Below are positions 1 through 44,783 of a DNA stretch of 44,783 bases, one piece after another. This DNA is from Moraxella caprae DSM 19149 (GTDB lineage Bacteria; Pseudomonadota; Gammaproteobacteria; Pseudomonadales; Moraxellaceae): the NCBI RefSeq assembly GCF_000426885.1, contig NZ_AUGF01000024.1:1-44783 (forward strand), written 5' to 3'. The translations under genes and the position numbers were made by a program. Under the pieces are notes generated by a model that worked only from the letters and a program-made list of their open reading frames with translations, searched no databases and was not told the DNA's origin. Numbering within the stretch: position 1 is the stretch's first letter; each line of letters begins with the position of its first letter.

Positions 1-1
1 G

Positions 2-256
2 TTTATCCTAGCAGACAGTGGTTATCAAGGCATACAGCATTTATACAAGCAAGCCTTTACGCCACTAAAACAAACTAAGAAATATCCACTTGTACAAGAA
101 GCCAAAGATTATAACGCATTATTGTCTAAAACACGGGTGAGAGTAGAACATATCTTTGCCAAGTTTAAGGCCTTTAAAATGTTCTCAACCACCTATCGTA
201 AATCATTGGCAAGATTTGAACTTAGGGTAAAGCTCGTGTTTGGGTGGATTGGGTAG
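2..256 (+). pseudogene. IS5-family DDE transposase, 3' fragment
   Basis: An open frame enters from the left edge and stops at 254-256. It reads FILADSGYQGIQHLYKQ, then RVRVEHIFAKFKAF and [16 protein letters not shown]. The ADSGYQG block and the R-x-x-VEH-x-x-x-x-x-K block are the C-terminal signature of IS5-type transposases. The final residues that normally follow (a hydrophobic AG-I-Y/F-N stretch) are replaced by VFGWIG-stop, so homology seems to end near base 230. No terminal inverted repeat is visible downstream. This is therefore a remnant, not an intact element. It overlaps the 3' end of the antisense NYN gene by 54 bases. The 5' part lies outside the window. Confidence 0.75.
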
Positions 257-946
257 TTTTGCAGGATGTCTAATAGATTTATAGATAAGTTGTAGGGTTG
301 GCTCGTCTACCTCAACTTGTTGATTAGGCATGGTTGTTGGTTTTTGATTAATATCACTAGACGATTGTTTAGTGCTGTCTTTTGGCGGTGTATTTGCGTT
401 GTCTGCTGTTTTATTTTTTTCCATCAGTAGTGATGAGTTTTCCTTATTATCAAGTATTTCATTGGTATCATTTTCCACATAGCTTTGAGTTAGATTTTCT
501 ATATAAATAAATTTGTCGCACGCATTGATAAAAGCACTTGGTGTTTGGATTTTGCCAAATCCATAAACCATCAAGCCACTTTCACGAATACGACTGGCAA
601 GCGGAGTAAAATCGCTGTCGCTTGATATAATACAAAAGCCATCTAATTGATTGCCATACAGCAAATCCATGGCATTGATGATAAGCATCATGTCCGTGGC
701 ATCTTTGCCTTTGGTGTAGGCAAACTGCTGAATGGGCGTAATGGCATGCGATAGCGAAACATCACGCCAAACGTGTAGGCGATTGGTTGGCTTGCCGTTT
801 TCATTAATCTCGCTACTCCAATCGCCATAGACACGCTTGACGATTGGCACGCCATATTTGGCAATCTCTTGTAGCACAAGCCCTATGGTCTTATGAGATG
901 TATTATCTGCATCAATGAGTACCGCCAACTTTTTCATATCACTCAC
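203..946 (-). CDS. NYN-domain (LabA/DUF88-like) putative RNase, C-terminally truncated
   Basis: The 247-aa product starts with the NYN/PIN-like nuclease fold. LAVLIDADN near residue 7 carries the first acidic metal ligands. [18 protein letters not shown] and [14 protein letters not shown] carry the other conserved acidic residues. After residue 150 comes a polar low-complexity linker and then the start of what is probably an OST-HTH/LOTUS domain ([13 protein letters not shown]), which breaks off. The last ten or so residues are encoded by the antisense of the IS5 remnant, so the native C-terminus was lost. The start shown is a GTG that overlaps the topA stop by 8 bases; an ATG at 937 (244 aa) is an alternative. 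NYN proteins are predicted RNA-processing nucleases. The substrate here is unknown. The catalytic core looks intact. Confidence 0.8.
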
Positions 947-3626
947 TCACCCAAGCCCCATCTCTCCACACCAACGCAAACTTGGTCGCCTTACCGTCCT
1001 TTTCTGAGCCGACATATTGCTCGGCATTTTTGCGAGACCAACGTAATATGGTCGGGTTGCCGTCATTGTCGGTTGTGGGGGCGGACAGTAGATAGTGGAA
1101 TTTGGGGTCAAGCTCGCCTTGTATGGTTTGTAATTCTGCCACTTTGGGCGGACGAGTTTCACGGATTTTGGGGAATTTGGATGCCGCCAAAAACAGCCCT
1201 GCTGCCCCTTCACGCAAGATATAATGGTCATCAAATCGCACTGAACGCAAATGTGGCATGGGGATCGCCGTCATGCGTGGCGGTGCAGGTTGTCCGTCTT
1301 TTTGGACTTTGCGGGTGTTGTCGCATTTTTGGCAAGCAAAATACGCCCCAAACCGCCCTGTTTTTAGCTCCATTTGCCCATCGCATTTGTCGCAGTCAAT
1401 GGTCGGTGCGTCATTACCTTTGTGGGTTTCAAACACGCCTTTTTCTAGCAAATACCCATCGCAATCAGGGTTATTACCACAAACGTGCAATTTCAAGCCA
1501 CCGTCCACGATATAGCCGTCCATTGCTGTGTGGCATTTTGGGCAACGCTTTTTTTCTAATAACGACAAAATCTCATCCGACTCATCGTCTGCCGTCTGAT
1601 TGGCGAAGGCTTCCACCGCCATGAGATTTTTTGTTCCCTTGCACCGCTCTTTTGGCGGTAAGTTATAGCCTGTACAGCCCAAAAACACGCCCGTACCACC
1701 TGTACGGATTTGCATGGGGCGACCGCACAAATCGCAATGCACGTCAGGCACGTCCGTGGGGTCGTTGGGTTTCATGCCGTCTTTGGCTTTGGCGGTTTCT
1801 AATTTACCCTTAAAATCACCGTAAAACTCATCAAGCACCGCCTTATAATCCACATCCCCTTCTGCCACATGGTCAAGTTTATCCTCCAAATTGGCGGTAA
1901 AAGTGTAGTCCATAAGGTCAGGAAAACTGCCTGTCAAGCGGTCGGTTACAATGTCGCCCATTTTTTCGGCAAATAGGCGTTTGTTTTCGGTGCGGACATA
2001 GCCACGCTCTTGAATGGTGGAGATGATAGACGCATAGGTGGACGGTCGTCCGATACCACGCTTTTCAAGCTCTTTGACAAGGCTGGCTTCGGTATAACGG
2101 GCTGGCGGTTTGGTAAAATGCTGGCTTGGGATAATCTCCTTTACCATCAAACTCTCGCCCACTTTGACATCAGGCAGTAGCACGTCATCGCTTTTGGCAG
2201 GGGGCTGGGCTTTGGTGTAGCCATCAAAGGTCATGACACGCCCTTTTGCCTTTAATTCCACATTGCCAGACGACACGGTCAAGGTCATGGATAGGTACTG
2301 GGCAGGGGGCATTTGACACGCCACAAACTGTCGCCAAATCAGCTCATAAAGCCTTTGGGCATCTCGCTCCATGTCTTTTAGATGAGCCGACAACACCGCC
2401 ACATCAGACGGACGAATGGCTTCGTGGGCTTCTTGGGCGTTTTGTTTGTTGCCATAGACGTTGGGCGATTTTGGCAAATATTGACTGCCGTAATTGGTCT
2501 CAATGTACGCTCGTACACTTGATAAAGCGTCCGCACTCAAAAATGTGCTGTCGGTACGCATATAAGTGATGTAGCCTGCTTCGTACAGACGTTGGGCGAG
2601 CATCATCGTTTTTTTGACATTAAAGCCAAGGCGTGTGCTTGCCGACTGCTGTAGGGTGGACGTGATAAAAGGAGCAGACGGCTTGGACTGGGTGGGCTTT
2701 TGCTCACGGTCAGACACGATAAAGGGGTTGTTGTTTAAAATATCAACCACCGCCACCGCTTCTTGTTCATTGGCAAGGCTTAACTCTTTGCCATTTTGGC
2801 GGACGGCTTCTAGATAAATATTTTCTTTTGAACTACTCACTGTATCGGCATGAATCTGCCAATATTCAGTGGGCGTAAAGGCACGAATCTCACGCTCTTT
2901 TTCCACGACAAGGCGAGTGGCAACCGACTGCACACGCCCTGCCGACAAGCCACGAGCGACCTTCGCCCACAGTAGGGGCGACACCATAAAACCGACCACA
3001 CGGTCAAGAAAACGGCGAGCTTGCTGGGCGTTCACACGGTCATAATTTAGGCTACTGGGGTGCTTGAAGGCCTCGGTAATGGCGGATTTGGTAATCTCGT
3101 TAAACACCACACGGCTGTATTTACTGTCGCTGCCGCCAATGACTTCCTTTAAATGCCATGCAATCGCCTCTCCTTCACGGTCCAAGTCCGTTGCCAAATA
3201 AATGGTGTCCGCCTCTTTGGCAAGGGCTTTTAGCTCTTTGATGACTTTGGTTTTGTTGGGCAAAATCTCATAGACCGCCTGCCAGTCGTTCTCAGGATTG
3301 ACCCCCATACGGCGAACCAGAGCGTTATACGCCTTTTGTTCACGAGACAGTCCCGACTCGTCCGCTTTTTCGGCTTTGCCCGTCCCCGACACAGGCAAAT
3401 CACGCACATGACCCACACTAGACCGCACGATATAGCCCGAGCCTAGATATTTGTTAATGGTTTTGGCTTTGGCGGGGGATTCCACGATGACTAGGGCTTT
3501 GCCTTTGCCCGACACGGGGGTGTCTGCCATGTCATCCTTGGCGGTTTTGGTTGTTTTTTTGGTGGGGGTTTTTGTGGCTTTGACGGTATTTTTGGTGCGT
3601 GTGCTGGGTTTTTTGGGAAGTGCCAT
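939..3626 (-). CDS. topA: DNA topoisomerase I (type IA)
   Basis: The 895-aa enzyme relaxes negative supercoils through a 5'-phosphotyrosine intermediate. The Toprim domain is visible at about residues 43-160 ([18 protein letters not shown] and [13 protein letters not shown]). The active-site tyrosine is Tyr355 in [11 protein letters not shown]. Three C-terminal four-cysteine zinc modules follow: [17 protein letters not shown] and [19 protein letters not shown]. It is slightly longer than the E. coli enzyme (865 aa), partly because of a Lys/Thr-rich N-terminal extension of about 40 residues that was probably unstructured. A TATAAT-like hexamer lies just upstream, at about 3637-3642 on the minus strand. 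The NYN gene overlaps its stop codon, so the two are probably co-transcribed. Confidence 0.97.
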
Positions 3627-3736
3627 GGGTTGCCTATTTGTCTTATAATGTTAAAATGTTCACTTTATAAGGGGACTTTGGCATTTTGTCAATAGTCTGG
3701 TAAAATATTTTAACAATTTTATACACAAGTGGTCGC

Positions 3737-4264
3737 TTAGCGGGACGACTTTGGGGTATTGATGTTTTGCACGCTTTGTAAAAAGGTTTTGAGTGCCAAT
3801 AAATCCTGCTCCATGATTGACATCGCTTGCTCGTCTTTGATGGCAAAACTTTTGGCGTATTTTTCATCGTACCAGTAAATGGTTACGCTGTTGGCTTTGG
3901 TGGTCAGTCCTTGGATATAGGACAGTAGTGGCTCGGGGGGTATGCCCACACTGACAGGCACGCCATCTTCGTTTTGCCAGTCGCCCCCCATCCACAGCAG
4001 GCGTTTGGCGGGCAACTGCCAGCTGTCATCAATGACGGTGTACTGGGCTATCATGCCGTGATTATTTGTCTGCTTGTCCTGCCCGCTCTCTTTGTGCTGT
4101 TTTAACCAATCGGGCATGGCAACCAGTTTGGGGTGCAAGTCTATCTTGCGGGCAAACATTCGCATGTCACCCACTCGCACTTCGCTCATCTTTGGCTTTA
4201 AGCCCATGATGTTGCCAAGCACAAACAGCACAGCAACGATAACGACAATGACCCCAATACTCAC
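3737..4264 (-). CDS. Conserved-type hypothetical protein with one N-terminal membrane segment
   Basis: The 175-aa product is not a family I recognise. Residues 3-20 (IGVIVVIVAVLFVLGNIM) form a single hydrophobic helix, followed by a soluble domain of about 150 residues. That domain contains LPAKRLLWMGGDWQNEDG and a WYDEKYAKSFA stretch. It is probably an inner-membrane-anchored protein with its domain on one face. The start is GTG at 4264; it is preferred because it keeps the complete membrane helix. It lies between the response-regulator gene (24 bp away) and topA (110 bp away) on the same strand, so it may be the last gene of the signalling cluster. The function is unknown. Confidence 0.7.
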   Translation of the reverse strand: MSIGVIVVIVAVLFVLGNIMGLKPKMSEVRVGDMRMFARKIDLHPKLVAMPDWLKQHKESGQDKQTNNHGMIAQYTVIDDSWQLPAKRLLWMGGDWQNEDGVPVSVGIPPEPLLSYIQGLTTKANSVTIYWYDEKYAKSFAIKDEQAMSIMEQDLLALKTFLQSVQNINTPKSSR

Positions 4265-4288
4265 AACTGGCTACTTATTTCTTTTTAC

Positions 4289-4672
4289 TTATTTCTTAGC
4301 TTTGGCACTAAGTTCAATCAAGCGTTGCATGCCTGCAATCAGCTCCTCGTCATTAAACGGCTTATAAATAAAGCCCCTTGCCCCGACTTGCAGGGCTTGT
4401 AATGCCGTCATACGGTCAGAGAGTGCCGAGACAACCAAAATACTCACACCCGTTCCTTTGCCCACGATACGCTTGATGCATTCAAGTCCATCCATCTGTG
4501 GCATGGTCAAGTCCATGGTAATAAAATCAGGACGAAATTCATCAAATTTTAATACGGCATCCACGCCATTATTGGCGGTCGCCACAATCTCAATACTACT
4601 ACCCTCAAAACAACGCTCAATGCGGTTACGAATAATATTAGAATCATCAACAATCATCAGACGATAAGCCAT
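4289..4672 (-). CDS. Single-domain response regulator (CheY-like)
   Basis: This 127-aa receiver domain has no output domain. The acidic pair is in LMIVDDSNIIR, the phosphoacceptor Asp is in DFITMDLTMPQMDG, the conserved Ser is in ILVVSALSD, and the conserved Lys is in FIYKPF. The ATG at 4672 is chosen over a TTG at 4684 because GGAG sits six bases upstream of it. It is the natural phosphorylation partner of the CheA-like kinase immediately upstream (4938-7037). The two are separated by a family D palindromic element at 4699-4927. As a stand-alone receiver it probably acts by protein-protein contact, as CheY or PilG does, not by binding DNA. Confidence 0.92.
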   Translation of the reverse strand: MAYRLMIVDDSNIIRNRIERCFEGSSIEIVATANNGVDAVLKFDEFRPDFITMDLTMPQMDGLECIKRIVGKGTGVSILVVSALSDRMTALQALQVGARGFIYKPFNDEELIAGMQRLIELSAKAKK

Positions 4673-4698
4673 TCTTTGCTCCAAAATCTAAAAATCAC

Positions 4699-4927
4699 AA
4701 ACAGACCTGGGGCGTGTCCGCCTTTGGTATTTGCAATGAAAAATGAGAAAAATCGCACGTTTTTCAAGGAAAAAGTGAAGTTTGATGGTCATTCTATCAA
4801 ACAAGCTTTTGACTTCGAGCCACAAGATTTAGCCAATTTTCATGCAAAAATTGATTTGAATTATAAAATTCTCATTAAATTTTAATAAAATATTATCAAA
4901 GGCAGGCACGCCCCACTCAGGTCTGTT
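4699..4927. repeat. MITE-like palindromic element, family D copy 1
   Basis: The ends form imperfect inverted repeats of about 29 bases: AACAGACCTGGGGCGTG on the left and its complement, with a 3-base insertion, on the right. The interior contains TATTTGCAATGAAAAAT and AAGATTTAGCCA blocks that recur in the copies at 7097-7224 and 32822-33085. A 69-codon open frame crosses it but looks accidental. It occupies the gap between the kinase and response-regulator genes, about 230 bp long. Confidence 0.75.
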
Positions 4928-4937
4928 TTTATTTATA

Positions 4938-7037
4938 TTACTGTGCATCAAAGTTGATGACAATCTTTGTATTTAGCCCTGGCTGACTCTCGACATTGAT
5001 TTTACCATTAACTTCTTTGACCCACTCACGCACGATGTCCATGCCCACACCACGCCCACTGTCTTCATCGACACCATTGGCAGTTGAGACACCTGAGCGG
5101 AACATGATAGCGTATAGACGACTGTCGGGCAAGCTTGATGCTTGTTCAGCAGTCATAAGATTCATCTCAGTGGCTTTTTGACGTAGTTTTTGCAAATCCA
5201 CGCCTGCCCCATCATCGATGATACTCATGCGTAGCTGACTGCCATATTTTAAAAGCATTAGCTTGATTTGACCTACTTCGCTTTTACCTGCCTGCACACG
5301 CACATCAGGTATCTCAATGCCATGAGCGATGGCATTTTTAAGTAGCTGAATGCCGACATCTTGGCAGAACTTTTTGAGCTTATCAGTCATCTGAATATCT
5401 TCAAAACCTGTTAAGTTTACCTTAACTTTTTTGCCTTGACGTTCGGCGATTTGCTGAGCATAATCACCAAAGTAGCTTTGCCAATCTAGCGAATGACTAC
5501 TTGGGGCGACAGTGGCAGATTTGTCATCTGTCTGCGTCATCACACTTTGTACGCTTTGCCCGACATCATCTTTGTCTATTTCTTTTGCCACACGGCTAAT
5601 GCGTTGCAAGAGTTTTTCTACAAATTGGTTCAAATCCAAAATGTCATTTAGAATAATCGTAAAACCCAAAAAGTCCTGACCTGAGACCGTGCTTTGATTG
5701 CGAATTAGCACCAGATTCTCTTCGCCTTGCTCGGCAAGACGCACAAAGCTACCCATCTTAATGGCAGATGCTTCGCCTTTTAGACTGTGCATTTTTCTAA
5801 ATAGGGCTTGGGCTTTGTTATGTAGCTGACCTTCGACTCTTAGAATCTCATTCATCTCACTCACACGCTCATAAGTGTTATTGATGAATTGATTTAGTAC
5901 GTTGATATCGACGTTTAGAATGTGTCCAATCATCTCAATCTGACGGTCATGCTGTGCCTTTTCACTCTCCAAAGTTTTTTCAAGTAATACCGAGTCGGTC
6001 ACATCAACAACGCTCACAAAGATTTCTTCAACTTCGTCGTTTTCGCTCTCTTGAACACGCAAGAAGCTAAACGACAGGTATTTGACCACCGTATCTCCCT
6101 GCTCGTTCATGACGTTTACTTTGATTTGTCGTAGTGGGTTCAAATCCCCAATCAACTCTGATACCACCCAAGGATTATAAAGCTGTTCAACAAACAACTT
6201 GGTTGCTTCAATATCATCACGCCCTACCATGCCTTGCAACAGCTCGGTCAAGGTAATGCCTGCAATGTCCTTACGCCCCAAGATGACTTCTAGATTCTTA
6301 GAGTGAGCATCCGAGATGACAAAATCTTTGTCAATCAAAAACAGACCTTCTTGCACTGTATCTAAGATGTTGGTCGTTTGACGACGGGCAATTTGTAGGT
6401 TACGGTCAGATGCGGTCAGTTTTTTCAAAAAATAAAACACAAACCAAATAAAATACAGACCTGCCAGCACAAAGCCTGCCATCATCACGTTTCTGGCAAG
6501 AGCCGTCCATTCTAGACCTCTAACAGTCTGATTGTCCCAAACCACTGAAACTGGACCATAAACTTTTTCGTCAAACTCATCAAAAATATGTCTTGCCACA
6601 GGATTGACGTCCGCTTGACCATCTAGCACAGGATTTAGGCGTTGTTTATAATCCATCCACCATGCTTTTAACTCGTTAAATGCTTGGACATCCTCAGGAT
6701 GCGTGAGTGCCTCGACAGGCACCGTTCTGTCTTCGACTTGATACTCGCCACCTGTCTCATAAAGACGCATGTACTCATCAACCGCATCCACACTTTTTCT
6801 TAGTGCCACTATCGCCTCAGGTCGCTCTTCTTTAGTCGCAACTTGCAATCGCTGGGTTAATAAGTTGACATTATAATACTCATCACTTAGATAACCGAAT
6901 ATATCAAAGAAGTTAGAGATTTTGTTAACTTGTTGGTTAGCATGATAGTTAAACCCCAAAATGCCCGCCACCAATGCCAAAAAGACTGCCAAAGATAATA
7001 GCAGGCTTTTATATCGTGAATCTAATAAACCGCCCAT
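4938..7037 (-). CDS. Membrane-bound CheA-like hybrid sensor kinase (Hpt + HATPase, no CheW domain)
   Basis: The 699-aa protein has a transmembrane helix at about 11-28, a periplasmic region to about 180, and a second helix at about 184-204. A PAS-like domain follows (about 222-350), then an Hpt domain with phosphorylatable His417 in RKMHSLKGEAS, a linker, and a CheA-type ATPase domain. The ATPase boxes are visible: N (LLKNAIAHGIE, 565-575), G1 (DDGAGVD, 608-614), F (MFRSGVSTA) and G2 (SGRGVGMDIV). The chain ends directly after the ATPase domain, so the CheW-like P5 regulatory domain of true CheA is missing. The phosphoryl group would pass from His417 to the adjacent response regulator. It has its own upstream gap containing a MITE, and the Roadblock gene before it ends in a terminator, so it probably has its own promoter. 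Confidence 0.9.
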   Translation of the reverse strand: MGGLLDSRYKSLLLSLAVFLALVAGILGFNYHANQQVNKISNFFDIFGYLSDEYYNVNLLTQRLQVATKEERPEAIVALRKSVDAVDEYMRLYETGGEYQVEDRTVPVEALTHPEDVQAFNELKAWWMDYKQRLNPVLDGQADVNPVARHIFDEFDEKVYGPVSVVWDNQTVRGLEWTALARNVMMAGFVLAGLYFIWFVFYFLKKLTASDRNLQIARRQTTNILDTVQEGLFLIDKDFVISDAHSKNLEVILGRKDIAGITLTELLQGMVGRDDIEATKLFVEQLYNPWVVSELIGDLNPLRQIKVNVMNEQGDTVVKYLSFSFLRVQESENDEVEEIFVSVVDVTDSVLLEKTLESEKAQHDRQIEMIGHILNVDINVLNQFINNTYERVSEMNEILRVEGQLHNKAQALFRKMHSLKGEASAIKMGSFVRLAEQGEENLVLIRNQSTVSGQDFLGFTIILNDILDLNQFVEKLLQRISRVAKEIDKDDVGQSVQSVMTQTDDKSATVAPSSHSLDWQSYFGDYAQQIAERQGKKVKVNLTGFEDIQMTDKLKKFCQDVGIQLLKNAIAHGIEIPDVRVQAGKSEVGQIKLMLLKYGSQLRMSIIDDGAGVDLQKLRQKATEMNLMTAEQASSLPDSRLYAIMFRSGVSTANGVDEDSGRGVGMDIVREWVKEVNGKINVESQPGLNTKIVINFDAQ

Positions 7038-7096
7038 AACTCGCCTTCACTTGTCATACATCAAAAAAATCAACCCGTCATTAATACATGAATATT

Positions 7097-7224
7097 TAGG
7101 GCGTGTTGAACCTTTATAACACTATTTACAATATAGAAATATTTTAGAAATAAAACAATGTTTTTGCATGAAAAATGGCTAAATCTTGTTTTTCATTGCA
7201 AATACAAAAGTTCAACACGCCCTA
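7097..7224. repeat. MITE, family D copy 2 (128 bp, perfect ends)
   Basis: The terminal sequence TAGGGCGTGTTGAAC is repeated perfectly inverted at the other end, giving 15-base terminal inverted repeats. Each end begins or ends with TA, which fits a TA target duplication. The interior matches copy 1 (TATTTGCAATGAAAAA, AAGATTTAGCCA, TTTTCATGCAAAAA in reverse orientation) and the right part of the copy at 32822-33085. It is an internally deleted, shorter form of that family. It lies 59 bp upstream of the kinase start. Confidence 0.85.
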
Positions 7225-7473
7225 ATATGTTTAATTAAAAAATTATTTTGTCGCATTAAAAACAATTGTTAAAATAATTATTTTTAAAGTGCATTTATAT
7301 TTATTTGGTATATATCTGTACCAATTACAATTAGACTAACAACTGTCCGATTAATTACCGACTAAAATTGTGTATTTTATACCAAAAAACCAAATTATTC
7401 TAACACTAATTAACAATTCATACATTTTTTATGTATCAATCAATAATAAAAGTCATTACAGTCATCATCTTAT
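7225..7473. other. AT-rich intergenic stretch upstream of the kinase gene
   Basis: This stretch has no open frame or RNA gene that I can support. It is very AT-rich, with TTTGGTATA near 7304 and TATACCAAA near 7379 forming a weak long-range inverted repeat. It probably contains the kinase promoter, but no hexamer pair stands out. Confidence 0.5.
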
Positions 7474-7508
7474 TTATAAAAACAAAAACAGCCCGATATC
7501 GGGCTGTT
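7474..7508 (-). terminator. Intrinsic terminator after the Roadblock gene
   Basis: A perfect 22-base palindrome, AACAGCCCGAT paired with ATCGGGCTGTT (7487-7508), is followed on the minus strand by a T-rich tract. It lies 18 bases past the stop of the Roadblock gene and should end the GTPase-Roadblock transcript before the kinase gene. Confidence 0.85.
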
Positions 7509-7526
7509 GAGTGATGATTCATGTAC

Positions 7527-7967
7527 TTATTTGCCGTGATGCTGACCGTCAAGCTCCACCAAACGAGTGGTGGCTTTATTCATGGCGTGCATGATTTGCC
7601 CGAGTAGAACCTGCTGTTTGGTGACCACAATCAAAATCATGGGCTGATTGACATTTGGCACGGCACTAATCATAATTTTGCCATTTTCAGCATCCAAAAT
7701 CACCGAACGACACCCAGTCAGCTGAGCCTCAGCAGTTAAGGCTTGTACCAGTGCCAAGATGGATGAACCGACTGCTGAGAGTTTATTGCCATCATAGTTT
7801 TTTTGAAAGATAGATGATACTTCAAAACCATCGGTCGATGCCAGTAATACACCATCTACGCCTGTGGTAGAATGCACCAACTCATGAAGCACTTCTTTTG
7901 AAAGTGTCACAAATTGCTCAGCAGGCTTGACACGATTAGAATCCAATTTAAAAGGGCTAAGACTCAT
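7527..7967 (-). CDS. Roadblock/LC7-domain protein (MglB/CvnB-like)
   Basis: The 146-aa single-domain protein has the Roadblock/LC7 core from about residue 27 to 135. The characteristic strand-turn-strand is TTGVDGVLLASTDGFEVSS, followed by the long helix (LSAVGSSILALVQALTAEA) and a later beta hairpin (KIMISAVPNVNQPMILIVV). Roadblock dimers bind small GTPases as GAPs or regulators; MglB in Myxococcus and CvnB in Streptomyces conservons are the known cases. The GTPase gene is immediately upstream (47 bp). The start has GGAG seven bases before the ATG. The His-rich C-terminus (GQHHGK) is not informative. The pairing with the GTPase is inferred from adjacency and family behaviour. Confidence 0.9.
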   Translation of the reverse strand: MSLSPFKLDSNRVKPAEQFVTLSKEVLHELVHSTTGVDGVLLASTDGFEVSSIFQKNYDGNKLSAVGSSILALVQALTAEAQLTGCRSVILDAENGKIMISAVPNVNQPMILIVVTKQQVLLGQIMHAMNKATTRLVELDGQHHGK

Positions 7968-8014
7968 TATTTTACTCCAAGATGTTTATTTGTATGTCAG
8001 TGTTGTCAAGTGAT

Positions 8015-8542
8015 TTACTCAGACTGTTCTAGGCTAGCGATGATACTCTCAACGAGTAACAAGACATCTTCACGTTTACGCATGTCCACAGGGAATAGTG
8101 GTAAGTTACGCCCAATGCTCGCTAGATAATCACGATAAATGGAGAATTCACGCTCGGGCATTTTGTCTACTTGACTGACACCCAGCACGATACGACCATC
8201 ATAAATGCCATCAAAAGTCTTTAAATAATGTGCCAAATCTGCCACAGGATCAGCTGCCGAATGGTCAATCAAAATCACCACGCCCAAAGCACCTTGGGAT
8301 AGGATGGGCCAAATGAAGTTAAAACGCTCCTGCCCTGGGGTGCCATAAAGACCAATACTTGCCCCACCATCAATGGTCAGCTCGCCATAATCCATGCCGA
8401 CTGTGGTCAAAAGCTTGGCGTTGGTATCAAGGTCGGTATTCATGACCTCGGTTGAGACCACAGGAATGTCAGAGAGACTAGAGATGGCCTGGGTCTTACC
8501 TGCACCCATAGGGCCACTAAATACAATTTTAAGACGTTGCAT
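8015..8542 (-). CDS. Small Ras/MglA-like GTPase (COG2229/CvnD type)
   Basis: The 175-aa cytoplasmic GTPase has its P-loop at GPMGAGKT (10-17). The switch II motif is GTPGQERF (67-74), with Gln71 in the position of the Ras catalytic glutamine. A hydrophobic strand, ALGVVILIDHS, follows. The base-recognition motif is degenerate: SQVD (123-126) stands where NKxD is expected, so nucleotide specificity may be altered. The sequence belongs with bacterial small GTPases encoded beside Roadblock proteins. An AGGTAG ribosome-binding site precedes the ATG. The Roadblock gene follows after 47 bp, and a family A element lies between this gene and the 372-aa protein gene upstream. I infer that it is a molecular switch read out by the Roadblock partner. 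Confidence 0.9.
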   Translation of the reverse strand: MQRLKIVFSGPMGAGKTQAISSLSDIPVVSTEVMNTDLDTNAKLLTTVGMDYGELTIDGGASIGLYGTPGQERFNFIWPILSQGALGVVILIDHSAADPVADLAHYLKTFDGIYDGRIVLGVSQVDKMPEREFSIYRDYLASIGRNLPLFPVDMRKREDVLLLVESIIASLEQSE

Positions 8543-8560
8543 AAGTGCTACCTAAATAAC

Positions 8561-8723
8561 TATATTAAATATATTGGCTTTGGTTCAAAAAGTATGCTAC
8601 AAAGGAAACCGTTCGTGGTGAGCTTGGGAAGCCTAACGATTTTCCTACCCGCAGGCAGGCTCAGGGCGAACGGAAAACCTAGTTCAGCATACTTTTTGGA
8701 CTACTATCAATATATTAAATATA
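8561..8723. repeat. Family A palindromic element (8574-8708) with 13-bp flanking direct repeats
   Basis: The 135-bp element runs from TTGGCTTTGG to ACTACTATC. It has inner inverted ends CAAAAAGTATGCT and AGCATACTTTTTG. The core contains CCGTTCGTGGTGAGCTTG and CAGGGCGAACGG. A second copy of identical length lies inverted at 22323-22457. The 13-base sequence TATATTAAATATA occurs directly on both sides (8561-8573 and 8711-8723), which looks like a target duplication, although the AT-rich context leaves some doubt. It sits between the 372-aa protein gene and the GTPase gene. Confidence 0.8.
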
Positions 8724-8797
8724 AATAACATGAGAATGTAAATAATGATAAATTTATTGTATGATAAAAATAAAAACATTGCAATTAGGACGTGTCA

Positions 8798-9916
8798 TCA
8801 CAGCCCCAGTTTGCGACGCAGACGTGACAAGAAACCGATTTTCTCTTGTTGTTCGGCGGTTTTTGGTTCAGGTTTTGGTTCAGGCTCGCTCACAGGTGCA
8901 GACGCTGTGACTGTCACTGGTACCACGGTCGATGTCTGCATGATGGTCGCATTCACGTTTTGGTAGTTATCATCCATCAAATGCTGAGAAAGCAGTAGCG
9001 AGACAATCACTTTTTGAACGATAGGACGACCCAGTCCCGTGCGTGCCATAATCTCATCTACCGTGCGTGCTGTATCTTCTAAGGCAACCATTGTCCGCAA
9101 GATAATGCGTCTGTCGGCATTATTATCAGGCTTTGCCCATGAACGAAGCTGATAGCGGGCATTGCCATCGATGAGTGGTAATAACTTCTCAGCATTCGCC
9201 CATGCCATCTGATACAGCCACTGATTCATGTCGAGGGCTTGCTTAGGCTCGCCTGCCACACCGCCATACACACGCAGTCGCCATGTCGTCACGTCTGCCA
9301 CTTTGGCACTTTTTAGCCATACCAGCTGGCGCGCTCCATCAATAACAGCCAACACCTCTCCATCTTGAATCAGCTCAAATAAGGACTTAGGACGAGCGTG
9401 CAACGTCTTAATCAAGTCTATCACGTCATCTAACTTTGATGTGGTAGACTGTGGCGATTGCGCTGTGTGAGCAGTTTGGGCTGACTGGCTGGTTTGATTC
9501 TCCTGATTGGTTTGGGTGCTTGTTTTGTCAGGCTCACCAGACGTGCTTGATTTTTGATAAGGCAGACCCTTTAATACATCCACTTTTTCATGAAGCCAGT
9601 CATTTAAGGCATTGATTTGTTTTAGGGGCAATACCAGTGAGTCGCCAGCGATACCACCATCACCTGTCAGGTTGCGACTGACGTATAAGATGGGTGTGCG
9701 TGGGTGCAATTCTATTAGTTTTTGCACGCTGGTAGAATTTTTAAAATCTTCATTAATGACATACAAATCAACCTCACCCATCTGAGCGGACACCCAATCC
9801 AAATCTACGTCCAAACGCAATAGGACACGCAGATATCCTTTAAAAGTAATTTGGTCAGCAGGGCTAACACCAACCATGGCAATACGCATGGCTTTTTTGC
9901 TATCAGTACTCGTCAT
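8798..9916 (-). CDS. Pseudo-receiver / winged-helix-like protein of the GTPase module
   Basis: The 372-aa product has three parts. Residues 9-115 alternate strands and helices like a receiver domain (RIAMVGV, DLYVINEDF, PILYVSR, LVLPLK), but the clustered acidic residues are absent, so it is a pseudo-receiver at best. A Gln/Ser/Thr-rich linker covers about 120-160. A second globular part ends in a helix-turn-helix-like segment (about 290-325, TVDEIMARTGLGRPIVQK) that resembles the C-terminal helical region of DUF742 (CvnC) proteins. A PEPKPEPK spacer then leads to a basic amphipathic tail (IGFLSRLRRKLGL), a possible membrane-binding helix. GAGAG precedes the ATG by six bases. It is the first gene of the cluster. 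The function is not established; a scaffold or effector of the GTPase is the inference. Confidence 0.75.
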   Translation of the reverse strand: MTSTDSKKAMRIAMVGVSPADQITFKGYLRVLLRLDVDLDWVSAQMGEVDLYVINEDFKNSTSVQKLIELHPRTPILYVSRNLTGDGGIAGDSLVLPLKQINALNDWLHEKVDVLKGLPYQKSSTSGEPDKTSTQTNQENQTSQSAQTAHTAQSPQSTTSKLDDVIDLIKTLHARPKSLFELIQDGEVLAVIDGARQLVWLKSAKVADVTTWRLRVYGGVAGEPKQALDMNQWLYQMAWANAEKLLPLIDGNARYQLRSWAKPDNNADRRIILRTMVALEDTARTVDEIMARTGLGRPIVQKVIVSLLLSQHLMDDNYQNVNATIMQTSTVVPVTVTASAPVSEPEPKPEPKTAEQQEKIGFLSRLRRKLGL

Positions 9917-10596
9917 GATTTACTCTCAACCAAAGCAATTGCTTGGAGATTATTGGTCTAAATTGTCTAACGCCATTATCCTGATATTTTTTGATAAAGA
10001 AAATATCTGCTTAATTTTATAAGCAACCCGATACACCATAAATCAATGTTTGATTTATGTTTTTCTTTTATCCCAATATCACATTTAATTAATACGACCA
10101 TCAGTGATAATTGTTGATTTTAAATAACTTTTAAAAATTCGGTCAGAAAATTTTAAAATTTAATAAAATACCATTATCCAATATCGTGTTAAAAAATTTG
10201 GTATGGCAGTTAGAATGAGTGCTTTATTTTCATCCAAAATGAAATCGCTTCATGATGCCAATAAAAGTAATTATTGATAATTCATAAAAATTTATCAAAT
10301 ACCAACTTGTTATTAACAAATATTGATAAAACTTAATTTTAATCAATAGTTTACAAAATTGGGCACATTCAGCGGTTATTTTGGCATGAGACCACACCAA
10401 AACATTCATTTTAAATAAACAATTAAAGATAAATCAGCAAATTTAGGTTATTAATTTGCTGATTCTATTTTATAACATAATTTGGTCTACGGCTATACCA
10501 AACAGTAAAAATATTTTACCATTGAGCAATATTTTTATATCCATAAAAATATTGTGGATATAAATTAAGCATGTTTTGTGTATTATTTGGGCAAAT
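9917..10596. other. 680-bp AT-rich intergenic gap with two strong hairpins
   Basis: There is no credible coding frame on either strand. Two perfect 12-bp stems are visible: 10432-10464 (AATCAGCAAATT with a 9-base loop) and 10527-10554 (CAATATTTTTAT with a 4-base loop). The left end must carry the promoter of the signalling cluster. The rest could hold a small RNA or a decayed gene, but nothing in the sequence proves it. Confidence 0.6.
10432..10464. terminator. Perfect hairpin, possible terminator
   Basis: AATCAGCAAATT and AATTTGCTGATT form a 12-bp stem with loop TAGGTTATT. The plus-strand side is followed by CTATTTTATAA and the minus side by a moderately T-rich run. No gene ends next to it on the plus strand; on the minus strand the DUF4230 gene ends 133 bp before it, so it could be that gene's terminator. 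Confidence 0.5.
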
Positions 10597-11274
10597 TCAC
10601 ACCCTACACGCCCCCACATCGCCATTGACCACCACAGTCGCCCCTGTCAAGACAAATAAACCCTTGATTTGTTCGGTGGCGTTATCGGTGGCGAGGGTCA
10701 TGATGTCGCCTTGACACGCTTTTTTTAGCACTTCGGCTTTGGCGGAGATTTGGGCTTGATTTAAAATCTCAGGGTCATTATCCACCACGCCAAACAGCCC
10801 TGTTTTCCAGTCATAGACCTGTATGTCATCAAGGAACACCTCAAACACCTGCGATGGCGGGAGCGTTACCGTGATGTTGGCGTGCGGGGCAACTTTTGGG
10901 TCGGTCTGGGGATCAAAGGTAACTTGCACGTTGTCCGCCGTGATTTTACCCAAATCCACGCCTGCCAAAACCCGCCCACGAGCAACAAACAGCCCCTTTT
11001 GCTCGTCCTGCCATAGCTTGTACCAATTGCCTTCTTTTTGGGCGGTAATGACCGTGTCCACGCCAAAGGCAACGGTATTTAGGCGAGCCATTTTTTGGAT
11101 TTCGGTGACAACACCGTCTCGGCTAATGGCGGATACGGCAGGCTCTTCGGTCAATTTTAACGTCCAAAAAACCGCCAAAAACACAATCATCGCCATGACT
11201 GACACGATACAAAATAAGGTGAATTTATTGGCTTTTTTTACTTTGGGGGTAGTAGGTGGGGTGGATGTGGTCAT
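10597..11274 (-). CDS. DUF4230 family membrane-anchored protein
   Basis: The 225-aa protein has a short polar N-terminus (TTSTPPTTPKVKKANK), one transmembrane helix (about 20-42, FTLFCIVSVMAMIVFLAVFW) and a periplasmic-type domain typical of DUF4230. The domain shows AISRDGVVTEIQKMARLNTV, GRVLAGVDLGKI and the VTLPPSQVFEVFLDD strand pair. It ends in a helical segment (AEVLKKAC...ATEQIKGLF). The start at 11274 is preferred over 11316 because AAGGAG sits just before it. The gene is divergent from proS. No function is known for the family. It resembles other single-pass anchored proteins and has no catalytic motif that I can see. Confidence 0.8.
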   Translation of the reverse strand: MTTSTPPTTPKVKKANKFTLFCIVSVMAMIVFLAVFWTLKLTEEPAVSAISRDGVVTEIQKMARLNTVAFGVDTVITAQKEGNWYKLWQDEQKGLFVARGRVLAGVDLGKITADNVQVTFDPQTDPKVAPHANITVTLPPSQVFEVFLDDIQVYDWKTGLFGVVDNDPEILNQAQISAKAEVLKKACQGDIMTLATDNATEQIKGLFVLTGATVVVNGDVGACRV

Positions 11275-11389
11275 AACTCTCCTTTTGAAAATGCAAATTG
11301 ACGTAAAACAACTCATTTAATACCATAATAGGGACAATTTTAGCATTTATCAAAAAAATTACTTGCACTGTTACCAAAGTTTACTTTAA

Positions 11390-11395
11390 TATAAT
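11390..11395 (+). promoter_or_regulatory. Candidate -10 element for proS
   Basis: A perfect TATAAT lies 41 bases before the proS start. No good -35 hexamer is found at 16-18 bp spacing, so the call rests on the -10 alone. Confidence 0.45.
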
Positions 11396-11436
11396 ACGTT
11401 TTTACCAAATTTAAAATCAAACTTGCCGAGAATCTT

Positions 11437-13164
11437 ATGAAAGCCAGTCAATTTACCCTAGCCACCCTTCGCAACACCCCAAGCGATGCCGACATCATCT
11501 CCGCCCAGCTTATGATAAAAGCAGGTCTGATTCGCAAACTTGCCTCAGGCTTGTATGTGTGGATGCCAACGGGCTTACGTGTGCTAAAACGAGTGGAAAA
11601 AATCGTCCGTGAAGAAATGGAGCGTATCGATGCCCAAGAGTTGCTCATGCCTGTCACCCAACCTGCCGAACTATGGCAAGAGTCGGGACGTTGGGAAGAC
11701 TATGGGGCGGAATTGCTTCGCTTTAAAGACCGTCATAGCCGTGATTTTGTACTAGGGCCTACGCACGAAGAAGTCATCACCGACATCGCTCGGAGTGAGC
11801 TAAAAAGCTACAAACAGCTCCCTGCCACGTATTATCAAATCCAAACCAAATTCCGTGATGAGATTCGCCCACGTTTTGGGGTGATGAGAGCTCGTGAATT
11901 CACCATGAAAGATGCGTATTCTTTTCATATCGACAAAGACAGCCTTGCCAAGACTTATCAAGACTTTTATGAAGCGTACAGTCGTATCTTTACCCGTTTG
12001 GGGCTTGATTTTAGAGCGGTGCAAGCGGACACGGGGTCTATTGGCGGATTTGCCAGTCATGAATTTCATGTATTAGCCGACAGTGGAGAAGACGACATTG
12101 CATTTAGCAGTGAATCCGACTACTCGGCGAACGTGGAGCTTGCTGAAGCGGTCTGCCACGACACACGCCAGCCCCCAAGTGAGCCACGCACGGACGTGGA
12201 TACGCCAAATATGCCAACCTGTGAAGAAGTGGCGGAGCATTTGGGCATGGACTTGACACGCACGGTAAAAACGCTCATCGTCAAAGGCTCGTACTCGGAA
12301 TATACGCCTGATATGCCAAAACTTGTCGCCCTTGTCTTGCGTGGCGACCACACCCTAAACGAGCTAAAAGCCGAGAAGTTGCCCCAAATCAAAGCACCGT
12401 TAGAAATGGCAAGCGAAGATGAGATGAAAGAAGCTGGTCTCGTTAAGGGCTATATCAGTGTGGACTTGGCAAAATATGACATACCTGTCATCGCTGACAG
12501 AAGTGCATCCGTCATGGCGGATTTTGTGAGTGGGGCGAACATCGCCGATAAGCACACAAAAGGCATGAACTGGGAGCGTGATGCGGTCTATGCAGATGTT
12601 GCCGACATTCGCAACGTGGTAGACGGCGACCCAAGCCCAGACGGTAAAGGCGTACTACAAATCAAGCGTGGCATTGAAGTCGGACACATCTTTCAATTGG
12701 GCGATAAATATTCGCACGCCCTAAATTGTACAGTGCTAGGTAAAGAAGGCAAGCCTGTTACGCTGATGATGGGCTGTTATGGCATTGGGGTTAGCCGTAT
12801 CATCTCAGCAAGCCTAGAACAAAACCATGATGATAAGGGCTGTTTGTGGGTGGACACGCCAGACCCTGTCGATAATATCGCCCCTTTCTATGTGGCGGTC
12901 GTCCCCATGAAATCCAAAGACGGCTCAGCAGAAGCCAAAGCGGACGAGCTGTATAGCACCCTAAAAGCCAAAGGCGTAAACGTCCTATTAGACGACAGAG
13001 ACGAGCGAGCGGGCGTGAAATTTGCTGATTTGGAGCTTATCGGTATCCCTCATCGTATCGTGGTGTCCGAGCGTAACTTGGCAGAGGGCAAATACGAATA
13101 CGCCAAGCGTGGGTGTGATGATAAAGAGCTGTTGGGGCTTGATGAAGTGCTTGCAAAATTCTAA
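11437..13164 (+). CDS. proS: Prolyl-tRNA synthetase (bacterial type with editing insertion)
   Basis: The 575-aa class II synthetase charges tRNA-Pro and is close to the 572 aa of the E. coli protein. The class II core starts with [22 protein letters not shown]. Motif 2 is the [21 protein letters not shown] region, and motif 3 is [13 protein letters not shown] near residue 445. The INS editing domain occupies roughly residues 225-405 between motifs 2 and 3. The C-terminal anticodon-binding domain includes [25 protein letters not shown]. It is transcribed alone, divergently from the DUF4230 gene, and ends in a hairpin terminator. Confidence 0.98.
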
Positions 13165-13183
13165 TACTTGCTTTAACTTTTAA

Positions 13184-13216
13184 AAAGGCAGACCATGCGG
13201 TTTGTCTTTTTTTCAT
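13184..13216 (+). terminator. Intrinsic terminator of proS
   Basis: GGCAGACC and GGTTTGTC pair around ATGC, with one or two G-T pairs, and a run of seven T follows. It lies about 20 bases after the proS stop. Confidence 0.8.
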
Positions 13217-13290
13217 TCATGTTCATCCATAACAGCTCTTGATTTTTTAAATCACTTTGCGTAAGATAAAGTTTTTTATCAGGAGACATC

Positions 13291-15438
13291 ATGGAACGCC
13301 GTCAATTTTTACAATTAGGAATCGGTAGCTTGTTTGCCCTAAGCCTACCCAAGTTTGGCATGGCACACCCCCTACCCCTAGATTTGCCCACCACTTTACA
13401 AGACAACCCCCTACTGCATTTTGACGGCTTGCCGAGCTTTGGGGCGGTTGAGATTTCGCACATCACGCCTGCCATTGACTTTTTATTAAAACACAACAAA
13501 GACGTGGTCAAGCGTGTCTGCGCCCAAAAAAGTATCACATGGGATAACTTCTACACCCCGATAGAAGACGCCCAAAATAAACTAGACCGTGTGTGGGGCG
13601 TGGTCGCTCACTTGCATTCGGTCAAAAACTCAGATGCCCTGCGAGCGGTATATCAGGACATCACCAAAAGTACAAGCGACTATGAGTCGTGGTTTGGCAT
13701 GTATCGCCCTTTATATGAAGGCTTTAAAAAACTTGCCAAAAGCGATGCGTTTAAAACCTACACCCAAGCCCAACAAAAAGCGATAAACGATGCCTTGCTG
13801 GATTTTAAACTCTCGGGCGTGGCATTAACAGGCGACAAAGCCGAACGTTATACCCAAGTGGTCGCTCGTTTATCCGAACTATCCACCCAATTTAGCAACA
13901 ACGTACTAGATGCCGACATGGGCTGGGAGCTTGTTATTGATGACAAAGCCAAGCTGTCAGGGCTTAGCGACATCGCCCTACAAAAAGCAGAGCAATCCGC
14001 CAAATCCAAAGACAAAACAGGCTACCGTTTTGGGCTGGACGTGCCAAGCTATCTGGCAATCACCACCTACGCCGATGACAGAGAGCTACGCAAACAAATG
14101 TACGAAGCCTATCGCACTCGTGCGTCCGACAAAGGTCAAAATGCCGGCAAATGGGACAACACCCCTATTATCAACGAACTCATTGATTTGCGGTTGGAGC
14201 TTGCCCAGCTACTCGGCTACAAAAACTACGCCCAATACGTGCTTGCCAAACGCATGGCAAAAGACACCGATGAAGTATTGGGCTTTTTAAAAGATTTGCT
14301 TGCCAAAACTCGCCCCACCGCCAAAAAACAAATGCAGGATTTGCAAAAATACGGACGTGATATTGGCGTGCTAGGTCAAGATGATAAGATTGAGCCGTGG
14401 GATTTTGCCTATTTGTCCGAAAAGCAAAAGCAAGCACTCTATGACATTGACAAAGAAGCCTTACGGGTGTATTTCCCTGTGGATAAAGTGTTAAACGGCA
14501 TGTTTGAAGTAACTCGCCGTCTGTTTGGCGTGGACGTGCGTGAAAAAACAGGCGTATCCTTACCCCACCCCGACACTCGCTTTTTTGAGCTGTATCAAGA
14601 CGGCAAACACATCGCATCATTTTATCTGGATTTATTTGCTCGTGAAAACAAGCGTGGCGGTGCGTGGCATAGCACAGCGATTGGGCATTTTAAAAAATCC
14701 ACTGGCGACACCCAAAAACCTGTCTCCATGCTCGTGTGCAACTTTGGCGGAGCAACCGGCGACAAACCCGCCTTACTACTACATAGCGAAGTAGAAACGC
14801 TGTTTCATGAGTTCGGGCATGGCTTACATCATATGCTCACGCAGGTAGACGTGCTTGCCCTGTCGGGTACTCGTGTGCCAAGAGATGCGGTAGAGTTCCC
14901 AAGCCAAATGCTAGAAAACTGGACATGGGATAAAGACGTGCTTGCCCTTATCTCGGCTCATTATGAGACAGGCGAACCTATTGCCATGGACATGGTTCAA
15001 AAAATGCAAACCGCCAAAAACTACCTATCGGCAACTTCTATCGTCCGCCAGTTAGAGTACGCCCTATTTGATTTTCGTTTGCACGTTGAACATAAACAAG
15101 GCGACAAAAAAACACTTTCTCGCCTGCGTGATGATATTCGCCAAAACGTCTCGGTACTGGGCGAACCTGACTGGGTGCGTATGGCTCACAGCTTTAACCA
15201 TATTTTTTCAGGCGGTTATTCGGCAGGGTATTATAGCTATCTGTGGTCGGAAGTGTTGGCAAGCGATGCCTTTACTCGCTTTGAGAATGAAGGGCTGTTT
15301 AACCAACAAACAGGGCAGGATTTTATCAATGCCATTTTGTCTCAAGGCGGTGCTGATGAGCCGATGAGATTGTTTGAGCGGTTTATGGGTCGCAAACCCA
15401 AAAACGATGCTTTGTTAAAGGCTCGTGGGATTGCTTGA
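13291..15438 (+). CDS. M3-family oligopeptidase (OpdA/Dcp-like) with Tat-like signal
   Basis: The 715-aa zinc metallopeptidase carries the M3 catalytic motif HEFGHGLHH, with HExGH at residues 506-510. The usual C-terminal block is SFNHIFSGGYSAGYYSYLWSEVLASDAF. The fold matches oligopeptidase A (about 680 aa). The N-terminus is unusual: ERRQFLQLGIGSLFALSLP has a twin arginine, a hydrophobic stretch and an AHP cleavage-like site, as in a Tat signal peptide. OpdA in E. coli is cytoplasmic, so this enzyme is probably exported folded to the periplasm to degrade short peptides. An AGGAG ribosome-binding site precedes the ATG. The gene is monocistronic, with terminators on both sides. The Tat call is an inference from sequence alone. 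Confidence 0.9.
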   Translation: MERRQFLQLGIGSLFALSLPKFGMAHPLPLDLPTTLQDNPLLHFDGLPSFGAVEISHITPAIDFLLKHNKDVVKRVCAQKSITWDNFYTPIEDAQNKLDRVWGVVAHLHSVKNSDALRAVYQDITKSTSDYESWFGMYRPLYEGFKKLAKSDAFKTYTQAQQKAINDALLDFKLSGVALTGDKAERYTQVVARLSELSTQFSNNVLDADMGWELVIDDKAKLSGLSDIALQKAEQSAKSKDKTGYRFGLDVPSYLAITTYADDRELRKQMYEAYRTRASDKGQNAGKWDNTPIINELIDLRLELAQLLGYKNYAQYVLAKRMAKDTDEVLGFLKDLLAKTRPTAKKQMQDLQKYGRDIGVLGQDDKIEPWDFAYLSEKQKQALYDIDKEALRVYFPVDKVLNGMFEVTRRLFGVDVREKTGVSLPHPDTRFFELYQDGKHIASFYLDLFARENKRGGAWHSTAIGHFKKSTGDTQKPVSMLVCNFGGATGDKPALLLHSEVETLFHEFGHGLHHMLTQVDVLALSGTRVPRDAVEFPSQMLENWTWDKDVLALISAHYETGEPIAMDMVQKMQTAKNYLSATSIVRQLEYALFDFRLHVEHKQGDKKTLSRLRDDIRQNVSVLGEPDWVRMAHSFNHIFSGGYSAGYYSYLWSEVLASDAFTRFENEGLFNQQTGQDFINAILSQGGADEPMRLFERFMGRKPKNDALLKARGIA

Positions 15439-15447
15439 TTACATGAG

Positions 15448-15475
15448 TAAACCCTGTGATTGCAGGGTTTATTTG
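15448..15475 (+). terminator. Intrinsic terminator of the M3 peptidase gene
   Basis: TAAACCCTG and CAGGGTTTA pair around a six-base loop, with a T-rich tail. It is only 10 bases past the stop. It may also serve queF on the other strand. Confidence 0.8.
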
Positions 15476-15483
15476 TATTTATG

Positions 15484-16341
15484 CTATTGACGAATTAGCC
15501 GTTTAATTTGCCCTTTATCCGTATTAAATACCCGCACAGGGTTAATGTCAATTCCACCACGTCTGGTATAATTCGCCAGCACCTTTAAAGAGACTGGCTT
15601 AAAATACGTCATCATGTCGGCAAATATTCGCTCTACGCATTGCTCATGAAAGCCATTGTGCTGTCTAAATGACAAGATGTATTTTAAAAACTCGCCAAAA
15701 TCCAAATCGTATTCGCTCGTCATCTCAATTTGCACCACCCCCCAGTCAGGCTGATTGGTAACAGGGCAATTTGAACGCAAAAGATTGCTATAAAATTGAT
15801 AAGTTGCCAGTTCGCCTTTTTTGGCATTTTTTAAAAATTTGCTATCAATATCATCGCTTAAAATAATCTCATCAGATAAATGATTTAAGACATCATCAAT
15901 ACAAATGCCGATTGGTTTTGCAATGGTTAATTCATCGCTATCTAATCCGATAATCTCCACGCCCACATCAGCACCCACACAGATAGATAAATCTTTTTGC
16001 AAAGTGGTTTTTAATTCATCAATACTGCTAAATTTAGTAAAGTTTAGACTATTAAGATAGAGTTTTAAGGATTTGGATTCTACGATATTTGGCGAATTGG
16101 CAGGAATGGTAAAACGAGCCATTGCCACTTGTGAAATGCCAATCGGATTTAGCCATGACAATTCAAAGGCTTGCCAAATATCCACGCCATTTTTTAATTC
16201 ATCATGGTAATCATTAAAATCAAATCCCACGTCTTTTAAAATCTCATCTCGTCCGATTTGCCGAGAAATGGGATATAAAATGGTGGGGTCATAGGTTTTT
16301 GAATAAGTGGTGCTTTCGCCCAATACGCCGTGAATACTCAT
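15484..16341 (-). CDS. queF: NADPH-dependent 7-cyano-7-deazaguanine reductase
   Basis: The 285-aa product reduces preQ0 to preQ1 in queuosine biosynthesis. It is the long two-domain (YqcD-like) form; E. coli QueF has 282 aa. The QueF motif is ESKSLKLYLNS, which binds NADPH. The catalytic cysteine is in LLRSNCPVTNQPDWG, and a substrate-binding glutamate is in GFHEQCVERIF. The ATG at 16341 (MSIHGVLGES) is used instead of one 42 bases upstream, because homologous enzymes start there and AAAGG lies in front of it. A family C repeat lies just upstream, between queF and the ABC permease gene. No preQ1 riboswitch is visible. Confidence 0.96.
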   Translation of the reverse strand: MSIHGVLGESTTYSKTYDPTILYPISRQIGRDEILKDVGFDFNDYHDELKNGVDIWQAFELSWLNPIGISQVAMARFTIPANSPNIVESKSLKLYLNSLNFTKFSSIDELKTTLQKDLSICVGADVGVEIIGLDSDELTIAKPIGICIDDVLNHLSDEIILSDDIDSKFLKNAKKGELATYQFYSNLLRSNCPVTNQPDWGVVQIEMTSEYDLDFGEFLKYILSFRQHNGFHEQCVERIFADMMTYFKPVSLKVLANYTRRGGIDINPVRVFNTDKGQIKRLIRQ

Positions 16342-16364
16342 TTGTGTTTGCCTTTTGATTTTAT

Positions 16365-16390
16365 TGGGCGAATTGCAGTTCACCCCTACA
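16365..16390. repeat. REP-like palindrome, family C copy 1
   Basis: GGGCGAATTGCAGTTCACCCCTACA is an imperfect palindrome centred on TTGCA. It matches the sequences at 18218-18285 and 37529-37555. All three lie between genes. Confidence 0.6.
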
Positions 16391-16416
16391 TCGTTAAATT
16401 TGAATTTAATATTAAA

Positions 16417-17187
16417 TTAAGAAAGCCGAATTCTTTTACCGTCTTTTAATATTTTATATGCCACGCCATAAAACACCGCACAAAATATCAAAATCGCCAA
16501 TAACGAATAACCGACATTCACATCAGAATGCCCCAATATGCCATAGCGAAAAGCATTGACCATATAAACAATGGGATTTAGTAGGGATAAATTTTGCCAA
16601 AATGGTGATAAATTTTCCAACGAATAAAATACCCCACCCAAATAAGTCAAAGGCGTTAAAATAAAACTTGGCACAATAGAAATATCATCAAACGAGCGAG
16701 CAAATACCGCATTGATAAATCCGCCCAATGAAAATAATACGGACGTGCCAATAATGGTAATCAGCATGATTGGCAAACTACTAATGCTTAATTGAGTAAA
16801 AAATAACGCCACAATGCTGACAATTAACGCAATGGCAAGCCCACGAAATACGCCACCACCCACATAACCCAATAATATGGCGTGCTTGGATATGGGCGAG
16901 ACCAGCATTTCATCAATACTGCCATGAAATTTGGTGCTAAAAAATGATGAAACGACATTAGAATAGCTGTTGGTAATGACCGACATCATAATCAAACCCG
17001 GCACGATAAACTGCATATAGCTCACCCCACCCATTTCTCCGACACGAGAGCCAATCATTTGCCCAAATATCACAAAATACAGCGTCATGGTAATAACAGG
17101 CGGTAATAAGGTTTGGGGCCAAATACGAACAATGCGTTTAATTTCTTTAAATAATAGGGTGTTAAAGGCGGTTAATTGATTATTCAT
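16417..17187 (-). CDS. yadH: ABC-2 type exporter permease (YadH-like)
   Basis: The 256-aa inner-membrane protein has six predicted helices. The N-terminal cytoplasmic helix is KEIKRIVRIWPQTLLPPV, and the ABC-2 signature region is LTYLGGVFYSLENLSPFWQNL. The first part, NQLTAFNTLLFKEIKRIVRIW, matches the YadH subfamily. The ATG at 17187 is preferred over 17199, because GGGG lies six bases in front and the protein then starts like YadH. It overlaps the stop of the ATPase gene by 8 bases, so the two are translationally coupled. The substrate is unknown; the family is sometimes linked to drug or lipid export. Confidence 0.93.
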   Translation of the reverse strand: MNNQLTAFNTLLFKEIKRIVRIWPQTLLPPVITMTLYFVIFGQMIGSRVGEMGGVSYMQFIVPGLIMMSVITNSYSNVVSSFFSTKFHGSIDEMLVSPISKHAILLGYVGGGVFRGLAIALIVSIVALFFTQLSISSLPIMLITIIGTSVLFSLGGFINAVFARSFDDISIVPSFILTPLTYLGGVFYSLENLSPFWQNLSLLNPIVYMVNAFRYGILGHSDVNVGYSLLAILIFCAVFYGVAYKILKDGKRIRLS

Positions 17188-18160
17188 GATTTTCCCCATT
17201 ATTTAATTTATTCTCGTCTTTCATTTTGCCTTTATGAAAATGGCTATCTACCACACCCATAAATAATTCTTCTAGGCGGTTGGCTTTATTTCTCATGCTG
17301 ATAATTTGGATATTTAGGTTGTTTAATTGGGTAAATACGTCATTTAAATGTTGGGTTTTATTGAGTGTGATTTCTAAGGTTTTGTTATCTGCCAAATTTA
17401 TATGGCTGATATTATTAAGAGTTGGGGTATTTTTTAATTCGTCTTTTAAATCAAAAACAAAGGTTTCTAAGGATAACTGCGTCAGCAATGATTTCATGTC
17501 GGTGTTAATTAAAATTTCGCCATGATTTAATATGGCGATATATTTACACAACTGCTCGGCTTCTTCTAAATAATGGGTCGTCAAAATAATAGTTGTGCCT
17601 TCATCTTTATTGATACGCTCCATAAAATCCCACATAGAACGGCGTAATTCAATATCCACCCCTGCGGTCGGCTCGTCTAATATCAAAAGCCTAGGGCGAT
17701 GCATTAAAGCACGGGCAATCATCAGACGGCGTTTCATACCACCAGAGAGCGAACGAGCCTTTGTATCTTTCTTATCCCAAAGTCCCAATTCTTTTAATAA
17801 AAATTCGGCTCGTGGCAGAGCGTCTTTCTTTTTTATGCCGTAATAGCCTGCTTGAATAATCAATATATCCAAGCATTTTTCAAATTGGTTGAAATTAAAT
17901 TCTTGGGGAACAACGCCCAGATGGGATTTGGCAAGGCTTGGATTTTTGTGCAAATCCACACCAAAAATCTCCACCGTGCCGTCTGTTTGGGGAAATAATG
18001 AGCTGATGATACCAATCATCGTGGATTTACCCGCTCCATTTGCTCCAAGCAGGGCAAAAAATTCGCCTTGTGGCACGGTCAAATCCACGCCTTTTAGGGC
18101 GGCAGTGCCATTGGGATAGGTTTTTTTAAGGTTGGTTATTTTTAAGGCTGGTATGGTCAT
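17180..18160 (-). CDS. yadG: ABC exporter ATP-binding protein (YadG-like)
   Basis: The 326-aa ATPase energises the adjacent permease. Walker A is GANGAGKST (near residue 38), the Q-loop is PQEFNFNQF, the signature is LSGGMKRRL, Walker B is LLILDEPTAGVD, and the H-loop is ILTTHYLEEAEQ. An extra C-terminal domain of about 100 residues is less conserved and ends in a polar tail (KMKDENKLNNGENHE). The gene pair yadG-yadH sits upstream of queF on the same strand. Confidence in the ATPase role is high; the transported substrate cannot be read from the sequence. Confidence 0.95.
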   Translation of the reverse strand: MTIPALKITNLKKTYPNGTAALKGVDLTVPQGEFFALLGANGAGKSTMIGIISSLFPQTDGTVEIFGVDLHKNPSLAKSHLGVVPQEFNFNQFEKCLDILIIQAGYYGIKKKDALPRAEFLLKELGLWDKKDTKARSLSGGMKRRLMIARALMHRPRLLILDEPTAGVDIELRRSMWDFMERINKDEGTTIILTTHYLEEAEQLCKYIAILNHGEILINTDMKSLLTQLSLETFVFDLKDELKNTPTLNNISHINLADNKTLEITLNKTQHLNDVFTQLNNLNIQIISMRNKANRLEELFMGVVDSHFHKGKMKDENKLNNGENHE

Positions 18161-18217
18161 GATTTAGTTTTTAAAAATTTATTTGATAGTGTGAATTAAC
18201 GATATTTTGGGTAGAGT

Positions 18218-18285
18218 TGTAGGAGCAAATTGCAATTTGCTCTGTGATAAAATTTTGATTTTTAGGCGAATAAATTGCCCCTACA
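18218..18285. repeat. REP-like element, family C copy 2
   Basis: The ends TGTAGGAGCAAATT and AATTGCCCCTACA form an inverted repeat. The left end itself contains the GCAAATTGCAATTTGC palindrome. It lies upstream of yadG. Confidence 0.6.
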
Positions 18286-18386
18286 CATCTGCATTTTAAA
18301 AAGCATGATAACTAAATTAGGGTAAATAACAAAAAGACAAATTCACTTTTTAAATAAGTTAATTTATTTAAATCAATACAAGTTAA

Positions 18387-19069
18387 TTAAAAGAAATTGC
18401 TTACGTCTGTAATATAGAAATCGCCGTCATTATCCGCCTGATAGAGCTTTTTGCCATTTATTTCTATCGCCGTAAGACAACCGTCCCCATACGCCCATGT
18501 ATCAATGCAGATAATGCCGTTTTGAAATAACACCTGTCCGTCTCGCTGTTCGGTATGCCCACAAATCACGGTTTTGCCTGAGACATGACCGACATGGTTG
18601 TTTTCTAATTTACGCCAGCGTAGGGCATAATCATTTTGTTTATCCATTGGCAAATATGGATAAATGGACGCATGACAAAAGATAAAATCGTCTGTTTCAT
18701 GATAATCCACGGTTTTATTTAAAAAACCCACATAATTAAATGGCAAATGCAAACACTCTGACCGCATGGGCATTAGATTAAAAGATTGCAAGGTTTTATC
18801 GCCACCGACTTTCAGCCAAAATTCAAAGTCATCTTTGTATTTTAACCCTGCCAGCATAATCAGCTCGTGATTACCCATGATAAAGACCGTTTGACAAATG
18901 TCAGAAAATTCATCAATATATCCAGCACGCCTTTGCTGTCATCGCCACGATTGACATAATCACCCAAAAAGATAAGTGTGTCATCGAAGATTGGCTGTAT
19001 GCCGTCTATCAGCGTGGCTAGGGCAACCTTACTGCCGTGAATGTCGCCAATGGCGAAAACTCTTGCCAT
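18387..19069 (-). pseudogene. Ser/Thr metallophosphatase (PrpA/ApaH-like) with a frameshift
   Basis: The gene is split into two frames. The first (19069 down to 18860) carries FAIGDIHGSKVAL and LGDYVNRGDDSKG, the first two metal-binding motifs of the phosphoprotein-phosphatase family. The second (from about 18925 down to 18387) reads DEFSDICQTVFIMGNHELIM and gives the third motif (GNHE), then HASIYPY and CGHTEQRDG. The parts join if a single base is added near 18910-18925, so one base is missing there. The result is a natural pseudogene or a sequence error. The enzyme would be about 227 aa if repaired. It would remove phosphate from Ser/Thr proteins or nucleotides. Confidence 0.85.
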
Positions 19070-19159
19070 GATTTACCTTTTAATCCAAAATATAAAAGAC
19101 AAAAAACGCCAAACAGCCTAAGCAGTTATCCGCCTAAGCCATTTGAACCATTTAATGAA

Positions 19160-19705
19160 TTATTGCGATTGGGAAATGATATAATCAACCGCGTTTTTTA
19201 CTTCATCATCAGAGATGTCTGCACCGCCACGAGCAGGCATGGCGTTAAAACCATTGATGGCGTGGTCGTACAAAGTTGCCTTACCTTTGGCGATACGTGG
19301 AGCCCAATCGGCTGTACCTGTTTTTGGCGCTCCCACCAAGCCCGCATCATGACAGGTCGCACAGATGGCATTATAAAGCTGGTCACCAGGGCGAGCCACA
19401 CCTTCTACCGCGGGGGCTAGCACAGTGATGTTAATGTCGCACTCTTCGCCATCAAAGCACACTTTACCCACAGGGGCGATACGTGCCACCAGTTGTGGGT
19501 ACATGGCGATGAGCTTTTTGACCTGAGCACTGTCCTCAGGGATGGCTTCTTTTTTGGCTTCTGCTTTGGATGCTTCTGCAATCGCGGTCTCTGCCTGAGT
19601 CTCGGTCGTTGCTTCTACATTGGCAGGTGCTTCACTTGCTTGGCTGGTCATCACGCCAGAAATTGCCAACAATGTGGCAAAAGATAAAGTTACAATTTTT
19701 TTCAT
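19160..19705 (-). CDS. Cytochrome c5-like c-type cytochrome
   Basis: The 181-aa periplasmic protein has a signal peptide (MKKIVTLSFATLLAISG... ending at SQASEA). An Ala/Glu/Lys-rich linker to about residue 60 may be a tether. The single class I haem domain has the haem motif CATCH and the axial Met in GFNAMPARGG. DAGLVGAPKTG lies between them, as in cytochrome c5. It probably shuttles electrons to a terminal oxidase or a peroxidase. It is transcribed alone, opposite the tRNA gene. The linker is longer than in classic c5. Confidence 0.9.
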   Translation of the reverse strand: MKKIVTLSFATLLAISGVMTSQASEAPANVEATTETQAETAIAEASKAEAKKEAIPEDSAQVKKLIAMYPQLVARIAPVGKVCFDGEECDINITVLAPAVEGVARPGDQLYNAICATCHDAGLVGAPKTGTADWAPRIAKGKATLYDHAINGFNAMPARGGADISDDEVKNAVDYIISQSQ

Positions 19706-19878
19706 TGTCTTATCTCGTTTAGCCTTGAATAATCTTGTTATTCTGGGTTTGGGAAATTTACCCTACTATTATAAGGGAAAATAGGGATAAAATGCCACGT
19801 TTTTTATGTAATTTGTAAAGAATTAGCAAGATTTTTTGGTATTTTTACAAAAACATGGTAATTTTGGCAAAAATCTGC

Positions 19879-19884
19879 TAAAAT
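19879..19884 (+). promoter_or_regulatory. Candidate -10 element for tRNA-Arg
   Basis: TAAAAT lies 12 bases before the 5' end of the tRNA. A clear -35 element is not seen at the ideal distance; TGGTAA at 19856 is the nearest candidate. Confidence 0.4.
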
Positions 19885-19896
19885 ATCGCCCTTAAT

Positions 19897-19973
19897 GTGC
19901 CTGTAGCTCAGTTGGATAGAGTATTGGCCTCCGAAGCCAAAGGTCGTGGGTTCAATTCCCGCCAGGCACGCCA
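19897..19973 (+). tRNA. tRNA-Arg (anticodon CCG)
   Basis: A full cloverleaf is readable. The acceptor stem is GTGCCTG with CAGGCAC, the D-arm contains AGCTCAGTTGGATAGAG, and the anticodon stem is TTGGC/GCCAA with loop CTCCGAA. The T-arm is GTGGG TTCAATT CCCGC. The encoded CCA is at 19971-19973. The anticodon CCG (19931-19933) reads CGG arginine codons. It stands alone and is followed by a terminator at 19989. Confidence 0.97.
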
Positions 19974-19988
19974 TTCATCATTGATAAA

Positions 19989-20016
19989 ATGAAAAACACG
20001 CCCAAAAGCGTGTTTT
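19989..20016 (+). terminator. Terminator after tRNA-Arg
   Basis: AAAACACGC and GCGTGTTTT pair around CCAAAA, followed by a T run. It is also placed to end gloA transcripts on the minus strand, since the stem is flanked by A-rich sequence on the other side. Confidence 0.85.
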
Positions 20017-20023
20017 TTTGTTT

Positions 20024-20557
20024 TTAACCTTTTAGCTCAATAATCTCAACCCAGTAGCCATCTGGGTCTTTGATAAAGGCGATGTCTTTCATGCTACCGT
20101 CTTCGGGGCGTTTTTGGAACACGACATTATTTTGATCAAACCACGCCACTGCTTTTGCCAAATCAGGCACGGCAAAGCAGATATGCCCAAAGCCTCTGGG
20201 GTCGCTGTTGCCGTCATGATAGCTAAAATCAGCGTCATTTTCGGTGCCATAGTTGTGTGTCAGCTCCAAAATCCCACGTTGGCGCGAAACATAAGCGGTC
20301 AGGTTCTCTGTGGCAGGCAAATTATCACGCTCATCAGCAGTCAGCTTTGCCAAAAAATACAAGTCAAATTTGGCATCAGGGAATTGACTATGGCGTAACA
20401 AAGTCATACCAAGTACGCCTGTATAAAATTCTAGCGACTTAACAGGGTCTTTGATGCGTAGCATGGTGTGGTTAAAGGTAAAACCTTCGGACGCTGTCGG
20501 AATGTCTTTAACGCCATTGGCAGTCAAGGCTTGGGCGGGTTGGGTAATGGTCGTCAT
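20024..20557 (-). CDS. gloA: Lactoylglutathione lyase (glyoxalase I)
   Basis: The 177-aa enzyme turns the methylglyoxal-glutathione hemithioacetal into S-lactoylglutathione. The glyoxalase fold shows HTMLRIKDPVKSLEFYTGVLGM, with the first metal His; ILELTHNYGTE, with the metal Glu; RGFGHICFAVPDL, with the second His; and DPDGYWVEII, with the last Glu. The length matches long gammaproteobacterial and eukaryote-like forms, which are often zinc-dependent; metal choice cannot be decided here. A strong AGGAG lies five bases before the ATG. The gene upstream encodes a carbonic anhydrase. Confidence 0.96.
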   Translation of the reverse strand: MTTITQPAQALTANGVKDIPTASEGFTFNHTMLRIKDPVKSLEFYTGVLGMTLLRHSQFPDAKFDLYFLAKLTADERDNLPATENLTAYVSRQRGILELTHNYGTENDADFSYHDGNSDPRGFGHICFAVPDLAKAVAWFDQNNVVFQKRPEDGSMKDIAFIKDPDGYWVEIIELKG

Positions 20558-20612
20558 AACGACTCCTCTTTTTGGTTTAACATACTTTTAAAAAACTTTT
20601 GCAATAATAAAC

Positions 20613-21236
20613 TTATTCAAAAAAATTCACTTTGCCAGTTGCCACGTCATATTCCGCTCCGACAATGGTCAGTCTCCCACTATTAACCATATCTTCTAAA
20701 CTGCGTGAGCCTGATTTTAATTGGCTTACCGACAGTCGCACATTGGCGCGCACGGCACGGTCAATGAACTCGTCCATGTCTATCTCACCATCGCCTGCGG
20801 TGAGTATCTCATGTAGGTTGTACACGCTGGGGCGAATTCTATCAACGATGGATTGCAAATTGGGCGAATAATACTGCTCAGGATTGATGAGTGTCTCGAC
20901 ACATGCCGTTACCGCCCCACAGTGGCTATGCCCTAGCACAACCACAAGTTCGGTACCGAATTTCTCGGCAGCGAACTCTACCGAACCAATCTGCGATGGG
21001 GCAACGACATTGCCCGCCACTCGGATGACAAACAGCTCGCCCAATTTTTGGTCAAAGATGAGCTCCACAGGCACACGAGCGTCCGAACACCCCAAAATAA
21101 TGGCTGATGGCAACTGCTCTTCCACCAGTATCGGCGGAGGCTGATGATGTTCTTTGGCATTTTTGATTTTTTCAACATAACGCAAATTACCTGCTTTTAA
21201 CTGTTTTAGCACCGCTTGGGCATTTAAGTTTTTCAT
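20613..21236 (-). CDS. Beta-class carbonic anhydrase
   Basis: The 207-aa zinc enzyme interconverts CO2 and bicarbonate. The beta-class zinc ligands are visible: Cys in ILGCSDARVP, with the Asp-Arg dyad, and His and Cys in VVVLGHSHCGAV. The central FVIRVAGNVVAP strand is typical. AGGAAG sits before the ATG. It lies upstream of gloA (55 bp), with which it may be co-transcribed. The sequence does not show whether it is dedicated to central metabolism or to pH control. Confidence 0.95.
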   Translation of the reverse strand: MKNLNAQAVLKQLKAGNLRYVEKIKNAKEHHQPPPILVEEQLPSAIILGCSDARVPVELIFDQKLGELFVIRVAGNVVAPSQIGSVEFAAEKFGTELVVVLGHSHCGAVTACVETLINPEQYYSPNLQSIVDRIRPSVYNLHEILTAGDGEIDMDEFIDRAVRANVRLSVSQLKSGSRSLEDMVNSGRLTIVGAEYDVATGKVNFFE

Positions 21237-21298
21237 GGCACTTCCTGTTGAAGTTATTTAATTTAATACGTGACCGACCATTCAAATACTATCAATCA

Positions 21299-22291
21299 TC
21301 ACGGCATGGTCATGGGTGGGGCAGGCTCTAAGTCCGCCACATTCGCCCCCTTGGTGGGTGCAGGCTTTTCACTTTTAGGTTCAGACTTTGGTTCATTTTT
21401 GGATTCAGGGATTGGCTCGGGTCTTGTTTTAGGTTTTGGCTCGACCTGACTTTCTGCTTTATTACTACTCTTGGTATCAGCTTTTGGTTTTTCTGCCGTC
21501 TCTTTGGGTTTGATGGTAGGCGGAGCTTTGAGTTGTTTGGTCGGCTCACTCTCCTGCTCATTTAAGTCGGCAATCACGTCTTCTGCCACTGCTTTTTTGG
21601 GCGTCTCTTTTACTTCCTCTTTTGGCTTAGGTGCCTCGGCAGGGATTTCTTTTTTGGTTGGTTTTAAACGAACTGCACGAGGTGATGATTCCGAAGAATC
21701 AATCACCACTTCCGCTGAACGTTCGTAATTATCTATCATACCAACATAACGCTTCATTTCCTCAGGCATAGGTGTGACACTTTTGGGCAGTCCAAAATCC
21801 ACCGTCTTTATCGCACCCAATGCCTCCTGGGTACTACCCATGATGCCATAGGTTAGGATATAACGCTGTTCGTTATTGGCATTATGATAGCGAAAATAAG
21901 CAAACTTATCACGGTCTCTGCGTCCTTTGAGATATTCGGTGATAATCTCATTTTGTGCCACATCCATGACTTGCACTGTCCAGCGTTTGTGATTGTCTTC
22001 AAAAAATTTTTTACCCTTAAACTCGGCAGGATAGTTACGCAGGTCTCGTACCACCGTCGCAAAGTCAATGGGCGGCACTTCTTTGGAGAGCTCACTAAGA
22101 TTGTCAATGGTTACTGGCAAGGCAAAGTCTTCTGCCACCGCTTTGGTTTTTTGACGTTCTTTGGCAATCTCTGGTGTGGCGTGAGAAAGCGACATTAAGA
22201 ACCACAGCATCAGCATGACGCCTGCCATGATAAGCCATATCATCGCCTGTCTTCTGGATTTTTTATTAATCATCGCTACACTTTGAGTCAT
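21299..22291 (-). CDS. SPOR-domain-like membrane protein (DamX-position)
   Basis: The 330-aa protein has a short cytoplasmic N-terminus, a transmembrane helix (about 16-36, MIWLIMAGVMLMLWFLMSL), and a globular region at about 95-185 that resembles a SPOR fold (WTVQVMDVAQNEIITEYL, RYILTYGIMGSTQEA). The rest is a long Pro/Lys/Glu-rich tail. Its place after aroB is that of damX in E. coli, and SPOR proteins bind denuded septal peptidoglycan. The globular and tail order is reversed relative to DamX, where SPOR is C-terminal, so this is an inferred relationship. The tail is repetitive (EPKPKTRPEPIPESKNEPKS) and may change length by slippage. A family A element separates it from aroB. Confidence 0.7.
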   Translation of the reverse strand: MTQSVAMINKKSRRQAMIWLIMAGVMLMLWFLMSLSHATPEIAKERQKTKAVAEDFALPVTIDNLSELSKEVPPIDFATVVRDLRNYPAEFKGKKFFEDNHKRWTVQVMDVAQNEIITEYLKGRRDRDKFAYFRYHNANNEQRYILTYGIMGSTQEALGAIKTVDFGLPKSVTPMPEEMKRYVGMIDNYERSAEVVIDSSESSPRAVRLKPTKKEIPAEAPKPKEEVKETPKKAVAEDVIADLNEQESEPTKQLKAPPTIKPKETAEKPKADTKSSNKAESQVEPKPKTRPEPIPESKNEPKSEPKSEKPAPTKGANVADLEPAPPMTMP

Positions 22292-22322
22292 GGTCTTGCC
22301 TTTAATTAATACAATATTTTTA

Positions 22323-22457
22323 GGTAGTGGTCTAAAAAGTATGCCAAACTAGATTTTCCGTTCACCCTGAGCCTGCCTATGGATAGGAAAGCCGTTAGGT
22401 TTCCCAAGCTCGCCACGAACGGTTTTCCTTGTAGCATACTTTTTGAACCAGAGCCAA
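22323..22457. repeat. Family A palindromic element, copy 2 (inverted)
   Basis: This 135-bp copy is inverted relative to the one at 8574-8708 and has exactly the same length. Shared blocks are TTGGCTCTGGTTCAAAAAGT, CCGTTCGTGGCGAGCTTGGG and GCATACTTTTTAGACCACT (read on the minus strand). It lies between aroB and the SPOR gene, inside a likely transcript, where it could fold into a long hairpin. Confidence 0.85.
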
Positions 22458-22462
22458 AAAAA

Positions 22463-23563
22463 TCAATGGTTGGCGTTGAGCACTTCTGTTAACATTGCCA
22501 TATCAAAATCTTTGGTAACAAACGCCTTGCCAAGCTCTTTTAATAACACCAATCGAATACTGCCGTTTTGCACTTTTTTGTCATGTCCCATCAAATCCAG
22601 TGCCACCGATGGTTCTATATAGGGTGGTTTGACGGGCAAATCAAAGATTTGCAATAAATCAACAACACGAGCAACTTCGTCTTCACCAATCAGCCCGAGT
22701 TTTTGTGACATCATCATCGCTTGCACCATACCCACCGCTACTGCCTCGCCATGAAGCCAATTGCCATAGCCCATGTGCGTCTCAATGACATGTCCAAAGG
22801 TATGCCCGAAGTTTAGCAAAGCACGCACACCCGACTCACGTTCATCGCTGGCAACGATTTTGGCTTTATAGTCACAGCAGCGATACACCAACTCGCTTAG
22901 TATCGCACCATCTCTGGCGGTGATTTTTGCAGCATTGACTTCAAGCCAATCCAAAAAAGTCTTATCAAAAATGAGTGCATATTTTACCACTTCCGCCAGT
23001 CCTGCCGCAAATTCTCTTTTGGGCAATGTATCAAATGTCGTCATGTCCGCCAACACGCACACAGGTTGCCAAAATGCCCCAATCATGTTCTTGCCAAGGG
23101 GGTGGTTAATGCCTGTCTTGCCACCCACTGACGAGTCCACTTGTGCCAGTAGCGTGGTCGGCACTTGAATGAAATTTACCCCACGCATAAAGCTTGCCGC
23201 CGCAAAGCCGGTCATATCGCCAATCACCCCACCACCTAAGGCGATGAGCGTACAATCCCGAGCAAAGTGGTTTTTCATGAGTACATCATAAATGGTATTG
23301 ATATACTCTTGGTTTTTATACTGCTCACCATCAGGCAAGACACAGCTCTCCACCATCAAGCCCTGTGCTACCAAATGTTTAGTTAAATCGGTCAAATACA
23401 AAGGGGCAATGGTCGTATTAGTAACGATAAGCACCTGCTTGCCTTTGATGAATGGCAAAATAGGACTTGCCAAATCTATCTGAACTGCGGTGCTGGCACC
23501 AATAAAAATGGGATAATCGTGACTCTGGGTTTGGACAGTGAGTGTATTGGTAATGTGTGTCAT
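22463..23563 (-). CDS. aroB: 3-dehydroquinate synthase
   Basis: The 366-aa enzyme catalyses the second shikimate-pathway step, turning DAHP into 3-dehydroquinate. It is NAD- and metal-dependent. The NAD-binding and active-site blocks are LIALGGGVIGDMTGFAAA, QVPTTLLAQVDSSVGGKTGI and ALLNFGHTFGHVIE, with a metal-binding His pair, plus NWLHGEAVAVGM. The length matches the family. It follows aroK by 45 bp, the usual order in Gammaproteobacteria. Confidence 0.97.
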   Translation of the reverse strand: MTHITNTLTVQTQSHDYPIFIGASTAVQIDLASPILPFIKGKQVLIVTNTTIAPLYLTDLTKHLVAQGLMVESCVLPDGEQYKNQEYINTIYDVLMKNHFARDCTLIALGGGVIGDMTGFAAASFMRGVNFIQVPTTLLAQVDSSVGGKTGINHPLGKNMIGAFWQPVCVLADMTTFDTLPKREFAAGLAEVVKYALIFDKTFLDWLEVNAAKITARDGAILSELVYRCCDYKAKIVASDERESGVRALLNFGHTFGHVIETHMGYGNWLHGEAVAVGMVQAMMMSQKLGLIGEDEVARVVDLLQIFDLPVKPPYIEPSVALDLMGHDKKVQNGSIRLVLLKELGKAFVTKDFDMAMLTEVLNANH

Positions 23564-23608
23564 GATGCTACTTTGAAATTTGCTGTAAATATTTTAATGG
23601 TTTAAAAA

Positions 23609-24217
23609 TTAAGATGTTTGCTGATTCTCAATATTTTTGGCATAAGCGATAAGAACATCAAGTATCTCTGCCATCATTTGCTTGGGGTAAGCCCTTCCTG
23701 TGGCGACAGTAATGTCTGCCACCTCTTGATATAACGGTAACCGTCTTTGATAAAGCGTTTCTAATACCGCTTTGGGGTTATCTGTTTGGAGTAGGGGACG
23801 ATTTTTGTCTTTTTTGGTGCGATGGATTTGGGTGTCCACGCTCGCATCCAAAAAAATAACCAATCCACGTTTTAGATATTCTCGATTGCATTCACGCTCA
23901 ACCACGCCGCCACCTGTAGCCAGTACAATGCTTGACATGGCAGACAGCTCATCCATGGCACGGCTCTCACGCTCACGAAAGCCTGACTCACCCTCTTTTT
24001 GAAAAATCCACGGGATGTCCGCCCCTGCTTTTTCACTGATGTGCCAATCTGCATCCAAAAAAGGACGTTTTAAATGTTTGGCAAGCAGTTTACCAACGGT
24101 TGTCTTGCCCGCCCCCATCGGTCCCACCAAAAAAATAGACGGCAATAAATGGGCATAGTGATGAATGGGTTTTTGGACAAACACCTCTTCAATCACCGCC
24201 GATTCTTCTATACTCAT
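23609..24217 (-). CDS. aroK: Shikimate kinase
   Basis: The 202-aa kinase phosphorylates shikimate at the 3-OH. The P-loop is GPMGAGKTTVGKLLA. The shikimate-binding Asp-Arg parts are in FLDADWHIS and ESGFRERES, followed by VLATGGGVV and the lid arginine in DKNRPLLQ. The ATG at 24217 is used. The open frame extends 79 codons further, but that region overlaps the end of pilQ and the terminator and has no family similarity. The N-terminal 27 residues (MSIEESAVIEEVFVQKP) are extra relative to the E. coli enzyme. Confidence 0.95.
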   Translation of the reverse strand: MSIEESAVIEEVFVQKPIHHYAHLLPSIFLVGPMGAGKTTVGKLLAKHLKRPFLDADWHISEKAGADIPWIFQKEGESGFRERESRAMDELSAMSSIVLATGGGVVERECNREYLKRGLVIFLDASVDTQIHRTKKDKNRPLLQTDNPKAVLETLYQRRLPLYQEVADITVATGRAYPKQMMAEILDVLIAYAKNIENQQTS

Positions 24218-24292
24218 AATAACATCACTAAAAATAAATGTCCTATGATACAAGTTTTGGTCAATTATGGCTAGTGCTTTTTTGTGAATACA

Positions 24293-24327
24293 AAACAAAA
24301 AGCAGACCATTAGCCTGCTTTTTGTTT
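24293..24327 (-). terminator. Hairpin between pilQ and aroK
   Basis: AAACAAAAAGCAG pairs with CTGCTTTTTGTTT around an eight-to-nine-base loop. On the minus strand it follows the pilQ stop by 12 bases and has a T tract. It should end or attenuate the pilMNOPQ transcript before aroK. Confidence 0.85.
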
Positions 24328-24338
24328 GAACTGTAAAA

Positions 24339-26459
24339 TTAGTAGCGACTAACGCCGTCGTTGACGATGCGTGGTGTGACAAAGATAAGGAGCTCTTCTT
24401 TGCTGTTAAGCCTAACATTATTTCTAAACAAACGACCCACCCCTGGTAAATCACCTAAGAAAGGTACTTTACTTTGGTTGTTACCAATGGTGTTCTTAAA
24501 GACACCGCCCAGCACCACAGTCTGACCATCTTCTAAGATAACATTGGTTTTTATCTCATCAGTGCTAAGAATTGGTACGCCCAACACCCTACTGCCGGAG
24601 TCCGCAGAGTTGGTAATTTCTAAATCTAGACCTATCTTACCCTCTGGGGTGATGTTTGGTGTGGCAGATAGCACTAAAGCCGCTTCTTTAAAGCTGACTG
24701 TTGTTGCACCACTGGCTGATGCCTCTTGATAAGGAATATCCACCCCAGATGAGATTCTGGCTGGTTGTTTATCAGATGTTAAGACCTTTGGCGAAGAGAT
24801 AATCTCTCCTTTATTATCAGCCTGCATTGCTGACAATTCCAAGCCCAGTGCATAATTATCAATATTCAACAGTCCTAGCGATATACCACTTGTAGCTGCA
24901 ATACCTAAATCAACAGCAAAGTTACCAAAACGCGATTCGGTGTTTGAAGAAGACAATCCATTCATTCCGCGAATGTCAAATTCATTACCCTTTCTATTAA
25001 AACCCCATCTTACACCCAACTGCTTAGAAAAAGAGTCTGATGCATTAACAATGCGAGCCTCAATCATTACCTGTTTAACAGGAATGTCAATAGTTTCAAT
25101 TAATTGACGTACATTTGCAATGCTTCGTGCCGTATCATTGATGATGATGGTGTTGGTACGACCATCAAAGGTAGCATTACCACGTGGGCTAAGTAGTGAG
25201 TTACGGCTATTATTAGAGCCACTTGAACCACCAACTCTATCTAATAGGCCATGAATGTCTTCCGCCTTGGCATAGTTAAGACGGATATGCTCTTGACGAA
25301 TAGGTTCTAATTCATCTACCTTTTTAGCATCTTCCAACTCTTTAATTTCGCGTGCTGCCAACTCTTCAGCAGGTGCTACCAAAATCACGTTACCATTTTT
25401 GCGCTGACCTAGATTTTTACTTTTTAGGATAATATCCAATGCTTGATCCCATGGGACATTAATAAGTCTTAATGTAATATTACCCTGCACATTATCAGCA
25501 GCAACGATATTATTTTCGGTGAATTGACCCAATACATCAAGTACAGTACGCACTGATACATCCTGAAATTCCATTGATAACGGTTCACCAGTATAAACCT
25601 TCTCTTCAATGGTCGGTTCACGGAGTATTTTTGGTGGCAATACTGAGATGTTAAGTGTTGCACCTGATTGATAGGCTTGGTACTCAAAATCACCTGTCAT
25701 GTTAACCGTAATAACACCATTTTGACCTTGATTTTTTGCATCAATATCCGCAACCAAACCACTACCATTAATACGTTTTAATAAATGACGTGGAATGGTA
25801 GTGCCAGTGGTGCGAATCACCAGTTTATTACCTTGGCGTTGTACATCTACAGGAATGGACTCATTGGTTAGGTTTACGGTAACATTACCACCATTAGCAT
25901 TACCTGAGTAATCGACTGTTGAGACGCCGTCATAACTACTTGCCAAAGAACCCGAGGTAGGTGCTAACAATGGGTTTACTTTTACAGTCATCGGCTGTGC
26001 CTCTGGTTGGGCTGGCGTGGCAACAACCGCAGGGGCGGGTTCATTTGCTACAGATTGGGTGGTCGATGAACCGCCCTGTTTTATATTAATAAGTAGCTGA
26101 TTACCTTGTACCGTGCTGGTGTAGCTTGCACTATCCTTTAAGTTAATCATTAAGCGGGTCATAGAGCCGTTATTTAGTGCAGTCACTTCATTAACCACGC
26201 CACGGTTGATGGGCATACTTCTTGGCAATCCACCACTACTTACTTGGTTAAAATCAAGTGCCAATTGCTTACCGCCTGCCTGTTGATAAGCCACAGGGGT
26301 TACAGGCTGACCATCAAAAGCAACTTTAATTTGCGTAGTATCAGCACTGATTTGGTTGGCTGATAGACCTTGAATAGCTAAAGCATGTGCTTCAACCGCC
26401 ATAAAACTGATTGCCAACGCAGAATAAGCAAAGGCAGACTTTTTGTTTAAAAAATTCAT
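24339..26459 (-). CDS. pilQ: Type IV pilus secretin
   Basis: The 706-aa outer-membrane secretin forms the channel through which pili and transforming DNA pass. It has a signal peptide (ending VEAHA), two AMIN peptidoglycan-binding domains (about 28-120 and 175-275), and a secretin N0/STN domain near 290-355 (PLSMEFQDVSVRTVLDVLGQ). An N1-type domain follows (LNYAKAEDIHGLLDRV...ARSIANVRQLIETID), then the secretin core with VPILSTDEIKTNVILEDGQT and the VPFLGDLPGVGRLFRN lip motif. The length is normal. It is the last gene of the pilMNOPQ operon, 34 bp after pilP. Confidence 0.97.
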   Translation of the reverse strand: MNFLNKKSAFAYSALAISFMAVEAHALAIQGLSANQISADTTQIKVAFDGQPVTPVAYQQAGGKQLALDFNQVSSGGLPRSMPINRGVVNEVTALNNGSMTRLMINLKDSASYTSTVQGNQLLINIKQGGSSTTQSVANEPAPAVVATPAQPEAQPMTVKVNPLLAPTSGSLASSYDGVSTVDYSGNANGGNVTVNLTNESIPVDVQRQGNKLVIRTTGTTIPRHLLKRINGSGLVADIDAKNQGQNGVITVNMTGDFEYQAYQSGATLNISVLPPKILREPTIEEKVYTGEPLSMEFQDVSVRTVLDVLGQFTENNIVAADNVQGNITLRLINVPWDQALDIILKSKNLGQRKNGNVILVAPAEELAAREIKELEDAKKVDELEPIRQEHIRLNYAKAEDIHGLLDRVGGSSGSNNSRNSLLSPRGNATFDGRTNTIIINDTARSIANVRQLIETIDIPVKQVMIEARIVNASDSFSKQLGVRWGFNRKGNEFDIRGMNGLSSSNTESRFGNFAVDLGIAATSGISLGLLNIDNYALGLELSAMQADNKGEIISSPKVLTSDKQPARISSGVDIPYQEASASGATTVSFKEAALVLSATPNITPEGKIGLDLEITNSADSGSRVLGVPILSTDEIKTNVILEDGQTVVLGGVFKNTIGNNQSKVPFLGDLPGVGRLFRNNVRLNSKEELLIFVTPRIVNDGVSRY

Positions 26460-26493
26460 TATTTCATCCTCAGAATAAATCTAGTTAGCTCTG

Positions 26494-27024
26494 TTAATTT
26501 GGTGACACCAACGGAGTGGTTTTTTCAACGTATTGCTCATCAGTATCTTTGACAATCTCAATCAAATTGATTTGAGTTGAAGTAATCTCAACAATACGCC
26601 CATGGTTTTTACCTAGGTAGTTACCAACCTGAACATCATGCACCATCATATCAGGCGTTTGTACCAATCCATATTCCTGACCATTAGGTGCAACCACTTT
26701 ACCACGATATGTTAGTTGCAACAACTCAAATTCTTCAAGTGGCTCTTTCACTCGATTCTCATCTGGTTTTACAGAAGGCGTCTGCTCCCTGACTTGCTGA
26801 CGTTCGCGTAGGCTTTTTGGCACAAAAGGGTCGGACTCACCTTGAGCAGCATAAACAAAGTCTTCAATCTTAAGGGGTTCTGGTGGCGGCTCAATAGCTT
26901 GAGGTCCTTGACTGCGAATTTTTTGCATTTCTGATTCAGCAAGGCTAACACGATCGGTGCAACCCACCAATAAAGACAGAAGTATCGCCAAACCGACATT
27001 GGTTTTTAGAGAAAAATTAATCAC
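26494..27024 (-). CDS. pilP: Type IV pilus alignment lipoprotein
   Basis: This 176-aa inner-membrane lipoprotein links the PilMNO complex to PilQ. The signal has a lipobox (LLVGC) with Cys22 as the probable lipid-bearing residue. The periplasmic beta domain is at about residues 95-170 (LTYRGKVVAPNGQEYGLVQT, YLGKNHGRIVEITSTQI). The pilO stop overlaps the pilP start by four bases. The long disordered stretch between the lipid anchor and the beta domain is typical of the family. Confidence 0.94.
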   Translation of the reverse strand: MINFSLKTNVGLAILLSLLVGCTDRVSLAESEMQKIRSQGPQAIEPPPEPLKIEDFVYAAQGESDPFVPKSLRERQQVREQTPSVKPDENRVKEPLEEFELLQLTYRGKVVAPNGQEYGLVQTPDMMVHDVQVGNYLGKNHGRIVEITSTQINLIEIVKDTDEQYVEKTTPLVSPN

Positions 27025-27863
27025 TTGCCCTCTCCTTCAGTTGACTTCACTTCTTCGGCAGATGCATTTAGATCCACATCCCCCTTTGCACGATAAGTTT
27101 TGGTTTGCAACACCAGTTGTAATTCGGGCATTCTATCAAGCGAAGGCTGAGGATTCTTAATCTCAAAGTCGTGCATGGTAATGATTCTTGGCAAAGCAGC
27201 AATGCCACTCACAAACGAACCAAACTGATGATAATCCCCCAAACCAATAATTTGAATGGGTTGCTCAATAAAGAACTCTTGCTCCACCTCAGGTTGCACA
27301 GAAATGTCCTGAAAACGCACACCACTACCACTACCCACCATGTTGATACCATCTACCAATTCAGGCACACGAGTATCGGTAGGTAGCTGTGCCAATAGGT
27401 CCGCAAAATCAGTCTCCATTTGTGCCACTTGTGCTTCATAGGCTTGCAGATGGCGGGCTTTGGACTCTTTTTCTTTATAACTTTCAAGCAAACTAACTTG
27501 TTGACTTTCAGCCTGTTTAATTTCATCAAGTTTTTTAGAGATTAACAAAAGCCAAGCCAAAACCAAAATAATCGCTAGCATCATCGCTAAGATGAAAATC
27601 TTAACTGGGAGCGGGGCGGAGCCATAGTTTTGACCATTTAAGGAGTTTACCTCTGCCATAAACTTTTTGGAATCAAAAGCAGGTTTTTTAGGCTTAGAAC
27701 CCGCCTTTTTACCTTTGGCTTTTGTTTTGGGCTTGCCCAAGCCACCCGAGCCTTTTGGCTTTGATAAATTTGGCTTGCCAAGTTTAATTTTTTTCTTACC
27801 GCTCTCCTCTGGAGTAGCAGCTGTATCGGTGGTTGGTTTAGATTTTTTGAAAGGTGATTTCAT
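27021..27863 (-). CDS. pilO: Type IV pilus inner-membrane alignment protein PilO
   Basis: The 280-aa bitopic protein pairs with PilN. It has a Lys/Pro/Gly-rich cytoplasmic N-terminus of about 90 residues, longer than the short tail of Pseudomonas PilO. A transmembrane helix follows (about 88-108, KIFILAMMLAIILVLAWLLLI), then a coiled-coil stretch (EIKQAESQQVSLLESYKEKE) and a ferredoxin-like periplasmic domain (GVRFQDISVQPE, PIQIIGLGDYHQFGSFVSGI). It overlaps pilN and pilP by four bases each, so translation is coupled. Confidence 0.94.
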   Translation of the reverse strand: MKSPFKKSKPTTDTAATPEESGKKKIKLGKPNLSKPKGSGGLGKPKTKAKGKKAGSKPKKPAFDSKKFMAEVNSLNGQNYGSAPLPVKIFILAMMLAIILVLAWLLLISKKLDEIKQAESQQVSLLESYKEKESKARHLQAYEAQVAQMETDFADLLAQLPTDTRVPELVDGINMVGSGSGVRFQDISVQPEVEQEFFIEQPIQIIGLGDYHQFGSFVSGIAALPRIITMHDFEIKNPQPSLDRMPELQLVLQTKTYRAKGDVDLNASAEEVKSTEGEGK

Positions 27864-28741
27864 GGTTGACCTCCTACTTGGGTGCTACCATCTGTAGGTG
27901 TAGGTTGCGTATTTTGGGTATTAGGAGTATCAGTCGCTTCTGTATCCGATGTAGTATTATTGGTGGGTTCAGATGCTGGGATTGCCTCGCTTGTAGTTGA
28001 AGATGCTTGAGCTGGAGCGTTATCAACACCAATCGCTGAAACCTCAGGCATTGTTTGAGCACCCACACTTTGACTGTCTACAGTAACGGGTGGTAATACA
28101 ACGTCCTCACCGGTTGAATCAGTGGCTTCTTCTTTGTCTTCTTGATATTGAATCTTGGTGGTTGCCACAAATTCTACATAACCATCTTCAGGATACACAG
28201 AACGAGTACCTGCATCGGCTAATTGTTGAGAGGGCGTACTTTGATAGGCCTCTAGTTTAGTCTTAATGCTTACCACCGCTGAGCCATCCAACCATTCACT
28301 AGCATTTAAGTTGCGTACCAAATTTGCCACAACATTGGGGTTAGCAGCAAAGCCTGTAAATGTAATTACATCGCCTTCACGCTTGATATTGTTTAGATAC
28401 ATGGTATCTCTTGGGATGGCTCGAGCGATGTTATCCCATACACGCACAGGCACCGAACGACGACCTTGCAAATCTTGAATAACTTTCATCTGAGACAGCA
28501 TCTGCTCGCGTTTAACCTCTAGCTCTTCAATCGATTTTAGGGCAACATCAAGCTGAGCGTTGGCGTCTTCAATGTGTTTATTGGCATTTTGTTGGTTGGT
28601 CAATTCTCGATTTAAAATAGACAACACCAAAATCGTCGCCAAAATAGCAAGTCCAGCTGTCGCTCCTGCCAAGAGATTAAACTCTTTATTTCTACGCTCA
28701 CGCTGTTCTTTACGCCATGGTAATAAGTTAATGCGTGCCAT
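27860..28741 (-). CDS. pilN: Type IV pilus inner-membrane alignment protein PilN
   Basis: The 293-aa protein starts with the conserved cytoplasmic MARINLLPWR motif that binds the PilM actin-like groove. A transmembrane helix (about 24-46), a coiled coil and a periplasmic domain (GRRSVPVRVWDNIARAIP...YLNNIKREGDVITFTGFA) follow. After about residue 200 is an extended Thr/Ser/Pro/Glu-rich tail with many low-complexity repeats (NTTSDTEATDTPNTQNT) that is not usual for PilN and makes it about 90 residues longer than PilN in Pseudomonas. The start overlaps the pilM stop by one base. Confidence 0.94.
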   Translation of the reverse strand: MARINLLPWRKEQRERRNKEFNLLAGATAGLAILATILVLSILNRELTNQQNANKHIEDANAQLDVALKSIEELEVKREQMLSQMKVIQDLQGRRSVPVRVWDNIARAIPRDTMYLNNIKREGDVITFTGFAANPNVVANLVRNLNASEWLDGSAVVSIKTKLEAYQSTPSQQLADAGTRSVYPEDGYVEFVATTKIQYQEDKEEATDSTGEDVVLPPVTVDSQSVGAQTMPEVSAIGVDNAPAQASSTTSEAIPASEPTNNTTSDTEATDTPNTQNTQPTPTDGSTQVGGQP

Positions 28742-29799
28742 CAGTCAAACCCCCTTAAAGCCAATCCACACGCCGCCATCAGGCTTGGTGCATCTTTTTG
28801 GAGCGTAACGGCATCAATGCGTGAGTCAATAGACATACCCTCAAAAGGATTTGCTACTGATACCATACCCCCGACACGTTGTTGCACCATTTGAGCCAGT
28901 CCTGGCAGCGCAGAAGTGCCACCACACAAGACAATATGGTCAACATTGTTGTATTCGCTAGATGAGAAATAAAATTGCAATGAACGGCTGATTTGTTGGA
29001 CGATATTTTCCATAAAAGGTGTGAGCACACTCTCATGATAATCAGCAGGCAGTGTATGTTCATGCTTACCGATGGTAGCATCATGATAAGGAATACTGTA
29101 ACGCGACTGAATCTCTTCGGTTAACTGAGCCCCACCAAAACCTTGCTCACGGTTATAGATAAATTCACCATCTTTGGCGATATACAGCGTAGACTGCTTA
29201 TGCCCCAAATCAATGAGTGCTACCACCTGTGGGTCATTAGGCAGATTATCCACCATCAAACTAAATGCACGCTCAATGGCATGAGACTCAATATCCATCA
29301 CTTTGGCTGTCAAACCACCCATCAAGAGAGTCTCGACACGCTGATCCACGTTCTCAGAACGAGAAGCAGCAAGCAGAACTCGCACCAAGTTCGGGTCAGT
29401 CGTTGATGGTCCTAACACCTCAAAATCCATATTGACTTCCGCCAATGGATATGGGATATACTGCTCAGCATCTAGCTTGATTTGGGCCTCGCGGTCAGAA
29501 TCAGACATGTTTGTTTCCATGTCAATAATCTTGGTAATCACCGCCGAGCCTGATACTGCCGTTGCTGCGTCTTTAGCACCAGCACCAGAACGACGCACCA
29601 AACGAGCGATGGCCTCGCCCACTTCTTCACCATTGACAATATTTTTGTCAACAACCCAACCCGGCTCAAGCGGCTCAACGCCATAAGACTTCAAATGAAG
29701 CCTTCCTTGTTGTTTTGTTAGCTCAACAAGTTTAACGGAAGTAGTACTGACATCTAAGCCGAGAAGATGCCGACCCTTAGAAGAAAAAGATAGTCCCAC
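28741..29799 (-). CDS. pilM: Type IV pilus actin-like ATPase PilM
   Basis: The 352-aa cytoplasmic protein has the actin/FtsA-like fold. Phosphate 1 is LLGLDVSTTSVKLVEL, phosphate 2 is VALIDLGHKQSTLYI, and the adenosine motif is HIVLCGGTSALPGL. It binds the PilN N-terminal peptide and the pilus ATPases. The start is set at a GTG at 29799, since AAGGA lies eight bases upstream and the fold then begins as in other PilM proteins. A TTG at 29829 (362 aa) is possible. It is the first gene of the operon and is divergent from the PBP1A gene. Confidence 0.95.
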   Translation of the reverse strand: MGLSFSSKGRHLLGLDVSTTSVKLVELTKQQGRLHLKSYGVEPLEPGWVVDKNIVNGEEVGEAIARLVRRSGAGAKDAATAVSGSAVITKIIDMETNMSDSDREAQIKLDAEQYIPYPLAEVNMDFEVLGPSTTDPNLVRVLLAASRSENVDQRVETLLMGGLTAKVMDIESHAIERAFSLMVDNLPNDPQVVALIDLGHKQSTLYIAKDGEFIYNREQGFGGAQLTEEIQSRYSIPYHDATIGKHEHTLPADYHESVLTPFMENIVQQISRSLQFYFSSSEYNNVDHIVLCGGTSALPGLAQMVQQRVGGMVSVANPFEGMSIDSRIDAVTLQKDAPSLMAACGLALRGFD

Positions 29800-29925
29800 A
29801 GACTTTATCCTTATATTTTTTAACGCCAACCGAAAAAAACAGCATCGTTTCGGTTATAATAATGGCTTTTGAAAGTACAGTGCGTTACTGCTTTACACCA
29901 ATAAATGCCAACTTCACAGTTTTAT

Positions 29926-29955
29926 TTACCAGTTTTGTTGGAAATCTGCTATACT
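29926..29955 (+). promoter_or_regulatory. Candidate sigma-70 promoter of the PBP1A gene
   Basis: TTTACC (29926-29931) and TATACT (29950-29955) are separated by 18 bases in the 268-bp divergent region. The start codon lies about 110 bases downstream, leaving a long leader. Nothing else is visible in this gap beyond AT-rich sequence. Confidence 0.5.
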
Positions 29956-30067
29956 TAGCTGTAATTTTAACATGAATTTTTCAAAATTAACATGCTTTGT
30001 AACGCATTCTTTACACAGAGAATATGATACAACATTTTGACAACAATTTTAACCACCTAGAAACGCT

Positions 30068-32776
30068 ATGTCTCAAAAAAATTCTGCCGTTCGTCTGATT
30101 TCTTATCTAAAAAACCTAATTTTGGCAATTTTTGCTCTAATTTTAATCTTAGTGCTAACTTTTCCAATTGGGTTTTATGGCATGGCAATGTATCTTGAAC
30201 CCAGTTTGCCAAACATCAAAGAATTAAAAAAAATGCCCTTAGAGATGCCTTTGCAAATCTATACCGCAGACCATAAGCTCATCGGGCAGTATGGCAACAG
30301 GTATTCACTGCCTGTGGCTTATGAAGACATCCCCGAGACCATGATTCAAGCGTTTTTGGCGGCAGAGGATGATACCTTTTTTGAACATACTGGCATTAGC
30401 GTCAAAGGGCTTGGGCGCGCCATCACTGAGATGATTTCAACCACAGATGGACAAACGGGCGGTTCAAGCATTACCCAACAAGTTGCCAAAAACTACTTTC
30501 TAAGCCCCGAGCAAACTTTTGAGCGTAAGCTAAACGAGCTGTTCATTGCCCGTAAAATCGAAAACGAGCTGTCCAAAAAAGAAATCATGACATTATATGT
30601 CAATAAGATCTACTTAGGTCAAGGAGCTTATGGTATCCGTGCCGCCGCCAAACGTTATTATAGTAAGTCATTAAATAATCTTACCATCGCAGAGATGGCA
30701 ATGTTGGCAGGTCTACCCAAAGCCCCGTCCGACTTTAACCCAGTCATCAATCCCAAACGCGCCTTAGAACGACGCAACTGGATTATTGAACGGATGCTTG
30801 CCAAAGGCTACATCACCCAAGCCGAGCACGATGAAGCGTCATCCGCTGACATCGGGCTTAACATGTACCAAGAACAGCTTGATCTAAACTTGTCTTATAT
30901 CGCTGAAATGGCACGTTCGGCACTGGTCGAGCGTTATGGGGCACAAGTCATGGACAGTGGCTGGCGAGTACAGCTGACCATTGACAGTGCTGACCAATTA
31001 AAAGCAAGGCAAGCCGTGCTAAACGGCACTTACAGTCATAACGCTTATACCAATGGTGTTTATCGTGGTGTTGAAGCTCTAACGGGGGATTTGGCATATT
31101 TTAAACCTTTTACTTTTAGAGACGGCGAGCGGTTTCGTGACATGCTGCCTGCCAAAGTGGTCGAAGTCAAGAATGGTCAAATCCGTGCCGAACTCCAATC
31201 AGGCGAGACAGTGCGTGTCTTTATGAACATGCGCTATGCTGACAGCAAAGTCGGGGGTAAAAGACGAGGCTTTGGCACCAACCTTGTCGCTGGCAACAGA
31301 AAAGAGCTAAAACCTGCCATTGAAGTGGGTAACATCATTCGTGTGACCAAGCAAGGTAATAGCTGGTACGTAACCCAGCCCCCACGCACCCAAGGGGCAC
31401 TTGTCGCCATAAACCCCCAAAATGGGGCATTAGAAGCTGTCGCTGGTGGTTTTCATTTCAACCAAAGCAAGTTTAACCGTGCCACCCAAGGCTATCGCCA
31501 GCCTGGTTCTATCATCAAACCCTTGATCTATGCCGCCACTTTTGAAAACAGCAAACTAAGCCCTGGCGATGTCATCTCAAATGCTCCCATCAGGATTGGT
31601 AATTGGCAACCCAAGAATGCAGGTGGTGGTGGTGGTGGTGCAGTTTCCATTTCCAGCGCCTTGGCACGTTCACTAAACCTACCGTCGATTCGCATGATGC
31701 AAAAGGCAGGTGTTGAACCCGCCCGAGAAATGCTCTCACAGTTTGGTTTGGAAAAAGACCGCCTGCCCCAGTCTCTCACCTTAGCACTGGGGGCAACTAA
31801 TGCCACTCCTTTACAGATGGCAACCGCCTATGCCACTTTCGCCAATGGCGGTCACCGCATCCAGCCTTATTTTATTGAACGTATCTATAACTTTGACAAC
31901 CAAACCATCTTCCAAGCCAATCCTTTACAAGCTTGTGCCGTTTGCTTTAATAAAGAGCTTAGTAAAGTCAATACCCAATTATTAGACAGCTTTGGGCATA
32001 CACCAGCAGACGAAGAAACATCAGAGCAAACCACTGATGATGCCTTGGATAAAGAGAAAAATACCAAAAAAGACCAAGAACCACCTAAAAAGATAGACCA
32101 CGCCAAAGCCTTGGTAGCACGCATTCACAACGCTCATAAAGCACTTGACGCCCAACAAGTCGCCTACCGCAAAGAGAATCCTACGCTAGATGCCGCACCC
32201 ATCTTTGACCGCCTAAAACCCAAACAAGCCATTCAATTTGGTATAGCCGAGCAAGCACCACGCATCTTATCAGTACGCACGTCTCGCTACATGGCAAGTA
32301 TGCTAAAAGGTGTGATGACAGGCGGTACAGGTCGTAAGGGTAATTTCCGCTCTGACTTAGGTGGTAAAACAGGCACCACCAACCAAGCCAAAGATGTTTG
32401 GTTTGCCGGCTTGCAACGCAGCCATGTGGCTGTGGTGTGGATTGGCTATGACGAGCCCGCTTCACTGGGTGCAAAAGCCTATGGTGGCACGCTTGCTATG
32501 CCTGTTTGGGTGGATTATATGAAATATCAACTCAAAGACGAACCCACCAAATGGGTTGATGATGGTAATCTTGCCAAGAGCAAAAAAACCGAGCAAAGGA
32601 TCATCGACATCACCGATGAGAATGAAGCCGAAGCCATGGAGGAGATTGCCCGAGAAGAAGCCGAAGAAGCTCTTGCCAATGAGATTTTAGGTGATGGTGA
32701 CTCAGAGATGGCAGAAAGCTCAGGTGATGAAGTTATTCCTGAGGGTGATGGCGAGAACATTCCCGAAGGACAATAG
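30068..32776 (+). CDS. mrcA: Penicillin-binding protein 1A (bifunctional)
   Basis: The 902-aa class A PBP makes and cross-links peptidoglycan. It has a signal anchor (about 12-40) and a glycosyltransferase domain with catalytic Glu100 in AAEDDTFFEHTG and GGSSITQQVAKN. The transpeptidase motifs are Ser481 in RQPGSIIKPL, SLN at 535-537 and KTG at 767-769. Between SLN and KTG lies an acidic/Lys-rich insert (about 640-715) that is not part of the core fold. A run of six GGT codons (31622-31639) encodes consecutive glycines near residue 520. The acidic C-terminal tail (EMAESSGDEVIPEGDGEN) is also extra. The divergent ponA/pilM arrangement is as in Pseudomonas. Confidence 0.96.
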   Translation: MSQKNSAVRLISYLKNLILAIFALILILVLTFPIGFYGMAMYLEPSLPNIKELKKMPLEMPLQIYTADHKLIGQYGNRYSLPVAYEDIPETMIQAFLAAEDDTFFEHTGISVKGLGRAITEMISTTDGQTGGSSITQQVAKNYFLSPEQTFERKLNELFIARKIENELSKKEIMTLYVNKIYLGQGAYGIRAAAKRYYSKSLNNLTIAEMAMLAGLPKAPSDFNPVINPKRALERRNWIIERMLAKGYITQAEHDEASSADIGLNMYQEQLDLNLSYIAEMARSALVERYGAQVMDSGWRVQLTIDSADQLKARQAVLNGTYSHNAYTNGVYRGVEALTGDLAYFKPFTFRDGERFRDMLPAKVVEVKNGQIRAELQSGETVRVFMNMRYADSKVGGKRRGFGTNLVAGNRKELKPAIEVGNIIRVTKQGNSWYVTQPPRTQGALVAINPQNGALEAVAGGFHFNQSKFNRATQGYRQPGSIIKPLIYAATFENSKLSPGDVISNAPIRIGNWQPKNAGGGGGGAVSISSALARSLNLPSIRMMQKAGVEPAREMLSQFGLEKDRLPQSLTLALGATNATPLQMATAYATFANGGHRIQPYFIERIYNFDNQTIFQANPLQACAVCFNKELSKVNTQLLDSFGHTPADEETSEQTTDDALDKEKNTKKDQEPPKKIDHAKALVARIHNAHKALDAQQVAYRKENPTLDAAPIFDRLKPKQAIQFGIAEQAPRILSVRTSRYMASMLKGVMTGGTGRKGNFRSDLGGKTGTTNQAKDVWFAGLQRSHVAVVWIGYDEPASLGAKAYGGTLAMPVWVDYMKYQLKDEPTKWVDDGNLAKSKKTEQRIIDITDENEAEAMEEIAREEAEEALANEILGDGDSEMAESSGDEVIPEGDGENIPEGQ

Positions 32777-32784
32777 CCCTTATC

Positions 32785-32828
32785 CACTCTATAAAAACAC
32801 GGCTGTTCGGTCGTGTTTTTATAGAGTG
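32785..32828. terminator. Strong 16-bp hairpin after the PBP1A gene
   Basis: CACTCTATAAAAACAC pairs perfectly with GTGTTTTTATAGAGTG around a 12-base loop. It lies eight bases past the stop. It overlaps the left end of the family D element that starts at 32822, so it may have been formed by that insertion. Confidence 0.8.
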
Positions 32829-33085
32829 TGGCAAGTTAATATTTGCAATGAAATGTGGTAAAAATCGCCCGTTTTTTAAGGAAAAGTTCGCAGTTGATGT
32901 TGAAATATTAACAAGGATTTTGATGTAGAAAAACAATCCGGGCAATTAATTGGGTAAATTTTTAAGAATTTTAACCTAATTTTTAAATTAAGTGGTCGGA
33001 TAGCCATTTTTCATACAAAAACATGATTTCATTTTCACAATATTTTTAAATTTTAAATTGTGTTATAAAGGGTAGGCACGCCCTA
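32822..33085. repeat. MITE-like element, family D copy 3
   Basis: The left end, TAGAGTGTGGCAAGTTAATA, is a decayed form of the TAGGGCGTG end. The right end, GGTAGGCACGCCCTA, matches copies 1 and 2. Interior blocks TATTTGCAATGAAA, TAGCCATTTTTCAT and GTGTTATAAAGG also occur in copy 2. It is about 264 bp and lies between the convergent PBP1A and glmU genes. Confidence 0.75.
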
Positions 33086-33114
33086 AATAAATGAATGCGA
33101 TATTTGATTAAAAC

Positions 33115-34470
33115 TTAGCCTTTTTTAACAGGACGCTTCCAACCGTCAATGGTCGTCTGTCTATTACGAGCAACCGTCAATTTATCATCAGGCGTATCTT
33201 TGGTAATCACCGACCCCGCTCCAATCGTGGCGTTTGCCCCAATCTTGACAGGGGCGACAAGCGAGCTGTTACTGCCCACAAAGGCATTATCGCCAATGTA
33301 GGTTTTAAATTTATTCACACCGTCATAATTACAGGTAATTACCCCTGCCCCCACATTGACATCACGCCCCACATCAGCATCGCCAATATAGCTTAAATGG
33401 CTAACTTTCGCCCCTTGGTTTAAGGTAGATTTTTTGATTTCTACAAAATTGCCAATTTTGACTTTATCTTTAATATCCGCTTTTGGGCGAATATGGGCAA
33501 AAGGACCGATGGCAACATCCGCCCCAATGGTGCTATCATCAAGCACACAATTTGGCTTGATGTGGGCATTATTGCCAATTGTGCAATTAGAGATGACATT
33601 GCCTGCATCAATTTGTACATTATCGCCCAATACCACATCGCCCATAAATACGGTGTTAATATCAATAAACACATCACTACCGCATTTTAATATACCACGA
33701 ATATCCACACGAGACGGGTCGGCAAATTGTACGCCATTTAATTGTAACTCGTGAATCAGATGAGCTTGATAAGTGCGTTCTAAATTGGCAAGTTGAATAC
33801 GGTCATTCACGCCATCTATTTCAAATTCAAACGTTGGGCTAATCGTTTTTATCTCAATATTATCCGCCACCGCCATTTTGATAATATCGGTCAGATAATA
33901 TTCGCCTTGGGCGTTGTTATTGTCGAGCTTTGGCAAATATTTATGCAATAGAGCATTATCCACGCAATAAATACCGCTATTAATTTCTTTAATTTGTCTT
34001 TGGGCATCGGTGGCGTCTTTTTGTTCGACAATGGCGATGACTTTATCATCTTGGCGGACAATTCGCCCAAGCCCAAAAGGATTGTCCACACTCATCGTCA
34101 GCATGCTAATGCCATGCGTGTTTTGTTCAATAAGATTTTGCAAGGTATCCAATCTTGTCAATGGCACATCGCCATACAAAATCAGGCTTTTGCCGTCTTT
34201 TGGCAAATGGGGCAATGCCATTTGCACCGCATGACCTGTACCGAGCTGTTCGGCTTGCTCCGCCCATATCAAATCGCTGTCGGTAATCTCATCTTTGACC
34301 ATTTGACCGTTATAACCATAAATCAAAATGGTATTATCAGCATTTAATGCACGGCAAGTATCTAATACATGGCGAAGTAGTGGTTTGCCCGCTAAGGTTT
34401 GTAATACTTTTGGCTTAACCGACTTCATACGAGTGCCTTTGCCACCTGCTAGAATGATGATGTTTAACAT
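33115..34470 (-). CDS. glmU: Bifunctional GlmU (uridyltransferase / acetyltransferase)
   Basis: The 451-aa enzyme makes UDP-GlcNAc for peptidoglycan and LPS. The pyrophosphorylase motif is ILAGGKGTRMKS near residue 6, with LYGDVPLTRLDTL and YLTDIIKMAV further on. The C-terminal left-handed beta-helix has the hexapeptide repeats (for example IGNNAHIKPN, IGADVAIGPF, VSHLSYIGDADVG). The acetyltransferase part contains the NCDGVNK-like segment CNYDGVNKFKT and ends KRPVKKG. It stands alone on the minus strand, between pgpA and the PBP1A gene. Confidence 0.97.
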   Translation of the reverse strand: MLNIIILAGGKGTRMKSVKPKVLQTLAGKPLLRHVLDTCRALNADNTILIYGYNGQMVKDEITDSDLIWAEQAEQLGTGHAVQMALPHLPKDGKSLILYGDVPLTRLDTLQNLIEQNTHGISMLTMSVDNPFGLGRIVRQDDKVIAIVEQKDATDAQRQIKEINSGIYCVDNALLHKYLPKLDNNNAQGEYYLTDIIKMAVADNIEIKTISPTFEFEIDGVNDRIQLANLERTYQAHLIHELQLNGVQFADPSRVDIRGILKCGSDVFIDINTVFMGDVVLGDNVQIDAGNVISNCTIGNNAHIKPNCVLDDSTIGADVAIGPFAHIRPKADIKDKVKIGNFVEIKKSTLNQGAKVSHLSYIGDADVGRDVNVGAGVITCNYDGVNKFKTYIGDNAFVGSNSSLVAPVKIGANATIGAGSVITKDTPDDKLTVARNRQTTIDGWKRPVKKG

Positions 34471-34602
34471 GGTAAATCCTTACTAAAATTAGGTAAAATT
34501 ATTATAACATGGAATTTGGAAAAATATAAAATTAGATAAATTTATACAACCGCTTGAACTATTATTTATCAATAATATATTCAAATTGATTTTGATGGTA
34601 AT

Positions 34603-35157
34603 TTATAAAATCACAATCGAAAACACCGTCGCCGACATTATCCCTGCCAATATATCATCAATCAATATCCCAAACCCGCCAGAGACATTTTTATCCACCC
34701 ATTTAATCGGAAAGGGCTTAATAATATCAAAAAAGCGAAATAAGATAAAAGGCATGATGATATAAAGTAGAATATTCATGGGGGTAAATGCATCCAATGC
34801 TTTATAATCCATTAAAAATACAATCGGTAATAACGCAATCCACATTCCCACCCATTCATCAAAAACAATATGCGGGTCATCGTGAGTATTCATCAAATCT
34901 GATGTCTTACCACAAACATAACTGCCAATCAGACAGCCAATAATGGTAATCGCCAAAAACCCCCAAAACCCCAATAAAAGCATGGGCAAGGCGATAATAA
35001 GCCCACCCACCGTCCCCCAAGTGCCAGCAGCTTTTTTGGGCAGACCAGAACCCAAGCCAATCCCTAGCCAATATACGCATTTTTCAAAGGGCGTGGCGGT
35101 AGGCGGACAGGGCGGACAAGGGTTTGATTTACGAATGTCGGGTTTGTGGTTTTGCAT
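34603..35157 (-). CDS. pgpA: Phosphatidylglycerophosphatase A
   Basis: The 184-aa inner-membrane enzyme dephosphorylates phosphatidylglycerophosphate. Its first part after a Pro/Cys-rich leader (CPPCPPTATPF) is GSGLPKKAAGTWGTVGGL, the PgpA signature. The acidic catalytic motif is DPHIVFDEWVGMW, followed by FRFFDIIKPFPIKWVDKNVSGGFGILIDDILAGI. Membrane helices lie around 55-80, 105-125, 130-150 and 165-182. It belongs to the nusB-thiL-pgpA order. A small extra gene separates it from thiL. Confidence 0.95.
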   Translation of the reverse strand: MQNHKPDIRKSNPCPPCPPTATPFEKCVYWLGIGLGSGLPKKAAGTWGTVGGLIIALPMLLLGFWGFLAITIIGCLIGSYVCGKTSDLMNTHDDPHIVFDEWVGMWIALLPIVFLMDYKALDAFTPMNILLYIIMPFILFRFFDIIKPFPIKWVDKNVSGGFGILIDDILAGIMSATVFSIVIL

Positions 35158-35162
35158 TTAAG

Positions 35163-35825
35163 TTACTCTTTGGTGCTGTGCAAATTTTTTTGTTCTCGCT
35201 GATTAAAAAATCCAATCTTATCAATCGGCTTATTCATTGCTTCTTTAAAGGCACTGTTGTTTAATAATTCTTGCAAAGTTGTGATATTAAGCGTGCGATT
35301 TTTGATATTAGAAATTTCCACCTTATGATAATTAACATCAATATGACAAGCAAAAGAAAACGGCGAAAAAGTATGTACCGCCAAATGATAGTCTTGTCCG
35401 TCTATCATATAAATATAAAAATTTGGTTTGCCGTCTGGGGCATATTGTGGGTCATAATATTCATCAATGGTTCGCCCCAAGCCTTTTTCCAACTCTTGTA
35501 CGAAATCTTTCATGGATTTTATTGTTGCAGGTGCAGGCGGTTTATTACCGTTAAAGAAACTTTGCTGTAATGGCGTGGCAATCTCCACATAAATGGGGTG
35601 TTTTGATTGATTAGCAAAAGGATAATATCCCATTTTTTGACGATATTCATCAATCAATTTACCCCAATAAACCAAATGATTTAAACGAATAATATCAGCA
35701 TTGGTCTGAAAGTCAACATAAGCACTTTTTTGAGCATCTGTCATCGCCATTTGGGGGTTTTGGGCGATAGCGTTTATATTAAACAGGTTAAGAGATAATA
35801 AGATTGCCAAAATAAATTTATTCAT
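35163..35825 (-). CDS. Exported protein of unknown function between thiL and pgpA
   Basis: The 220-aa product begins with a clear signal peptide (MNKFILAILLSLNLFNINAIA, cleavage near AIA-QN). The mature part is globular and polar, with aromatic residues but no motif that I recognise (YWGKLIDEYRQKMGYYPFAN, YYDPQYAPDGKPNFYIYMIDG). The ATG at 35825 is preferred over a start nine codons earlier, because the signal peptide then starts normally. The gene is more AT-rich than its neighbours and interrupts the usual thiL-pgpA order with 5- and 30-base gaps. It could be a lineage-specific acquisition. Confidence 0.75.
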   Translation of the reverse strand: MNKFILAILLSLNLFNINAIAQNPQMAMTDAQKSAYVDFQTNADIIRLNHLVYWGKLIDEYRQKMGYYPFANQSKHPIYVEIATPLQQSFFNGNKPPAPATIKSMKDFVQELEKGLGRTIDEYYDPQYAPDGKPNFYIYMIDGQDYHLAVHTFSPFSFACHIDVNYHKVEISNIKNRTLNITTLQELLNNSAFKEAMNKPIDKIGFFNQREQKNLHSTKE

Positions 35826-35855
35826 GATTAACGCCTTTTGATAGGTAAGCATTTA

Positions 35856-36833
35856 TCAAAAATGCTCCCACCCTTTTACCAATAAATCCACTTCTTTTTT
35901 ATTGTGTAAAAACACCAACCCTTTATCCGCCACAATTTGCCCAATCGGATAAATCGGCATATCAGGATTTTGGATTTTAAATAAATCAAGTTTAGCAGAA
36001 GGCATGGTAAAGCACAACTGATAATCATCGCCCCCATTGATTTGATGTTGCCATTTTTGGGCGTGGGGCAAGGCATCAAGCAGAGCATGGCTTGGTATGG
36101 CATCAAGGTCAATCACCACCCCCACGCCACTTGCCCTCAAAATATGCCCCAAATCCTGCCCCAAGCCGTCCGAGATATCAATCATACTACTAGCAAAGCC
36201 GATGAGTCGCCCACCAAGTGCCACCTGTGGGGCAGGGTATTGCATGGCTTGGCGTAAGTCGTGGGGCAGACTGTCTGGCGGTCGGTTGGCATGTCCGTCT
36301 CCGTTCAAATCGTCCAAAATCCCATGCAAGGCAAGGCTTGCAAGCCCCACCGTGCCACTTACGCACACCACATCGCCCACGCATGCCCCTTGCCGTGTGA
36401 TTGCCTGATTTGACGGAACAAAACCCAAAGCCGTAACCGAAATCGTCAAAACAGGCGAGCCTGTGGTATCACCCCCAATCAGCTCCACACCAAAGGGCGT
36501 GCAAGCATCCGCCAAACCGTGTGCAAATGCCTTGCAAAAACCATCATTCGCCATAGCTTTTGGCAAGGATAACCCCACCAAAATGGCGTAAGGTGTCGCC
36601 CCCATGCTGGCAAGGTCGGACAGATTGACCGCCACCGCCTTATAGGCAATGGCGTGCGAGTCGGTCTCATGGACAAAATGCCGTCCTGCCACCAGCGTAT
36701 CCACACAGCTGACAAGCTGGCTATTTGGCGGAATGTGGCTTATCGCACAATCGTCGCCAATGCCCAAAACGGTACTTGGATGGCGTGTAGTGGCGTGTTT
36801 AAAATGGGTGTAGATTAGGGAAAATTCGGACAT
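35856..36833 (-). CDS. thiL: Thiamine-monophosphate kinase
   Basis: The 325-aa enzyme phosphorylates TMP to the cofactor TPP. The ATP and Mg sites of the AIR-synthase fold are visible: VLGIGDDCAIS near residue 20, SCVDTLVAGRHF, AVAVNLSDLASMGATP and ELIGGDTTGSP. MIDISDGLGQDLGHILRASG and NGGDDYQLCFT follow. It lies downstream of nusB with a hairpin in between. Confidence 0.96.
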   Translation of the reverse strand: MSEFSLIYTHFKHATTRHPSTVLGIGDDCAISHIPPNSQLVSCVDTLVAGRHFVHETDSHAIAYKAVAVNLSDLASMGATPYAILVGLSLPKAMANDGFCKAFAHGLADACTPFGVELIGGDTTGSPVLTISVTALGFVPSNQAITRQGACVGDVVCVSGTVGLASLALHGILDDLNGDGHANRPPDSLPHDLRQAMQYPAPQVALGGRLIGFASSMIDISDGLGQDLGHILRASGVGVVIDLDAIPSHALLDALPHAQKWQHQINGGDDYQLCFTMPSAKLDLFKIQNPDMPIYPIGQIVADKGLVFLHNKKEVDLLVKGWEHF

Positions 36834-36857
36834 GGTTATTTATTTGATGATTTTAAA

Positions 36858-36881
36858 AAAGGGCAGAATTATCCGCCCTTT
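36858..36881 (-). terminator. Hairpin between nusB and thiL
   Basis: AAAAGGGC and GCCCTTTT pair around about eight bases, with T-rich sequence after it on the minus strand. It lies just past the nusB stop, so transcription of thiL may be attenuated. Confidence 0.75.
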
Positions 36882-36884
36882 TAA

Positions 36885-37442
36885 TTACTCACTTTCTTTT
36901 TTGGCTTTTTTCTCAGCTTTATTGGCTTGATATTCAAGTTCTCGTGTCTGCTTGGCATATCTGTCCAAAATGGCATTGATAAATTTATGAGCATCAGTTG
37001 CCCCAAAATGGGTGTTTAATTGCATGGCTTCATCAAGCACCACTTTATAAGGGATATGCAAGCTGTGTTTTAGCTCGTACGCCCCAATCAGCAAAATCGC
37101 CTTTTCAATGGTGTCTAACTTTTCAAAACTGCGGTCAAGATAGCGAGCGATGTCCACAATCAGCTCGCCTGCCTTCATCGGAATCTCACGCATGAGTTCG
37201 TGATAATAGCCCAAATGCACGGTGTGCATGGCGTTATCAGCTCGTGTACGAGCGACAATGGTGTGTGGCTCATTACCGCCTAATAAATCACGGCTTTCAT
37301 TGGCAAAACGATAATCCGTCATCAGCCATTCATAAAGACCTTGCACGGCAAAACGGCGAGCCTTGCGAATGGCGGTATAGCTGGTTTTATAGCCAGTTTC
37401 ATTGATGTCAAATTGGTCGTTTTGGGGGTTGGGTATGGTCAT
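36885..37442 (-). CDS. nusB: Transcription antitermination factor NusB
   Basis: The 185-aa RNA-binding protein joins the rRNA antitermination complex. The family core is [17 protein letters not shown] and the C-terminal [34 protein letters not shown], with [15 protein letters not shown] at the end. Compared with E. coli (139 aa), it has an extra N-terminal segment (about 20 residues) and a Lys/Glu-rich tail. It precedes thiL and pgpA and follows ribH on the same strand, which is the usual gammaproteobacterial order. Confidence 0.96.
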
Positions 37443-37528
37443 ATTTAGCCTTAAAATAATACTGCATTAAAATCATCTTTTAATGGGAAAATGGGAAATG
37501 GACAGTGTTTATTTTTAATAAACCATCT

Positions 37529-37555
37529 TAGGGCAAATTGCAATTCGCCCCTACA
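37529..37555. repeat. REP-like palindrome, family C copy 3
   Basis: TAGGGCAAATTGCAATTCGCCCCTACA is the best preserved palindrome of this family and lies in the ribH-nusB gap. Shared core: GCAAATTGCAATT. Confidence 0.65.
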
Positions 37556-37613
37556 TTTTTAATTTAAAATTAAAATAAGTTTAATAAAAAAACAACGCCA
37601 AATTTATTAAAGA

Positions 37614-38108
37614 TTACAGAGCTTTTAACACGCTCACCATTTCAATGGCGGTCATGCCTGCTTCATAGCCTTTGTTACCTGCCTTGGTGCCAGCTCGCTC
37701 AATGGTTTGCTCGATGTTTTCGGTGGTCAAAATGCCATTAATCACAGGAATGTCGTGATGTAGCGCCACGTGCGATAAGCCTTTGGCGGACTCGCTTGCC
37801 ACGATGTCAAAATGCGGTGTCGCCCCACGGATAATCGCCCCAAGCACGACAATGGCGTCATAGTTGCCCGTTACCGCCATGCGTTTGGCGGTCAAGGGTA
37901 GCTCAAACGCCCCCGGCACACGCACCACGGTGATGTTCTCGCCAAGCACGCCATGACGTAGCAGAGCATCTAACGCCCCTTCTACCAAACTTTCAACCAA
38001 AAAACCATTAAACCGCCCCACAGCAATCCCAATACGCAGATTGGCATTGTCATGTAAGGCACCGTCAATGTGGGTTACGGCATTTTTTTGTTCGGTAAAT
38101 GTGGTCAT
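37614..38108 (-). CDS. ribH: 6,7-dimethyl-8-ribityllumazine synthase
   Basis: The 164-aa enzyme makes lumazine, the penultimate riboflavin intermediate, and forms icosahedral or smaller oligomers. Motifs are [68 protein letters not shown] and FGVLTTEN-like [24 protein letters not shown]. The ATG at 38108 has GAGAG just upstream; a start at 38144 would add 12 residues. No FMN riboswitch is seen upstream. Confidence 0.96.
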
Positions 38109-38219
38109 AAGGCTCTCATCATAAATAAAAGGTTGGTTGTTCATTATATCAAATTTACCTTTGCCAACAAAGTATTTTTTCTGTTATGATAAGACCTTTT
38201 TTAAAGATTGGGGGTGTTC

Positions 38220-38843
38220 ATGGACAGCATGAGTGCGTGGATTTTGGCGATTATGGATAGGCTTGGACTGGCAGGGGTTACGCTGATGATGTTTTTGGAA
38301 AACGTCTTTCCGCCCATACCGAGCGAGCTTATCATGCCTATGGCGGGATTTTGGTCAGCCATGGGTAACATGAACATCATTGCCGTCATCATTGCAGGGA
38401 CAGCAGGGTCGGTGCTTGGGGCATTGCCACTGTACTATCTGGGGACGGTGTTTGATGAGAAACGCCTGTACGCTCTGACCGAAAAATACGGCAAATACCT
38501 GCTGATTAAGCCGTCCGACATCACCAATGCGACCCATTGGTTTAACAAACACGGAAAGGCGGTGGTATTTTTTGGGCGAATGATACCTGCCATTCGCTCG
38601 CTCATCTCTATCCCTGCGGGTATGAACCACATGCCGATGTTGCCATTTTTGGTGCTGACGACATTAGGCTCTGCCATTTGGACGACCCTGTTGGCGTATG
38701 CTGGCTATGTACTTGGGGCGAACTATGAACAAGTGGCGGAGTTTATCGCCCCCATTAGTAAAGGCGTGGCGGTCGTGGTGGGGCTTGTCTTGGTGGTCGT
38801 GGCATTTTTGCGGATTAGAAGTGTGTTTTTTGATAAAAAATGA
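38220..38843 (+). CDS. DedA-family membrane protein
   Basis: The 207-aa inner-membrane protein is probably a phospholipid (C55-P or PE) flippase-like transporter. The DedA signature includes FLENVFPPIPSELIMPMAGF, with conserved Glu and Pro; VVFFGRMIPAIRSLISIPAGM, with the conserved Arg pair; and later hydrophobic segments. The ATG at 38220 is used because GGGGGT sits in front; a TTG at 38208 is in frame. It is divergent from ribH (about 110 bp between the starts). Confidence 0.93.
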   Translation: MDSMSAWILAIMDRLGLAGVTLMMFLENVFPPIPSELIMPMAGFWSAMGNMNIIAVIIAGTAGSVLGALPLYYLGTVFDEKRLYALTEKYGKYLLIKPSDITNATHWFNKHGKAVVFFGRMIPAIRSLISIPAGMNHMPMLPFLVLTTLGSAIWTTLLAYAGYVLGANYEQVAEFIAPISKGVAVVVGLVLVVVAFLRIRSVFFDKK

Positions 38844-38848
38844 CCAAA

Positions 38849-38886
38849 AATAAAACACCGCCAATCGCTTGACGGTGTCTTTTTAA
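38849..38886. terminator. Bidirectional terminator between dedA and acnB
   Basis: AAAACACCG and CGGTGTCTTTT pair around a 12-base loop, with A and T runs on both sides. It serves both convergent genes. Confidence 0.85.
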
Positions 38887-38901
38887 TCAAGTCAAACCAG
38901 A

Positions 38902-41535
38902 TTAGGCAAGTTGTGCCACGCTGATTTTGTCTGATTTTTCGGTGTACTCAGCCATTTGGTCGAAGTTTAGGTAGTTGTACACTTCGGCCTCCATAGACTC
39001 AAGCTTACCTGCATACGCCATGTACTCTTCTACGCTTGGCAGTTTACCAAGTACAGACGCTACTGATGCAAGCTCGGCAGAAGCTAGGTACACGTTCGCT
39101 CCTTGACCTAGACGGTTCGGGAAGTTACGAGTAGAGGTGGATACCGCTGTAGAGTTAGGAGCGATACGAGCTTGGTTGCCCATGCACAGCGAGCAACCTG
39201 GCATCTCGGTACGTGCACCTGCTTGGGCATAGGTGTTGTAATACCCTTCGTCCATAAGCTGACGTTCGTCCATTTTGGTCGGTGGTGCAATCCACAAACG
39301 AGTGGTCAAGCTACCTGCTGGCACTTCGGCAAGGAGTTTGCCAGCGGCACGGAAATGCCCGATGTTGGTCATGCACGAACCGATGAATACTTCATCAATC
39401 TTATCGCCCGCCACTTCTGATAGCAATTTGGCATCATCAGGGTCGTTTGGACAGCATAGGATTGGCTCTTTGATGTCGGCAAGGTCAATCTCATACACTT
39501 TGGTGTATTCGGCATCGGCATCGGCTTTTAGCAGACTTGGGTTGTCTAGCCATTTTTGCATGTTCTCGGCACGGCGAGCAAGTGTACGAGCATCACCATA
39601 ACCTTCGGCAATCATCCATTTTAGCATGACGATGTTAGAGCGTAGGTATTCAGCCACTTTCTCTTCTGATACGGTAATCGCACAACCTGCTGCCGAGCGT
39701 TCAGCAGACGCATCAGACAATTCAAACGCTTGCTCAACAGTTAGGTCGTTTTCCATTTCGGTCAAGTCAATCTCTAAGATACGACCAGAGAAGATATTTT
39801 TCTTACCTTTCTTCTCAACAGTCAAGTCGCCTGCTTGGATTGCATAGTAAGGAATGGCGTGTACCAAATCACGCAAAGTGATACCAGGTTGCATTTTGCC
39901 TTTGAACTTGACAAGCACCGACTCAGGCATATCCAGTGGCATCACACCCGTTGCAGCAGCGAACGCCACCAGACCCGACCCTGCTGGGAATGAAATACCA
40001 ATCGGGAAGCGAGTGTGCGAGTCACCACCAGTACCCACAGTATCAGGTAGTAGCATGCGGTTTAGCCATGAATGAATTACACCGTCGCCTGGGCGTAGAG
40101 ATACACCGCCACGGTTCATGATGAAATCAGGTAGCGTATGATGAGTTACCACGTCAATTGGCTTAGGATACGCAGCAGTATGGCAGAACGACTGCATGAC
40201 AAGATCAGAGCTAAACCCTAAGCACGCCAAGTCTTTTAGTTCATCACGAGTCATCGGACCTGTGGTGTCCTGACTGCCCACGGTTGTCATCTTAGGTTCG
40301 CAGTAGGTGCCGGGGCGAATGCCTTGACCTTCTGGCAGACCACATGCACGACCGACCATTTTTTGAGCTAGCGTGAAGCCTTTGCCCGTGTCGGCAGGTT
40401 GCTCTGGGGTGCGGAACAAGGTGGATGGTTCAAGACCTAACGACTCACGAGCCTTACCTGTTAGGTTACGACCGATGATTAGGTTAATACGGCCGCCAGC
40501 ACGCACTTCGTCTAGTAGCACAGGGGTTTTTAGTTTGGATTCGGCAATTTGATTGCCGTCTTTGAATGCAGTAACAGTTGCGGTGGCGTGGTCGATTTTT
40601 AGAGTAACTTCATCGCCCATGTTCATGTCGGCAACGTCAATCTCAACAGGCAACGCCCCAGCGTCTTCCATGGTGTTAAAGAAAATCGGTGCGATTTTAC
40701 CGCCTAGGCACACACCACCATCACGCTTGTTTGGAATGTGTGGAATGTCATCGCCAAAGAACCATAGCACAGAGTTGGTCGCTGATTTACGGCTAGAACC
40801 TGTACCCACAACGTCGCCCACATAGGCAACAGGATTGCCCTTAGCAATCAATTCTTTGATTTGGCTTAGTGGACCAACTTCGCCATTTTTTTCTGGGCGA
40901 ATGCCATCACGCTCATTTTTTAGCATGGCGTTGGCGTGTAGTGGAATGTCAGGACGGCTCCACGCATCTTGGGCAGGCGATAGGTCGTCTGTGTTGGTCT
41001 CGCCTGTTACCTTAAATACAGTAATGGTCATCTCGGTGGGTACTTCTGGGCGAGTTGTGAACCACTCGCCTTCCGCCCAAGACTGCAATACCGCTTTGGC
41101 GTTGGCGTTGCCTGCTTTGGCTTTTTCTTCTACGTCATGGAACGCATCGAATACTAGCAGAGTCTTCTTAAGTGCTTCAGCAGCCAATCCGCCAAGCTCA
41201 GCATTGTCTAGCAGGTCAACCAATGGCGCAACGTTATAACCACCAAGCATCGTACCTAGCAGATATACCGCACGCTCTTTGGCGATTAGTGGTGAAGTGG
41301 CTTCGCCTTTGACAATGGCGTTTAAAAAGGCAGCTTTGACATAGGCAGCTTGGTCAACCCCTGCTGGTACACGGTTTTCAAGCAAGTCCACCAAGTAGTC
41401 TTCTTCGCCTGCTGGTGGGTTTTTTAAAAGTTCCACCAGATCTGCTGTCTGTGCGTCGGTCAATGGCTGTGGGGGTACGCCTAGTGCTTCACGCTCGGCA
41501 ACGTGGGCTCTGTATTCGGTTAGCATTTGCGACAT
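38902..41535 (-). CDS. acnB: Aconitate hydratase B
   Basis: The 877-aa TCA-cycle enzyme interconverts citrate and isocitrate with a [4Fe-4S] cluster. AcnB features are the N-terminal HEAT-like domain (MSQMLTEYRAHVAEREALG), the swivelling domain with GDVVGTGSSRKSATNSVLW, and the cluster ligands in EVFIGSCMTNIGHFRAAGKLL and CSLCMGNQARI; a third Cys is in the FCHTAAYPKPID region. The ATG at 41535 has GGAGA six bases upstream, whereas the longer open frame gives an atypical start. A Fur-like box lies in its promoter region. Confidence 0.97.
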   Translation of the reverse strand: MSQMLTEYRAHVAEREALGVPPQPLTDAQTADLVELLKNPPAGEEDYLVDLLENRVPAGVDQAAYVKAAFLNAIVKGEATSPLIAKERAVYLLGTMLGGYNVAPLVDLLDNAELGGLAAEALKKTLLVFDAFHDVEEKAKAGNANAKAVLQSWAEGEWFTTRPEVPTEMTITVFKVTGETNTDDLSPAQDAWSRPDIPLHANAMLKNERDGIRPEKNGEVGPLSQIKELIAKGNPVAYVGDVVGTGSSRKSATNSVLWFFGDDIPHIPNKRDGGVCLGGKIAPIFFNTMEDAGALPVEIDVADMNMGDEVTLKIDHATATVTAFKDGNQIAESKLKTPVLLDEVRAGGRINLIIGRNLTGKARESLGLEPSTLFRTPEQPADTGKGFTLAQKMVGRACGLPEGQGIRPGTYCEPKMTTVGSQDTTGPMTRDELKDLACLGFSSDLVMQSFCHTAAYPKPIDVVTHHTLPDFIMNRGGVSLRPGDGVIHSWLNRMLLPDTVGTGGDSHTRFPIGISFPAGSGLVAFAAATGVMPLDMPESVLVKFKGKMQPGITLRDLVHAIPYYAIQAGDLTVEKKGKKNIFSGRILEIDLTEMENDLTVEQAFELSDASAERSAAGCAITVSEEKVAEYLRSNIVMLKWMIAEGYGDARTLARRAENMQKWLDNPSLLKADADAEYTKVYEIDLADIKEPILCCPNDPDDAKLLSEVAGDKIDEVFIGSCMTNIGHFRAAGKLLAEVPAGSLTTRLWIAPPTKMDERQLMDEGYYNTYAQAGARTEMPGCSLCMGNQARIAPNSTAVSTSTRNFPNRLGQGANVYLASAELASVASVLGKLPSVEEYMAYAGKLESMEAEVYNYLNFDQMAEYTEKSDKISVAQLA

Positions 41536-41569
41536 AGCAATTCTCCATGATAGTAGGTCATAAGTGCTT

Positions 41570-41588
41570 GACAATGATTTTCATTATT
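41570..41588. promoter_or_regulatory. Candidate Fur box upstream of acnB
   Basis: GACAATGATTTTCATTATT matches the 19-base Fur consensus (GATAATGATAATCATTATC) at 15 of 19 positions. It lies 35-53 bases before the acnB start. TTGATA and TAATAAT-like hexamers flank it on the minus strand. Iron-responsive control of aconitase is known in other bacteria, so iron control is plausible here. Confidence 0.6.
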
Positions 41589-41784
41589 ACAATAATTATC
41601 AAGTGCCTAGACGTTGATTTTAAAGGCAATCTTGCCCAAATTTACTCTTTGTATGATAACCGAAAAATGACATATTTTCAAAAAAATATTTGCCATAGCC
41701 AACATTTTTTTAAAAAATACCACCCATTTGTCAGGGTTTGGCATTGGGTGTGATTTGGGCTTAGGCGACACGTGGAGTATTGGG

Positions 41785-42614
<830 letters not shown>

Positions 42615-42665
42615 TTAAATAAATCCATGAACTTACTTTTTTATTTTACTTTTAAATAATTAAAT

Positions 42666-42740
42666 TAGGATGTGTTAACCTTTATAATATGATTTACAAT
42701 TTGCAAGTATTTTAAAATAGCCATAATTTTAAAACAACCA
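42666..42740. repeat. Decayed family D end (copy 4)
   Basis: TAGGATGTGTTAACCTTTATAATA closely follows the TAGGGCGTGTTGAACCTTTATAACA end of copy 2, and ATTTACAAT and AAGTATTTTAAAA also match. The other end is not found; the element is truncated. Confidence 0.6.
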
Positions 42741-43001
42741 TAATTTGACAAATGATTATTTTTAAAAACAGCTTTAACCCACCCAAATTTTTACACCCAT
42801 TTTAACAAATCAATCCGTCATTGCCAATCCACGCCCATGCCACGCCCAAACCATCTTTAAAAATGACAAAACCCTATCAACGACAAGGGTTTATGGCGAT
42901 AACCCCGCCCAAACACCTTGATTTTTGTCATCGCTTTTTACCTTGAAATAAGGTAAAATATCCCAATTTATTTTCATATTTTTATAAAAATTGGAACTCA
43001 T
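42741..43001. promoter_or_regulatory. lipA leader with small inverted repeat
   Basis: The rest of this gap holds no gene. TACCTT-GAAAT-AAGGTA (42939-42955) is an inverted repeat that overlaps a possible TTGAAA -35 element. It could be an operator, but it is short. The lipA start is preceded by TTGGAA. Confidence 0.4.
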
Positions 43002-44066
43002 ATGACTGTCCAAACCTTCACCCCAGAAGCCCGCCCCGCCCCAAAAAAAGCCGTCCAAGGCGAAAAACTGCGTGGCTATGATAAAGTCGCTCGCATTCCC
43101 ATTAAGGTCATTCCCACCGTTGAAGCCCCCAAAAAGCCCGACTGGATTCGTGTCAAATTATCCAGCCCTGCCGAAGTGGAGCGTATCAAAGGCACACTGC
43201 GTAAACAAAAGCTCTACACCGTCTGCGAAGAAGCCGCTTGCCCAAACCTACCGCAATGCTTTGGCGATGGCACGGCAACCTTTATGATTATGGGCGACAT
43301 CTGTACACGTCGTTGTCCGTTTTGTGAAGTAGCACACGGTCGTCCTAACCCCCTTGATGTGGACGAGCCACGCCACACCGCCGAGACGATACTTGGACTT
43401 GGGCTAAAATATGCCGTCATCACCAGCGTAGACAGAGATGATTTAAAAGACGGCGGTGCAGGGCATTTTGTGGAAGTTATCCAAGAATCCAAAGCCTTAA
43501 GCCCCAACTGCTTGATTGAAATTCTTGTGCCTGATTTTCGTGGACGTGAAAAAATCGCCATTGACCTACTTGCCGAGACCGCCCCCGATGTCTTTAACCA
43601 TAACATCGAGACCGTGCCACGCCTATATAAGGCATTTCGCCCCGGCTCGGACTATCAGCACTCCCTAAACCTACTAAAAGAATACAAGGCACGCCGTCCC
43701 GATGTTGCCACCAAATGTGGCTTTATGGTGGGGCTTGGCGAGAGCGAAGAAGAAGTCTATGCCCTGCTTGACGACCTAAAAGCTCATGACGTGGACATCA
43801 TCACCATCGGGCAATACCTAGCTCCAAGCAAAAACCACGCCCCTGTGGACAGATACGTCCATCCTGATGAGTTTGCTCGCTATACCGAATACGGCAAAAA
43901 ATTGGGCTTTTTTAATATCTGGGCGAACCCTATGGTACGTTCAAGCTACTTTGCCGACCGCCAATACTATGGCGAAGACTGCCCACCGCCTGTGCGTTCG
44001 GCTAAGGCGTTGGCGGAAGAGAAGTTGGTGAAAGCGGAGAAGGGCGAGAAGGTTGGGTGTTTTTAA
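43002..44066 (+). CDS. lipA: Lipoyl synthase (radical SAM)
   Basis: The 354-aa enzyme inserts two sulfurs into octanoyl-lysine of lipoyl domains. It has the auxiliary cluster motif [13 protein letters not shown] and the radical SAM motif CTRRCPFCE (CxxxCxxC). The C-terminal [11 protein letters not shown] supplies the Ser that ligates the auxiliary cluster. Compared with E. coli (321 aa), it has an N-terminal extension ([21 protein letters not shown]). No lipB is present next to it. Confidence 0.97.
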
Positions 44067-44645
44067 TCTTTAAATGGTGATTTTTATAATCAAGGAGATG
44101 CAAGACTATCTAAGAGTGATCAAAGTCAAAACCAAAGATACTCGTGCAGGGTTTGAGGATCAATACATTGAAAAAGATATTTTATTAATCATTGAGGATA
44201 AAATGCTTGTGAGTAAAGAGAATGCAGATGCTGTATCTAGCCTTGAGTTACCAAGTAACTTAGCCAATGGTGCAGAAAAACTATTTACCTATGACAGTGT
44301 ATTTGGTAATACACCAGATCTGATTGTGATTCATATGTCTAAAGATTTAATGAATAAACCAGAGGCATTTTCTTACGCATTGGCTCAACAAATGGCAGAG
44401 CTAACGGCGATTAAGGATGCGTTGATTAAGCATGAAGAGGGTTTGCCTGAAGCTCAGATGAAGAAGGTAATTAAAGAAGCTGAAGAGCCGATACATTTTG
44501 ATTTAGCCGATCAAAATTTCGTAGAGCAGATGTTTGAGATGGCAAAAGATGATCCAGATTCTGAAATTTCCAAACAGTTTATGCGAGCTGTAACAGAAGA
44601 TGGAGCTTGTTTCCCAGCAGGTACTCGGATTACCACTGATAAAGT
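44067..44645 (+). pseudogene. Hint (intein-like) pretoxin-type protein, truncated by an IS
   Basis: The open frame from 44074 encodes about 190 aa that is more AT-rich than the neighbouring lipA. Most of it (about residues 25-180) is an acidic helical region (KNADAVSSLELP, LMNKPEAFSYALAQQMAEL, IHFDLADQNFVEQMFEMA) that I do not recognise. It then reads GACFPAGTRITTDK. Cys-F-x-A-G-T-x-I is the N-terminal splice/cleavage motif of Hint domains found in polymorphic toxins and inteins. The frame stops two codons later at the IS end. In another frame at 44073-44150, DFYNQGDARLSKSDQ hints at an upstream frameshift. It is a fragment, probably of a secreted toxin-type protein. Confidence 0.65.
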
Positions 44646-44783
44646 GTAAGAAACTCACCCGTTATTTACACTTTGTTTAAAATAAAACTCCAACCACTCA
44701 TAAGGAGTAAAAGTTAAAGTTTTTCCTGTAATCTCATCTTTCTTGGTTAAAGATGAATGTGGTCTAACAGTGTTGTAGAAATT
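44646..44783 (-). mobile_element. Insertion-sequence 3' end (transposase C-terminus, rve type)
   Basis: On the minus strand a frame runs from the right edge to a stop at 44655. It encodes NFYNTVRPHSSLTKKDEI and then TFTPYEWLEFYF. The YNxxRPHSSL block is the C-terminal signature of rve-type integrases in IS3/IS481-like elements. The presumed element end TGTAAGAAACTCACCCG begins at about 44646, directly after the Hint coding sequence. The rest of the element lies outside the window. Confidence 0.8.

Follow-up and report, generated by a model that had tools for sequence, protein, structure and literature searches.

Group 3 MglA systems have been catalogued in beta- and gamma-Proteobacteria (Wuichet & Sogaard-Andersen 2014, PMC4316618). 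They comprise a protein with a receiver-like N-terminus, a variable linker and a winged-helix C-terminus, together with MglA and one or two MglB proteins. Their GTPases carry a G4 motif without Lys and an unusual G5, and Neisseria is one of the genera placed in the group (PMC4316618). In Snodgrassella, the phenotype of an orphan mglB allele concerned bee gut competition and soft-agar spreading, the change in the latter being ascribed by the authors to type IV pili (PMC11112851). Among the Streptomyces conservons, the GTPase CvnD9 was reported to bind CvnB9 and CvnC9 (PMC8510531).

The GTPase core and its relatives

We analysed a stretch of 44,783 nucleotides from Moraxella caprae DSM 19149 (the window), which is contig C21 of a 2.6-Mb genome in 103 contigs. 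An initial annotation had described five genes on one strand at 4289-9916. Their products are, in this order, a 372-aa protein, a small GTPase, a Roadblock protein, a kinase that combines membrane segments with an Hpt domain and a CheA-type ATPase, and a lone receiver. All five ORFs were found on the minus strand, with the content, order and coordinates that it gave. Of the four gaps within the cluster, three hold repeat elements with inverted ends, which look like small non-autonomous transposable elements. One lies between the genes for the 372-aa protein and the GTPase (8580..8706, at least 40 genome matches listed), one upstream of the kinase gene (7093..7226, at least 67 matching genome pieces listed), and a remnant, marked by the inverted pairs I2 and I6, separates the kinase and receiver genes (4708..4915).

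Genes 1-3 (9916-7527) match a Group 3 MglA system, as judged from gene content, gene order, sequence motifs, the predicted fold of the 372-aa protein (P372, hereafter the adaptor; 8798..9916, minus strand) and the place of the GTPase in a tree. The GTPase (8015..8542, minus strand) reads YGTPGQERF, with SQVD at G4 and DMR at G5 (DAR in many relatives), i.e., a TPGQ-type G3, a Lys-free G4 and an Arg in G5; in a 17-row alignment, YGTPGQ is invariant, as are D and R in G5. A single MglB-like Roadblock/LC7 protein, a predicted regulator of the GTPase, is encoded at 7527..7967 (minus strand), in keeping with the one or two coupled MglB genes of Group 3. It matched CvnB5 with an E value of 0.0021 and the CvnB profile with a probability of 96%, a feature common to MglB proteins generally. 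The neighbouring adaptor has the receiver-like, linker and winged-helix plan of the group, with a clear receiver fold and a weaker winged helix.

In an unrooted tree of 64 GTPases, which sampled relatives of the window protein rather than the sequence set of the 2014 paper, the window GTPase fell among those of Moraxellaceae, together with beta- and gamma-proteobacterial sequences; one long row, from Comamonas, is of unsure place. Seven CvnD sequences formed a clade of their own (support 100/99) that left the window GTPase outside, and seven Deinococcus/Thermus GTPases formed another (100/98). A Neisseria locus has a Group 3-like layout; both the GTPase gene and the adaptor gene are fragmented there, and they were excluded from the tree. 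The N. gonorrhoeae record examined (L215, NZ_CP119140.1), in which these genes are broken, is one of two in the plasmid collection that, at 2.17 Mb each, are chromosome-sized. The suggestion that the module might not yet have been described as a system does not hold, since the type was named Group 3 MglA in 2014 (PMC4316618) and named again in Snodgrassella (PMC11112851). A literature search over titles and the starts of abstracts returned no paper on a Group 3 system in Acinetobacter or Moraxella.

The spread of the unit was evaluated by scanning genome contigs with ten Moraxellaceae GTPases. At least 591 relatives were confirmed, and the best 80 were kept. Among these best 80 of at least 591, a P372 relative was encoded within 1.5 kb of the GTPase and on the same strand at 79 loci (it was absent from L103), and at 66 a nearby gene matched either of two Roadblock-type profiles. 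The adaptor gene was upstream of the GTPase gene in 69 of these loci (median gap 15 bases), downstream in 8 and otherwise placed in 2. That the GTPase, the Roadblock protein and the receiver/helix-turn-helix protein form a conserved unit, as first proposed, is thus borne out, and so is the likeness to conservons and to MglA/MglB, with both of which the three-gene unit is comparable. In 36 loci, mostly from Acinetobacter among those shown, there was a further, short Roadblock-like gene, in line with the two-MglB form; the one representative scanned scored 18.1 bits with Robl_LC7 (cut-off 23). Both in Moraxellaceae and elsewhere in the Pseudomonadota, Group 3 MglA systems are common.

Several loci vary on this plan. 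Thirteen from Acinetobacter (L105-L109, L112, L122, L126-L128, L133, L139 and L149) carry adaptor and GTPase genes with neither Roadblock profile matched nearby; L126 has the short second Roadblock-like gene. In three Thiotrichaceae loci (L146, L157 and L159) the adaptor gene is flanked by two GTPase genes. In one genome (G002, L036 6461-7579 and 9335-11459) frameshifts, due to sequencing error or decay, seem to interrupt the adaptor gene and the beginning of the kinase gene.

The M. caprae genome holds a second Group 3-type locus on contig C12 (L034, G000:C12:22000-38000, 4182-9073). Its genes code for a Roadblock protein, a PAS protein, a PhnD-like binding protein in which no signal peptide is visible, a GTPase and three further proteins: one of 209 aa, one of 418 aa whose C-terminal tail is similar to that of the adaptor, and one of 208 aa that matches Roadblock weakly. 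Similar genes occur in L050, L052, L055 and L177. An orphan Roadblock gene on contig C9 (L035, 7864-8244, minus strand) is close to the Roadblock gene of C12 (113 bits).

An adaptor with an altered receiver and a basic tail

In the predicted structure, P372 has a receiver-like domain at residues 7-117 (9566..9898, minus strand), a low-confidence linker (126-159), a small alpha/beta domain (161-248), a winged helix at about 260-330 (8927..9139, minus strand), a second linker, and an amphipathic helix at 354-370. The position of the phospho-acceptor is taken by Asn55. In an alignment of 63 family members, with receiver columns taken from the sequence alignment, this column holds Asn in 38 proteins and Asp in 15; the conserved Lys (column 99) is present in 10 and the acid pair in 3. 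The acceptor Asp, the acid pair and the Lys occurred together in none of the 63 relatives, so that receipt of phosphate in the usual way is unlikely. The initial annotation had proposed a phosphorelay branch; judged by these residues, a phosphorelay into the 372-aa protein by ordinary phosphotransfer to its receiver-like domain is unlikely, and the domain is probably an interaction or sensing module. The lack of a complete phosphorylation set across the 63 relatives is a new point here.

The protein ends in a basic amphipathic helix, GFLSRLRRKLGL (8801..8857, minus strand), a candidate tail for docking to the membrane or to the GTPase. By eye, all 63 relatives end in a similar short hydrophobic and basic stretch. 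Over their last 15 residues, 92% of the family members carry a net charge of at least +3, and the lowest value is +1. The best 11-residue hydrophobic moment within the last 24 residues averaged 0.65 (lowest 0.40), versus a mean of 0.46 for 633 control ORFs of at least 200 aa from the same loci, which include related genes and some spurious ORFs. The family median was reached by 7% of the controls, and 11% passed a loose double limit (moment 0.40 and charge +3); the measure is only moderately specific. Amphipathic helices that target proteins to the membrane are known, MinD being the model. From its sequence, we read the adaptor as a membrane-docked partner of the GTPase, although the tail could instead fold onto the GTPase or onto the adaptor itself. 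The conserved tail is a new clue to how the switch may work, as a candidate membrane anchor.

The winged helix allows another output. The adaptor could be a DNA-binding transcription factor under control of the GTPase, an idea suggested for Group 3 in 2014 (PMC4316618) and for CvnC/CvnD in Streptomyces, where expression patterns match between mutants of cvnC8 and cvnD8 (PMC8510531). This concerns the output only and is compatible with the two-unit reading given below; with a winged helix in the model and that precedent in its favour, we regard it as possible, with the odds against it. Profile comparisons set limits on what the winged helix says. By hhalign, the adaptor family matched DUF742 with a probability of 65-68%, against 52% for the control pair MarR-DUF742 and 33% (over 50 columns) for the adaptor and MarR, and Pfam DUF742 gave no hit in the adaptor. 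The C-terminal half of the partners of Deinococcus/Thermus GTPases matched that of the adaptor family with 70% over 94 columns, through the tail, and matched MarR with 70% over 48 columns. These MarR scores imply that a winged helix alone is no proof of kinship.

In the Deinococcus/Thermus plasmid loci, the gene directly before the GTPase codes for a protein with a basic amphipathic tail in 8 of 8 cases. On an Agarilytica plasmid, a BLUF-domain protein is encoded before GTPase and Roadblock genes (L216 3255-3983), and this locus is a possible light-controlled version. A wider class of partners can be imagined. MglA-type GTPases would share a dedicated protein, as a rule the product of the gene just before theirs, in which an input domain that differs between groups (in beta/gamma-Proteobacteria a pseudo-receiver, in Thermus PATAN, in Agarilytica the BLUF light sensor) is followed by a winged helix and a basic amphipathic tail. 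Instead of reading DNA, the winged helix would serve for protein docking and bring the GTPase to the membrane, and CvnC would be a stripped-down relative. The Deinococcus/Thermus partners matched DUF742 with only 18% by hhalign, which counts against such a class, and we regard it as tentative; if true, it would offer a general route from a signal to a bacterial small GTPase.

The kinase-receiver pair

The membrane kinase (4938..7037, minus strand) consists of a variable sensor half, an Hpt domain (HSLKGEA) and a CheA-type ATPase, and the lone receiver (4289..4684, minus strand; likely start 4672) is encoded beside it, an arrangement that fits a CheA-type kinase with a cognate receiver. The Hpt histidine, H417, is invariant in 13 kinase rows, and Pfam matched no CheW-like domain in the window kinase. 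The pair (7037-4289) looks like a unit apart from the Group 3 switch. Directly after the Roadblock stop, a terminator (7487..7508, minus strand) of nine pairs, six of them G-C, with a T tail closes the three-gene unit. It was the strongest of 10 sites found in the region by a hairpin search (6.1 expected in shuffles), and its folding energy was -15.8 kcal/mol (z -3.97). By eye, a hairpin and a T run also follow the Roadblock gene in L036, L038 and L041, and no clear terminator was seen there in L037.

Relatives of the kinase (>200 bits) were collected from 57 genomes, that of M. caprae included. At all 17 places found, a receiver gene lay alongside; 4 of these places were beside a GTPase core, 12 were away from one, and 1, on a 3.2-kb contig, was undecided. 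Among the best 80 of at least 591 GTPase loci, the kinase family was found within 4 kb at one locus (L100, from a Moraxella MAG, the same locus as in G018), and a receiver matching the window profile within 4 kb at four. The kinase and the lone receiver had at first been counted into the module; the terminator, the one locus in 80 and the 12 of 17 kinases encoded elsewhere speak against this.

The surroundings of the kinase vary. Elsewhere, a gene for a binding-protein lipoprotein lies upstream of it (Peripla_BP_4 in L087, 4671-5681; SBP_bac_3 in L095), and a CheX phosphatase gene lies downstream of the pair in L090 and L096. In G001 such a lipoprotein gene is located between the Roadblock and kinase genes (L037 6064-7065), and in the window no binding-protein gene was found at this site. 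The alignment of the two kinases was limited to residues 182-698 (86% identity), which indicates that the sensor half differs. A paralogous kinase-receiver pair, followed by a CheX-like gene, is present in the same genome (L086, G000:C17, 5045-8404), and this CheX-like gene recurs in loci from eight genomes, one of them from another family (G036, L096).

All five genes could still form one pathway, in which a signal from the envelope would be sensed by the kinase and relayed by the lone receiver to the switch of GTPase, Roadblock protein and adaptor. Myxococcus offers a precedent, with RomR as the link between the Frz system and MglA (PMC4316618). In four genomes (G000, G001, G002 and G018, with GTPases 97-100% identical) the pair stands beside the GTPase core on the same strand and in the same order. 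Furthermore, the kinase family (>200 bits) and the window-type GTPase (at least 89% identity) share the same 7 of the 22 genomes from the genus, a pattern that a functional tie would explain and that tells against two separate units. The species groups may, however, differ simply by descent, and in 3 of the 7 genomes kinase and GTPase are not side by side. Outside the genus, no strong kinase relative accompanies the GTPase in G027, G028, G031 and G035, and G036 has the kinase without a GTPase match. Given also the terminator between the units and the single kinase-bearing locus among the best 80 of at least 591, we consider the five-gene pathway improbable. The two units may nevertheless be co-regulated in the four genomes in which they adjoin. 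The limited specificity of the tail measure and the 7 of 22 co-occurrence slightly reduced our confidence in the two-unit reading. The kinase that adjoins this Group 3 switch should not be taken for a part of it.

Proposed working of the switch and comparison with known systems

The reading that we favour, with a probability of roughly three in four, is that of two neighbouring units: a Group 3 MglA switch with a membrane-docked adaptor (9916-7527), and an independent CheA-like kinase-receiver pair (7037-4289). On the model of MglA/MglB and of the conservon data (PMC8510531), the GTPase would be the switch, the Roadblock protein would set its nucleotide state, as is thought for MglB or CvnB, and the adaptor would be its dedicated partner. 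The winged helix and the basic tail would dock the adaptor to the membrane and/or the GTPase, such that the switch would work at a membrane site, in place of or prior to an action on DNA. In the second unit, the one-protein CheA-like sensor kinase would phosphorylate its Hpt histidine, and the phosphate would pass to the lone receiver encoded beside it.

The likeliest output of the switch would be surface behaviour, perhaps the placement or activity of type IV pili. Part of a type IV pilus operon, from pilM to pilQ, lies within the window (24339-29829; pilM at 28741-29829, pilQ at 24339-26459, with three genes between them without an NCBIfam hit), at least 14 kb from the core. The distance from pilM to the GTPase gene is 17-30 kb in G000, G001, G002 and G018 and ~374 kb in G027, and in G021 pilM is on another contig. 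A pilM match over the cut-off was found in every one of the 19 relatives with the GTPase and in 24 of the 38 without it. In a class sample of 149 genomes from 148 genera (pilM at E 1e-30), the corresponding figures were 20 of 21 and 91 of 128 (one-sided Fisher p 0.012, without correction for descent). G087 is GTPase-positive and gave no pilM match; conversely, pilM occurs without the GTPase in many genomes. Control of type IV pili is a plausible output, with the odds against it, and gene regulation is the main alternative.

That a divergent actinobacterial-type conservon was acquired by a gammaproteobacterium is very improbable: the four functions (GTPase, Roadblock, winged helix and kinase) are alike and the Roadblock protein matches the CvnB profile, but the separate CvnD clade largely refutes the idea, the kinase is of the Hpt/CheA type and not conserved at the locus, and the nearest relatives among the matches listed are from Moraxellaceae and other Pseudomonadota.

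Conservons resemble the locus in that a GTPase, a Roadblock protein and a helix-turn-helix protein are encoded together with a kinase-like protein (PMC8510531, PMC13343842). A conservon identity was rejected, with the window GTPase outside the clade of the seven CvnD rows. The CvnA-type kinase is a core gene of conservons, whereas the window kinase, behind a terminator, belongs to a family found beside the GTPase at 1 of the best 80 of at least 591 loci in a scan for that family only. The tails of eight conservon DUF742 (CvnC) proteins have net charges of -3 to +3 and are not consistently basic. The Thermus DUF4388 (PATAN)-GTPase and related Deinococcus operons share with the locus a 5' gene whose product ends in a winged-helix-like domain and a basic amphipathic tail (8 of 8). 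Their partners differ at the N-terminus, which is DUF4388 in two Thermus proteins (those of Deinococcus are annotated as hypothetical), and their GTPases form their own clade.

The mgl genes of Snodgrassella are likewise of Group 3, with one mglA, two coupled mglB and an orphan mglB, as in the C12 locus together with the orphan gene on C9; the phenotype described there belongs to the orphan mglB allele, and not to the 1:1 type of the window (PMC11112851). With the Group 3 systems of PMC4316618, in whose main text the words 'Acinetobacter' and 'Moraxella' are absent, the window unit shares the receiver-like/winged-helix protein, the MglA-type GTPase, MglB, the Lys-free G4 and the taxon range, and it differs in the kinase-receiver pair that adjoins this copy. 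The C-terminal amphipathic stretch and the lost phosphorylation residues are not mentioned in the consulted parts of that paper. For the specialist, the conserved tail, as a possible membrane anchor of the switch, and the altered receiver, which makes the adaptor an unlikely target of a normal phosphorelay, are what this locus adds to the described Group 3 systems.
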